Part shown: in pieces, positions 1 through 64,000 of the stretch
How positions within the stretch are numbered: position 1 is the stretch's first letter
How the letters are laid out: each line of letters begins with the position of its first letter
From: Rhizoctonia solani
Taxonomy: Eukaryota; Basidiomycota; Agaricomycetes; Cantharellales; Ceratobasidiaceae
Reading direction: 5' to 3'
Assembly: GCF_016906535.1 (NCBI RefSeq)
Contig: NC_057383.1
Coordinates: forward strand, 496,001 to 560,000
Length of the DNA: 64,000 nt
The notes under the pieces: model-generated
Seen by the model: only the letters and a program-made list of their open reading frames with translations
Told to the model about the DNA's origin: nothing
Database searches by the model: none
Position numbers and translations under genes: made by a program

Positions 1-1391
1 CTCTTTCTAAACCATTAGTGAGTACCAGTATAATCACGCTGCCGCTCTTACTCTATGTAGTCGAACCCGGATATGCCGGAATGCCAGTTTCTTTTTTGCC
101 CGCCTTTATGCTTATTTGCTTCTGCTGTCCATTACTCTTTATTTGTGCGGTGATGTTGATTGTAACACGATTGTGTACCTGCATTTGCTTATAGCCAAGC
201 CTCACCGGTTCAAGGAGGAGATCTACCTACGACGAAGATCAGGTTCGGGAGCAACCGCGAATCTCAAACTTACTATCCAAACAATTTGATATTTCTTCCG
301 GACCGGCGGCTAAAGAGCAAATGATGTCGATCGAGAAAATGACATCATCTTACCAGCAGGGGTAAATATCCATCCACAGACACGTAAACTGATCCGAGAA
401 CCGAGACCCCAACGATCACGACGCGTCCAGATTTTTGAGAGGTACGCGACAAGTACAAGGCGTGCCTTCCGGAGACGCGAACAAACTCCATGTAAAAAAA
501 AACGGGCGTTTGTTCGTTCGAGTTTGACGTGCGAATCGGACGAGACGCGTTGGTTCGGAATTTGCACGGCGGGGATGACGAATGTCGGGGGCCTGGGCAT
601 GTCAGACTGGGTGATGGCTGGGTTCCAAAAATGTCCGCCAAGACAGATGTATGCCTCGGTCTCGATATTGTCGCGCGTGGGTATCTGGGGTAACGTATAG
701 GATATTTATTCTAGAATGGGTTTGCCCGAAAAAGCATCAACAAAGGACCGAGCAAGAGCGGACAATCGAAATGAAGTGGGCTGTTTGTTCGCTAGCAAGA
801 CATTTATTCGCTGACGGTCAACTGGATCTTGTTGGGGCAATTCGGGCGTGACATGGACGTGTTGAGATAAGAAACAATTGGACGTCAGTCAGCATTTGTA
901 TCTGAATATATGTGGGCGAAGAAGACAGCGACGCAAGGCGGGATTGGGCTTCGATCGCGGGGTACTCGACGACGGGTATTGATTATATCGGCCCGAATGT
1001 ATTGATTTGGATAGAGAATTTTATAAAGGCACAATCGTTCGGTTTGATTCGGGATTTTGGCCCGATATTGGGCGGTATCGTGTATGTGTAGATCCATCTA
1101 AAAAATTAACTTATTGTGGAGAATCAACATACGAAAGTATGCAGCATTTACACGCCGTGCCCGTGCTATACAACACGCTATGACGCTCTGTATTCGAGAA
1201 TAGCAGCGGACGATGCCAAGACTACGTGTGCGGGGTCAGTTCGGCTCATATATTTGTAATCAGGGTCTGTGATCAGGGCCCATGAAAATCCCGGTATGGC
1301 CGCAGATTTCCCCAAACACGCGTCGCATACAAAAACCAACGCGTTGAGCGGGTACCCTTCACCCCATTCTACTCTACCACAACATACTATC
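1..1391. other. Intergenic region, no gene seen
   Basis: Several short open frames occur on both strands, but none shows a recognisable domain, a convincing intron pattern or a secretion signal. The last few hundred bases should hold the promoter of the UDP-glucose dehydrogenase gene. I see no clear TATA element there. Confidence 0.5.
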
Positions 1392-3064
1392 ATGGCTCCC
1401 GTCCAAGTCAAGAAGATCTGCTGTATTGGTGCTGGCTATGTCGGTGAGTATTGGAACGAGTGCATATATAGATGAGCGCTGACAGGAGGTGTGGTTACAG
1501 GTGGCCCTACATGCGCTGTGATCGCTCTCAAGTGTCCCGACATCCAGGTCACTATCGTAGACTTGAACCAGGCACGTGTTGACGCGTGGAACTCGCCCGA
1601 TTTTGCTCCCTATCTACGAACCTGGTCTTGTCGACGTCGTTAAAGAGGCCCGTGGACGCAATCTATTCTTCTCGACCGATGTCGACAAGGGCATTCAAGA
1701 GGCGGACTTGATTTTTGTCTCTGTCAACACTCCCACCAAGAAGAGCGGTGTCGGTGCCGGGTTTGCTGCTGACTTGAAGTAAGTGACTAAATCACGTCAT
1801 TTTGATTGTATATTCAGATTATTAACGCGCTCTCGGGAAGCTACGTCGAATTGGCTACACGCCGTATTGCTCAAGTTCGACTTCTTCCAAGATTGTCGTT
1901 GAAAAATCCACTGTTCCATGCCGAACCGCCGAATCGATGCGCACTATCCTGGAAGCCAACTCGAAGCCCGGCTGCCGATTCGATATCCTTTCCAATCCCG
2001 AGTTCCTGGCAGAGGGAACTGCCATTTCCGACTTGTTCTCTCCCGACCGTGTCTTGATTGGTTCCCTCCAGACCCAAGAGGGTATCGATGCTTGCCATGC
2101 TCTTCAGGACGTCTATGCCCACTGGGTCCCTCGCGAACGTATCCTGACTGTCGGACTGTGGTCCTCCGAGCTTTCCAAGCTCGCTGCCAATGCGATGCTC
2201 GCGCAGCGTATCTCCTCGATCAACGCGCTCTCGGCCATTTGCGAAGCGACTGGCGCGAACATTGACGAGGTCGCCCATGCCGTGGGTCGCGACTCGCGTG
2301 TAGGACCCAAGTTCTTGAAGGCTTCGGTCGGGTTTGGCGGATCGTGCTTCCAAAAGGACATTCTTAACCTTGTCTACTTGTCCGAGAGCTTGCACCTTCC
2401 CGAGGTCGCTGCCTACTGGCGCCAGGTAGTCGAGATGAATGATCATCAGAAGCGTCGGTTCTCCAAGCGCGTTGTTGACACGCTCTTTAACACTATTACC
2501 GGAAAGGTACGTTGCACTCTTAATCTTAATCTTATTAAGCGTTCTGATTGTCACGTGTTTCCAGCGCATCGCGGTTCTTGGATTCGCCTTCAAGGCTGAT
2601 ACCGGCGATACACGCGAGTCGGCAGCCATTACTCTGATCTCAGACTTCATGAACGAATCTGCGCTTGTCAACACTTATGACCCGCAAGTTGGGGAGGCCC
2701 AAATTTGGCAGGACCTGCAGGAGGCTAACCCCACTAAGCCTCTGGAGAAGAGTAAGTTTTTGAATTTCGGTCTCGCGCGTCTCGGACGCCGAGCCTGTTT
2801 TTTGCGTGTACGTTTACTAATCCACTTCCTATAGTCCAAAAGCAGGTCAATATCTCGGCTAGCGCCCTCGATGCGTGCAAGGGCGCCGAGGCGATTGTCA
2901 TTGCTACCGAGTGGAAGGAGTTTACCCAGATTGATTGGGAGACGGTGTACAAGGGCATGAACAAGCCCGCGTTTGTGTTTGACGGCCGACTGATCCTTGA
3001 TGCTGTGGCATTGAGAAAAATTGGGTTTAATGTTATCAGTATTGGACGAGGCGAGAGGATCTAA
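1392..3064 (+). CDS. UDP-glucose 6-dehydrogenase (frame broken twice)
   Basis: Oxidises UDP-glucose to UDP-glucuronate with two NAD+, in the cytosol, supplying glucuronate and xylose donors for capsule, wall and glycan synthesis. Exon 1 (1392-1443) joins exon 2 (1501) to give the Rossmann motif GAGYVGGPT. The central part carries [11 protein letters not shown], and GFGGSC holds the catalytic cysteine (about 2329-2349). The C-terminal nucleotide-binding half contains [16 protein letters not shown] (about 2575-2620). The last exon follows an intron ending near 2834 and stops at 3062-3064. Introns sit near 1444-1500, 1779-1824, 2505-2563 and 2751-2834. The frame is lost near 1605-1611 (about two bases short before LPIYEPGL) and near 1877 (one base short before the segment [11 protein letters not shown]). 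Either the assembly has indels or the gene is a recent pseudogene. Family identity is very secure. Confidence 0.93.
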
Positions 3065-4148
3065 AGTGCAGATTCGGGCTGCCAATCCGTAGGACGTTCC
3101 TTGGGAGCGGCAGAGGGGGGCGAGAAGGAGTAGAGTGAATGGACTAGAAAATTCCACGTATTGATAGCTTTGTGTTTCTTCTCTTTTGTAATTGATTGCG
3201 TGTTTTTAGTGAAATGATATCTGGGCTTTTGAATTTTTCTTTATTTACTAAACACTCTTACATGAATTAGAGTGTGAAAGTCAAGGACTGGGAAACTAAC
3301 TGTGTACGGGTGTACCTTACGGATACACCGTGGAGTTTGTGCATACTGGGAGAGTGCGATGATTCGGGACAGGATTGCAGTTATAATAAGTCGAAGATAA
3401 ATAACTGCGAATAATTACTAGTTCCAAAAACAGGACAAACCGAAACTTATGCAAGCTACCTGCTACCATATTTACCTCGTTCTGCAAATTATGTCGATGG
3501 GTCTTGAACCACTCGGTAGGTCGGAATGGGTGTCCATCGTCGTCATTTCATGAATCCTCGAAAACTGAGATTCCTCCATTGAGCGTTCCTGGAGAAAACG
3601 GTGTAGAAACTCGCACGTCTCACCTCACGGAGCATTCTGGTACCAGGCATTTGTTCGTTATTTGAGAGGCCAAATAAGCGGAAAGATATTACAGGGACCC
3701 AATGAGACAAGAAAGAAGCGCACAGCTGCTAATGAGGGCTGTCGGGATGGTCCAAGAGTATTGCGCCAGTTCCTAGTTCAAAACCGCCGCAAAAGCAAAT
3801 TCTTTTGAGCGAGAACACTTCAATCGCCCCAATACCCAATAACAACAAAGCTGTACTCGGGCTCAACTGGGACAATTCTTACGTTGGTAAATCTTGGATC
3901 TACTGCTATCAACCTGAAGAATCAAGCGTCATATTTTTAAAGTTATTATATTTCTTATTCATTCGATTTTTTTTTTATTCGGGTCTTTGGGTACAATTGC
4001 TTGTGTAAAAGTGGCTATTCCCTTCTCAATGCAAGTTAAATGCGATATAGAACAAACGCTTGGCTAATAAGCGCTCATTTACGCGGATGCAAAATTAAAA
4101 TTTCCAAAAAAGTCTCTGATTCTGACCCTCGACCTCACCAAAGACGCA
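3065..4148. other. Intergenic region, no gene seen
   Basis: This stretch holds the 3' flank of the UDP-glucose dehydrogenase gene and the 5' flank of the zuotin gene. I see no coding pattern, RNA gene or repeat. A run of T occurs near 3965-3977. Confidence 0.5.
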
Positions 4149-5747
4149 ATGGCTACAATTGTGGACGTCGCATACACTCCTAAGGTCGTACCTGGTGGAT
4201 GGACGCCCAGTGCCCCTTCTTCTTCCAAGATACAAGGTTTGCATCCCCAGTCGTTTGCCGGAATGAATGAAACTAAACCACAACGCAGTGGGAGAAGCGA
4301 AACCCCTCTTCCCGGCTGGTCTTTCATACCTTTCTCACGTGCGCCGACAGAAGGAGAACCTTACGTTTGAGCAGCTGGATAAGATTCATGCGGAGGAGGC
4401 AGCCAGACATGCAGAACTCAATGCAGATGATGCCGAAGAGGAGCAGTACAGAGGTATTGCGGAGGAAGAGGAAAGCGAAGACTTGTTGATGCGCGATCCC
4501 AAAGACTGGAAGGTCCGTTTGTTTCTCGTACATTTGGTTAGGCCGCTTGAGCTAATGACTGTTGGATTGGGTATAGAATCAAGACCACTATGCGGTGCTT
4601 GGGTTGTCGCATCTGAGGTACAAGGCTACACAAGACCAGATCAAAATTGCCAGTAAGTTCATTGCATGGCTATGATGCGATACGGTACCAATCAATAAAC
4701 AGACAGGAGGAAGGTACTCAAGCATCACCCCGACAAGAAGTCTGGACTTCCTGGCCACAGCTCCAACGATGATGCATTCTTCAAGTGTATTGCCAAAGGT
4801 GCGGTTTCCTGATAATCTCTTGGCTTGATCGAGTCCAACTAACAGGTGAATGCGGCCAGCCTTTGAAATCCTCTCTCATCCCGAGAAAAGACGCCAATTC
4901 GACTCGTGCGACCCACATTTTTTGTCGTTAGAAGATGAGGTTCCGAGTGTTGCTGATATGGCTAAGCGCAAGCCAGAGGTATGTCTCCTCGCTGATTTTC
5001 CCTTCCTTATGTGTCTTTTATTGTCTTTTGCATCCTTAATTTCTTACCCGTGAATTCCACAGGACTTCTTTAAAGAGTTCGGTCCTATCTTTGAACGCGA
5101 AGCCCGCTTCTCTAAAAATGAGCCAGTTCCTATGCTTGGCGCGATAGATGCGACGAAGGATGAAGTCGAGGGCTTCTACAACTTTTGGTACAACTTTGAC
5201 TCGTGGAGGAGTTTCGAGTACATGGACAAGGAGGTCAACGAAGGATCCGACAAGTAAGCTCCCCCGCACCAATAAATTCAAGAAACAAGCTGACCTAACA
5301 AAACTGTCAGCCGCGACGAAAAACGCTACGCTGAAAAGAAGAACCGTGCTGAGCGGGCCAGGCGTAAAAAGGATGACAATGCGCGAGTGCGGACGTTGGT
5401 GGACACAGCGATGCAAATCGACCCCCGCCTGAAGCGTATTAAGCAAGAAGAAAAGGAAGCGCGTGAGGCGAAGAAGCGTGCCAAGTCGGGTCAGCCGGCT
5501 GGTCCTACCGCAGAAGAGAAGAAAAAGGCCGAAGAAGAAGAGAAGAGAAAGGCTGAAGAGGCCAAGGCCAAAGAAGAGGTAAGCTATTGGTGTCAAGCCA
5601 TCGACTATGCTCATTACGTTTAACTCGCTAATACCTGTTTAGGCGGAGAAGGCAGATGCTAAGAAGGCGAAGGCTGCTGCTGCGAATGCGGCCAAGAAGG
5701 CGCGTCGTGCGGCGAGGGCTGCCGAGGGTGGTGCTGCTCCATCCTGA
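4149..5747 (+). CDS. ZUO1: Zuotin-type ribosome-associated J-protein
   Basis: J-domain co-chaperone that with an atypical Hsp70 forms the ribosome-associated complex at the polypeptide exit site. At least six exons are visible. After the N-terminal segment [13 protein letters not shown] (about 4310) comes an acidic linker. The J-domain is split by three introns: [15 protein letters not shown] (about 4582), then [12 protein letters not shown] with the diagnostic HPD (about 4710-4735), then [17 protein letters not shown] (from about 4860). The zuotin-specific region [16 protein letters not shown] follows (about 5172-5220). The protein ends in a long Lys/Glu/Ala-rich, probably rRNA-binding helix, with stop at 5745-5747. 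There is no SANT region, so it is the short fungal form. The ATG at 4149 opens one frame, but the conserved N-terminus is read one base out of phase from about 4267. I infer an indel between 4267 and 4305, or a missed splice. Confidence 0.9.
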
Positions 5748-6801
5748 ATTCTGGATTTTTGTTGTTCATGTATGACTACTTAAATTCATTGCTTACAGTG
5801 CGAAAATGGAGAATGGAAATAAATACTATAAATAAAAATGTAACGCCGCAGTTTCATACATTGGTTGATATCATATAGGTAAAAGCAAAAGTCTCGCCCA
5901 ACTCGCACGATCGCGAAAAGTGCCAAAACAAGCTTGACGGCACCACTTTCGTTCCATTATAAGCTGAGGTTACTTCAGAGGGGATCGATTTTGGATCCAG
6001 AAGAAGAAAGGAAACGCTTGTTTCTTAGTTGTCATTCTACTATGTCCATTAAACACAAACGCGTCCCCCATTCTTCCTATGCTCCCTCTCGGTCCTCTCA
6101 GCAAGTATCTGGCGAGATTTATACATGTTATGTCTACCGAATGCGCAGTCTACCTATGCCTCTCATATATGGCTGCAGCTGGATTTATTATACAGATGAG
6201 TTTAACCTCAGGGCGTTGCGACCACTTCACCGCGAACTTGCAGTTAGACCCATCAATCAGCCTTCTTATTAGTACTTGCGCTAAGTTTCACCAGGATAGT
6301 TGTTCAGTTCCTCTGCGACGGGTTTATGCGTATTCCATTCAACCTCCTGCTTATTCGTCCTATGCATAGACCAAATACTCTTAGCTACAAGTAACTAGTG
6401 ATGATAGTTTTCTGATACCCCCATTGCGTTCTTGTTATTTAATCCTGCAAATACGCAGTCCTGTATTGAGAAGGTCATGCTATGCATAAATCGGAATCAG
6501 CAACTGAGACTGAGACTGTAGCTTATTGGTTTCCGTAGATCTCTATGAGATCGGAACCTTTAATAAACCATGTCATACGCTAATATATGTGTTTAGGAGT
6601 GGGAAAACCTTGGTGAAACTCATAGCTATAGGGCACACATGATGGAAAGTATTTATTTTGTTTCATAATACATCGAGACTCAAGCTCTATCTGGCAATCC
6701 TTTGTGATTTCGTCCTGCCAGTCAGGGATACATGTTCTGTGAGAATTGACAGGCGTCAGTTACTGTTAAAACAGTTGGGATATCGTACTCACCGTATTGG
6801 C
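5748..6801. other. Intergenic region, no clear gene
   Basis: Overlapping open frames of about 100 codons on the plus strand (5934-6369) show no domain, no intron signals and no codon bias I trust. The 3' flank of zuotin and the 3' end of the next minus-strand gene lie here. A possible extra 3' exon of that gene (about 6660-6741, minus) could be joined through a GTGAGC donor near 6802. Confidence 0.4.
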
Positions 6802-7509
6802 TCACATCGGCGGCTTAGGCCCAGCGACAAAATTTTGGTTGCAGGCTAGCTTCATGACGTTTACTTCGGCAGAGAAGTTCCGGGTACTGCCCGGGCCAAG
6901 GCCAAACCAATCCCACTTCTCAGTGATGTCAGCTATCAACTTATGAGTGACGACCAGGGCATAGAAATCACTGGGGATGTCGGGGTTGGGTGCCTCAAAC
7001 ACCAGCCTGTAAGTAAATGCGCTCTTGTCGCCTTCTTTTTCATAGTGGGCGAATCCCGAATCTTCTTTTTGTTCCAGACTGGTAAACCCAGCCTGAATTA
7101 TATCTGATAACGAATCCTTATCGAATGATCCCGAACCAACTTTCCCGAGGAATTGGGCTGTCTTTTCAGCCACAGTTTGAAGCGAGGTGGATTCCTGAGC
7201 AAGTTGATTGTTCTCGTATTTTCAATAACCATATCAGTGTCTGGACGACTGTCAACGGCATCCTTGAGCTTCACCCAGTCGAGCTGCTGGGTATTGCCAT
7301 TGAGAAAATAGCCGAAAAACTTCAACGCCTGTTTTCCAGAATTAAAAAGGTGGCCGGGAAGAGTACCAAACTCGTCAAAGACTGGGTTGAAGGTTGAGCG
7401 GTTAGACTAAATAACATGTCTGGAATGTTCATGCGCTTACGGGCGTCGCTGTATAAACTGGATTGAGTAAGGGTAGAATAGCGGGAATAACAATGGATAC
7501 TCACGACAT
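6802..7509 (-). CDS. Cyt/volvatoxin-like pore-former family protein
   Basis: The order of conserved elements resembles the delta-endotoxin CytB/volvatoxin fold family of small pore-forming proteins found in bacteria and some mushrooms. There is an amphipathic region around ALKFFGYFLNG (about 7290-7330), then a helical stretch (7140-7200). A beta-rich C-terminal half follows, with a Phe-Thr-Ser-Leu segment, a TYRLVFEAPNPD strand and ALVVTHKL (about 6910-7100). No signal peptide is apparent, as is usual for fungal members. The start chosen is the short first exon at 7509, followed by a GTGAGT donor. The first two splice junctions are uncertain. The reading frame changes near 7215 inside a run of A, so the gene as assembled is interrupted. 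Family assignment rests on pattern recognition only. A possible TATA-like TTTAAAT lies about 80 bp upstream. Alternative: an unrelated small secreted or cytosolic protein. Confidence 0.5.
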
Positions 7510-9451
7510 TGTAGTTAAGAGTAAGAAATATGAAGCACAAGTATAGAGGAAGCGATGGCTTGTGACAACGGTAAGTGGTCAGGCTGGTGGTTTAAATACC
7601 AGAGCTAGGGGCCCATCTATTCCAGGACTTCCCATGGGAGTGGGAGCGTTCATTACTTCAATTACCTAGCAGAGGGTAAGAGATCAACAATAGAGGTCGG
7701 ATGATGCCGATTCTGTTGGCTGCAATTTACCTTTGACGTAAATCTTTGGTAAAATTATAAGCATGCGCTAGGGCTTTAGAGGCATTTACCAGCTCTGGAA
7801 CCTCGTTATGGAACAGGCTCCTGCTGGTATTGCGTCATGCGATTTCGCGGAGCTTGTCATGATCTTATGAAGAACCATGCTTCCGCTTGATCACCCAGAG
7901 AGCCAATCGATGGCGGCGATTGATTGAAACTCAGCCGATTAGCCCATTAAGATTGGAGCTACATGCTACCAAAATAGTGCATATTACAGGATTACAATTG
8001 AGTCCGGTAGCGAATAGAGGTATCCGATGGAAACAATGTACAGGAACAAGGGGAACAATATATTGGATCTCCGTGCTCCAGTGCTACGCTGACGCAGATG
8101 TGGTCATTCGATTGCGTCTTGATGAACTTAATATCGCTATTAGTATACAGATGTGGCAAAGATAAGCATTGAAGATAATCAAAATAGGTGTTCTACATAA
8201 TTGTGATGATTCATAGGTGGGTCAATAAAACGCTAACTGGATACCGGCCTCACTTTGGTGTCACCCGCAAAATGATGAATGAATTGGTCTACATGAGGTA
8301 TCGCGCAGCACGTTGCATATCAATACTAATCGGGACGCTTGGTCCGCAGCGGGCGACATTAGCCAAGCATACAAAACAATAGAAAAGTGGCGCAACACGC
8401 ATGATTTCAGTAAAAAATTTGGGGGCGTATGGTACATCATGCAACGGAGCCCCGTCAGGACTGGAGTCCGTAGTTGAATTCATCACCAAATCAGGGATCG
8501 GAAAGCTTGGGGGCTCGCCGGCAACCGCTCAACCAATGTAGGCCTTCAAGGCCACCTTCCATATGCCCTTATAGTGACCACCCCTCCCGACCTTATAGCC
8601 TCACGCAGTTCGCCCTTATCCCACCCGTATCGGGTCTCACGGCCCTCCCAAGTCTTGCTACCTCTCGTAGGCGCGATTGTGTTTTGTGCCGCGTCTCGGT
8701 TTTTATTCTTCTCTTTCTTAGCCTAGCTTGACTTGGTTTGTGAACGGTTTGCCTCGTTCGTATGTAGTTGCTTAAACATCAATAACTATAACGGTACGTC
8801 ATTTGAGTGAGCGGTTTGCCTTGTTCGCATGTAGCTCCCTAAATATGAATCCAAAAAAGGTACATCGTATGACTTCTCATCACTTATTCTGTTCTCCATT
8901 TCCCTTGGTCGGCTGGCTGTACGCTTTTATTAGTCATCTCACTCCATAGCTTTCATGGAGGATCAAGCACGTCGTTTGGGCATGCCATACCTCTTTTCGA
9001 CCCTGCCCACTCGAGCTCTCGCTTCATGCAACCCTCAGCGGCGTCAGCGCACCCCACGCCGCTCGAGTTCCACTTCTTCCTCGGCATTTCTAACTCATCC
9101 TCACTTTCTTTTTCACGTAATTTATTTCCATATAATACGATCTCTTGTTTTCAAACATAAGATCTGCAAGCAGTACGAATCCTATTTGCTAATTTTGCCG
9201 TACTTGGCTAATTACGGAGAATAAGGGATAAAGCGTCGAAGTTGTTCAAATGGATATAACACATAGTGTTAATAACTCTGCGTCTCAGTGTTAACCTGCA
9301 GCGCCTCACTCTCGACACGGTTTCTCTTGCTTGACAAGCAAAAGTAGCCTAAATAGGACCCTGTATCACGTGACTATGGCTAGGAATGTTTACTTCGGAG
9401 CGAAGATGTATCCATCTCCGTACTTGTTCGACCCCTTGCCTCCTCCCCATC
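7510..9451. other. Intergenic region, no clear gene
   Basis: Nearly 2 kb without a supportable gene. Short frames at 7887-8165, 8474-8731 and 8955-9224 lack domains or splice structure. The segment GAGCGGTTTGCCT-TGTTCG(C/T)ATGTAG is repeated imperfectly near 8737-8770 and 8809-8835, which suggests a small local duplication. Confidence 0.45.
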
Positions 9452-11276
9452 ATGGCAGGACTTCGGCTGTTGAGTGTACTGTTAGCTGCTCAGTGTGTGT
9501 CGGGTGCGCCATCTTGGTTGGCTAAGCGTTGGACGTTGCCCCTGCTGCCGCACTAAACGGCGTTTTGCCTGCGTGGCTGGATTTACCTGATGGAGAGGAT
9601 GTGATAAGACAGTTTGGTTTAGACCTCGATCAATACTCTGTTCAGGTAGGGTTTAACTCCCACTATCCCTCCATTTTAGCTAAAACGATAATTTCTCTGC
9701 CGAATTAGGTTTTGAACATCCCGTGTGTTTTTTTCTGCTCCCGCTCGGTTAATTTATTTGTCTAATTCTTCATCCACAGAGGCTATGCAAACTGGACATC
9801 CAACGGTTGGCATGTTCGACTCCATGGCCAGACATACAGAATTCCTGCACTCGCTGGGTCTGACATTGACGATCTCGCAAAACCGTTTGTCCCAGGAGTT
9901 GATTATGACAGTATGAACGAAACGACGAAAGCTCAAGCACGCAATATGACGAGTAGTATGTACGCTATTCCACAAAGCGGAGTGGGCGTTGAGGTTGATT
10001 TTGTGTATAACCGTCAATCGGTGTGTTGTTTATTTCTGATTAGCAACTCTCCTACTCTTGTTGCCTTTGTTTTGCATTGGATTGGTGCTCATAAAACCGA
10101 CAGATTGCACGAGCGCGATTACCACAACGAACGGATGAGAGAGGAGAGTTTGATGCGTTTGTCAATGTCAATGTTTCGACCGGCACTGTACCCAACGGAG
10201 ACCAAACGGAGTTTACGCAAGGGATTCAGCTCTTTGCCAATGGATCCACCTGTGCGTCCCTGTTCATGCATTCACTTGCCCAAATCGCGGGAGACTGACA
10301 TTTAAGGAAAGTGGGCAACGCATCGTCCTATTTCGTCCCGACGCATGGATTTACTCTCATCACCGATATTGACGACATTTTGCGCGAAACTAGGGTATAT
10401 GAGCCCGACGCAGGGATGAGGAACTCCTACATATATCCTTTTAAGCCTTGGAGAAACATGCCCGGTATGTCTACAGCAAATCCTTAGGCGAACACTCGCT
10501 TAATTCGTAAATAGATGTTTTCCGACTATGGCAATCTGTTTCTCCGAGTCTCCATTTCCATTATCTCTCGACCATACCCATCAAACTCAGTCGTCCGTAT
10601 ATGAACTTTATCTATGGGACATACCCTATCGGAAGTTTTGATGTTCGACCTGTGAGTTACTTTCGTTGCCTTCTTCATAGGATCAGGTTCTCACAGCAAT
10701 ATAGATGAACTACACCACCCTATCTCACGTCTCCGAAAGTCGGCGCCTCAACCTCGAACAGATTCTCCAGTCGTTCCCACAACGTAAATTTATTTTGTTA
10801 GGCGAAACTAGTAATGCGGATATCATGACTCAGTACCCGATAATGGCGAAGAAGTACATTGACCGTGTTCAGTGCGTATTGTTGAGAAATACGAGCGCTA
10901 CTGACTCGGGCGATTTCTTGCCTGTGAGTAGACTCTAGATTTTCCCGTGATAGGTTTACTTATCAACTTGCACGTAGTATGACACGTCGGGCCTGGTGAA
11001 TTTGGATCAGCAGAGGTGGATGTTTTTCAGGACTCCTGTAAGTGATACTTTTGTAACTGCTAGAACCTGAAGCCGACCCGAGAGGTACAGGACGATATTG
11101 CCGGTCTGAACTTTACCAACGGCGAATGCAGGAACTCCTCAGTTCCTCAGAACGTGACATTTGATTTTGAGGGTGTGCCCAGACTACTGAATGCTGCGAG
11201 CCCAAGGGTTGGATCTATGCCATTCGCTTATGGCTTGGCGTTGTTACTTGGAGCGAGCTTGGGGCTGGTGCTGTAG
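9452..11276 (+). CDS. Secreted APP1-type (DUF2183) phosphatidate phosphatase-like protein
   Basis: An N-terminal signal peptide (MAGLRLLSVLLAAQCVSG, from 9452) precedes a region of unknown fold (9780-10290). The APP1/DUF2183 catalytic domain of the HAD superfamily follows. The nucleophile motif is seen as LITDIDDILRETRVY (about 10352-10395), followed by YPFKPWRNMP, the segment FIYGTYPIGSFDVRP (about 10607-10650), RKFILLGETSNADI (10787-10828) and LLRNTSATDSGD (10880-10915). The last exon ends in a hydrophobic tail (FAYGLALLLGASLGLVL) that looks like a GPI-anchor signal, stop at 11274-11276. Known APP1 enzymes dephosphorylate phosphatidate and act with actin patches; this family member is predicted to be extracellular or surface-bound, so its substrate is unknown. 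Several small introns interrupt it. Just after the signal peptide (about 9533) the frame slips by one base in a GG run. Confidence 0.8.
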
Positions 11277-11711
11277 TTGGGTGGGTATATGCGTGAAGAG
11301 TAATGATGTCATGATATTCAGAACTTTTACGAGTAGATCTATTTAGTTGTAGAACGTGTAATGTATCAATAAACTGTCTGAGGAATTCATGTTACGACTG
11401 CCAAGTTAAGGATTACGGCCGCTCCTTGGCAAGTAAGCATGGGTAGACAAGCAGCCTGTCGGCTTTGAATCTATTCAGGCGAAGAATGAATGAAGAACAA
11501 AATTATAGATGTCTCAAGTTGTGCTGGTAGGTTGATTGCAAATACACGGGGTTGGCTAATCGTAATTACGGAGTCGGCGTCAGGGACCTCCGATTGCGTG
11601 TGAGGAATTGATCCCAGCAGAGTCCAAGTGCAGTCAACGACGATTGGGAGAAGGATGTCTTTTGATAAACCATTCATTAAACGGGTGAGCGCGATCATAC
11701 TCGAGTATTCC
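11277..11711. other. Short intergenic region, no gene seen
   Basis: This is the 3' flank of the phosphatase-like gene and the 5' flank of the Tvp38-type gene. An 80-codon minus-strand frame (11471-11713) overlaps the next start codon. It has no other support. Confidence 0.5.
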
Positions 11712-12854
11712 ATGGGAACAGTAGCACGATATCAAAAGCTAAGCTTATACGGAAAGGTTAGCTGTTCAAATGTTGTACAAACTCGTTAGTTTTATGCTAT
11801 CTCTTACAGGCACTTGTATGTTTTATAGCAGCTTCCCAGATTGCTCTTGCGACTATTTTCATCATGCTCGGAGCGGACCAAATCTTTCAGTTCCTTTATG
11901 ACTCTGCCCAGAAGCTGAAGGCAATGCCTGCTGGGTGGGCAGTTCTTTCGGCGGCTATCGGTGGGGACTATGCTCAAGGGTATTCTCCAACTTCCCTGAC
12001 AACATTTACATATATAGTAATCGTATCTATACCGCCCCTTGTGGGCAAAAGTACTGTAATCACAGTGTGTGGATTTGCGTATGGTGTCAAAGCATTTAGC
12101 TTTGTCGCTCCCGCTGCATGCATTGGCGCTGCATTTACCTTTATTTGTCTGCGCTGTTTTTTCCACGAGAGGGTCCGTCGGTATACTCGAAACAAAGAGC
12201 ACTGGCGCGCATTGGAAGCAGTTGTTGCTACCAAGGGCTTGCCTCTCGTCGTCCTGATACGACTGGCGCCAATACCCTGGACATACTCCAACGCCCTTTT
12301 TGCAGTGAGCAATTGCGACATATGTAATTCGAACTCCACTCTGATTCAGATTCGTAGTCTATCGAGTCTGTTCGTTTCTGGCAATTTATGGTAGCAACCG
12401 TGTAAGTGTATTCGTTCGACCAAGTCCTACTTACGTGTAACCTGCTCTTAGGGTTTATACACCCAAGTTGTTTGTCATGGTATTTATTGCCTCGCGAGTT
12501 GCCAAGTTCTCGGATGGTCAGCAACGCAGTGAAATGGATTCCACGACCAAGTGGATCAATGGATTGTCAATCGTACTCGGCGCCTCTATTGCGTTTGCGG
12601 CAGGCTGGTAGGTTTGATTTCAGACAACGGTTGGCATGCTATTGAATAGATGTCTCAGGCTGGTATGGCGCCTCACCGACTCTGAAATGAGGAAAATGAA
12701 AGCTCTGCCCCAGGATCTTGATGACATGGCTGTTGATACCTTGTACAGCCTTGAGGTGGGCGTTCCGCTTCCAGGAGAACATTTAAGCGACGACTTGAAC
12801 GGAAATGGTGCTTTGAGGTTGGATAGTAGTTCAGATAATTTATCGGTCATGTAA
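11712..12854 (+). CDS. Tvp38/DedA (SNARE-associated Golgi) family membrane protein
   Basis: Polytopic membrane protein of the VTT/DedA superfamily; fungal Tvp38 sits in late Golgi vesicles and relatives act as lipid scramblases. Exon 1 (11712-11756) splices to ALVCFIAASQIALATIFIM (from about 11811), the first membrane span. The core shows SIPPLVGKSTVITVCGF(A)YG (about 12030-12090), an internal basic stretch RRYTRNKEHW, and the family signature IRLAPIPWTYSNALFA (about 12257-12303). Then come FWQFMVATV and VYTPKLFVMVFIASRVAKF (about 12453-12510) and a last hydrophobic segment, INGLSIVLGASIAFAAGW. A hydrophilic acidic tail ends at 12852-12854. Introns lie near 11757-11810, 12304-12358, 12402-12450 and 12607-12658, and possibly 11961-12018. 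The frame is intact across every join I checked. Confidence 0.85.
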
Positions 12855-12959
12855 GCAAGAAGTAAGATAGCATAAGTCGGCCTCATGGTCTGTTAGAGTT
12901 TCAGTACAAAATTACATCATACAAGTAGCTATACATGATTCGCTAGCCAAGTTTGATTC

Positions 12960-13656
12960 TCAGAAAAAGATTTTTTCCCATTGACAAACCCCCTCGCATT
13001 CATAGCTTCCACATTGATATCCAGTTGCATTAGGGAAGTCGGCAGAAATTTCCGCCGCAGGGAGATAGTCGCGCTTAAACTTAACATGTGCACCTTGTTT
13101 TTCGGCTGCTATGATGGTAAAGTTTATCGGCCCATTGAGCATATCATCCCAACTCGTGAGCAGCGCTATATTCCCATGAAGGTCAGTGCGGCCGCTTCCC
13201 TGAGTGATCCAAGCGCGGATTTGGGTCTTGTACTTGACATTCACTGACACGTCTCCCTCCGGCTTCTCGTGTACTTCAATTTCTCCGAACAGTGTTCCTG
13301 CGGGCCCTGATTGAAGGTGGATTGAACAATTGTGATCCGCAGCAGAGGAGCTTGAACTGTTGGAGTTGAGAGAGTTGGAGAGAGATAACAAGGAGAGAGG
13401 CTTGACGATACTATCGGATGGTCCGGTACGCTTGAGATGCTCGAGGTAACCTTTAGCACCGCCAAGGTTTTCTATAGCCTTGATGATGTTAAGTGAGCTA
13501 AAGATTCACAAAATTCAGTCCTTTCTCGCTAAGCAAAAATCACAGAGCCTACGAGACCGGGCCAAACTCCTATGAAATAAACCTATCAGGCTTAGGAAGA
13601 TATGTTAACGGCACGTGAGGTCTTACCTGAGGTGTAGTGGGTAAAAGAACAGACAT
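12960..13656 (-). CDS. Small unknown protein, paralogue A of a divergent pair
   Basis: I do not recognise a named domain. A short first exon encodes MSVLLPTTPQ (13656-13627) followed by a GTAAGA donor. A possible second exon lies near 13556-13572. The main exon starts about 13500 with a helix containing IENLGGAKGYLEHL, then a Ser/Asn-rich linker (about 13330-13390). A beta-rich C-terminal region contains IALLTSWDDMLNGPINF (about 13130-13180) and the end CQWEKIFF, stop at 12960-12962. The plus-strand gene at 14290 shares the start MS(V/I)LLP, the GYLEHL helix and the LL..W...L..P..F block, so the two are paralogues facing away from each other. No signal peptide or membrane segment is evident. 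The role is unknown. Confidence 0.6.
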
Positions 13657-14226
13657 GGTTATAACAATCAGGCAGAGTACAGGAAAATGGGAATGTATGG
13701 AGGGATGATTTTTTTATCTTCACTGAATCCTGAAATTTATACAGCGTAAATAAGCGCGCATGTAAACGTCGTCGGATATGGAGTAGCCGAGAAAAATAAC
13801 TTGTCATGAATATATGCGTAAACGCTCTGGTCGGATTGTTCCTCAGCCGCATGTGTGGAGTGACATATTACGCAGCCAAGCGTCATCCCCAACCCAGCTG
13901 AGCGCGCAATGTGTCATTTCAATGAATAAATAGAGCAACTCCATAACACGGATGATGCCAATAGAGGTTAAAAGCATAGCGTCTCTGATCCTGGATACGT
14001 CGGACCTTTTGATGCTGTCAGCTACGGTTACGATATTGATGCGGCCCGGAGCTCCTGCTACTTGAGTCGTCCGATCACGGAGGATCGATCTGAAGATGTC
14101 ACACATTTCCTCCATTATGCAATGGTCCCGATCAATGATTAGGTGGCGCTGATTTTGGGGTTAGTCCTGCTCCCCGGCATTTGCCCTATTTCATATGCTG
14201 TCATATGAGCGCTTGATCACATATCC

Positions 14227-14236
14227 TATATAAAAG
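14227..14236 (+). promoter_or_regulatory. TATA box of paralogue B
   Basis: TATATAAAAG lies 54-63 bp before the ATG at 14290, in the 630-bp region shared by the two divergent paralogues. The match and spacing are typical for a strong fungal core promoter. Confidence 0.6.
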
Positions 14237-14289
14237 GTAGCAAAACCCCTTAAGATCTCTACGACACACTCATTCTACCCAGCTTTACA

Positions 14290-14960
14290 ATGTCTATTCT
14301 ACTTCCTGTGAGTACAGGGGCAGTGTGCAGTCATTATCCTGGTCTAACTGTGATTTCTAGGTTGCTCCAGCCGGTACGCCAGGCGTGTAAGTTGCCTCCC
14401 GATGCACTCTTCAGTGCTCCTTACACCCAAACAGGACCCTCGAAGCTCTCCAAGTTCTTGAAAGACTTGGAGGTTCAGATGGTTACCTTGAACACTTATT
14501 GAATAACAACACAGTTTCTGGAAGAGAGCTAGCCAAGTCAACTAATCTCAAACTTTGGCCCGTTACGCTCTGCGAGATTCAATTCGGTAAGAATATGATA
14601 TGGACCTGGGGAAAGGTGCACACTCTTGAGGGGCACGAGTCTCGCCTCGATGGTTGGGGCTTCGCCATGCTCAGTCAACTGTCGGAGTGCTGCTATGTGA
14701 CGACTGGAAAGGGTTGACTGCTGAACCAGTGCGATTCGAGGCCATTACTGGGCGTAATGGCGAAGAGGGAAGGTTGATGATCCACTTTTGGCGAGACAAC
14801 CAGTTACTTGCTCAGTATACTGGACGCGAGGTAAACCTTCCCCGTGTTCATTTCGAGGGCCCTTGCACTTGGAAATTGGGAAGGTATAGATTCCTATTAC
14901 TATCTTGAAAGAAGCTCCTCACTAACATTTAGCTCTAGTGAAGCAAGTAAACCAGAATAG
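14290..14960 (+). CDS. Small unknown protein, paralogue B of a divergent pair
   Basis: Partner of the minus-strand gene at 12960-13656. Exon 1 gives MSILLP, and a tiny second exon (about 14362-14388) encodes a VAPAGTPGV-like piece. The main exon begins near 14434 with the helix ALQVLERLGGSDGYLEHL. It continues through WPVTLCEIQFGKNMIW and then VGVLLCDDWKGLTAEPVRF (about 14684-14740). A final exon encodes SSEASKPE, stop at 14958-14960. The frame changes between about 14660 and 14690, where the segment before VGVLLCDDW must shift by one base. I cannot name the fold. The conserved pattern is one amphipathic helix followed by a beta-rich half, as in some small cytosolic fungal lectins or pore formers, but that is only a suggestion. 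Confidence 0.6.
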
Positions 14961-15293
14961 GTTGTGAACACGAGAATTTGAATGCTTTGAAATAAGAATG
15001 TTGTTTAAATTGTATATGTCAGTTTTATTTGTGAATGCTCTACAAGCTCAAAAGAGTTGATGCAAAATCAGATACACGTCGGCTGTTGGGGAAAGCCAAT
15101 AGTACATAAGTTGCATGTAGACATTCATCCCCTCGCCGACAACGAAGTGATTTGTAATATCCAGATTGAGTACTAATATGCAGCCCTATTCATATTAATA
15201 GTCATAGTAGCGGCTATCGTTATGAAAATATAGCACATGTGTAGCCATGTTTAATTTAAACATTTACATTGCTCTGTTTCAATGGCCTATTAA

Positions 15294-15392
15294 GGCCGCT
15301 TGGTCTAGTAGTATGATTCCTGTTTTGGGGAGTAAGCTTGCTTACATCATCAAGCATACAGGAGGTCGTGGGTTCAATTCCCACAGCGGCCC
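15294..15392 (+). tRNA. tRNA-Pro (anticodon UGG) with intron
   Basis: Acceptor strands GGCCGCT (15294-15300) and AGCGGCC (15385-15391) pair perfectly, followed by discriminator C. The anticodon stem CCTGT/ACAGG (15319-15323 with 15358-15362) encloses TTTGGG. The anticodon TGG is at 15326-15328 and a 27-base intron (15330-15356) sits just after position 37. The T arm is GTGGG-TTCAATT-CCCAC. A T-rich Pol III stop (TTCTTTTT) follows from about 15394. Confidence 0.93.
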
Positions 15393-15806
15393 GTTCTTTT
15401 TACGAGGTCTTACAACCTCTATTTTACTCAGGAAATTCATTCACGCCTGAAGCCAACTGAGACAGTGGATATATGTACAGTGTTCACACAATACCAATTA
15501 CTTATAGAAAAGAGTTCAGTCATCCGTTGGATTGAAGCATCAAAATGTACATTTTAGTGCCTTTACGTGTTAGCTCGCAGTATCTTTGGGAGTTTCACAC
15601 GAACAAAGAGTTTGCTCTACCGCTATCATGTTGTTTACCAGCTGTGTAACGCGTCCAGATTACTATAATCGAACTCTGATTCTCGTCATGATATTAGTTC
15701 GATCCCCTAGTTGAGTGTGAGTTCTTGGTGGTAAATATCCACCAAACAACGCCAACTATATAATCTTAGAGGGAACATGGAGAACGCTATGGAATTGGCT
15801 ACGACA

Positions 15807-17820
15807 CTAGTAAAGCTCGATAGAGTCATAAACAATGTTAGGAGAAAGGAACTTTTCTCCGCTGCTTCCGCTTGCAACCGTAATGGTAATCGTATTCGAG
15901 CCTGCCACAAGCGTCCCGGCAGGGATCGCGTATTCTATGGGAGCTCTTGTTAAACGCCCTTCCATACAAGCTTGGTCGAACTCACCATAAAGTTGATTGA
16001 GCCCTCTCCAGGTTCCCCGCGTGACACCCCTGGAGTCAATCTTGGTGGGAGCAGCAGGTGTCGCGGAGCTCCATGAGTTGACTTTGATTGTTGGTCTACC
16101 GCTTGCAAACGAAGAAGTTGTGCGAATGCGTAGTGTGCGGGCTCCAATTTGTGACGATGATGCGGTCCATTTAATCGTAGTAGGGTTATTCATCAGTGAA
16201 CCTAATGCCAGGGTTAGATGGGAAGACAAAGACAAAGAAAGACCTACTGAGCCATAGGGAACGACGATGGACTAGACGAGCCAATAGTATATGTCACAGA
16301 TCCCCATGACCCCATGCGAGAGTCGCTTGGATGCATGGTCTCAATCTCTGTGCCACTTTTGTTAGGGCTAACTTGACGGCTCAGTGACCGGGAACTTACT
16401 ATCGGCATTCAAGAATCCACTTGGGGTTCCATCGGGCAAACCAATCTGCCAAACTGTGGTCTTGATACTTTCGGTTGAGCTCAAAGTTAAGCTAGAGCTC
16501 TTTCCTGCCGAAACGGTAACACTCCCGGTTGCGACCTCTAGCTCTTTCTTGAATAGAGTCGCCGTGTAAGTACCAGGCTTGACACCCGAGATTGAGAACG
16601 AAGTGCCGGAGACTTTGGCCCAATACTGGGCGTTCGAGTTTTTCAATCCCACAACTGCTTGGAAGCCGGAAGGAATTCCCGACACGGAGCCAGTGATTGT
16701 CCCTCGCCCAGAATCTGCGACGTAGCCTTTCAGGCCGAGATCGGCAAAGAAGGAGAGATCTATGTTTGCGCTGGGAGCAGTGCCAGATGTGAATACGAGG
16801 GCATAGGGACCGAAGAATCCAGTGATAAGATTCGGTCTGGGCGTGGTTGGAATTCATGTCTATGTGATGTCAACGCACGAAAGTGTTCCAGTAATTCAAA
16901 GACATACACCAATAAACCTCATTTGCACCATCGTCCGATTGGGAGTCTAAAATAACGTCAATTGGAGTCGGGCATGATTCTGAAGATTGAGCCGACTCTG
17001 GTTATTAATATCCCTAAAGAATGGTCCGCCACTGGAAGTCTCATATGCATTTCCGGGAATGACCTACCTAGCGTTCAGTAAGGATATCGCTAGTACGATG
17101 GATACATACCATGTAGGCTCCCACACCGCTCCCAGAGATGCCATGAACTTGATCATCAATGAACTTAACAGAAGAATAGAATTTCGACCTTGTCTGGCCG
17201 CTAACCAGGAACACATCGCTCCCTTCAATGGCAGTCCCACCTATATACAGGTACTTCGGTAAGCAACTCGACTCTGGAAAGTAAATCAAGATCACCTCGT
17301 GGGTTAGATGGGGTCGGACTGCTAGTGAAAACAGATGATTGAAGCCTGGAAATGAACCGTAGTTCACCAACCGAAGGCTCAGCGTGGTATAAGTACCAAT
17401 GTATAGTGCGCTCTGACCGCTGCGAGCGATATAGTATTGAGTCTGCCCAATCTCTTCAGCACAATGCCTCAATATCCGAGGAGCAACTCACAAGAGTGGA
17501 TGTTTCAATCGTAACGATAGCAGTGGTTCCAGAAATCTTGGAGCTCACTGTTGCTGAACCAAGTCCAGATCCAATTTGTGTGAATTTCTTGGAGTATTGA
17601 AGCTCTTTTCCATCATATTTAATGGAAGTGATGTCTCCGTTAGTGGTAGAAACTGATAATACGAGTCAGACACCAGAAATATCAAGTATGTCAGGAACAT
17701 ACCCCGGTAGATGAGCTTATTTCCGGTATCGACATCAAGATAATTTGAGCCTTTGGTTACACCAAAAGCGGCCAGAGCACTAGGCACGAGACCCAGTAAA
17801 ATGAAGGGACCAAAGATCAT
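15807..17820 (-). CDS. Rhamnogalacturonan endolyase, PL4 family (copy 1)
   Basis: Secreted enzyme that cleaves the rhamnogalacturonan-I backbone of pectin by beta-elimination. The ATG at 17820 opens a signal peptide ([11 protein letters not shown]) followed directly by [15 protein letters not shown], the usual PL4 N-terminus. The catalytic beta-sandwich continues through [18 protein letters not shown] (about 17600) and [18 protein letters not shown] (about 17180-17240). The FnIII-like second domain contains [18 protein letters not shown] (about 16540-16600) and [18 protein letters not shown] sequence. The C-terminal carbohydrate-binding-like domain has [20 protein letters not shown] (about 16115-16175) and ends IVYDSIELY, stop 15807-15809. 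Many small introns occur. Near 16828 the frame slips by one or two bases compared with copy 2. A TATA element lies upstream at 17877-17886. Confidence 0.88.
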
Positions 17821-17876
17821 AACGAAAGAATAAACGAATGAAGGGAGCGTTATTTAGGGATCTATCATGGGGTAGG

Positions 17877-17886
17877 CTTTATATAT
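17877..17886 (-). promoter_or_regulatory. TATA box of rhamnogalacturonan lyase copy 1
   Basis: On the minus strand this reads ATATATAAAG, about 57-66 bp before the start codon at 17820. Position and sequence fit a core promoter. Confidence 0.5.
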
Positions 17887-18142
17887 CAATAGTGCACATG
17901 GCCAGCTATCCGCTCGGGCCGTCATGAAGCGTGGGCACGCCATAGTCCGGCTGATGAGCTGGCTGAAAGGACTTTGCATGCCTGATACGGTTACGGAAAT
18001 GAGGCATCTGTAAATAGACCTTCTGAGGCTAGTTACGAAGCGAGGTCATGCATGCTAAATAAGCGTGCGTGACCATCAATAGAAGCATCAGGAACAAGCA
18101 TGTGAGCATGTATTCGAAAAACTCCGGCGATGATCGTACAAA

Positions 18143-20297
18143 TTAGTACAGTTCAACCGAGTCGTAGACAATATTGGGAGATAAGAAAGTATCGCCACTA
18201 CTCCCGCTAATGACCGTAATTATGATCGTGTTGGATCCTGTGATGAGTGTACCGGATGGAATAGAGTATTCTGAATCTGGAAGTCAGCATATACAACGTT
18301 GCCAGGGCGCCAGATGTACAAACCATATATAAGGTTATATCTGCGTGTGTTTTGATGGTTAGCTGAAATTCCTCAAGATAACTTGTTACCGCCCACCCTC
18401 GCCACGTTCCTCGGGTCACTCCGCGGGAATCAATTTTGGTAGGAGCTGCGGGACTGGAAGACGTGGTACGGATTCGTAAAGTCCGGGCGCCGGTTTGAGA
18501 AGAAGTCGCGGTCCATTTGATAGTTGTTGGATTGTTGACGTTGATAAACCTTAGCGGAATGTAGGTAAGCACATTTCGGGTAATTGGTGTTTGAATACTC
18601 ACTGGGCCATAGGGAAGGAAGAAGCCGAGGAACTCCCGATGGTGTGTAACAGGACCCCAAGCGCTCATTCTCGAATCTGATCTGCGTCGCTAATGAGACA
18701 TAGCGTTGGTAATAGTAAGCTAAAATACTTACGGATGCATAGTCTCGATCTCTTCAAGAGTCTTTGGCGTTAGTAAACGAATTTCTCCGGGCCCGCAGTT
18801 ACTTACTATCGGTATTTCTATAACAAGTCAATTAGAAGATGTCAGTTTACATTTTCATGAGGACTTACAAGAATCCTGACGGAGTGCCATCAGGAACGCC
18901 GATTTGCCAGATGTTGGTCTTGATACTTTCGGTCGATGCCAGGTTGAGAGTTGTGGTCCCACCAGCGGTTACTGTTACGCTTCCGGTCCCGACCTCAAGT
19001 TCCTTCTTGTATAACGTTGCGGTATAAGTCCCTGGCTTGACACCAGTAATTGTGTAAGAAGTCCCAGAGACAATTCCCCAATATTGCGCGCCAATATTAT
19101 CCAAGCCAACCATAACCGTAAATCCAGATGCCACGCCCGAGATAGTGCCCTTTACGGTACCACGGCCGGAGGCAGCAACGTATCCCGTAAGCCCCAGATT
19201 TGAGAAGAATGACGTATCGAGTGATGCAGAAGGTGCTATTCCCGATGTGAAGACCATCGCGTATGGACCAAAGAACCCGGTCCGGAACGGTTGTGTTATC
19301 ATGTGTCCAGAATTCATATCTAAACGGGATATAGGTCAGATTAAGGTTCAAATTCGAAAATAGAATATTTGTAGACTTGCACCAATACAGCTCTTGTTGG
19401 GCCGAGCCTAAATGGAAATGAACATGCGCCTTCTTAGCATAGTAGTAAGTTATACTCACCCTGATTATTGATATCACGGAAGAATGGGCCCCCACTTGAC
19501 GTTTCGTACGCATTTCCAGGCATTACTAGGAAGGCCTATTGATTCGCCTGATCCACTCTCGTGGGTGGAGCAAGTACCATATAGACACCAATGCCGCTTC
19601 CAGTTACACCATGGACTTGATCCTTGTAGAATTGGACCGAGGAATAAAACTTGGATCGCGTCTGCCCACCAGTACTGAATACATCACTCCCTTCGATCGC
19701 GGTTCCACCTAACATAATAGCACTCCAGCACTGAGCTCCACGGACTGGATAATGGACGCACCGTTTACCTCGGACTGAGTGTATCCATTTGGGAGAGCAG
19801 ATTTAGACAAACGAGCGATAAAGCGCAATTCTCCAACATCGGGTCAGCCGTTGTATAGGTTCCTATATAAATAGCACTCTGCCCGCTCACGGCCACATAG
19901 TATTGAGTCTGCCAAACTGGTTTGAATGAACGTTATACCATAATCAATTAAAATTACTGACTAGTGTGCTAGTGGCAATAGTAACGATTGCATAATTCCC
20001 GGAAATTCTATATGAGACTGTTGCAGATCCAAGTCCAGATCCAATGTGCGTATACTTGGACGAGTCTTGGCACTCGATGTTACCATACTGAGCGAGGTGA
20101 TGTCACCGTTTGTGGTAGAGACTGCGCGAGTACTTAGCCCCATAGGCTGACCCTTTAATGAATCTACTAACCTCGAAAAACCAGCCCTCACCAGTATCGA
20201 CACTCAGATATCCGGAGCCAGTGGTCACTCCAAACGCAGCAAGAACACTTGGAACGCAAGCGGCGTACGACAGAGCGATAAGATACATCCAATTCAT
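18143..20297 (-). CDS. Rhamnogalacturonan endolyase, PL4 family (copy 2)
   Basis: Tandem paralogue of the preceding gene, same strand, with a 320-bp spacer. I start it at the internal ATG 20297, because this places a clean signal peptide ([20 protein letters not shown]) before [17 protein letters not shown]. The sandwich domain shows [16 protein letters not shown] (about 20005-20050). The exon at 18866-19317 contains [37 protein letters not shown] and [15 protein letters not shown], and is unbroken where copy 1 slips. The C-terminal domain carries [20 protein letters not shown] (about 18470-18530) and ends in IVYDSVELY, stop at 18143-18145. Intron positions match those of copy 1. It presumably acts with copy 1 on plant pectin during growth on, or infection of, plant tissue. 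Confidence 0.87.
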
Positions 20298-20398
20298 CTC
20301 GATCAGGGTATACTTTAAATATATCCGCATCACAGAGTCGTTTTATATTGGTTGACTACCCGTAAGGTAGAAACTGGCATCTGGAGCGTCATTTAGCC

Positions 20399-20557
20399 GT
20401 CTGGACGTTCCAGACTCTCCGGATGCAAATAAAGACCCTAGCCAAAAGTCAAATTTGTTAGCATCCGCCCAACAGCCACCAAGGACCCCCTTCCAGACTT
20501 CTGGAAGTGAGGTCGACGACTAAGTCTGGAAGGGGGGGTCACCCCCCCCTTCCAGAC
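20399..20557. repeat. Cluster of GTCTGGA/TCCAGAC palindromes with a G/C hairpin
   Basis: The words GTCTGGA and TCCAGAC recur: CCGTCTGGACGTTCCAGACT near 20399-20418, CTTCCAGACTTCTGGAAG near 20491-20508, and a long hairpin at 20524-20557. The hairpin arms are GTCTGGAAGGGGGGG and CCCCCCC(C)TTCCAGAC around a 3-4 base loop. This looks like the end of a small inverted-repeat element lying just upstream of lyase copy 2. Confidence 0.6.
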
Positions 20558-20587
20558 ATGCAAGTGAGTCAAATTATTCTAAACTGC

Positions 20588-20842
20588 TCAGGGTCCAGTC
20601 TTGGCAGCCATTTTGTATGCAGACCACAATTTGTACGTACCACAAACACATTGTAACACATGCATGCAACGCACAAAATACATAAAATGTTGACCTTTGT
20701 AATAATGGTCTCTGGCGTCCTCAAAAATGAGGTGGTCATGTAAACGCAACCGTTGTTCCAAGGTCCCCTGTTTCTGTGGCCCCATATACCTTGCAAGGAC
20801 CTCATCCGCGCACAAGTAGTGGGGCCAAACACGCCAGACATG
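20588..20842 (-). pseudogene. Coding-like fragment of unknown origin
   Basis: An 85-codon frame with protein-like composition reads from H-V-W-R-V-W-P-H-Y-L-C near 20842 through GTLEQRLRLHDHLIFEDARD and FMYFVRCMH to a stop at 20588. It has no start in a sensible place and a stop immediately upstream. It lies beside the hairpin cluster, so it may be a relic of a mobile element or of an unrelated gene. I do not recognise the family. Confidence 0.3.
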
Positions 20843-23800
20843 TCACAGGCTACTGATTTTTATTTCTTATATACTCATATGACGTTGTATGTTAAAAACA
20901 ATTGCATTTATGGTCCGTTGGTGTAATTGCAAATTGGTCAAGGAGACGAATCATGCTTGGTCTAGAAATGTAGACTCCACCCACGCGGCTGTGCCACTTC
21001 CGTCTTACGGGAGGTGCATGCGTCTGGGGTCCTACCTAGATCATCGGAGCGGAGTCGGCCCGTATCCGACGGACCGTTTATTTGGCCTTCTGACCGTGCC
21101 AGATCTTGCACGTATCTTACGGGTAGTCAACCATTGTTAAATAATGGGGCGGATCAATTAAGCCCGGCCCGTCTGGCCATGAGAGGTCAAAGACCGCAGC
21201 AGAAGCAGGCTGCTACTGGTGACCGGAAGACTTTAACATATCCAAAACAGGTTTCAATAGGCTTAACCCGGCCAGATTGCCCAAGTTTCATAATTGCGAT
21301 TGTATCATCTGACCCATCTAAGGCGCATCTCATCGCTTTTGGAAAAGCCAAAGCAATAAAGCAGCCCCGAGAAGTAATTTCAGAGTGTCGGTATCATTTG
21401 TATCTATATCAAGGGACAGCGCGGTAATGCTCGGACGGATAGTTAGCTAAATCGGACACTCATAAGGCCATGGGGTTATTGTTTAATGATGGAAGTTCAT
21501 TGATGATGAGAATGTGTTAGCGCTTACCAACCTAACTGACCAGGGTCCTAGGTGGGAGGCCTGGCAGGGTTTACTGCGATGCGGAGAACTCCCGTACTGC
21601 AGACAGTAGATACAAAATAGTTACGCTTGGTCCTCTTTGTCAAGTAGCTTCATCCTCTATATACCATCCCGCACATGAACACGTAACTTTTACCAGCTGG
21701 GCGCTTGGGCATACCTTTCAGGTAGTCAAGTTATTCAATGCAATTCTCTACTGTCTAAACATATTGTTATGTATACCTTTAGATGTTAAATTTTATCTTC
21801 CTCTTGCCTTTATTATAGCTCATTCGATACTACTTTACTGACAAGTGGCATGTATTCAAGGCCATTGCAGAACAGGTTTATCATATCGCCCTATTTAGAC
21901 AATGATCATCATCGCTACATTCATCTGTTTTTCTTTCCTTCACAAGGCTCATTCCATTCATCTCAATGTCCAAGGTCCCGGTGGCTTGTTTGGCCCCGCT
22001 GGCCACGGTATGTCCCAGGCTAGCAGGTCTTGGTCGTAGTCGACACCTGGTACATATCAACTTGATCCAAATGCTTTTTGCCCAGACCTGGCCAGCTTCT
22101 CCACCGACAAAACTCCATGAGAGTCGCATATGGATTTCAATTTCTCTTCCGACATCCCGCTTAATGCCATGCTCATGCGATGGCCAGCTAGCCATCTGAC
22201 TCGTCGGGGTGCCACCCTTTGAGATGCTCTGGATGTAAGGTGGAATAATGCATGATATCAGGCCAGTAGTCGTCTTTGATGGCTTGGGTAAGAGCAGCCA
22301 CAATATCCTGGTTCCTTTCTCGGTTTATTCTTATTCTTCTGCTCTGGGGTAATATCGATTTAAGTACTTGCAAATAACCCAAGATTTGTTTGAACGAACT
22401 AACTTCCTGAGGTCTGCCTTTTCCTTGCTTTAAATTTATTATTTTCTTTTCTTCTTTTGCGTGGACTCGGGTTTTGTGGCACCAATACCGGGACCTTTAT
22501 TAGTAGCAATTTCAGTGGCCGTTTCCATATTTAATTTATCATATATACATGAATCGATTAGACGGGTTCAAAGCAAAATAATCAAGCAACGTCTCACCAG
22601 AGTGCATGTGTCTAATCCCGAAGTAGAGCGCGTCGGCGCAGTAATCTGCACCGCGAAAAGACGTCCACCACGAAGTTGAAGATTGCCACTACTTGCCTAA
22701 ATTAAGCATGGATGAATATTACTATAAGACTATTCTTCTTACCAATGCATAAAACACTGTTTTCCGGTGATAATATGAAATATTTGGGATCTTAAACAAG
22801 TGCGCAACATGGGGCGAACGGAGGTGAGTGGTAGACTACAAAAGTGACAACCTGAGCGGATTTAGGGTGGGTGGACTGCGCCCAAGGAACTGTCACTGAC
22901 TAGTCCAGAGGAAGTCTTCGTGCATATGGGGCTACCATAAAATACTGGACTCCGGGCCTAGTCTCCAATTTCAATTGAGCTTAAGTGACAGCTTGTATAA
23001 CTGGAAAAGGCACGAGATAAGGTAGAAAAGCCAATCATGTTTCGTCATCAAAGCGGTTAAGCTGTCCAGGTCGACCTGACAAGTAAGCCGCAGACCAGAC
23101 GCTGAGAATTGAGGTAGCTCTTTGTAAATTCCGGAGCTCTACACCGAACTAGTAGAGGTAAACATCCTGGTCTCCAAACCCCAAAGTTCCACATATGGTT
23201 AATTGTTGTTTGAAGCTTGATATTTGTGGTATTCATATAAGGCATGTGGAATGTATACGTTCGGAACGAGGACAGAATCATAATACAATAGGCAGGAAGA
23301 GCTTGTAATAGTAATATAGTCTGGGGATGTAGTGCATGTCACCATCCCAAGCAGAGTGAGGTATATATGTTTATGGAGAAATACACGCATACAAAAATCG
23401 CATACTCATATCATCAACGTGGCCTGGTCCCCCACAATCAACTCAAAGTTTCAGTACTGCAAGTAGATACAGCACACAAATGGCTTAAGATATCTTGCTC
23501 AGACCTTACCCTGAGCGAAGTCTCGCGGGTTGAATACTGCGCGTCCAATCAGCGTGAGGAAATCTTTTAATATCGAAATGAGCAATTAGCTTTGACAAGA
23601 GTTAGGTTCGCTTTCGAAACTTGTCTTATCATTGCAAGCTGGAAGGAAAACGTAGATTTTGTTATATGCAAATCAACACACGTACGGCGGGACGTGGGCA
23701 ACCAACCCCCGGGTAATGCGACCGCACGGTAGCGTATTACGATCAAAAGTACCGTTTGCATTAGTATCGACACGATCCGTTTCCAACTCCGGCAATTATG

Positions 23801-26579
23801 AATTCGCTCAGCGTCATTGGCTATTCATCGACATCCTCCTCCTAAGGCCATGATATATAGTGCATATGCTCATCACCACAAAGAGCTATAAAGCCACTGC
23901 TCATATACATCATGAACTCACACTAGCTCACACTAGCTCACGTTATTCAATATTACCTACTCCGATTAGATTGTTGTACATCAATTATGAATTTGGAACG
24001 AGCACCAAACTCAGCGCTTGAGGACTTCGCAGCTGGTTAATACCAGTATATCACTAGACTTGGGCTTGCTTGCGGTGAGCTTCAATTTCATTCTCACTTC
24101 TTTTGAATACCTGTATGCTCATTTTAGTGGTAGATCAAGGCCATTGTCAACACCGTAACCCTTGTGATCTCGGCTGAAGTCGGAATGAATGCGCCTCTCG
24201 TGGGGTACACTGTGTTAACTTTTGTCCGTGGCAATCTAATAGATGGTGCGAGAGCTGAGTCGATGGAACGATGGCCAAAGGAAGCGTGACATTCTACCTG
24301 GATGGCGATGAGCTCTGGGTGCTCATAAGGCTGAGGTTTTCAAGCCCATTGTTCCCTCCCGTCAATGAGGCGCTCAAGATCGCTAAACTCGGTGAGCTCG
24401 CAACTATGGTAATTTTATCTCTTATTACTCAATAAGGTGCTATATCCGCCGTCATCCGATATGGAAGCGGAGAGCGCTGGAGCAGGGAGATAGTAGTTCT
24501 CATTGACAATCTTTGTATAAAGAATATAAGCACCCAATGTTTCCAGTTTGCGAATAGGATCCGGTACTTGAGAATGATAATTCACACATCATTATGGGTG
24601 GTGATGAGCTGCGGGTTTGTTGGTCCGTAGGGAAAGTCTCGCAAATGCCCATTCAGAACATCCGCTTTGCAATTGCAGATCCGTGAGTTGGACTTTCGAA
24701 GATAAAAAAACAAAAACATAGTCGCAAGGAGTATGGTAGTACCAGAGGACCACAGCCAGTTATCATGTTCATCCAGAGCAATAAATCGATGAGCCTGATC
24801 ATCCTTCTAAGATTCACTACAAAGATTGGTTGCCGGCTCGATAACAGAGTCTCGCGGAGGTCAAGCCCATTAGGTAAATTGAGCGGTGCTTTGCACATCG
24901 TAGGCTATTTCCTCACAAGAGGATTATGACATTAGCAGACAGCTATTACTCCGCTACTCGGCCTCAGCTTCGGCTAAATGTACCAGGGCGCCTACATCGC
25001 TTATCCAAAGTAGTGTTATGAGCACGGTTAACTCCAGAAATATCTGTAGAAAGTTTCCTGGCGCTTAAGCTGTGCTGAATTGACCCCATCAAATTAGGAC
25101 CCTGTAAAACTGTGGCAAACAAAAATCAATTTACTAAATAAGGATGGCTAAGCGCTACTAAAGCATATAGCCAACTAGGCATTCTGAACTCGATGTACAC
25201 CCGGGTGTATTGTAAGGCCGGGTGAACTTGGGCCACATGCGATCGAGTTGTTGAATACCGGGCTGCACAAACGAAGGATATCCAGTGATGAATAGGTCTA
25301 AGAATTGAAGGAGACTTCCTAAGCGGATTTCGGGTACGGTTGCACGACATTAGGGTAAATTTGAAGGCCCGAGCATTGTGTTGAGGAAAGAAGGAGATGT
25401 GCATCCCTAGACATTTCGCCCGAAAAGGTGAAGTCACATCGGACGTTAGTCTGTCATTTCACGCCGCAGTCATTGTTTATACCCGCCTGAATACCCGGAC
25501 AGCGCAAAGTAAGGCTCCGCTCCAATTAGCGTCAGAGGATAGCATCACAGACAAAGTCGATCGGGAATGACTGCTAAGCCAGAGATATCGCTGACAAGTG
25601 AGATAACAGGAGTATTCAGATGTTAGTATATCATGCATGATCGGGAGTATGTGAAACATATTACTACCACGATGCTAACATGGGAGATATGAACTGTACC
25701 CTATGAGTGCCTACCACACACTTGGTTGTGGACGGTTGACGAGTATTGCGGATATCAATCTTGGTCTATTCCCCGAATGGTTAGAAACTGTAAACATTGG
25801 CGCATGATCGTTTCCTCATCTCAGGAAGCTATATACTTGCAATTGAATACGCACGGCGAGTAACTTTTGAAAGCATTTTCTAAAATAGGTTTGGTTATGA
25901 TTAAGGTAGTTCATAAATCGAAGCTTGGTGGTAGTAGGTATATCAAGTAGCTAAACGAAAACCAAAGCTGGGAAAAACAAATGGAATTATTTTACGATCT
26001 CTAGTTGGAGCAGAATAGATATGTGGCTAAGTGGCTAAGTGGCTAAGAGCATTTTCTCGATGAAAGCTCCACGTGAAGGAGCTGGCTACATTAGGGCGTA
26101 CATATAGTGTTAATGGACTAGACCCGAAAAGAGTGAGTTTACCTGTAGAGCGAGTTCATCGATAATAACAATCGGCTCTTCACTACCTGGTGGCCTAGCC
26201 AAAATAGAGTGGGAAATTCTTTGCGCCGCACCGCGGAATGTGTTCATGGCTCGAGCTTACCTAGAGAAGGGTTGGTTAGATTTTCTGCGTTGGGGGTAGG
26301 ATATTCCGTCCCTAACACGAAATGTTCTGGTAATGGACCCCTTGACGAAGGCCCTTTTGTCCAGTGATTAAGTAATCGCCCAAGAGGTGGCATTGGCTAA
26401 TTGCTTGAGTGTCCACGTGACATCACGTTAATTAGTCATCATATGATCTCCGATCGTGAGGCTGGATCTCCTGAGGATCCACCACTACCGCGCCACGAAA
26501 AAACCGCGTTCTCTTGGGCTCACCCCTCTTCTGCCATAGTTTTCTTTTTTCTTTTTCTGTGTTTTCGAACTGTTCTCCA
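20843..26579. other. Long gene-free region with decayed coding traces
   Basis: No intact gene is supportable over 5.7 kb. Possible relics: a minus-strand trace at 21900-22380 (QAIKDDYWPDIMHY then a broken continuation), and a plus-strand trace at about 24130-24650. The latter has a TATA-like CTATAAAG at 23887 and two related pieces, DGDELWVLIRLR and GGDELRVCWSVG, separated by stops. A short tandem (CACTAGCTCA twice) lies at 23920-23940, and GTGGCTAA is repeated three times near 26020-26045. The last 200 bases are the RAD7 promoter. Confidence 0.4.
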
Positions 26580-28796
26580 ATGTCCAATCGAGGCGGCAGA
26601 GGTGGAAGAGGAGGAGGACGAGCCAACAACGTCAGAGGGCCCACATCGGCACTGACCGAGTTTTTACGAGTGAGCCATTATCTTGCCTGGCATAGGAACA
26701 CTCTGAAATTTTGACCACAGGAGCAAGGAATCTCAGCTCGGAACACCAATATTTATGCTCGCCGCATCCAGACGTCCGATGAGGTTCCCGCAATCGCAGA
26801 AGAGCCCGCCACTGAAGCCGGTCCCTCGGCTGCCGAGCCTGACTCTCCGGGCGAAGCTCAGCCCACATCCAGCTCAAGGCCAGCTGCTGGGAAGGTGAGT
26901 CTCTCGAACATGCTGGTGCTCGTTTATCTCAGTTATTTTCTTAGCGGAGGCGAAATAAAAACGACGATTCTGACTTGGAGTCGGACAATCTCGATGCAAC
27001 AGACGATGAAGCTGAGCAGCCCGCGACCAAGTCAAAAGGTAAAGGCAAAACCCAACAAAGCAAAAAGGAGTTAGAAAAGGCAAAAGCCAAAGCCAAAGCC
27101 AAAGCCAAGCACGATGCGAAGCGCCAAAAGCAAGACGATGAAGAACCAAGCGAGGATGAATACAAAGCGCCCTCGAAAGGGCTTCCCGTAGTTCCAACTT
27201 CACTTCCCCCCATAGGAAGTTTTGAAAAGTGCGTAGTCTGTGGAAAGAGTTTTACTGTGGTATGTTTCCTTCCTGCGATCATTTCCAGTGTCAGTATAAG
27301 TGACATATTTTGTGGTAGACTCGATACACTATGGCTGCTGATCCACCTCCCGGTTTCCTCTGCCATACTTGCGCAAAGCGAGTGGCGGCGATCCTTTCAA
27401 GAAAGCCGGCGCTCCTCGGGGACGAAAGCCGGTCGCAGAGAAACGCAAGATTGTTAATTTTGAGCAAAAGGACGTTTTTAAGTCCTTGGCGACAACATGC
27501 ATCGAGGTACCTACCCCCAATCGGACTCAATTGGCTATTCGCCCTTACTATTTCATTTAGATCATTGCCAAATACATTGACGACATGGAGGCTCTAGGAG
27601 ATATTGGCCACATTAACATGGATAAGATCTCAAAGATTCTCGCTAAACAACGCAGTCTGTATGTGCTCCGGAGCTGCATGCCTCGCCGAATCTGAAATCT
27701 CACATTCCTCTAGCACAGACTCGACTAGCAAGCTGTTCTACAGCGTTGAGAATACAACCCTGACGCTTTATGACACCAGTCGTCTCGATCCACCGGCCTT
27801 CCATACGCTAATTGCTCTCAATCCCAACCTGGAGCAGGTTCGATTGGACTATTGCCGTGGAGTCGATTGCACAGTCCTTCCCACTTTTGCGACCAGCCTT
27901 GCCAATCTCACACACCTAGACCTTTATGGTGCATTCCTTGCTCGTGCCCCAGCCTTCATCGAATTCTTCACTGCGATTGGCTCTCGCCTCGAGTGCTTCA
28001 GATTGGCACATTCGCCCAGACTGGACCTTGACTGTTGCCAAGCGCTGGTACACAACTGTGCCGACAGCCTGACCGACCTGCGCTTATCGAATGTTGGAAA
28101 GCTCAACGACTCATGGTTGCCACTTTTGCACAGGTGCACCAGCCTTAAGCGCCTCGAACTTTCTTACCCAGGAGGCGATGCTTCCCTCACCAGTGAACCC
28201 GTCGTAGAACTACTCGGGGCTATTGGTCGCGGACTTGAACATCTCGATCTGAGCGGCCATCCGCTTCTAGAAGATGAAGTTTTGATCAATGGGGTCATTT
28301 CTCATGCACCCAATTTGACCTCGCTCGCGATATCCAGTGCTCCGCTCCTCACAGACGCTGGTGTCGCACAGTTTTTCGCAGAATACAACCAAAAGGCGGG
28401 GCTCGAGTATTTAGAGATGAAGAATAACCCACTTCTCTCGTCAGACTCACTCCGTGCGTTCCTGGATCGCCCCACATCTATAGCTATCCGGCAGCTTGTG
28501 ATCAACGGCTGGAGGGAGACCGAAGAAGAGGCGTGCAAACTGATTCCTAGCTCTTGTCCAGAGCTGAGGAGGCTGGACATTGGGTTTGTGCGTTCTGTAG
28601 ATGACTACTTGATCAAGGAGATTTTAGAGGGATGCTCCAAGATTGAAGAAATCAGTTGCTTTGGGTGTAACAGGGTGACTGAGGCTTGTCCAAAAAAGGT
28701 ATACTATATTCTTTTAATTTCAAGATGCACGATCTGACATTCTGAATTTAGGCTGGAGTCAATATTTATGGAGTTGAGGCTCAAAGCAAGCGCTGA
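26580..28796 (+). CDS. RAD7: RAD7-type nucleotide excision repair LRR protein
   Basis: Component of the Rad7-Rad16 complex for global-genome nucleotide excision repair and ubiquitin ligation in the nucleus. The start MSNRGGRGGRGGGRANN is glycine/arginine rich, followed by an acidic and Lys-rich low-complexity region (about 26975-27140). A zinc-knuckle-like domain has CVVCG (about 27230) and FLCHTCAK (about 27355). The linker DIGHINMDKISKILAKQRSL splices (donor about 27657) to leucine-rich repeats running from LTLYDTSRLDPPAFH (about 27757) to IEEISCFGCNRVTE (about 28680). A short last exon encodes AGVNIYGVEAQSKR, stop 28794-28796. Introns are visible near 26670-26720, 26895-26943, 27259-27318, 27510-27560, 27657-27711 and 28699-28751. 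One base seems missing near 27380 in a GG run, which breaks the frame right after the zinc knuckle. Confidence 0.9.
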
Positions 28797-29246
28797 AATG
28801 ACCGGTTCAATTCAGCTTTACTGCCCAGTCAACCATATTGGCCACTATTTCTTAGTTTATTTCCTGATTTTGGTTCCTACGCACTTGGCTTTGATAGACA
28901 AGCAATGTGTATATTTACCTAGCTTCTTCGTAATTATATCTGAGATTTTGCGCTCGCATAACTTGCAATCCAGTAGAAACATTTCTAGTTTTTCTAGGTA
29001 TACAGCATCCTCCAAGCGGGCTTGAGGCTTGATTTGTATAGGTTAGCTCACCTGTTTACAATTACGGTCCTTCGGTCCGTATGCACCATAAATATATACT
29101 TTTCAATGTTCAGAGTAGAATAATAAAATACAGGCACGTATGTCAAAAACACATCGATTACTAGAGTAGAACTGCTGGGTATAGGTATCATCATTCGCAA
29201 TATGGGCATGATCAATGGTTGAAGGAGAGTTCCATGTAAACTTCCG
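28797..29246. other. Convergent 3' region between RAD7 and the channel gene
   Basis: No gene is seen. It contains the 3' flanks of two convergent genes. Confidence 0.5.
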
Positions 29247-31900
29247 CTACTTCTGCCGGCGCCTTTCAAAAATGTACTTCTCCATGCCCTGCCAACATAT
29301 GATTTATCTCAGCTGCAGGCAAGTTAACCAAGAACGCACCTCTAACTCTCTCAGTCGGCTACCTAACGCCAATACGCCAGCTACGTTCCTTCGAAATTCT
29401 CTTACCGCCTTTAGAGTCTCTTCATCGCCCATGCCTCCCACCGCCGTCGCTGCGATCTCGGCCTCTTCTTCCTCTTCTCGGCTCTGGGGAGCTCCGGTCA
29501 TACCAGCCTCCGTCACAGTGATGCCGTGAGCCTTGTTCCTGTATGTTCGGTCCGACTCGGGATCACCGTTCGACTCGGCTCCAACCTCAGGATAGCTAGA
29601 GTTATTTTCTTTAGTCTCTGATTGTAGGATTCGTAAATCTCGAGATTGCAAATTCCAGTCGGCTCGTAAGAGGATTTGAGCTGGACTCCCTTCCTCCAAG
29701 TGAGCGACCAAAAGTCGTCGCGCTACTCTCTCGAGCGAGACGGCGTGCTCCAATAGTTTCTTGAGATCATTGGTGTTCATAGCCACATCCGTGTTCGACT
29801 TTACATCCGTTGTTCCAGAATGAAATCGGGTAACAAGAGTTGAGTGCATTTCATCTATTGGTTCATTGGAAGGATTATTCTCGGGGTCGTTCTTGAGTTG
29901 AGTCTCTCCGGTTGCTTGACTGGTTTCATCGCCAAACCGAGCCCTTCGCTGGTCCATACGCCGGTTCGACAGTCGTTCCAAGATATTCTGAACAGCCTGG
30001 ACGGCGAAAGATGCCATGATTGGCCTGAATATTTATATGACGTGTGAGTATGTATTGATGAATCAAATAATAAGTGCTTACACAGCTATTATGGAGTACA
30101 CGATGAATATGACTGAAAGCGTAGTATTCGATTAGTGCGCATATAGCTACCAACCCTGCCAGTAAAGGCTTACCTCGGCCTGCAGGCGAAATTGGGGCTT
30201 CAATACAGTGTTAGATACAAAGAGCTTCCGATTTCTTTAGCCACGCACCGAAGTCCCCGTATCCGATCGATAAAAAAAACACATAGCAGAAGTACAAGCC
30301 ATCTCCATACGACCATGACTATATACTGGGTCAGTCTATCTTCATTGGCGAGTAAATCGGACTCACTTCCACGGCACCAAATATAGCAGCGCCAGCGAGC
30401 CAAAATAAGAAACCCAATCAGAGATTGTGCCAGATCCACACCCTGCTCCCGCCACCCTTGATGCTCATGCAGTTCCCTTAGAAATGCAATTTCCCGTTGA
30501 AGTGAGGGATTCTCAGCCCTCATCTGGGATATCTGGAAACACAAGATTAGAGATAGAGTGAGAAAAACACTTTCCGTCACTGAAGAACACGGGCCGCCAA
30601 CCTGCCACGCCTTTTCGCGCTCTGCCCGTTCTCGATCCCTGTGCTTTTTTTGGTGTTTACTGAAAAAGGAAACGATCATGGTGATACAGTTTGCGAGTAG
30701 TGTTATGCCTGAGAACAGAATTAGAATTGGGCCACCGGAGTTATAATAATATGCACCTAATAGACCCAGAGGAAATAATAGAACTTTGGTCGATGGTTTA
30801 GTGGGATAGAAGTCACCGAATCCGACAGTCAAAAAGGTAACAATTGTAAAATAGATGCCCTCGATCAAGACTAAGCTTGGGATATTCCTATTAGATAAAA
30901 TAAGCTCACTTGAAGGTATGTCCATTGTTCCTTAAAGGAGTGGTATCAAACAAAAGGAGCATTAAACGGGTGGATCAAACAACACATCAGATATCACAAA
31001 TACTCACAATACGTGAGAATATTAATGAAGTCAAGGCAATTAAAGCGATTAACATTGTATTCTGGAGCATAAAGTGTCGTCCAGCCACGCGAATTTGTAC
31101 TTTGGTATGAGCAGGGGTTGAAGGTTGATCATCTTGAGAAGGATCCCGCTTGAACTCAAGCATCCAATGCAGAAGTAAAAGCGCTAGAACAATCCCAGAA
31201 GCAATCACTGAAACGACACTAGCGAAGTTAGGTAAATTATGTAGTTGCCGGTAGATGGATCACATTTGGGTACTCACGCTGACCAAAACCCTTCTGCATA
31301 TGAAAATTGAGGCTGGTTGCGGGTCAAGGCTCCAAACACCACAAGGTTGGTGATACCTACTACGACCTGTTGATGTGTGAATAAAGGTAACATGACTGAT
31401 GATAATGAGCATACTTTAACGATCCAACACGCTACAGAGATCTGAGTAGCGATCATCCACCTTCTGCCTTCCAAAGAGAAGCGGATCACAAGCAATGCAT
31501 TTGCAACCAAACTGAAGCTCAAACTCAATCCAGAAAGAATCAACGAGGCCCGAGGGTCTGGCTGAGGCTGGCCATTTCGTGTATACCATTTTTCCTACTC
31601 CTCGTTAGGAGCGCAGGGAGAACCAACGGTTTGATCACTCACAGTCAATGCAGGGATATCAAGTAAAACGGCAAGCGGGGCGATGACCGCTGCCGTAAGG
31701 GGAGATATGCTTGCAAATAAATAAAGGGGCCGTAAGACGTAAGACATCAGCAAAGTACTTCTCGAGGATTTGACTCTATGTCGAAGATGAGAATGCATTG
31801 GATGTCTTTCTCTGAGTCTAACGGGAATAAAGTCACGGCTCAAGCCAAGCTGCAATTGTAGCTCAAGAACACCAAGGGATGAGCAAAGCTGTGATGTCAT
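29247..31900 (-). CDS. TOK1-type two-pore outward-rectifier potassium channel
   Basis: Plasma-membrane K+ channel of the fungal TOK family (eight membrane spans, two pore loops). The ATG at 31900 opens a basic cytosolic segment, then LLMSYVLRPLYLFASISP and further spans (31274-31730, 30987-31208). The first pore loop reads FTIVTFLTVGFGDFYPTK (about 30790-30845). The span ILILFSGITLLANCITMIV and a Lys/Arg/Glu-rich stretch follow. The second pore, partly hidden by splice sites, reads YFCYVFFLSIGYGDFG (about 30225-30285). The last span, IFIVYSIIA, leads into the MASFAVQAVQNILERL segment (about 29965-30017). A long cytosolic tail with an EEEEEAE cluster ends in a separate exon GMEKYIFERRRQK, stop 29247-29249. 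Both GYGD/GFGD selectivity filters are present. It is divergent from the P450, with a 480-bp shared promoter region. Confidence 0.9.
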
Positions 31901-32379
31901 GTTCTAATTAAAGGTTTGGTTAACGCCGTGGTGGCTGTACATGGAAGGACCAATCATGACAAGGTACCACGTGAGTTTATACATCCCGAACACGCGTATT
32001 CTGAATATCCTTGCTTCGGATTGGTTTCCCGCAGTCTTTTACGATTTATAGAAGATATGTCCATCTTGTGCTCCGAACTTCTCGGGGGACAGGTAGCTTA
32101 TGTGATTCCATGTGGCTACTGGGCCTCCGAGAATCCCGGTGTGCGTGAGAGTGGATGGAGACGGCCCCCGGCGAGTGACTGTATTTAGGATAGAGAGCTG
32201 CGCAAAATTTAACGTGACACTCCATCATCACAACTTTAATTCAAGCCCGATAACTTTTAAAAGGCTCCGAGCCGGAATCTGTGCTACGCCAAGTCTCACT
32301 CTCGTGAGCGTATCCGTTAGCCAAGTCTAGATCTTAGGCTTATATTTGACCTTCTTGCGCTCACTCAACGGTTTCAAGC

Positions 32380-34822
32380 ATGAAAATGGAGGCTAACCAT
32401 GTGATCTCCAAAATGTTGGCAACCCCTAACCTCATTCGACTCGCTGGCTTTATAATAGTATTCCAAATCACTCAATGGATATATTCACCCATTAGAAGCT
32501 GGTTTTCTCCTCTCCGACATTTGCGTGGCCCACCGAACGAGAGCTTTCTTTTTGGTCACATGAGGCGTCTGTTCACAGCGTCGGGTGATGCTCTAAAAAG
32601 GCAATCCGAATGGATGAAAGTGTATGGGACAACGTTCAGATACCGAGGTTTTTTATCGGTATGAAATGGAATATTCACGCCACAGTACAAATTACTCAGA
32701 GAAAGATATAGTCTTATCGACTATTTACAGCAGATACTCGCGCTCTAACTTAGTATGCCATGTGCACATTATCCTTTTGGACCCTAACTCACCCATTTCT
32801 GCAAAGTATAATGACCCAAACCGATATCTTTCCAAAGCCAGATCATGTCAGACAAAGATTAACGGATATTCTAGGTGATGGTAAGTACTTTTGATAGCCG
32901 AGCTGTATAGATTTGAATCGGGTTGATTCTAGGCCTGATTTCTGCCGAGGGTGATGTCCACAGACGTGAGGTGAGAAATATGTTCTTGAGATAATTGATA
33001 TGGTACTTACCTAGCGATTTTAGAGACGTATAATGGTAGCGTACGATTGACTATTCGACCAATGGGAGCTAATGGGACCCACAGAGCCCTTCGTTTGGAC
33101 CCGCCCAAATCCGAGAGCTGGTACCAATATTCTGGAATAAAGCTAACAAGGTATAAATCAGTCTCTTTGTCTGGGAAACAATATTTATAACTATCGACTT
33201 AAGCTGAGGGACATTTGGTTGGATATCCTCAAAGAGAGTCCTGATGGTACCATTGATGTACTATCGTGGCTCAGCCGCGCGACCCTGGATATCATAGGCG
33301 TTGCCGGTACGGTACCAAGTGCCTTGCCCTTACGGTTTACTCATTGTTGAATCTCTCGGGTACTATGAAAAGGCTTCGACCATCATTTCAACTCACTCGA
33401 AAATGCTGACAAGGACGAACTCTCTGCCGCATTTAAGCAAATATTTCAGGCAAGCCAATCCACGGGCACCCTAGCTCTTCTCGAGAACATTCTCCCTATA
33501 CTCAAGTACATCGTGAGTTCGACTTGTGCGTTTCATTACAATTTTACCCAATTTTTTAATAGCCCACACGGCGCAGGAAGGACATAGCTGCCAGTCTAGC
33601 AACGTTAGTAATTGTAGTATATAGCTCCAGTTAATAACCCGGTAATCCTTCGGTTGTAGTATGAATCGGATTGGAACAAGGCTCATTGAGAACAAGAAAG
33701 CAGCCCTGGACCAAGACTATAAAACCGGTTCAGCCTCACAAGGACGCGATCTACTTACCCTACTGATCAAGTCAAATATCCAAGCCGAAAACGAAGGTCA
33801 TAAGATGAGCGATCAAGAAGTCCTCAGTCGTGAGTAGTACTAATCGCGTATTGATATATTTATCTTATTTATTATGGCAGAGATATCCACCTTCCTTGTC
33901 GCTGGCCATGAGACAACCAGTACGGCAACTACTTGGGCTCTGTATACGCTTGCGAAATATCCTAGCGTTCAACGAAAACTGAGGGAGGAGCTGCTTGAAT
34001 CTGGGCTGGGTGACGAGCCTGAGATGGCAGATTTAGACAAATTACCGTACCTTGACTGCTTCGTACACGAATGTCTGCGCGTCCATTCTCCTGTGCCTAA
34101 TGTAGCGCGCGAAGCTGCCGCTAATGTCCAAGTACCGATCTCGAAGCCCTATAAAGATAGATATGGAGTTGAACATGACTTCATTAGGTGCGTGTTGCTC
34201 AGATAATATATAAACTATTGTACTTATGATTCCCATTAGACTACAGAAAGGAGACATGGTCATTCTTCCCATCCTTACCCTGAATAATATGAAAGAAATA
34301 TGGGGTGAGGATGCTGAAGAGTTCAAGTGAGTCGTGATTTCATCGAAAAAGGTAGAGACGTCTATTTATTGGGAGATGCAACAGACCGGAGCGCTGGAAT
34401 AACATTCCCGAAGCCGTGAAAGAAATGCCAGGCGTTTGGGGCCACTTGATGACGTGAGTTATAGTTACGTTGGGATAGCATATTGCTCAAGCTCGAGTTG
34501 AAGGTTCATTCATGGTCAACGCTCATGCATCGGCTACCGATTCTCTATTATTGAGTATGTTGCGTGGCTAGAGCCCAGTACAAATTTGGTGACTTGTGTT
34601 ACGCAGGATGAAAGCTCTTCTGTACTCATTGGTTAGGTCCATCGAATTCAGTCTGGACTCGAAAATTACGATAGGCTATGCCGTTACGTGAGTCCCTATG
34701 TCTCGGTTTTTGTAATCCAGCTCACTATTGCTCTTAGTGCCGTTGTTCGACCGTTTGTTGCCTCTGAACCTGAGAAGGGAAACCAGATGCCGCTGATTTG
34801 CAAGCCTGTGTTGACTATTTAA
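32380..34822 (+). CDS. Cytochrome P450 monooxygenase
   Basis: ER-anchored haem-thiolate monooxygenase. An N-terminal anchor ([18 protein letters not shown], about 32430-32480) precedes the Pro-rich hinge [11 protein letters not shown]. Middle exons give [16 protein letters not shown] (about 32836-32880), [14 protein letters not shown] (about 33088-33125) and [15 protein letters not shown] (about 33255). The I-helix carries AGHETTST (about 33902-33925), the K-helix ExxR is ECLR (about 34069-34080), and the PERW motif starts the exon after 34385. The haem loop [10 protein letters not shown] (about 34507-34536) holds the cysteine ligand. The last exon ends in [10 protein letters not shown], stop 34820-34822. 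At least a dozen introns are present, and the frame can be followed throughout. The substrate cannot be inferred. The style resembles Agaricomycete CYP5150/CYP5139-type proteins, but I am not sure of the subfamily. Confidence 0.9.
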
Positions 34823-37366
34823 GCCGTCCGGTGGTCACTCTGTCATTATATTTTTTTCAGCATTCGCTGTCTTACCAGCTCTTGTTTTAAGAAAGTCCAT
34901 CTTGACTGAATTCTAATCTTTTTGTTAAACTTGGCCCGGATATAGAGTTCTGGTTGAATACAACTTGCCCACACTCTGCATTGCTGGGTTTGGAATCACG
35001 TTAATTTGAGCGTGCTGCTGTACAAAATTACAGTTTATACAGATATCTGCATCGTTGAACTTGAACAGACGTTCAAATAAGGCTTATAAATAGTACTGGG
35101 TAGCTCCACTACCTGGGCGCCTAGCGTTTAGATGCGACTTGGACCGAACCAACCGCGGTCAGCCTTTAGCTCCATATGAAACTCTTTTTTTTTTTAAAAA
35201 AAAAAAAAAAAGAAGCAGTTGAATCAGATCAGGAACTACGATCTTAGCTGGACTGGCAGCTTTATCCCACTCTTTATACAGCCTGGCTTCTAATCACTTC
35301 GATACACTTGTGCATCCACTCCCAATATCTCCGCCATCCATCACTCAGAAGTGTTCACTCCCTAGGTCTTTCGAAGGTATCCGAGATTTAATGTGATACA
35401 TTAAAACGACTAGTCCGGTTTTTTCATCCGACTATCGATTCACTTGATGAACTAAAGTTACTCTCCAAGTGTGGCTTTAGATCTTCTGCCTAATGCATTG
35501 GTTCTTGGCTATCTCTGTAGCTCTGAACTTCAAATCTGCGCGCCCTTTCGACTTTGGTCTCATCAACTGCAAAGAGAGCTCGAGCTCGGCCATGATCTTG
35601 CATGGTATTGGTGTCTGCGGCCTCTCGATTCGGAACATCTCGATCACTATGACCTTCTCTCACCCTGGGGCTTAGTCTCTTGCAGACCGGATTAATTGGT
35701 GGCATCAAATTTCCGACATGGACTTGGCTCACGAATCCCATCCCGGAAAGGATTCCAGTCCTTTCTGGACTATGGAATTTCGGAGACAGGATCAGCCCTT
35801 GAATACGATTTTACTTGTAAAAAAAAAACTCCCTGGCCTCGACACGGGGCATTGCACTATCAATCTGTATGATCGAGTTGTATCTGGACCAGCCTGGTGG
35901 TTGGACATGTACTCACCCAGGCCGCTGAGGATTAGCTGCTAATCTTTTCTCGACATTAATTCTCAACTGGGCTTATGGACTTTGTACGCCTAATTAATTA
36001 TAAAGGTCACGGGTCACCAGCCTTTCTGTACACTTTGCCGGTTTTACATACTGGGAGAAATGCTGTTCCGCTGACCATGGATTTGCTGAAATTACATCGG
36101 ATAGATGGCGGGAATAGTCCGTATCGTGTCTCCCCTAGGCCTTAATGAGAATATATCTGGGTCCAGTGGCCAGTTGGATCTAGCTACAGTTTTGATACAC
36201 GTGGGTGTGATAGTTGGTGCCCATCGCGATTGCACGGAATGTCATCCCAAACAACCCGTAATCTAATTCGCTTATTTGCCCCCTACTATACCTCGAATTC
36301 AAGTTCATTCCTTCTCTTACCAAAAACGCTCGGTTTGTTTTGAATTGGGAATGGGTCCGTGGGTTGAGTGGCATGGGTATAGATATTCATAATATCTGAA
36401 CGAGCCGCGCACAATGGTCTATTCTCGTACCCGAGACTCACATTCCGGTCGGTTTTAACGGGAAAGGGAAAGAGAAAAAAAAGGGGGGGGGACACATGTT
36501 CCATGACCACGATCGACACCTGGACATGGGACACGATGATAATCGTGTACAACAGCTGGCGGTATCGAGGCCGTCCAGCCTGTTTGGTAGGTGACGTGTG
36601 AGAGGACATGGCTTCGATTTCAAGTTTAGGTATTTCCCGATTTGAAAGAGTCACCAGGTGTACATGTGGGCCTTTATCCGTGGAGACTCCTCTGGGCGTG
36701 GTTGGACTGAGAGCTTGAGCTTGGGGGGCGGAGGGCTTGGATTGTTAGGGCATGTATTAGAATTGGTGTATCAGTGTGTTAGATACAGATTTGATAAAAT
36801 AAGGTAAATGGAAGTTTGGAGTAATCCAGGGTCTGGGTGAGATTCCGACTATAGAGAAACGATTTATGGTCAAGGAATCAGTGCGTAATTGTATGTCATT
36901 CGTGTGTGAGTCAATGTCTGCTGGTGTGCGATAGCGGTGTGCAGAGCCGCCCGGACCGGATTGAAGCCCGACGGATTTAGCCCTAGGAGAACCCGAATTA
37001 GTCGGGTTTGATGATGCCGTCAGCGGAGGGTCCTCGTGCTCGAGTGTCAAGTACAGAATTACATATTCAGTCTGTGTGTGCTCCACCACATCTGTTGTCT
37101 CTTGCTCTTGAATTTCTCTCTTGTTCCTCTCGTGCCGAGATTGATTGAATTGGACCGCCTCCACTTGTACTTGGACGCCACTGGTTGTAATCGGAGGATT
37201 GCTGTGTGGAGCGGGTTATATCGGCACGCGCGCGGTTGACGAGAGAGGTATTAGAGGGAGTGCTAGCGTCGGTTCACCTGGTTGGCTGCTATCGGAAGGA
37301 ACTCGGCTAAGGTGTACGAGAGGTGCGGTCTGATCTGTCTCTCACTTGGCTCTTCCCACCATCATC
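34823..37366. other. Gene-poor region with one weak secreted-protein candidate
   Basis: A T11/A15 palindromic homopolymer lies at about 35187-35213. At 35493 (+) an ATG opens MHWFLAISVALNFKSARPF, a plausible signal peptide, continuing to 35675. A second frame (35718-35942) continues with hydrophilic sequence, but the join between them is not clear, so I do not call a gene. A tract of A then G8 lies near 36475-36490. The rest shows nothing I can support. Confidence 0.35.
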
Positions 37367-39713
37367 ATGGACTTTATCGAATACCATGTCGAGAATGCCA
37401 GACAGTTTTGGGCCGAACTTGAAGATATCCTTCATATCCCCTCGACTGCCTCGCTCAATCGCATCGACTCTGCGTTGCGCACATTTATCACCTTTTGTTC
37501 CAGCTACCATGGTTTGTGAATTCATTTATTCGTTGAATTTTCGGCTGATGAGTGGTGTAAATAGAAAAATACCTCTCAACAAACGAACAGCTGGACCATG
37601 CAATCTCGCTCCTCCTCGACTCGGACATATTCGCCTTTCACTCGGATCGGTCCACTGAACATCTAACCTCGGCCGCACAAAAGGAGACAAATCCTCATGC
37701 ACTCCTCGTTCTTTATTCCATATTCCTCCACTATGGGCGAAGAAATCCCGCATTTTTCGGAGCCAGTGCTTCCATCCCTTCGCAGGCCGGTTCGACAACC
37801 CGAGTAGGCGTCGGCCTCGATGCGTTGACGCCCATGGTTCCTCAGGGCAAGCGCTCGGCGGGACATAAACGGTGGCAGGGCCTTGTTCCCTTGCTCATGG
37901 ATCATGTGAGGTGGACCGTTGATGATGATGGCTATGGTTCTGCGCTTGGTGTTCCCATCGAAGCGAGATTACGGCTCGTCTGTGTTCGCTTGTTGTACGA
38001 GGTTTGTCGTGTCCAGAAGCTAGATATCAATGATCTCAGTGAGTTTCTCTCCGCTCTGTTGGCCAAGCCTAATATCTTGGCCAGAGGTATTCGACGATAG
38101 CTTTATCGAACATTTGTTCGAAACCATCGAGGACACATCCGTATCCAGCGACGAAACCCTCAACTATTACCTCATCAAACTCATTGTGCGCTATTCATTG
38201 CTACTCATCTCACTCCCCTGCTCATCACACTTCTTCAGGTCGCACTGAACGAACAATTCATGGTCGCTTCCTTGGTCCCTCACAAATCCTCCAAAGCCTC
38301 ATCCGAGTCTGGCAAATCCCCACAATCCGCGACGTTTGCACAAGCGCATCAGAAGGTGCCTTCGGTGGACCGTCAGCCCAATCGGGTCTTGGAGATTTTA
38401 ATGCGACGATTGTATTCCAGTCAGACATTCGGCGCAAACATCATCTTCATGTTGAATCGTGCCGGTGCGTTTTCCTATCTGTGGTTGCACTTATGTTACC
38501 CTAACGTAATCCGATGGGGGCGACAGAGAATACACCCGAAGATCTCTGCATGCAGCTCTTGCTCCTCAAAATGCTGTATCTTCTCTTTACAACTCCCGGA
38601 ACACATGAATACTTTTACACCAACGACTTGCGAGTCTTGGTCGACGTCTTTATCCGAGAGTTGGGGAACTTGCCGGAAGAAAGCGAGTCTGTGAGTCTGC
38701 TCGGCACTTGATCCCATTCCCCCCTCTCCTCCCCAACTTCCTCTGCGCCCAATATTGAACCCATACGATAGCTCCGGCACACATATCTCCGCGTCCTACA
38801 CCCACTCGTAACCAACACCCAACTGAAAACCACCCCATACAAACGCGCCGAACTTCGACAAACTCTCCTCTCTCTCATCTCTCATGCACACATCCGAGAC
38901 GTCAATGCCACAACACGGCGACTCGTCGAGCGATGCCTTGGGGCCGAATGGTGTCGCGCCCTTGGGCCCATCGACCTTCCTCCTCCCCCCACACGAAAAG
39001 CAGCTCTGGATGTCCCGGGTCGAAAGGGATCCCTGGACGCCTATGCGAACAGCGGCAAGAGTCTATCCGCCAAAACATCCACCATCGACCTGCTAGGCGC
39101 ACAACTGGAACCCGTATACAGAAGCGCAAGTGCCGAGCCCGTACTGCGCAGCCTAGACAGACTAAAGATTGGCGAAAAACAACAGCACGCAAACGGGAGC
39201 ACGACTAGCCTAACAGATGTAGCCGTGGCAGATGCGCCTCCTCCTTTACCGGGGGTGCGATCGGGCGTGACCGAGGGGAAGAATGGGAGAATCGCGCCTG
39301 CGCCTCCGGCTCGACGGGTCCCCCCGCTCAAACAGTTCACCGACCCTCCGTCCTCGCCGACTCCGCCTTTATCACCTTCCAAATCGAGCACGTACAGCTC
39401 GGCGAGCGAGCCTGCTTCGTATCGTCATCATGGCGCCGAGCAGATGCATGTCATTGGGCACAGTCGGGACGGGGGCGCTGTGGGATCGGGAATAGGCACG
39501 AACGGATCTTCAGGGTCGGGGATCACCGGGTCTTTGGGAGTCGCAGTGTCCGTGGTAGGAGCGGGAACGGGGGCGGGGACAGGAGAAAGGAGAAAGCCTC
39601 CTGCTCCACCCACACGGCGAAAGCCCCCTGCTGTGCCCGTTCGTGTGCAAAAAGTCGAGGTTGGACCTGGGGGATCGACGATCACTACCATTGCGAGTTC
39701 GGGCAAGGCCTAA
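37367..39713 (+). CDS. SPIN90/Ldb17/Dip1 family actin-nucleation regulator
   Basis: Contains the SPIN90/Ldb17 leucine-rich (DUF2013) domain. Dip1/SPIN90 proteins activate Arp2/3 without a pre-existing filament, seeding actin at endocytic patches. Exon 1 starts [15 protein letters not shown] (37367). The helical array continues with [14 protein letters not shown] (about 37699), [15 protein letters not shown] (about 37970) and [15 protein letters not shown] (about 38090). The family core follows: [20 protein letters not shown] (about 38388-38446), [19 protein letters not shown] (about 38542) and [15 protein letters not shown] (about 38638). The long C-terminal part is low complexity, with several PxxP clusters ([15 protein letters not shown] near 39590) that probably bind SH3 domains of endocytic partners. 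Stop at 39711-39713. Introns near 37515-37585, 38040-38093, 38187-38240, 38464-38527 and 38691-38770. The frame is clean. Confidence 0.87.
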
Positions 39714-40368
39714 GGAGGGGCGGAGGGCCCGAGTTTTGAGAGTTCGTTCGAACAAGGTTAGTTGAAGATTCGTCGAGGTCGGTTTGGATTGGAATTTGTG
39801 GAGGGTTGTAGTTTGTACAGTGAGAGAGAGGGGGAGGTTTGAGGATCCATACGGTTCGAGTACACACATTACAGGGATTTATTTTTGTTCCATTCATGTA
39901 TACTGGTTTCTTGCCCATTTCAATGGACCCATTGTTCATTTTGCATCAATTTTTCTTCTCCATTCATTGGTCGTCTGCTGTGCTTAGTGAAAGGGAAGTT
40001 CGTTCCGTATGCGGAAATGCGAGTGTCCGGGTTTGATGAACGGGATTAGTCAGCTGAGCTATAGAGACCAACACGGATACTCGGGTTGCGCTTGGTCTCA
40101 ATTAAGGTATATAGTCCGGCCGGTTTGCGTGGATGCTGGGCTGTCCCCCGCTCTCGTCCTCGTAGCCTGTCTAGTTGATACACGTCTGCAGGTATACGAC
40201 AACATATGCAGTCATAAAGTGACAACAAGCTTACAAGTGCTTCGCCGCATTCATTCGCCACACCAATTAGATACCGAGTTCCACGCAGCGCAATCACCGA
40301 AGAGCCGCTTGCACAATTCAAAAGGTATACTCGTCCATCTCGCTGACTAGAAAAAGGACAAAAAGAAG

Positions 40369-40461
40369 TAGCTTCTCTCGGTCTCGATCCGAGGACCTCG
40401 GGGTATCAAGGCCATTTACTAATGGTATGAGCCCCGCGCGCTTCCACTGCGCTAAGAAGCT
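40369..40461 (-). tRNA. Initiator tRNA-Met (CAU) with intron
   Basis: On the minus strand the acceptor arms AGCTTCT (from 40461) and AGAAGCT (to 40370) pair fully with A1:U72, discriminator A at 40369. The D arm is GCGCAGTGGAAGCGC. The anticodon stem CGGGG/CCCCG encloses CTCATA, with CAT at 40429-40427. The T arm is CTCGG-ATCGAGA-CCGAG, so position 54 is A rather than T. A1:U72 and A54 are hallmarks of the eukaryotic initiator. A 21-base intron occupies 40405-40425, one base 3' of the anticodon. A T5 Pol III stop follows downstream. Confidence 0.92.
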
Positions 40462-40774
40462 TGGTGGTTTAGTTGTTCCTATGTTATTCCACATCAGCTT
40501 GACTTGCTTGACTCGCCCGTTCTCAATATTTGCAACCTCTGCTTGTATAACTGTAATGTGCACGCATATACATAGTTATGACATTCTGCTCTGAAAAGAA
40601 CTTCTGGAAGTACGTATCATCAATACTCCAAGATTTTGAATCTTCCCAGCGTTCAGATATTTATCACTATAAACTGGTCATAGCGAGGGCTCCTGAATTT
40701 TGGCTATTTGATCCCTGAAAAATGACATTCTAGGTTGGTTAAATACAAAACAACAGCTGCCACTCCTGCTCTTC

Positions 40775-42337
40775 TCAAAAATTCTCATCCCAATCCTGTA
40801 TTCTGGAATTACTTCCAGAAGAATCAATAAAATGTATCTCGGGTGCGATACCAACCAAGTCTTCGCCGGAAATTTCATAGTTTCCGATGTTACAATCTTG
40901 AACGATCAGAGTCTTGATCGGATCTACCTGTGCGATGTTCCTCAACTGATAAATTGATATGCTGCAGTGCACTAAACGGAGCTTTTCCAAGAGAGAAAGT
41001 CGAGAAAAGGACGAAGTGTTAGGAGGAATCGTAGAGGAACGCGAATCTAGTGTGGAGCCAATCAATGTTAGCACTCGAAGTTGTGGTAACAATGCCAGGA
41101 GACGGAGGATCCAGACAGCTCCGGTCGGTCCCTTCATGGAAAGATGAATTATGTTCGAGTGAAGGAAGAAATGTCTGGTTCGAGAACTGTTAAGAGGAGA
41201 CGAATTAGTGAATCGGTATCGAAGTAAAACTCGAAGGGGCCTCTTGGTAGGCGAAATGAGCGAGAACAAAGCGCCATAGTTACGGTGTCCGGACCATCGA
41301 AGGTCCAAAACCTCTAAATCTGTGAGTGGAATCGGAGGGATGCTTCTAATAATGTTGTTATCTGAAATACCGGTGCCAAAATGCAAAGCACTTAATTGAG
41401 GGCAAGATGCTAGAAGTTGTGAGATGTCGCTTTGTCTAAGATAATAAGCGCAATCGTCTTTGGGGGCACAGAGGGAAAGTTCAATCAAACTGTTCCATGT
41501 TTTTCTCAAGTGGGGGAAATAATATCCACTGAGAGAGAGTATTTTAACAAATTCCATAACATCCTCTATGAGTTCTTGACTGCGAGAGAGCTGACCGATA
41601 GATCTATCAGAAACCCCACAAAAATGCGCCAATGAAAGTTGCTGCAAGACTCCAGGTTGACAGCTCGATAAACAAGCCTGAACCACCGCTTGTGAGCTAT
41701 TGTCCAGACGATCACCAGGGCATATGACTTCTAAAGTATGGATCCGACCAAATAGGTGCGCACAGAATTCGTCTAGTTTACTATCAGATTCAGGTGTAGA
41801 GTTTCCGAAAGATGCGACATGAAGATGTATGGGCAAATTCCGGCTCCTTGATATAAACACTAGACCTCTGGCAAAGAAACGTTCGCTACTCGTATGACAG
41901 TGCAGGATGTCGATGTGATTCCACAAGCAAGGCAGCTCAATGATGATGGAACGCCAGCGAGAGCAAACATGAGATAGACTCTCTAGGTAATATCCACGAG
42001 AAATAATTTTTTGGTTGCTTCCCATCCCTTGAAGATCGCAAGGGGTCGTGTTACAGACCATACGAAAGATATGAGCCCAGACCTCGTCAGGTAGTAAAGG
42101 AGAGTAACTCGTAAGCATCGTCATGGTTTTTTCAACAACCGATCTAGATTCTTTGAGCATTTTTTCCAATTCATCAATCGATGATAGTTCCTCAAACATG
42201 CGTCCTATGAGTTCCGGAGAGCCTGAAAGATCAGAAGTGTCCAGACCATCCAAGCATGCTGTGCGATAATCGCTCAGTGCGCAAGAAGCCCGTAGCCTTG
42301 TCGAGTAGAGTTTTTCCATGGTCTTTATCCGATTCAT
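40775..42337 (-). CDS. F-box-like protein with degenerate leucine-rich repeats
   Basis: A single-exon gene of about 520 residues. The first in-frame ATG is at 42337 (MNRIKTMEKLYSTRL); the frame is open about 80 bp further upstream but without an ATG. A helical N-terminal region (SIDELEKMLKES) is followed by the F-box-like segment SPLLPDEVWAHIFRMV (about 42060-42110), typical of Agaricomycete F-box proteins that bind Skp1 in SCF ubiquitin ligases. The rest has irregular LRR-like strands, for example LTDLEVLDLRWSGHRNYG (about 41275-41325) and LSLLEKLRLVHCSISIYQL (about 40950-41010). This large lineage-expanded family has no known substrate. The neighbour SOF1 is divergent, 340 bp away. Confidence 0.75.
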   Translation of the reverse strand: MNRIKTMEKLYSTRLRASCALSDYRTACLDGLDTSDLSGSPELIGRMFEELSSIDELEKMLKESRSVVEKTMTMLTSYSPLLPDEVWAHIFRMVCNTTPCDLQGMGSNQKIISRGYYLESLSHVCSRWRSIIIELPCLWNHIDILHCHTSSERFFARGLVFISRSRNLPIHLHVASFGNSTPESDSKLDEFCAHLFGRIHTLEVICPGDRLDNSSQAVVQACLSSCQPGVLQQLSLAHFCGVSDRSIGQLSRSQELIEDVMEFVKILSLSGYYFPHLRKTWNSLIELSLCAPKDDCAYYLRQSDISQLLASCPQLSALHFGTGISDNNIIRSIPPIPLTDLEVLDLRWSGHRNYGALFSLISPTKRPLRVLLRYRFTNSSPLNSSRTRHFFLHSNIIHLSMKGPTGAVWILRLLALLPQLRVLTLIGSTLDSRSSTIPPNTSSFSRLSLLEKLRLVHCSISIYQLRNIAQVDPIKTLIVQDCNIGNYEISGEDLVGIAPEIHFIDSSGSNSRIQDWDENF

Positions 42338-42679
42338 TTGGGCTTGTATATTGCAGCTGTCGGTCAAGTTGGTTATGGAACTGTCGAAGTCAGATACAGG
42401 ACAGGGGTGAAATTGCAAATACCATAATCTGCAAGCATTGGTGGCTGTGCTGATTTTTCACTCGCGCTGAACCACCACACATCACAACAAATCCCCTTGG
42501 AACGACACTAGCGCTTGGGCTCTTTTTACGGATTCGATCGCTCTAGGTAATCCTACGATTCATACTTGAAAAGCGCCAAGTACGGTGATCAAATCTCACT
42601 TGTTTGGTCACTCTATCCCTGCTCATATTGGATACACCTCTGTGGCCTTTCTCGTCGCCACCGGCTCCAGTGATCACTC

Positions 42680-44420
42680 ATGAAGATCTCAGTATTGCAA
42701 CATGACCTCAAGTCTCATCTACCTCAGCGCAAGGGAGACGCTACACCTATTACACGAAATCTAGATCCTTTAGCCCACCCATTTTCACGAGCACGCGAGC
42801 GAACCAGAGCACTAAATGCAGCAAAGATCGAGCGGATGTTCTCGAAGCCCTTTGTTGCTAGCCTCGAGGGACATATTGATGGTGTATATACACTAGCAAC
42901 CAAAGCTGGAGACTTGGAGACAATCACCAGCGGGAGTGGGGATGGAGGTGAGTACGGTTGGGAACAGCAGCTCGAAATTTTGCTTATCATCATGACTCTG
43001 ATAGAGATCATTGTGCATGACTTGGTGACTCATCGGCACCTGCTCAAGGTCCCTGGAGCGCACAAGGGAACAGTATCAGCAATCACCTACGCCAACGGAC
43101 CAAGGTTACTTAGCTGTGGGGTCGATCGAACTGTCAAGCTCTGGGATGCTTCGCTTACATCCGATGAAGAGGAAACAATTGCTGTGAGTCTTGACCAGAC
43201 AGCGAAACCTCCTAGAGCTCACAGTTAGCAAACCGCTAGCATGCTCCTTTGAACGTATTCCCTGGAAAAGTAGCCTTTAAGTAAGTCGGTTTTTTTGTGA
43301 TGTCAGATTATGAATATTTACAACACATAACAGTGCGATCGACCATCACAAAACGGACCAGCTCTTTGCAACGGCATCAAATATCGTCCAATTATGGGAT
43401 GAGACCAAGTCTGTATTATATTTTCTCGAACGCAGAGCCACTGAACTGATTAAAATCATAGATCCTCCCCAGTCTCCGATCTTACCTTCCCGACCTCAAA
43501 TGAAACCGTTACGGCTCTCCGCTTTAACCTCTCTGAGTCCTCCATCCTCGCTACGACTGGTACAGACAGAACCTTGACCTTGTACGACATTCGAACTGGC
43601 AAGGCAGAGAGACGACTGGTCATGCAGGTACGAAAATTTCTGTCAATCTGTTCTTCTATGGACTCATTCCTTTATTTTCCAAGATGCGCGCCAACGCCTT
43701 GGCCTGGTCTCCCACATTTCCAACAACTCTCCTCCTTGCATCCGAAGACCACAACCTCTACACCTTTGACGTACGATCGCTCACCAACCCAACTCAAATA
43801 TACAAGGGTCACGTTGCAGCCGTTATGTCTTGTGGATGGTCACCTACAGGACAAGAATTCGTTAGTGGAGGATGGGATCGTACAGTTAGAATATGGAAAG
43901 AAGGCGAAGGAAGTAAACCTGTGGTGTATACTGGGAAACGCATGCAAAGGTTAGGCTTTTCTGCATATATTTTAACCCTGCAAGTTTACTAATTTAATTT
44001 CGGAAGGGTATTTGCAACGGCCTATACCCAGGACGCGCGATTTATACTATCGGGATCGGATGATGGGAATGTGCGATTATGGAAAGCACGTGCATCGGAG
44101 AAACTGGGTGTTGTGGAAGGCCGAGAGCGCGCATCGAAAGAGTACAGGGATCGATTGCGAGAGAGGTGGAGCATGGATAAGGAGGTTGGGCGGATCGAAA
44201 GGTATGTCGCTCTACAAGTAGTGAACACATCCATGAATACTCACAAAATTGGATTAGGCAACAAAATCTCCCCGTTGCAGTCAAGAAGGCTGGACAGCTC
44301 AAAAGGACTATGCTCGATGCCCGTGCGGTCAAAGAAGAGCGGAGGAGAAAGCATACACGAGCTGGGGCGAGCAAACCGAAGGCTGAACGAAAAAAGGTTG
44401 TGGTGGCAGAACAAACGTGA
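42680..44420 (+). CDS. SOF1: SOF1/DCAF13 WD40 protein of the SSU processome
   Basis: Nucleolar WD-repeat protein bound to U3 snoRNP, needed for 18S rRNA processing. The N-terminal extension ends ITRNLDPLAHPFSRARERTR (about 42742-42801), the family signature. Then come repeats with GHIDGVYTLA (about 42868), AHKGTVSAITY (about 43061) and VDRTVKLWD (43122-43148). Further repeats carry NIVQLWDE (about 43383), TGTDRTLTLYD (about 43555), the segment GHVAAVMSCGWSPTGQEFVS (43807-43866) and SGSDDGNVRLWKA (about 44053). The conserved Sof1 C-terminal domain has ERASKEYRDRLRERW (about 44125) and ends in a Lys/Arg-rich tail with a final KKVVVAEQT, stop 44418-44420. Short introns split almost every repeat, and all joins preserve the frame. 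Confidence 0.93.
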
Positions 44421-44610
44421 GGTTCTTACAGTTCATCTGGTAGCTATCTACTTTGTAAAATGCCTTTATACTGTGGTGAAAGTTGTATAGAAATATCGTG
44501 TAAATACTAGAGTAATCTAGTATGTTCCATCGGAGTAACCGAGTCAAGTGTCGAGTCATCGTTATATGCGCAGTACTAGGCGCGGCACTCATTGGTATGA
44601 CTCAGAGGGT

Positions 44611-45206
44611 TATACAGTAGAACCTGAGAATTCGTATACATTCGGGAAATTGGAAATAGGACAATTATACGGATTGACAGAGAGTTCACAACATGTACAA
44701 ATGAGCGGAAAAGCAATCACGTGGGGGTACTGCAGAAGCAACATAGATAAAAGATAAAATAAGACAAGTACATCCTCATCACAGAATATGCTCGTAAGAC
44801 TGCCTAATCTCATCAGCAATGGCCTCTTCCGAGGGTGGGGCCCCGGTCTCAATGTGCTGATCCACATCTATGAACTCACGGGCGGAAGGGTACGTAGTTC
44901 CAGCAAGGACTGGTTGTCGGCTGCTAAGTAGATCGAGTAGGGCAATCATGAATAAGCCAAACTGTGTTTGAAGGGGTAGAATACAAGCTTGCATGCGTTT
45001 TCACCCCTTATATGCGCACAATCGCCGAATATTTCGGCCGTGGTTATGACTCAAGCCACTTGGTTTGTAAGGTGTCGGTGAGGCTCACTCAGCATTCAGC
45101 TTTTCGGGTGGCACAATTTCCAATAATTGATGGGAAAAGCCCATTGCCTATTTAGGCCGCTTTTACACGAATTAACGTTATACAAATTCTCAGGTTCTAC
45201 TGTATA
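44611..45206. mobile_element. pogo/Tigger-like element, non-autonomous
   Basis: Terminal inverted repeats of 28 bp (44611-44638 and 45179-45206) begin TATACAGTAGAACCTGAGAA, identical except one C/T at a CpG. A TA duplication flanks each end, and the CAGT-type tip matches pogo/Fot1/Tigger elements. The inside holds a transposase remnant, so this is a deleted copy of an autonomous element. Confidence 0.85.
44779..44994 (-). pseudogene. C-terminal remnant of a pogo-type transposase
   Basis: A 71-codon frame inside the pogo-like element ends with FIDVDQHIETGAPPSEE and IADEIRQSYEHIL. This style of acidic tail (an Ile/Val-Asp-rich stretch followed by a helical Ile-Ala-Asp-Glu-Ile end) is typical of the C-terminus of DDE transposases of the Tc5/CENP-B/Tigger class. 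The catalytic domain is absent. Assignment is by position inside the repeats plus composition. Confidence 0.5.
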
Positions 45207-46379
45207 AGTTGCACTTGCATATGCAGTTGGCGCTCGGGAACTAGGCGCCTGGTGACCGGAATTTCGCCGTGGAATTCTGTCCCTGCGGAAGGTCGCCAAT
45301 ATACAAAGCTTTCGTAAGACGCGTCTTCAATATCTAATCAATTCTTTTCTGCGAACGTATTATTTGAATTCGTCCTGGTCCAGAGTTGTTGAAAACTTTT
45401 CTGGTCTGATTTGGTCGCGTTGTCAAACCCACATCAACTCACGGATGGGGTTTTACGGCGACGTTTTACCAATGTCCTATTTCTTATAACCCCCTGTGTT
45501 ACGTGATTCTACTTTAATCAGCTGTTGTAGATGGGGCGCTTTGTTCTCACCCAGCTCTCAGCACAAATTCTACAAGGTGGCCTGCTAATGAGATTACGTT
45601 TCAATATTGTAGCTCAATGAGCGCACCCGCTTCAGAAAATCCAAACTTTACTGCTCCAAAACAAGTGAGCATTAGTATACGTAGTTATTTTTTTGAGCCC
45701 AAAAAACGAATACCAGTATTACAAATGGATAAATAAGATAAGATAAAATAGAATAAACCAAAGCATGCGCAGAGATCTCTGAACAGGCCTATTGTATACA
45801 AAGATCTTCCTTAGTAAGATGAATACATATACTGGGGACCGGCAACCCTATATGATTTGTAAGCGATTTTTGTCCAATGACAAATTAGTAGGCTACATAT
45901 GTCCAAGGAGGTTGGACAAGTGCCCCGTAATTGGGCGCATTTTCAAAGCTACATCACAGCAAAAATCCTTGTAACTATGTTAATTCCCCCTGTAAAATAC
46001 ATCCATGGAAAGGGAACTTGAAAATATGGGGATAAATGCTGACTTGGTTCCATTTTTTGCAATTTAAACATGGAAGAACTGATTTATACTGAGCTATTTT
46101 TCCAAGGATAGGTGTGTCAAATAAATCTTTATCATATTACTGCCAGAAATCAGGCCTTTACCTATGCTGTGGGCAAGTACAATGGGCCTGAATGTTCAAG
46201 TATTTTCTAGTAAGGCCAATGCTTACTAAGCCACATAGATGAGCAATTGCATCTGCATTTATACATCTCCTTCACTCAACCACCGTACCTGGTTGCATAC
46301 AAGTGGCCATGAGCAATGACTTGACATGTGAAATCAATGAACAAGCAGTCTGCACACCAGAAAGCACATACAAGTTGAT
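45207..46379. other. AT-rich intergenic DNA, no gene seen
   Basis: AT-rich sequence, including an AAGATAAGATAAAAT microsatellite-like run near 45733-45760. No coding pattern. The DNA becomes increasingly poor in CpG toward the transposon block. Confidence 0.5.
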
Positions 46380-47079
46380 TGAGCCCTCATACCCCCAAGA
46401 TACCAGCCACTGGCCTTACAGAGCCCAGTCTCAGTAACAAAGCTGTACCAACAGCAGTAGCAAGACCAGCAAATAGATCAAAGGAGCTGGGGTCAATAGA
46501 GCTTCAGATGAAGCAACTAAGAACAGGCTATAAGAATGCAATACAACAAGAGAAACAGGCTAAGACTAAGGTAAATTTGTTCAGTCTCTAAAGGTACAAC
46601 TCAGTACTGAAAGAAACCATTTCTAGGCTCAGAAAATGCAATCTAAGCTTGACTCCCTAAAAAACCTTGAGGAAACTGCTCAAAATAATGCAAAACAAGC
46701 TGTACAGGATATGAATTGCATTTTGGAGCTTGAGAGTTGTGTAACAAACATAACCAACCAGCTAGAGACTGTGTTAGCTCAGAAGCACAAAAAGGATACT
46801 ATACTCAGCTCCCTCACAGCTTGTTTAGCTGCTTTGCGTTGCGCTCAGGATGGGGCATGTAAAAGAACTGAAAGGATGGAAAAGAAACTAAAGGCCACCT
46901 TGGAATCAACCACAAGAGTTACCTACTTGCTCAAGGACCCTGTTGGTATCATACATCCCAAAGTCTGTAACATGCTGCGGCAACTTGTATGCAAAGGTGT
47001 ATCAATTGAACACATCCAGAAAGTGATAGATGCGTGCACCAGAGGGTTTGGAATCAACATAGAGGGCAAAATAAGTGCC

Positions 47080-47622
47080 CAAAGTGTCAGAGTCTGACTA
47101 ATAAAGAATGGGATAAATGCCTAAAGAGGCAGTGCTGGCTTTGGGGATAAGCAGAAGACTGCAACCAACACTTTAGATAGAGAGATTACTTGCCAAATAT
47201 GGCACAAGACCCCTTAGAATAGAGCAGGAGAGTGGGGAGGGTAGTCAGTAGATTGACAGGAGGTCAAGTTCTGGTCTGAATGCCAGAACTCTCCCTTCAT
47301 TATATACATCATACAGAACAAGGGAACTGTAAAGTACAAAGGAGAACAATGGAAGACATACTACAAAGGTATGGGTAACTAAGAGAACAATAGAACAATG
47401 CAACTAAGGACATATGGTAACTAAGTAACCAGAGGACAAAGCTAACAGGCTAAACAAAGGGACCATTTGCATTCCATGTTGATTGCTCTGCCAGGGGAGT
47501 CCTGCATGGCCTGTGGTCATGTTGGGAACATCCCCTGGTCCATATAATTTGTAAAATTTAGATAAAAAGATAATAGAATAATAGGGTATCTGTGTTCATG
47601 CCTCTTGGGTCATGACACAAAG
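47080..47622. mobile_element. Solo LTR 1 with CAAAG target duplication
   Basis: The LTR spans 47085-47617 (533 bp), beginning TGTCAGAGTC and ending GGGTCATGACA, so it has TG..CA termini. The host sequence CAAAG is duplicated at 47080-47084 and 47618-47622. On the minus strand its start (TGTCATGACCCAAGAGGC) resembles that of LTR 2, so it is inserted in the opposite orientation. It interrupts the DDE-like gene between codons for Ser and Val. Confidence 0.88.
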
Positions 47623-48125
47623 TGTTGGGAGAATCATGAAGGAGGGCTTTATTAAAGCCAAAATGCAAGTTGCATATGATCTCAATAATACAAAGTGTAA
47701 GTTAACTATCCATATTCCCATCTTTACAATCTAACTATTCTTAAATGTAGATTTTACCATGTGTGGAGATGGTACAACAATAAAAAATCAACAATATGAA
47801 GCTAAAGCACTCCATATGCAATTCCAGACCAACTTAGAGAAGGAAGACAACAATTCAACACACCCTCCATTAGTACAAACCCTGGGTGTCCATAGAGCTG
47901 TTGATCACACAGCACAAACACAACTCTCTGGATGGGTTAATGCTATTGAGTTGTGTTGTGCCTTGTTCTCTTGTAGCCCTATTGGGAAGAACTTGGCTAT
48001 CAACAGCAAAGGGGTGGCCCATAAACTTTGTGGTGTGCTTACAGATCATGCAGCTGATCAAAAGCAACTACTGGAACTCATCCAGAACTGGAAGCAAAAC
48101 TGTGACTGCAAGCTGCGTGGTCTTG

Positions 48126-48582
48126 AGACCTGTCATGACCTTCATTGGCATGACATGAATTTTTACTATTTTCTAGCTTTTTTCTGAGACAGTTTCCTTT
48201 TTTGGTATATATTTATGACTCATCAAGATCATGTGATGTATTTGATATATGATGTGAAATTGTAAATGACTCATTATTTAGTATTGTTGTTTTTGATGTG
48301 GCTTGCTTCATGTATTTAAACCAGGTCAAGTTGCCGCTAGAACAGCAAGACTTGACCTCTTTGTCAATTCATCCTCTACTCTCACCTATCCCTTTGCCCA
48401 AGCCCTTAGTTGGCTATAGTGCACTTTACTAAGCATCATCACCCAGGCCATTGTTGCTCTCTACCCTTAAACATACCCCCTGGGCCCTTGTTGCCCCTCT
48501 CTGTTTCATAGTCCATTGGTGATAGGGCCACAGACTTTAAGCCCCCTTGTACCATAGGTCCAAGCTGAGTTGTGACAAGACC
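48126..48582 (+). mobile_element. Solo LTR 2 with AGACC target duplication
   Basis: The LTR spans 48131-48577 (447 bp), beginning TGTCATGACCTTCATTGGC and ending GTTGTGACA. AGACC is duplicated at 48126-48130 and 48578-48582. A TATTTAAA promoter-like motif is at about 48313-48320. Removing it and one duplication joins RGLET to LKNMSQEDQ in frame. Confidence 0.88.
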
Positions 48583-50429
48583 CTTAAAAACATGTCCCAG
48601 GAGGATCAATTAGAGAAACTCTGGTTGCACATGGAAGCAGCAAGCATTCAGCTTGACAACTGGTTGGAAATCCCATCAGAACAACAGCAGGCTTTGTTGC
48701 ATGATGCATGGCTTGCCTTGGCAACCCAGACAGGTGAAGCTGAATTTTGGAAATTGAGCCCCAAAGTTCAGTTTGATATTGACTTTCTTGCATGGACTGG
48801 GTGTTGTATGCACAAGGAGCTCAATGCTGTAAAGGGGGGCGCTTCAGCAATGGCTAATATGTGGGAAAATCTCAACATTGAGCCTCCTATGGCACTCAGG
48901 AACAAGTATGATATTATTAATTTGAAGCTTTCTGAGAAGGCCAATGAGCACCCAGCCTGGGGAGCAATCAAGCTAAACAGCTTAGCTGGAGCATTATTCA
49001 ATAACAAGGATGACAAGAAAGGACATCAAAGCATTGTAGATAATTATCTCATGGTATGTAACAAACCTGCTTAAAAATAATCACCATATGCTCATTGGTA
49101 CAAAATTACAGGATGTTTTAGGCCATTCCAATCAATTTGCAGACACAAGTAACACCCAATATGGTTTGCACTGCAATGCAGCAATTGAACTTATTGCTCA
49201 CAGGGAAGCATATATTATGCTCCTAGAGGTTATATGCAATTCCAAGAATGTTCCTTCATTCACCAATATTGAGTTGAATGTCTACTGGGCTCTTCAAGAT
49301 GTACCAATGCTCACCAAGCTAGTTGTGCTATGTTTGCATGCACAAGTCATAGGGCGCCCATATATGTGCGCTGTTTGTGGCTCCAATTGCAATGTGTTAG
49401 ACCTAGGTCCACTCCATGACCAGGTTAAGGCCCATTGTCACACAATTGTCAATAATCCCAACCTGCTACTAAACTCCAGCCCCAAAAATACGCCTACACC
49501 AGATGGGCAACCTTGGGACTGTCCAGATGTAATCTATTGGATACAAGCAATGTCAAAGAACCTCCCCTACCTTAAGCATGCTGTAATTGCATTTTTTGAG
49601 GGTCACTGAAGACATGGGAGCAATTTACAGTGGAGTTTGAGCCTGGAGAAACAATTGCAGAAGCTACTCAAGGTCAGCATGATAGTGCATGGAACCCTGC
49701 TACAAACAACATCAGCAAAGGCTTGTTAGGGCAATGCCAACAAATGCTACGTTGGGCACCAAATATGACAGACAACCAGAGGAATGCATGGGTAATGTGG
49801 CATTGTAATGGAACATACAATTGGAGCCAACAGTCACTTACCAAAGAGGACAAGGCTTTTGTGCAATGTGAAGCACAAGTATTGGATTCTAGTGGAGAAA
49901 GCCAACGCATTTGCAAGAGTATCAGCAATGGTCTAATGGAGAAAGTAGTGGCAAACCAGGCTTGGAAAGTCAAGTCTGCAGAGCAAAAGACAGCTTACCA
50001 GAAGAGGATAGCTTTGATTCAGTTGAACAAAGATGCAAGCTACAATAACCTATGCAAGATGAAGGTTTTGGAACTTGACAATCAAATCAACAAGCTGCAT
50101 GAGAGCAATAAGCACACGCTTGTAAAAAGTAGGCTCAAGACAAAACAAGCAAAGGTGTTGGAAATAATGGAGGCATTGAAACAACAAAAAAAGGAAGCTG
50201 AAGCAACAGATCAGCCTATTGTCAGAGCCAACAACTACCACAAGGTAAAGCCCAACAAGCTATTGCCTAATATAGGACTTATCAGCTAGTGGGATCCAAC
50301 AATGCTCAAGGCAATTGCCAGATAAGGGTTTGGACAAGACCAATATAGTAAAGTGCACTAATGCTATAAAGATAGCAGGGCAAGGAACCTTTGACAGGGA
50401 CTGGTATGCTCTCAGGCAATACTCTTAAT

Positions 50430-50758
50430 TGTATGTCTTAGGGTAGTAGATGTGGGATGGGGATAAGAGGTTGAGTTCTGAGGCTTAAGGCTCTCAGAAC
50501 CCTCCTTATTTATTCAACAGAGAAGGGGAAGAGTAATTACATGTACAAACATCATAACAAAGATAAGGTCACATGACCAGAGATAAGAAAACAAGATCAC
50601 ATGACTAAAGGTCATGTGATGAGATTACATAATAAGCGCTCAGCGCCTAAATAGCATAAAGATGCATATATCCATAAATCTTCATGAAAATAGCGCATAT
50701 ATTCACTATTTCTTTGACTTAGTGGATTCTAAGGTGGTCACGCCTTTAGGGCATGACA
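50430..50758 (-). mobile_element. LTR-like segment 3
   Basis: The right end at 50758 reads on the minus strand TGTCATGCCCTAAAGGCGTG, like the starts of the other two LTRs. Its interior (GAGTTCTGAGGC..., 50474 onward) is recognisably related to LTR 1. The left boundary is uncertain (TGTC at 50434 is the best candidate) and I see no matching 5-bp duplication, so it may be truncated or recombined. Confidence 0.6.
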
Positions 50759-50877
50759 CCCATTGGTGGGACTGAACTGAAAGCAGGTATTTTCTTGAGC
50801 ACAGAAGGTGTTGAAATAAAGGATACTAAACCACCAGAAGACAAAGAGATGTACTTTGACAATGAAGTTTGTTTGTA

Positions 50878-51638
50878 GTTCAGTTTTTTTTTCAAATTAA
50901 ACTCATATTCATTTCTTTAACTACATATTTAATGTATCCAAGCAATTACTTCAGGCTATGTTGCTTTGTGGAAGGGTGCACGCAGCATTCTTGGTTTTTA
51001 CTATGAGAGTGGCGCTTAAATTGGTCACGTGATCTGGACAATTCAGACTATGGGGTTGCCAGTCCCCACATATACATACCTACACATATATTGAAATAGG
51101 CCATTGTTGTTAGGATAGCTACACAGCAACTGTGATACATCCATATTCAGCTTGGCAATATTTTCTGCAACTTCAGAGCCCTTGCAAGCATTGCAGAGTT
51201 AAGCCACCTAATTGGAGAACTCCAGAGAACTGCAGAAAAAAAGTGATTTGGTTGAGGAAGCTGAGAAAGCTTTGCATTTATCTTTGTCACACCTACGCTT
51301 TCAACAATCACTATAACCCAGAGAGAATGGTAAACTACTTGGGGGCAGTTACATTCTGTACACTACCCATGAGACCTAAACCCAATATGGTATATAACCC
51401 AACTCTCAGTCCGGACCCTGGTTAATATTATCTGTTTTAGTGACTTGTTGGCCTTCCTTACCTGGCCCATATACTATGACAGTTATTGTTGCAATGTATG
51501 AAGCCTTTTGGGGGTGTATGCTGCTTGAGTTGACCGCTGCAATACTCATTAGATTCAGAGAGAGATTGCAAAGTTCAAGGTGTGGCCCAGATGACTTTGT
51601 ATAGACTAAGGTACATATCAAGTTGGTATACTCATTTG
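50878..51638. other. AT-rich spacer between transposons
   Basis: No gene is seen. A 97-codon frame at 51132-51425 has no recognisable feature. The motif GGCGCTTAAATTGGTCACGT (about 51011-51030) resembles GGCGCTTA motifs that recur in the repeat DNA at the right end of the window. Confidence 0.45.
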
Positions 51639-51851
51639 TATATACACTTGCACCCAAAAAGATTGAGCCACATGAGCTCAAATCAATGACGCTCATGTGT
51701 CACCTGCACAATTGAGAATTTGTTTACAATGTAATAGTAAATTTTGTAGATACAGTAGTATAGAACATATATACAAAATTTTAGATTGAAACTAAGTCTC
51801 CTTGTGGAGATACGCATGAGCAAAATTTTTGGGCTGGCTCATTCTTTTTGA
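51639..51851 (+). repeat. Left terminal inverted repeat of the Tc1 element (CpG-depleted)
   Basis: Compared with the right repeat, every one of the 12 differences is C-to-T or G-to-A in this copy, and 11 fall at CpG. Only two CpG remain here (near 51690 and 51812), against 13 in the other copy. Confidence 0.9.
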
Positions 51852-51938
51852 TCACTTTATATAAGCTACTTGGTCCTCCCTCATCAACTGCCATTTACCA
51901 CCCCTTTTTACGCTCAAACACCTGCCAAGAGTGCACAA

Positions 51939-52976
51939 ATGGCTCAATACACTAGTCCCAAGACTAAGGCTCAGATAATTGCGCTGAAAAAGCTCAAATA
52001 CTCAGATTGGGCTATTGTTCAGCTTTTGCAACCTGAGACCAAGGTCTCTCACGCTACTGTTGGTTGTATCTGGGCCAAGTATGGACTTGCTGATTGCCCA
52101 CTCAATCAACACAATCCCATTCCTGGGCGCCCACAAAAGTTAACCCCCAGCAACATCAGATTTGCTGCTTTGGCCCTAGCTTGGAGTAGAGTACTGACAG
52201 CAGCAAATATTAGACAGCAGTACTTCCCTGCCATTGGGTCCTCTACCCTCTGCTGCTACCTCCAAGAGCTGGGTTTATGGCCGTACAAACGCTGCCAAGT
52301 ACCCCTGCTCACTTATCAGCATAGGAAAGCCCATTGCGCATGGGCCCACAGTCAATTATTCTGGCCACAATCACGCTGGGACAACATTGTCTTCTCAGAC
52401 AAAGTCCAAATCAAGTTATTTGGGGCCAACAGTGGCCAATATTACTGGAGGCAACCTGGTGAGTCCCTGTATAATCCCCAATACACCAAAAAGACAATAT
52501 CTCATGGTGGTGGGGGTATCTTCATTTGGGGGTGCGTTACCCAAGAGGGAGTTGGGCAATTGTACCTTATACAATGCAAGCTGAACGCCCTGGGATACAT
52601 TGAAATCCTTGGGGACGCCTTCTTTGGAACCCTTGCCAACTATAAAATCACCCTGTTTGACATTACATTCCAGCATGACCAAGATCCAAAGCATACAGCC
52701 AGGCTGACACAACATTGGCTTGCCAGTTGGGGTGTAAGCGTCCTCCCATGGCTGTCAAAAAGCCTGGATTTGAACATAATTGAGAATGTCTGGTGGCATC
52801 TGAAGGAGCACGTGCGTACTCACCAACCTCCCACTTCAAATAAGGAAGAATTATGGAAAATAGTGAGGGACAAATGGAAACAAATTTCCCCAAAATATAT
52901 TGGCAATTTGTATGATTCATTACCGCATCAAGTACAAGCTGTGTATTTAGCTAAAGGTGGAAACACCAAATACTAG
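51939..52976 (+). CDS. Tc1/mariner-family transposase, apparently intact
   Basis: Cut-and-paste DDE transposase of 345 residues. The first in-frame ATG is at 51939 (MAQYTSPKTKAQIIALKKL); the frame is open to 51870 but only with TTG. A helix-turn-helix DNA-binding region (AQIIALKKLKYSDWAIVQLL, then GRPQKLTPSN at about 52125) is followed by the catalytic core. First Asp in NIVFSDKVQIKLFG (about 52381-52420); GGGGIFIWGCVTQEG matches the conserved Gly-rich loop (about 52509-52553); second Asp in FQHDQDPKHTA (about 52667-52700); the acidic third residue in LDLNIIENVWWHLK (about 52765-52806). SLDLN replaces the usual SPDLNP, a deviation next to the catalytic Glu. There is no internal stop or intron. 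The element could be recently active. Confidence 0.93.
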   Translation: MAQYTSPKTKAQIIALKKLKYSDWAIVQLLQPETKVSHATVGCIWAKYGLADCPLNQHNPIPGRPQKLTPSNIRFAALALAWSRVLTAANIRQQYFPAIGSSTLCCYLQELGLWPYKRCQVPLLTYQHRKAHCAWAHSQLFWPQSRWDNIVFSDKVQIKLFGANSGQYYWRQPGESLYNPQYTKKTISHGGGGIFIWGCVTQEGVGQLYLIQCKLNALGYIEILGDAFFGTLANYKITLFDITFQHDQDPKHTARLTQHWLASWGVSVLPWLSKSLDLNIIENVWWHLKEHVRTHQPPTSNKEELWKIVRDKWKQISPKYIGNLYDSLPHQVQAVYLAKGGNTKY

Positions 52977-53053
52977 AATTTGTATCCAAATTATTCAGTT
53001 TTGCATGTCATTTTGGGTGCATGCGTGCAGTTGCAGGTGCAATTTGAAAATGC

Positions 53054-53266
53054 TCAAAAAGAATGAGCCAGCCCAAAAATTTCGCTCACGCGTATCTCCA
53101 CGAGGAGACTTAGTTTCAATCTAAAATTTTGTATATATGTTCTATACTACTGTATCTACAAAATCTACTATTACATCGTAAACGAATTCTCAATCGTGCG
53201 GGTGACGCGTGAGCGTCATTGATTTGAGCTCACGTGGCTCAATCTTTTTGGGCGCAAGTGTATATA
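53054..53266 (-). repeat. Right terminal inverted repeat of the Tc1 element (CpG-rich)
   Basis: Retains 13 CpG sites, against 2 in the left repeat. It presumably represents the ancestral state. Confidence 0.9.
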
Positions 53267-53361
53267 ATCCTTCTGAGTACGCTAGGCCGCAATGGTTAGT
53301 ACCAAATCTCATTATGATTAACAGGATTCACGCCTTGCACAGCGCCCAGCACGACCTCTTA

Positions 53362-53568
53362 CTCTACGGGGTTCCGAAAATCTCGGGAGCACTCCGAGAC
53401 TCGCTATTGTCGGCGAGCACTCCGGAGCGTCTACTATGACGCTCAGAAGTGCTCGTGGAGTGCTCTCGAGTGCTCGCCGAGCAATCCGGATCCGTCGGAT
53501 CCTAACGAGGAGGTTCCCAAAACCGGAGCACTCTAGAGCGCTCCAGAGTTTTTGGGGACCCCGTAGAG
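53362..53568 (+). repeat. 207-bp inverted-repeat element, copy A (MITE-like)
   Basis: Begins CTCTACGGGG and ends CCCCGTAGAG, with an interior of repeated GAGCACTC/GAGTGCTC words and the block GGATCCGTCGGATCCTAACG (about 53490). A diverged copy in the opposite orientation is at 58701-58880. Small size, inverted ends and two or more copies suggest a non-autonomous DNA transposon. It is much richer in G+C and CpG than the neighbouring transposon block. Confidence 0.75.
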
Positions 53569-53989
53569 TATACCCGTGCCGGAGTCAGAATCTTGCGTAC
53601 TCGAGAGGACTCAGCCACAGGTTGAGTGCAGTCTCACTCGTGTAACCAGTCGTGACCCTATCACATCCGACTCTCATCTAATGCATAATATCGTAAGATA
53701 TTTGCTTTTACCGGTACTCTGGCTAAACTCTTGCAAAGGATGGGCTGTGCATCAAAAGCTCGACGAAAATGTTGATTCCTGTTTCGAGGTCGCTTTGTTC
53801 AAACACGAAGTACTAGTTAAGCGTTCATTACCTTCCCTACCAGTTCTTAAAATTCCCATTCTTTTTCCTCCTTATTTTATTTTGTTTTCTGTACGCGCAG
53901 TCACCGGTATTATTAATTACCCACTGGATGGGCCTCGTACGGTTCTGGTCATGTTTCGTGTGCTAGTTTTTTATGCCTAATTATAATGT

Positions 53990-54460
53990 ATTACAGTGAA
54001 TTTCATAAAATGAACACTTGATGACTATACAAAAACAAGGGGGTGGCACAAAATAAGGGGGGATGGCGTGAATACGCGAGACGGAGAAGCGATCTTAAAG
54101 TAAGGGGAAACACCCTTGAGACTAGGGGGTTACCTACCGTAAACTAAAGGGGGGTTTCTTTTCACGGTGCTGGTGACCGGATTTTATTCTATGTATTCCT
54201 ATGAAAAAATAATGTGTAATGAATTTTGAACGATCCAGTACTGGGTGACATCAAATGGAAAATAAGGAGGTAAACCACAAAACGTGGGTGGGTGGCACGA
54301 ACGAAAAACAAGTGGCTTACCCCATAGAATTGTCCCAGGGGTATAACACCCCTAAAGTTAAGTGAGTTTTCCCTTTAATCTCACAGGGGGTTACCACCTC
54401 AAAATAAACGCGGGTTTCCCGGTCAGTTTAAGGGTTTCTTTTCACTGTGGAAGGCTACAA
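53990..54460. repeat. Diverged G-rich duplicated unit in a gene-free region
   Basis: Two related blocks share AGGGGGTTACC (about 54124 and 54387), GGGTTTCTTTTCAC (about 54153 and 54432) and GGGTGGCAC (about 54040 and 54290). I see no coding potential. The wider stretch 53569-54668 holds no supported gene. Confidence 0.45.
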
Positions 54461-54668
54461 AACTTCCCACACTACATACTGATTCCCGGTAGGTTTTTGA
54501 GTAATACAATAAGGCTATCTCTTAGGGAATTTCCGTATCTTTAATTGGCACAGCAGCGCGCTGGGGTGTTTTTAGACTATGAATACTTCATGAACTGTAC
54601 ACGTGATAGCATATGTACAAGCACTTAAGCCCTAGTGCTAGGGTAAAGATGCAATGGTGACCTGGAGC

Positions 54669-57600
54669 TTAAAATTCGATCATTATAAATATATCCGGTG
54701 AAGTCTTGAAAGTACGATCAAGAAAGTCATCAGAATCGTATATGCAATCATCAAGATGAACTTGGGCTCTGTGGCTTTCGCTTGAGTCATGCAACGCGAA
54801 ATTGGGTTTATTACATACCTGGTCGGTGAACTTCTTATCTAATTCATTGTTCAGTCCAAATGCCAACGTCGTCAATACCGGGTCCTCAAAGTTTTCGGAA
54901 CAAAACTGGCGTAAATTGGTCACCAATAGACTGTTATCAGAGCCTCCTTCACGACTCAACCACTCAGGGAGATCAATGAGCAGTCTCCTCCACATTTTCT
55001 GATCCTGGCGCTCGCGTCGGTGCAGGATCCCTTTGGCAAATGCGCCAAGGGTACCATATCTTGTCATTTGAATTAGAACTTCGGATATCCGGTTGCCTGG
55101 GTTGTCTTGTGCATATTTGCTACCCTGGTAATCGGAAGTGCTTGGTATTATCTGCATGAAATGATCAAAGGTCGCGATAGCTTTTGAGCGGAGATCTTCG
55201 CTTTCTTTCATGATCTCCGCTAGTTTAAGCGGGAGATTAAGAGATAAAAAGAACACCCAGTCTACAGGCACTGGATCACGGTACGTCCTTGTGTTCATGC
55301 CATCGTGTTTAGGGTTTGTATTTGTGAAGAAATATTCGTTCAACGCGTTTAGGCATTGCCCACTAAGCTGTGGAGTGCTAGTCAGATCGAGAAGTTGTAG
55401 GATAGGTGTGAGTAACTGGTGCCCAAATTCCGACAATAAATAGCTCTTGTCCCAGATACATTCCAGCAATAGTGCTTTGTCTTCATCTTGGAAAGGATGC
55501 AACGGGCCCTGAAAGGGTGATGGGCTCAGACATCGAGTAACGGCATCTGCCATAAGTGAACGAAGGTCTGTTGTCGGTGGGAGAATGTGGGGGAGCAATA
55601 CGGGGCCAGAATGAAAGATAACGGGCATGCTGTTTAGCTGGATTGTAACAATTTTGACAATCTGGTGAGTCAAGCTTCCCAGTCCTAAGACCGAGATTGA
55701 ATCAAGTAGCCCAGATAGACCAATTAAGAGTAAACTATCAGCATATTTAAGCAGGTAGTCAGGATTATTGGATATTATGCGAGCCATTTTTTGCGCTATG
55801 AGAGAGCGCCTCTTAACATTTGGGGCATGGATTAGACCCGAGCCGGCTTCCTTGGATATGTCCTGGTTAGTGTTATCTATCTCAAGATTGGTATCTGAGA
55901 TGTAATCAGAAGCAGAGACCCAGTGCTCTTCTGTGGTTGTATGTTTGTCGTCCAGGAACTCTTGATTTTCGGAAAACAGAATTCCCATGACAGCTAGGAC
56001 AGCAGACATTCCTGGCCGAGATGAACCGTCGAGAAGAGACGAGGAGAAGAGCCCCAGCAGAGGATGAAATATTTCTCCTTTCTCCTGTTTGCTCAAGTCC
56101 CACCGCCAGTATGCCAACTCAAAGAGAAGAGCGTTTACGGTACGATCAATCATACCAGCTCCTAAGGTCATAGTTAAGTCCGTAACACCCTTATTTTCTT
56201 CTTTTTCTTTGCCTTTTTGGGCTGTTCCTTCTGGCTCTGCTTGATTTGTAGCTATTGAGATGGGCTCGGGGCAATTGCGTCCAGGCTGCCTGGTTTTCGA
56301 AAGAATTGAAATCAACTGGGCCAACATCGACTTCCACTTCTCTCGGCTCTGAGATGAGCGGTTTGTAGAGGTGTACCATGCCGACAAACAAGTGACTCCA
56401 GAACTGGCTGTGGCTGGATTTTCGCTTAAAGCAATTCTGTATTTATAAAAAAATTCAAGCACTGCTGCAGCTGAGTTTTTTTAGACTTACGAAAAAAGTC
56501 CACGTTCAACTGCGATTACTTGATCCTTGTTTAACGCAATCGAGTTTCTCTCCGAATCTACGTGATGTCGTGCTGCGGAGCCTTTTAAAACATCCTGAGA
56601 AATTGTCTGTATGGAAATATGTTTGGTTATATTTGTTAACGCCTGCCCATACAACGCTGCCTTTTTTAATTGAGCATCGTGGATGATAATAGTGCTAGGA
56701 TCGCATTCGCCCTCTTCCAGGGCTCCGTTGAAGATAGCGGTGAATTTTTGGGCAACAAGCCTAATAAGCAAGGCCTTCCCCAGGTACTTGCAGAGCTTTG
56801 TGTCTAGCGAGGGGTCCGAAATGGCCCGAATAGCAATGTCAATGGAAGTTTTGTTTTGTGAGTGCCCTATCAACCATTCCAGTGCTCGAGCTGTGAGATC
56901 ATCTGGTTTGGTTGTTTCGGAGCGGTTCTTCTCCTTCTGATGACATGGTAGCGATTGGACTGGGCTGTGTTCGTCAGCTAAACCAAAAATACGACGTAGA
57001 ATAGAAGAAAAAAACGACCAATATCTTCTGCTGGAAAGCGGGGTGTCGTAGGGGCAGAAGGGAATAAAAAGTGGCATAAGCGTTGTTCCTATGTACGCCA
57101 CAAATGTCGAAATCACAATAACTAGTACCAGAGCTACAATGGTGTGACTGAGCTCGTATAAAAAAAAACAAGTCCAAAAAGGAAGAGCCCTGCATATACG
57201 CGATACAGACATATAGTCGTTAAGATATAAACGTGCAATATAGACCTAAAAAATACATACCAAGTGCGGTATGCATCAATACTGGTAAAGCCAAAGCAAC
57301 ATCTTCTGTCCTCCAGCGTTTTAGTTCGTCGTACCGGGCTTGACGGACCCGTGCTTGTACACATGGCGTAGATAAATCATGACCGTGCCGATAGCCTTCT
57401 CCCCATTGCTTCACTAACATAGCTAACAATGCAACGCTCACACTTAGTGTTAGAGAGAGAAACCATGCACCGTTAATTATGATATCAGCTTTTTTGGGCT
57501 TAAAATCGTTCAAAGGCAATGTCGCATTCAATTCCATGGAAGGGGGCTGATTTGTAGCAATGGCCTGCAGAAGATTGACAATGATCGGTATTCCGGCTGC

Positions 57601-58106
57601 AATAGTTTCCTGATGGTCTTTCTGCAAGCGCTTACATCCTTCCATCAAGAAGCTGAAATCGCAAGTAGGTTACTGATCGTCAATCATCTGTACTTTAAGC
57701 GTACTATTCTGTCTTACGTCGTCACTATTGCGGAAAACAGTGCTGCCTATCAGGGTATTAATAAACCATCATAATGAGTTATGTCTTGGGAGTAAATCAG
57801 TGGATTCAATACATACGAAGACTTAATAATCTGTATTTAGAAATCGATTGGCTGACTGTGAACTAGCACTTACGCAGTATAACATCCATCCCCCTATTTA
57901 ATATTTTATATGTTAACCTGAAGTGCTCAAGCCTGAAATCACTCTTATAATGCTTACTTATTCCAACCCTCAACCAACTGCGCATCCCACTTATTGGATT
58001 CAGTGATATATCGTAACCAAACAGGATCATCCCGTCCTAGGCCACAGCTGTCGTATTCTGTTGGAATATGACGAAAGGTAGTATCGGTATCGTGCAGTTT
58101 TTTCAT
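54669..58106 (-). CDS. DUF6535-domain membrane protein
   Basis: Large Agaricomycete-specific family with no assigned function. Start at 58106 (MKKLHDTDTTFRHIP), then SNKWDAQLVEGWNK. Two tiny exons (GMDVILL-type, then IIKS) lead to ALFSAIVTT, the family's first membrane segment. The next exon (57220-57650) carries AWFLSLTLSVSVALLAMLVKQW and RYDELKRWRTEDVALALPVL, the DUF6535 core. Further spans lie at about 57060-57150 (VIVISTFVAYIGTTLMPLF). The Pro-Tyr-rich CPYDTPLSSRRYWSF segment follows, then a long alpha-helical cytosolic region (54669-56980) resembling an ARM/HEAT-like array, stop 54669-54671. The frame is clean through all joins. Inverted copies of a 0.2-kb repeat flank the gene on both sides. 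Names for such proteins in databases are usually just hypothetical. Confidence 0.75.
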
Positions 58107-58700
58107 GATTCAGTAGAGGTAGTTATCTAGTACTGTAGTTTAACTGGCGGGATGACTTTATGGTACTGAGGTTTAATACTAGCAAGATGGTCTGAGGGTT
58201 TGTGAGATGTGGTAAAGCCAGATGTAAATATACATTCCGGACAAGGCCTCATGGAACACACGGTTTGATCAACAGTGAACAGGTGGTGACTACCCCAGAT
58301 TCTTAAGCCTTGAGGTTCTTAAGAGTAGCCACGCGCTTGCGAAGCTTTTCAAGTGCTTGAGAAAACGTGTTTGAAACGTTGGGTGTTACATGAGGCGGCG
58401 ATTATTTATAAGGGATTCCGACTCCATATGTACCAAATACTGAGGCTTAAAATACTACAATTCGAGCTCCTTGAGTTCATCGTCTAGCTTCATCTGTGTC
58501 TAGAGATATACAATATACCAGAATTTATACGCAAATTTTCAAAGGCTTTCAGCCGTGGTAGTCCTCTGCTTAAGCAAGGTCCTCAAATGGAAACTAAGGG
58601 GGAGCGGAAAAAAACAGTTGGAGCAATAATACTGTCTGAAGATACCATGAAGAACCTGGGGTGCCCATAGACTTGTAAAGGTGGGGCACTGTGGAGCATG

Positions 58701-58880
58701 CCCTATGGGGGCCTAAAAAACGCTGGAGCGCTCTGGAACGCTTCGGTATTGGGAACCCCCTCGTTAGGATCCGACGGACCCGGATTGCTGGGCGAGCACT
58801 TGGGAACACTGTACGAGCACTTCCAAGCGTCATACCGAACGCTCGCGAGCGCTCCCGAGACTTTCAGGGTCCCGTAGAGA
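58701..58880 (-). repeat. Inverted-repeat element, copy B
   Basis: The reverse complement follows copy A (53362-53568) throughout, including TCCGTCGGATCCTAACGAG, the GAAGTGCTCGT block and the terminal CTCTACGGGA. It is diverged and slightly shorter. Confidence 0.7.
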
Positions 58881-58889
58881 TGGGGTGCA

Positions 58890-59030
58890 ATGCATGCCTG
58901 GAAGTGCTCGTGGAGCGCTCCGGAGTACTCACGGGGAATCCCTTATTTATTGGATCTACAGTATATCTAAGAAGCAGGGCCCCAAAACCTGAGTGCTCTG
59001 GAGCGATCTGCAACTTTGGGACCTCATAGA
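58890..59030 (+). repeat. Inverted-repeat element, partial copy C
   Basis: GGAAGTGCTCGTGGAGCGCT near 58899 and the GTGCTCTGGAGCGATCTG end match the second half of copy A in plus orientation, with an AT-rich replacement in the middle. It lies head to head with copy B. Confidence 0.5.
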
Positions 59031-59159
59031 TAGAAGTAGGCTTGTAATAATCGGTGCCTTAAGCGTAAGTACTCATAGTCAACTCTAAAAGCGCGGATCT
59101 TTGAGCCTAGAAACTGTACGTTGTATGCAGAATGCCAACAAAATTCGAGCGGTATTCTC

Positions 59160-62100
59160 ATGAATCTGTATCCCCAGCTTGTCCCTCTGTGCCGTGGAGC
59201 TGCGGATACCGAGTTTTTGGGTGTTGATTTCTCGCAAGAACTGGCCGTGCTGATATTCCGTACTTTTGGAGCTCATCATGTCCGATCGCTGAAATGCTGT
59301 GGATTGCAGGTCTACTACACGTGTGCTCCGGGTTCACATGTGCGGGCGCTAGAGCGCCAGCAGGTAAACCCTTTGCATCCCGTTTGCCCACTTGCTAGTA
59401 TAGTACCACTTCACGCATATCCTAGTATCTACTTGCAATAGCCCTTTCACTTAGACATAGCTTATTATTCTCAATCAAAATCCATGAAACGTATCATTCA
59501 GTTCGATGATACTCTGGGCATTTTCCAAGGCCCAATAGTTGATTGGTGCAGGAGCTTGCGCTGCTCAACGATTTGCGAAATTAGGCTACTAGAAACACAC
59601 GGGGTCCTGAGCTCTGTTCCGCTCTCGCTGGTGGTACTCCTACAGGACGGCTCAATCTATCGCCTTGAAAGAACAATAAAATCAATTGACTACGGAACAG
59701 GAATCATACCGCAGATCGATATTCAAGATACAATTGAGAACATTTCCTCCCTGGGTTTAGAATCCATATCTTCGCCTATTATCTCTGTGAAGTTCAACAA
59801 CGATTGCTGTTCAAATCTGCTTTATATTTTGCGAGTATGTTATGTTATCCGAAAGCACATGTTCGATTCCATTTTCGCAACCACGCATTTCGTCATGGAT
59901 TACTGTAACGACTTTTTCGCCCTTGCCCTTATGCTAAACGTCGCTCGAAATTGTCCCCCGCGCCGAAGCCTTTTCCATACGCCGAATTCAGATCTCAACT
60001 TGATCGAAGAGCTTTGGCAAGATACATATCAACTCCTTCAAAAACAAGGCAGCGCATTTTGGGAAAGTACTATTGCAGAGCACGCAAAGAGCTTGGCGAG
60101 GGAATTGATTTACAGGGCATCTCGGTATCAGATCGTGTTTCTATTAGGAAGTAGATCGGGTCGAACAGATTGGTTATCGGTTTCAGCTTCAACAATTTCT
60201 CGGATTGAAGTTTTAGCTGGAAACAAGAAGCTGACAGATCCAAAATTGTGGGACGAGGCCTGGAACAGTGCCTGGAAGAAGAACTGGAACAATGCCTGGA
60301 AGGAATTTGGACCAACGACTCAGCTGCGCAACAGTGGCAGAATTCAAGCCGTTACTGGTATTGCTGGGGGCACGACAATTTCCATGAATGGACGTGCTCA
60401 TAGTAGGGTAGTAGGAAGAATTCCCATCAAACTAGTATTATCACAGTCCAGTAGCGATATGGTTAACGCTATTCTGGGTAGAGATGATAACTCCCACAGC
60501 TCATTTGCACGTGACGAGGGCGAAGTTCCACACCCCCCTGGCGCAAACACTCCGCCATCATTTGCACGTGATCGCGAAAGTAGTTATGGTCAGTTCTATT
60601 CTAAGGCTCGAGTTTAGAATCATCCATTTAATATTTAGGACCTATTTATCGCTCAGCAATCGAGCCATTGATAAGTAATACTTTTCGTCCTTCGAACCAA
60701 GTGGCCAACCCGTACATAAACCATATTCATGCTGTCAGCAAGCTCAGCCGTGGTGTAAGCTGGATAGGGAGTTCCTGTGTACTCTCAGGTTCTGGAGCAC
60801 ATGAAATTTGGGCGACACCTCAAGAAAGCGCGATAGAGGCTGCATGGACTGTGGCATGGCCGGAAGGAGAGCGCCTAGGTCGAGAGGCCGCGACTTCGGT
60901 GGAGAGTGTTACTTCCAATCCTCGTTCGTCTCAGAGCGGTGCCAAACCACGGAGGCATACAATGCACCCCAGCGTCGTAGGTGTGATTCTGGCCACAAAG
61001 GCAGTTGCCCATTTGGCTATTCGAACCACTCGGTTGGTTCACACTGTAGTTGATCGAGATCAGCAAGTATTATCAAACAGCGCATCCAATATCCCCAGCT
61101 CGACGACCCTTCGCGAGCAAGTTCCGAGAGAGCTTGATCGAACGTCACACATGGTCAATAGCCCGATTCGGGAGTCTCCTCGATTCGGGAAGAGTGTTCC
61201 CGTCCTTTTATCTTCAACGCCAAGTAAAACATTGGTCTCTGGAAGTTCAAGCGGGGAAATGGACCCCACAGCTCTTAATACTGGCTTACGTTCAATATCA
61301 GAAGTTTCATCTCAAGTACACCTACCTACTACCTCTAAGGCCGCACCTAATATGTCACCCGTGACAATCTCAGGGGTAATGTCCGAGCCATTTGCTATCC
61401 CAGAACCAGAACAAGCCACGGTTGGACATACCCGTAATTCCTACCCATCCACTCGTCCGTCAAGTTCAGCCACAACACGGCAGCGCAGTGAGTCGGCAAG
61501 AAGGGTCCTTCGCAGACATGTTATCCCCCGCTTGTCCGATGCTCAGCGAAACAGTCAACTGGAGGATGCGTTTGTGGGTAAGACCAAAGAGAAGACGTAT
61601 CAAGAAAAGAAAGATAATGCTAGGCAAACTGCTTCAAATAAAGCGGAATTGAATCGACAACTTGCTCATGAGCAACTATCCAAAGTCGACCCCACCAAGC
61701 AAGCTGAGCAAGCCTGGGAACAAATGATGTCAGTTTCCGGTACGGATCAGTTTCGTCAAAACCTAAATGTCTTAGCCAAACAAGAGTGGGATAAAGTAAC
61801 GGAAAAGTGCAGAAAAGCGCCTTTTTTAGCACCCGTGACGTGTAGCTCTAGGTGGGAGGAAAGTTATGCAGAGAACTGGGCGAAAACTTGGAAGGGGACG
61901 TGGGGTGCGGCTTGGGAGACATGTTGGGACCAGGCGTTTAAAGAAGCTATTGTAAGAGGGATAGAGTTTGGTGTAGAAGACGCTCTAGATTCTGCACTGG
62001 GCCTGAAAAGGAGGACGTACGAACAACTTCGGTCGGGGGAGTCCTACAGCAAACTAAAAGACGTACTAGGAAGCAAATCACCTCCTGAGATCCTTGAACA

Positions 62101-62463
62101 GGTTTATCAGTGGATGAGAGAACTCGCTTATCTTTCCGAATCGCTCAACCATATAATACCCACTCTCCGTGACGACTGCATGGAAATAATGGTTTTCAAG
62201 AAATTTAAGGTAAATACCCATGCCTTCGTTTTTAGTGCTCCCTTACTATTATTCCGTCACAGACCAGGGCCATCGTCACCTTTGTAACAAACCTGGGGGT
62301 AACAGAAACAGAACCAACCCCCACACGAATGTCACACTTTGAGCTCCAGACATGGCTAACAAAGGAATATATCCCTTGGAGAGTTGACAATGATGATCAA
62401 ATACTTAATGTTTTTCTGCAGGGAATAGCAGAAGTTTGGGACTTGGTATCAGAGCTTAGTTGA
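59160..62463 (+). CDS. Unknown large protein with tryptophan-every-fourth-residue repeats
   Basis: Four exons are supported. Exon 1 (ATG 59160 to about 59363, ending RALERQQ) joins FDDTLGIFQGPIVDW (from about 59500). The exon ends at TAT-G near 60585, where a GTCAGT donor and an AG near 60639 give the in-frame join SSYG-PIYRSAIEP. The third intron (GTAAAT near 62210 to about 62263) joins VFKKFK to TRAIVTFVTNLG. The stop is at 62461-62463. The N-terminal region has a Cys-rich stretch and ALALMLNVARNCP. A first array WDEAWNSAWKKNWNNAW (about 60248) and a second WAKTWKGTWGAAWETCW (about 61878) place Trp every four residues; shorter versions occur elsewhere (AAWTVAW, about 60839). Between them lies a long Ser/Thr/Pro-rich disordered region. 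No catalytic motif is recognised. It may be a scaffold or helical-array protein. Confidence 0.65.
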
Positions 62464-64000
62464 AATGCCTAATCCAGATACTGAAAACAATTGTACTGCC
62501 AAAGATCTGATGGGAGGAATCTTGTGGAGTGTGCTTGTGGAGTAAGTTGTACAGAAATAAAGTTTGTAATTTAAATGTGATTGTGTCAATTGAGGATACA
62601 TGAATTTATTACAAGATAAGCATACTCAACAAAAAAGGTGGGGTGGAATAACACATGGTAACATGTTGTTGAAATATCAATATCATAACTCAAATACCTG
62701 TGTGCATGTTGCATTTGGACTTGTTTGTACTGTTTATTGTTGTAGACACATTCAATACCAGGGAATTTATTCCCATTTTCTTGGATTTAAACAAAGACAA
62801 TTGGACAACATTTTCAATCACGTGACTCTGGCGCTTATATCATACGCTCAGCGCCAAGCCACGTCCCCACCTGCGCTTAATCAGCATACATAGCCACCTC
62901 CACCTATGACATCATCATGACACGTCAGTGTTGTAGACACAGTTGATACCAGGGAATTTATTCCCATTTTCTCGAATTTAAACAAAGGTTAACGGACAAC
63001 ATTTTTGATCACGTTGTTATGGATATGACATTTCTTCTTTAATCTGTACTTATTTTATTAATTACACTAGTTATCTCACAGTAAATAAATGAGATAAAGA
63101 TGCAAACTAAGATTTTCAAGGTCCCTCTATCCAATAGTGACCTTTACAAAACCTACAAAGCTCAGGAATGCCCTTAATATGCGACGTCTTTTGCATATAT
63201 GCTGTTTTCTCACTCATTTAAATATATATAAATTCAGCTGAGTAGATATACAGTAACAAGTAATATTTCTCTTGTTTGTAGTATTTATTATTCAAGATTC
63301 TATCTTGTGGCTACACACAGAAATATTCAGGGTCCCCCCTGTTGCATAGGCAAGTGCTCCGGCGCTTAATCAGCCCTTAAGCGCCAACGCACTAAATGCG
63401 CCTTTTCTCCATCACCCGGGCATCCCACACTGCCGAATTGCTTGCGCTTAGGTGCGCATGTTTGTGCGCTCCAGAACGCTGGGTCAAACTCCCAAAACGG
63501 ACAACATTTGGCTGAGTTATGCCCCATTTACTGTAAGTACCCAATGCAGGGGTATCCTACCTTTGGGATTGTTTACTCCAAGGATGAAACACTTAGCCTT
63601 GGGACATCTAAGGACCCACACAGGTAAATACTGCCTTGGGGCAAACATTGCCTTGGGGCAAATATTAGGATCTGTTGTTTGTTTACTATGTACCAAAGTA
63701 TTGGCTCCCTCAAGTGTTTCAGTTGCCACCTGTACCTCCTGTACCCCCTCTTGGTATCAATCATGTATATACTTGTTTGTGCACCTTCTCAGGGTATAAA
63801 AGGACCCTGTGAAGACGCTTCTAATGCATCCATTTATCCACTCTTATATATTGACATATACACACAAGCCTTTAACAGCTTATCTGCGCATTTACTTTAG
63901 TGATTGACTCACTGTAAATAGCATAGGAGGTTATTCGGCGCACTAAGACCATAGGCCAGTCCCAACAGACACAGGGTAACCTATTAGTGTACTTACTGCA
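62464..64000. other. Repeat-rich gene-free end of the window
   Basis: An approximately 85-bp segment beginning TGTTGTAGACACA is repeated directly at about 62739 and 62929, including the palindrome GGGAATTTATTCCC. GCGCTTAATCAGC occurs near 62873 and 63363. CCTTGGGGCAAA is duplicated near 63631-63660. TATA-like promoters occur at about 63213 (ATATATATAAA) and 63794 (GGGTATAAAAGG). A stretch starting TGTTATGGATATGAC (about 63015) could be an LTR but lacks a confirmed end. The open frames near 63442-63900 look non-genic. Confidence 0.45.

Follow-up and report, generated by a model that had tools for sequence, protein, structure and literature searches.

Hypermutation of transposons at TpCpG has been described in Microbotryum (Pucciniomycotina), in which C is changed to T at TCG on either strand (PMC5381629 and PMC4352252, in the sections we consulted). 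In AG8, of the same species complex as the genome analyzed here, a RIP-like hypermutation was reported from heterozygous SNPs, with an excess of CpG-to-TpG changes that was commoner near repeats (Hane, 2014; PMC4014442). In the parts of that work that we consulted R. solani was expected to have a CpG and not a TpCpG bias, the latter having been reported for the Pucciniomycotina. Papers on Heterobasidion and Tricholoma likewise describe a CpG bias, and neither text contains the word TCG. Classical RIP prefers CpA and needs RID, and according to the extracts available of two reviews the main basidiomycete methyltransferases are DNMT1 and DNMT5, not DIM-2. With RIPper, 0.07 and 0.09% of two AG8 genomes were estimated to be affected, and a different process was suggested (PMC12774589, in the part seen). 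A RIP-like defence in mushroom-lineage basidiomycetes is an unsettled question in the field, and we found no report of a TpCpG bias in an agaricomycete in the parts of the open-licence PMC literature that our search reached.

We have analyzed a window of 64,000 nucleotides of Rhizoctonia solani (the whole stretch presented above, positions 496,001 to 560,000 of NC_057383.1). It contains a 1.6-kb Tc1-type element, L001, with TA and a CACTTG end on both sides and inverted repeats of about 220 bp. The left repeat is at 51639..51858 (plus strand) and the right one at 53047..53266 (minus strand). Between them the body (51859..53046, plus strand) holds a Tc1-type transposase frame of 345 codons (51939..52976, plus strand), still open despite the CpG losses. 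Both TA dinucleotides were read from the sequence, the one beside the left CACTTG end, a presumed target duplication, at 51643..51644 (not among the variable positions listed) and the one beside the right end at 53261..53262. The frame's own match to DDE_3 reaches 23.6 bits, under the Pfam cut-off of 28.6; its relatives carry PF01498 and PF13358 and include R. solani proteins named Tcb2 transposase. With its TA-flanked terminal inverted repeats and Tc1-type DDE transposase, recognized through these relatives, L001 resembles the Tcb2-like Tc1/mariner elements, and compared with such transposons we saw nothing unusual in it except its decay.

An earlier note, made from the letters alone, had described gapless repeats in which only the left one was decayed, and our realignment confirmed it. 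Over the outer 213 bp the two repeats differ at 12 positions, always T or A on the left and C or G on the right, 11 of them at CpG. Two more differences, at repeat positions 214 and 217, lie beyond this outer part. Counted over 220 bp, the left repeat has 2 CpG and the right one 13, and at 181 non-CpG sites there is a single difference. That both ends were nearly identical at insertion is a reasonable assumption, since in L008 and L009, two copies with little decay, the repeats are identical at all but 1 of 213 bases.

Decay was scored at 108 family CpG sites, each present in 3 or more of 30 copies of the element. In L001, 17 of the 94 sites to the left of the right repeat were kept, against 13 of 14 within it (Fisher p 7e-8). 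Of the TCG-type sites, 0 of 44 survived before the right repeat and 5 of 6 inside it; the other CpG sites gave 17 of 50 and 8 of 8. Taken part by part, the left repeat keeps 0/6 TCG-type and 2/8 other family CpG sites, the body 0/38 and 15/42, and only the right repeat is nearly undecayed. The body is as decayed as the left repeat, so that the boundary sits at the right repeat, and the proposal that mutation had acted on one end only was wrong. A context-stratified change-point test, matched by 0 of 500 permutations, placed the break at 52,929-53,083; the best interval was between element sites 1291 and 1386 (52,929-53,024) and the next best between 1386 and 1445 (to 53,083). The idea of an edge of a mutated stretch inside a single element is supported.

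A search of the same genome gave at least 111 matches; only the best candidates were scored and the family may be larger. The 30 two-ended copies used comprise 21 near-complete ones, among them L019, whose right repeat is truncated, and 9 that lie in pieces through interruption or internal deletion, and the single-ended or fragmentary L044-L047 were excluded from the counts. Four copies are widely split (L031/032, L034/035, L040/041/048 and L042/043), with pieces about 7 to 45 kb apart; since the pieces are colinear and have a few bases of overlap, we infer that each copy is one element. This applies also to L040/041/048 and L042/043, which are among the sharpest parallels to L001 and whose pieces lie tens of kb apart. 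The copies are related, so that site counts are not independent and agreement per site is the safer measure. Other copies, too, have one-sided CpG differences, and these occur in both directions: they are losses on the right side in L012 (8/8) and L017 (6/6) and on the left side in L040/041 (7/7), L042/043 (7/7) and L039 (6/6). L010 and L011, which lie on different contigs, have lost almost the same sites, and 300 bp of flank on either side are identical between them, as a duplicated chromosome segment would leave.

The losses have a strong sequence context. At the 41 CpG sites where just one strand reads TCG, that strand took 912 losses and the opposite strand 47 (about 19:1); the TCG strand had the majority at 41 of 41 sites and was the only one changed at 21. 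Outside the repeats the figures were 718 against 42 over 31 one-sided sites. A Bradley-Terry fit for the base before CG gave T 50.2, C 4.0, A 2.0 and G 1. In nine copies of intermediate decay, 28 of 449 TCG-type sites were kept, as compared with 306 of 518 other CpG. Doubly changed TA sites were rare (13 cells over 108 sites), and private changes outside CpG were few among the 30 copies, the oldest excepted. As in RIP, the C-to-T changes are concentrated in repeated DNA (30 copies, 108 CpG sites) and the mutated C has a fixed context, though not the CpA of ascomycetes. Eleven codons were CGA in at least two copies, and the outcome was CAA 203 times and TGA 64 times. This is the direction predicted by the context, and leaves fewer stops than a strand-neutral CpG loss would. 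The uniform repeat sites 71, 83, 89, 165 and 183 had been considered an ancestral haplotype; all are TCG sites, the context explains them and the idea was dropped. We also looked for strand polarity along the copy, as in classical RIP, and among 11 copies there were no general strand runs. L001 alone departed (25/35 against 17.6 expected, sd 2.9), from which we claim nothing.

The decay of L001 was fast relative to other change. In 1,367 sites it shows 3 private non-CpG substitutions, and its nearest relative is 9 differences away, while 78 of 108 CpG were lost. Per site this is about 200 to 600 times the rate of other substitution, although some of the losses may predate the private substitutions. 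Similarly, L040/041/048 and L008 are separated by 2 non-CpG differences, with 65 of 107 and 22 of 108 CpG lost, respectively. According to the earlier note, finding the same left/right difference in other copies would mean that it predates this insertion. Its 11 left-lost and right-kept states are in fact shared at 7 sites by L042/043, 5 by L040/041, 4 by L039 and 3 each by L003 and L036. Five of the 11 are TCG sites with a nearly invariant direction in the family, where sharing is uninformative. At the 55 sites where the direction of loss is not fixed, that of L001 matches the direction in L042/043 at 15 of 23 (12.5 expected) and the one in L040/041/048 at 8 of 22 (11.9 expected), while the pair L016/L019, our positive control for shared descent, agrees at 41 of 41. 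These shared states touch the note's condition in part, but as the undirected losses agree only about as often as expected, the break of L001 and those parallel to it look independent and not inherited, as far as the undirected sites go. Nearly all undirected losses are shared within each of the pairs L016/L019 and L020/L021 (42/48), and these seem to be decayed elements that were copied or duplicated after their decay.

We have examined the other copies to find out where their decay stops. The break test was applied to 25 of the 30, skipping five with too few CpG left. In nine the break was equaled in no more than 5 of 500 permutations (L001, L003, L006, L012, L017, L031/032, L039, L040/041/048 and L042/043), and the other 16 had none at that level. 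In all nine the better-kept part was the outer one, about 180-460 bp long, itself half decayed in L017 (12/25) and L031/032 (11/27). Again in all nine, the better-kept side had the CpG-richer 1-kb flank, and with 300-bp flanks two of them (L003 and L017) pointed the opposite way. Over the 60 ends, the CpG retention of the repeat followed the CpG o/e of the adjacent kilobase with a rho of 0.80 (partial rho 0.61 after body retention). Within elements, the difference between ends and that between 1-kb flanks were also correlated (paired rho 0.64, n=30; swap test p 0.0002), with 18 of 22 signs in agreement. The paired value was 0.67 without L011, L019 and L021, and 0.63 when L001 was left out as well. 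Without the four widely split copies the ends gave 0.83 and the pairs 0.57 (p 0.002, 26 copies), and in the 21 near-complete copies alone 0.81 and 0.59. With 300-bp flanks the paired rho was 0.41 for all 30 copies, and was not significant without the split copies (0.23, p 0.27) or in the 21 near-complete ones (0.19, p 0.41), indicating that the paired link is with the kilobase. The comparison of other copies with the state of their flanks, proposed as a check, came out positive at that scale. Exceptions are the left end of L031/032 and the two ends of L034/035, whose TCG sites are decayed although the adjoining kilobase is CpG-rich. Spreading solely from the left, as first suggested, is not supported, given copies such as L012 and L034/035, with CpG-rich 1-kb flanks on both sides and decay also in the middle of the element.

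The loss of TCG extends outside the elements. Dropping L011, we analyzed 58 ends: 23 decayed ends of copies that are not old, 19 intact ends and 16 ends of 8 old copies. At the 23 decayed ends the TCG/(TCG+TTG) ratio, moving outward to 1,450 bp, was 0.04, 0.03, 0.10, 0.16, 0.28 and 0.31, so that the loss fades over several hundred bases. At the intact ends it was 0.30 in the first 100 bp and 0.38-0.43 afterwards, with little loss beyond those first bases, and the old copies lie in nearly TCG-free surroundings (0.00-0.04). Such a halo is what leakage from a repeat looks like, the copy number of the flank having been checked for three flanks; for the two besides the left one of L001, weak matches exist at other places (110 bp at 78% and 215 bp at 75%). 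Where the mutated stretch ends thus appears to be variable, ranging from some hundreds of bases within the element to several hundred past it, the right side of L001 being an inside case.

L001 itself is at the end of a CpG-poor domain (45801..53000, CpG o/e 0.14, delimited by 500-bp windows below 0.35). Its right flank (53267..55000) is CpG-rich, with a 1-kb o/e of 1.05, which bears out the description of a left end facing CpG-poor and a right end facing CpG-rich DNA. The left flank (50764..51638) has only a 61-bp partial match elsewhere and no TCG on either strand. Further to the left, the genome search gave no other match for 45,500-47,075 and 48,590-50,205, which is not a proof of rarity. 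The three stretches total 4.1 kb, and with no match or one of 61 bp they do not fit the label of transposon block given to this region. Counting both strands, 46,000-47,075, 48,590-50,205 and 50,764-51,638 have 0 TCG and 249 TTG and the left repeat plus body of L001 0 and 103, and in positions 1-45,500 of the window the TCG/(TCG+TTG) ratio is 0.43. The TCG rule holds, then, also outside the Tc1 family within the same domain. Mutated DNA includes repeated bodies as well as stretches with no other match found, and the adjacent 210-bp high-copy repeat is CpG-rich.

This last repeat, in the right flank at about 53360-53570, has 35-bp inverted ends and occurs in at least 39 other genomic places; it is CpG-rich here though high-copy. 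The match-free parts of the left block are separated by high-copy stretches, each about 450-540 bp long, near 47,085-47,620, 48,131-48,577 and 50,221-50,760. The first has at least 25 other long matches at 95-99% identity and the third at least 39 at 93-99%; these two are possibly solo repeats of a larger element. A run of plus-strand reading frames (46627-50289) in the CpG-poor DNA, for part of which the genome gave no other match, is interrupted by two high-copy stretches. Among seven frames of the left block searched against Pfam, four had sub-cut-off matches only and three had none. The block may represent one old element or a gene, or could be an old repeat whose other copies have vanished. 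A second, smaller CpG-poor patch (o/e 0.37) is found at 62201-62900.

Several explanations other than a directed process were weighed. Passive deamination, with the left part CpG-methylated and losing CpG spontaneously and the right end in unmethylated DNA, would suit a pattern almost confined to CpG, with few doubly changed TA sites and with losses that track the CpG content of the 1-kb flank, in a genome that has a DNMT1-like methyltransferase gene. Spontaneous deamination of 5-methylcytosine is known for mild 5' context effects only. The 50:4:2:1 preference before CG is not mild and is not expected of it, and in L001 CpG loss outruns other substitution some 200- to 600-fold. As the sole cause, which is how the asymmetry had been read, it fails on the roughly 19:1 choice of the TCG strand and on a CpG loss far faster than other change. 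A methyltransferase with a strong preference of its own for TCG could rescue this explanation, and on balance we judge it decidedly unlikely. Gene conversion or ectopic exchange, by which a decayed element would have received a fresh right repeat, alone or together with its flank, has many possible donor copies, and the break does fall within about 120 bp of the inner edge of the right repeat. But the subfamily variants 106T and 140A, present at both ends of L001, occur in no more than 10 of 60 repeats (5 copies), and of the other 8 subfamily repeats only the right one of L042/043 is undecayed. That one is unlike the right repeat of L001 at position 102, and at 149 its loss took another direction. 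The two L001 repeats, besides, differ at just 1 of 181 non-CpG sites, and conversion predicts neither the flank link nor the halo; we consider it most improbable.

An asymmetry inherited from an already asymmetric source element was also judged unlikely, indeed very much so. The 7 of 11 differences shared with L042/043, of the same subfamily, and five TCG-type left sites lost in all four subfamily relatives would agree with it. At undirected sites, though, L001 and L042/043 stay close to chance (15/23 against 12.5), while shared descent looks like 41/41 or 42/48; at 37 of the 77 left losses of L001 a subfamily relative retains the CpG, with only 5 TCG-type sites among them, and none of the four has lost left sites 13, 33 or 60. 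Finally, a RIP limited by homology could leave the ends of a repeat under-mutated where they adjoin unique DNA. The better-kept outer 180-460 bp of the nine broken copies is what such an edge effect would give, and the CpG-rich state of the 210-bp high-copy repeat to the right of L001 was counted in its favor. DNA to the left with no or one short match elsewhere is nevertheless fully mutated, and at decayed ends the halo reaches hundreds of bases past the repeat. Leakage must be added to explain this, which makes it nearly the same as our preferred explanation; we consider it rather unlikely.

The reading that we prefer, with a probability of about 0.72 and on sequence evidence, is that L001 was partly destroyed by a leaking, RIP-like C-to-T hypermutation with a preference for TpCpG, whose edge was caught inside the element. 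The changes strongly prefer the C in TpCpG, with relative strand rates near T 50 : C 4 : A 2 : G 1, and the process would leave a continuous mutated stretch that spans the body of an element and can run into neighboring DNA, some of it apparently single-copy. On its left side L001 would merge with an already mutated domain, and with the right edge at 52,929-53,083 its right repeat would have escaped. Repeats may be the trigger, the process may work in bursts, and a dedicated enzyme, either a DNMT1-type methyltransferase or an associated deaminase, presumably acts. A six-frame search found one PF00145 locus (C3:2182119-2183213), to be read as at least one, as genes split by introns can be missed; one reading-frame piece of it was closest to DNMT1 chains among solved structures. 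The DNMT1-RFD domain gave no match here and none in the control genomes either. The first reading stands as to the observation and the domain edge, while the mechanism and the surroundings were wrong in detail. More tentatively, we think it possible, though less likely than not, that agaricomycete fungi, regarded as lacking RIP or as having no more than a plain CpG bias, direct TpCpG hypermutation by chromatin domain and not by repeat homology, in which case the copies would keep exact domain edges, readable genome-wide from TCG-to-TTG steps.

The TpCpG signature together with the variable edges is the stronger result. A signature specific to TCG tells which word has to be counted, and it would explain the low RIPper figure if that tool counts the dinucleotides of ascomycetes. 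Elements with one spared end give edges to about 150 bp that can be overlaid on methylation and histone maps.

Compared with known systems, the R. solani family departs from the CpA preference and RID requirement of classical RIP in that its changes are at CpG, above all TCG. It resembles ascomycete RIP in its leakage, which there too spills from repeats into adjacent single-copy DNA (PMC4014442, in the part consulted). With the AG8 study it shares the species complex and the excess of CpG-to-TpG changes near repeats; the evidence there came from heterozygous SNPs, whereas here, among transposon copies, TpCpG dominates. The hypermutation of Microbotryum, as far as the sections seen describe it, is alike in changing C to T at TCG on either strand in transposons. 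R. solani, unlike Microbotryum, is an agaricomycete, and to that system it adds a measured order of contexts, a halo and edges inside elements.
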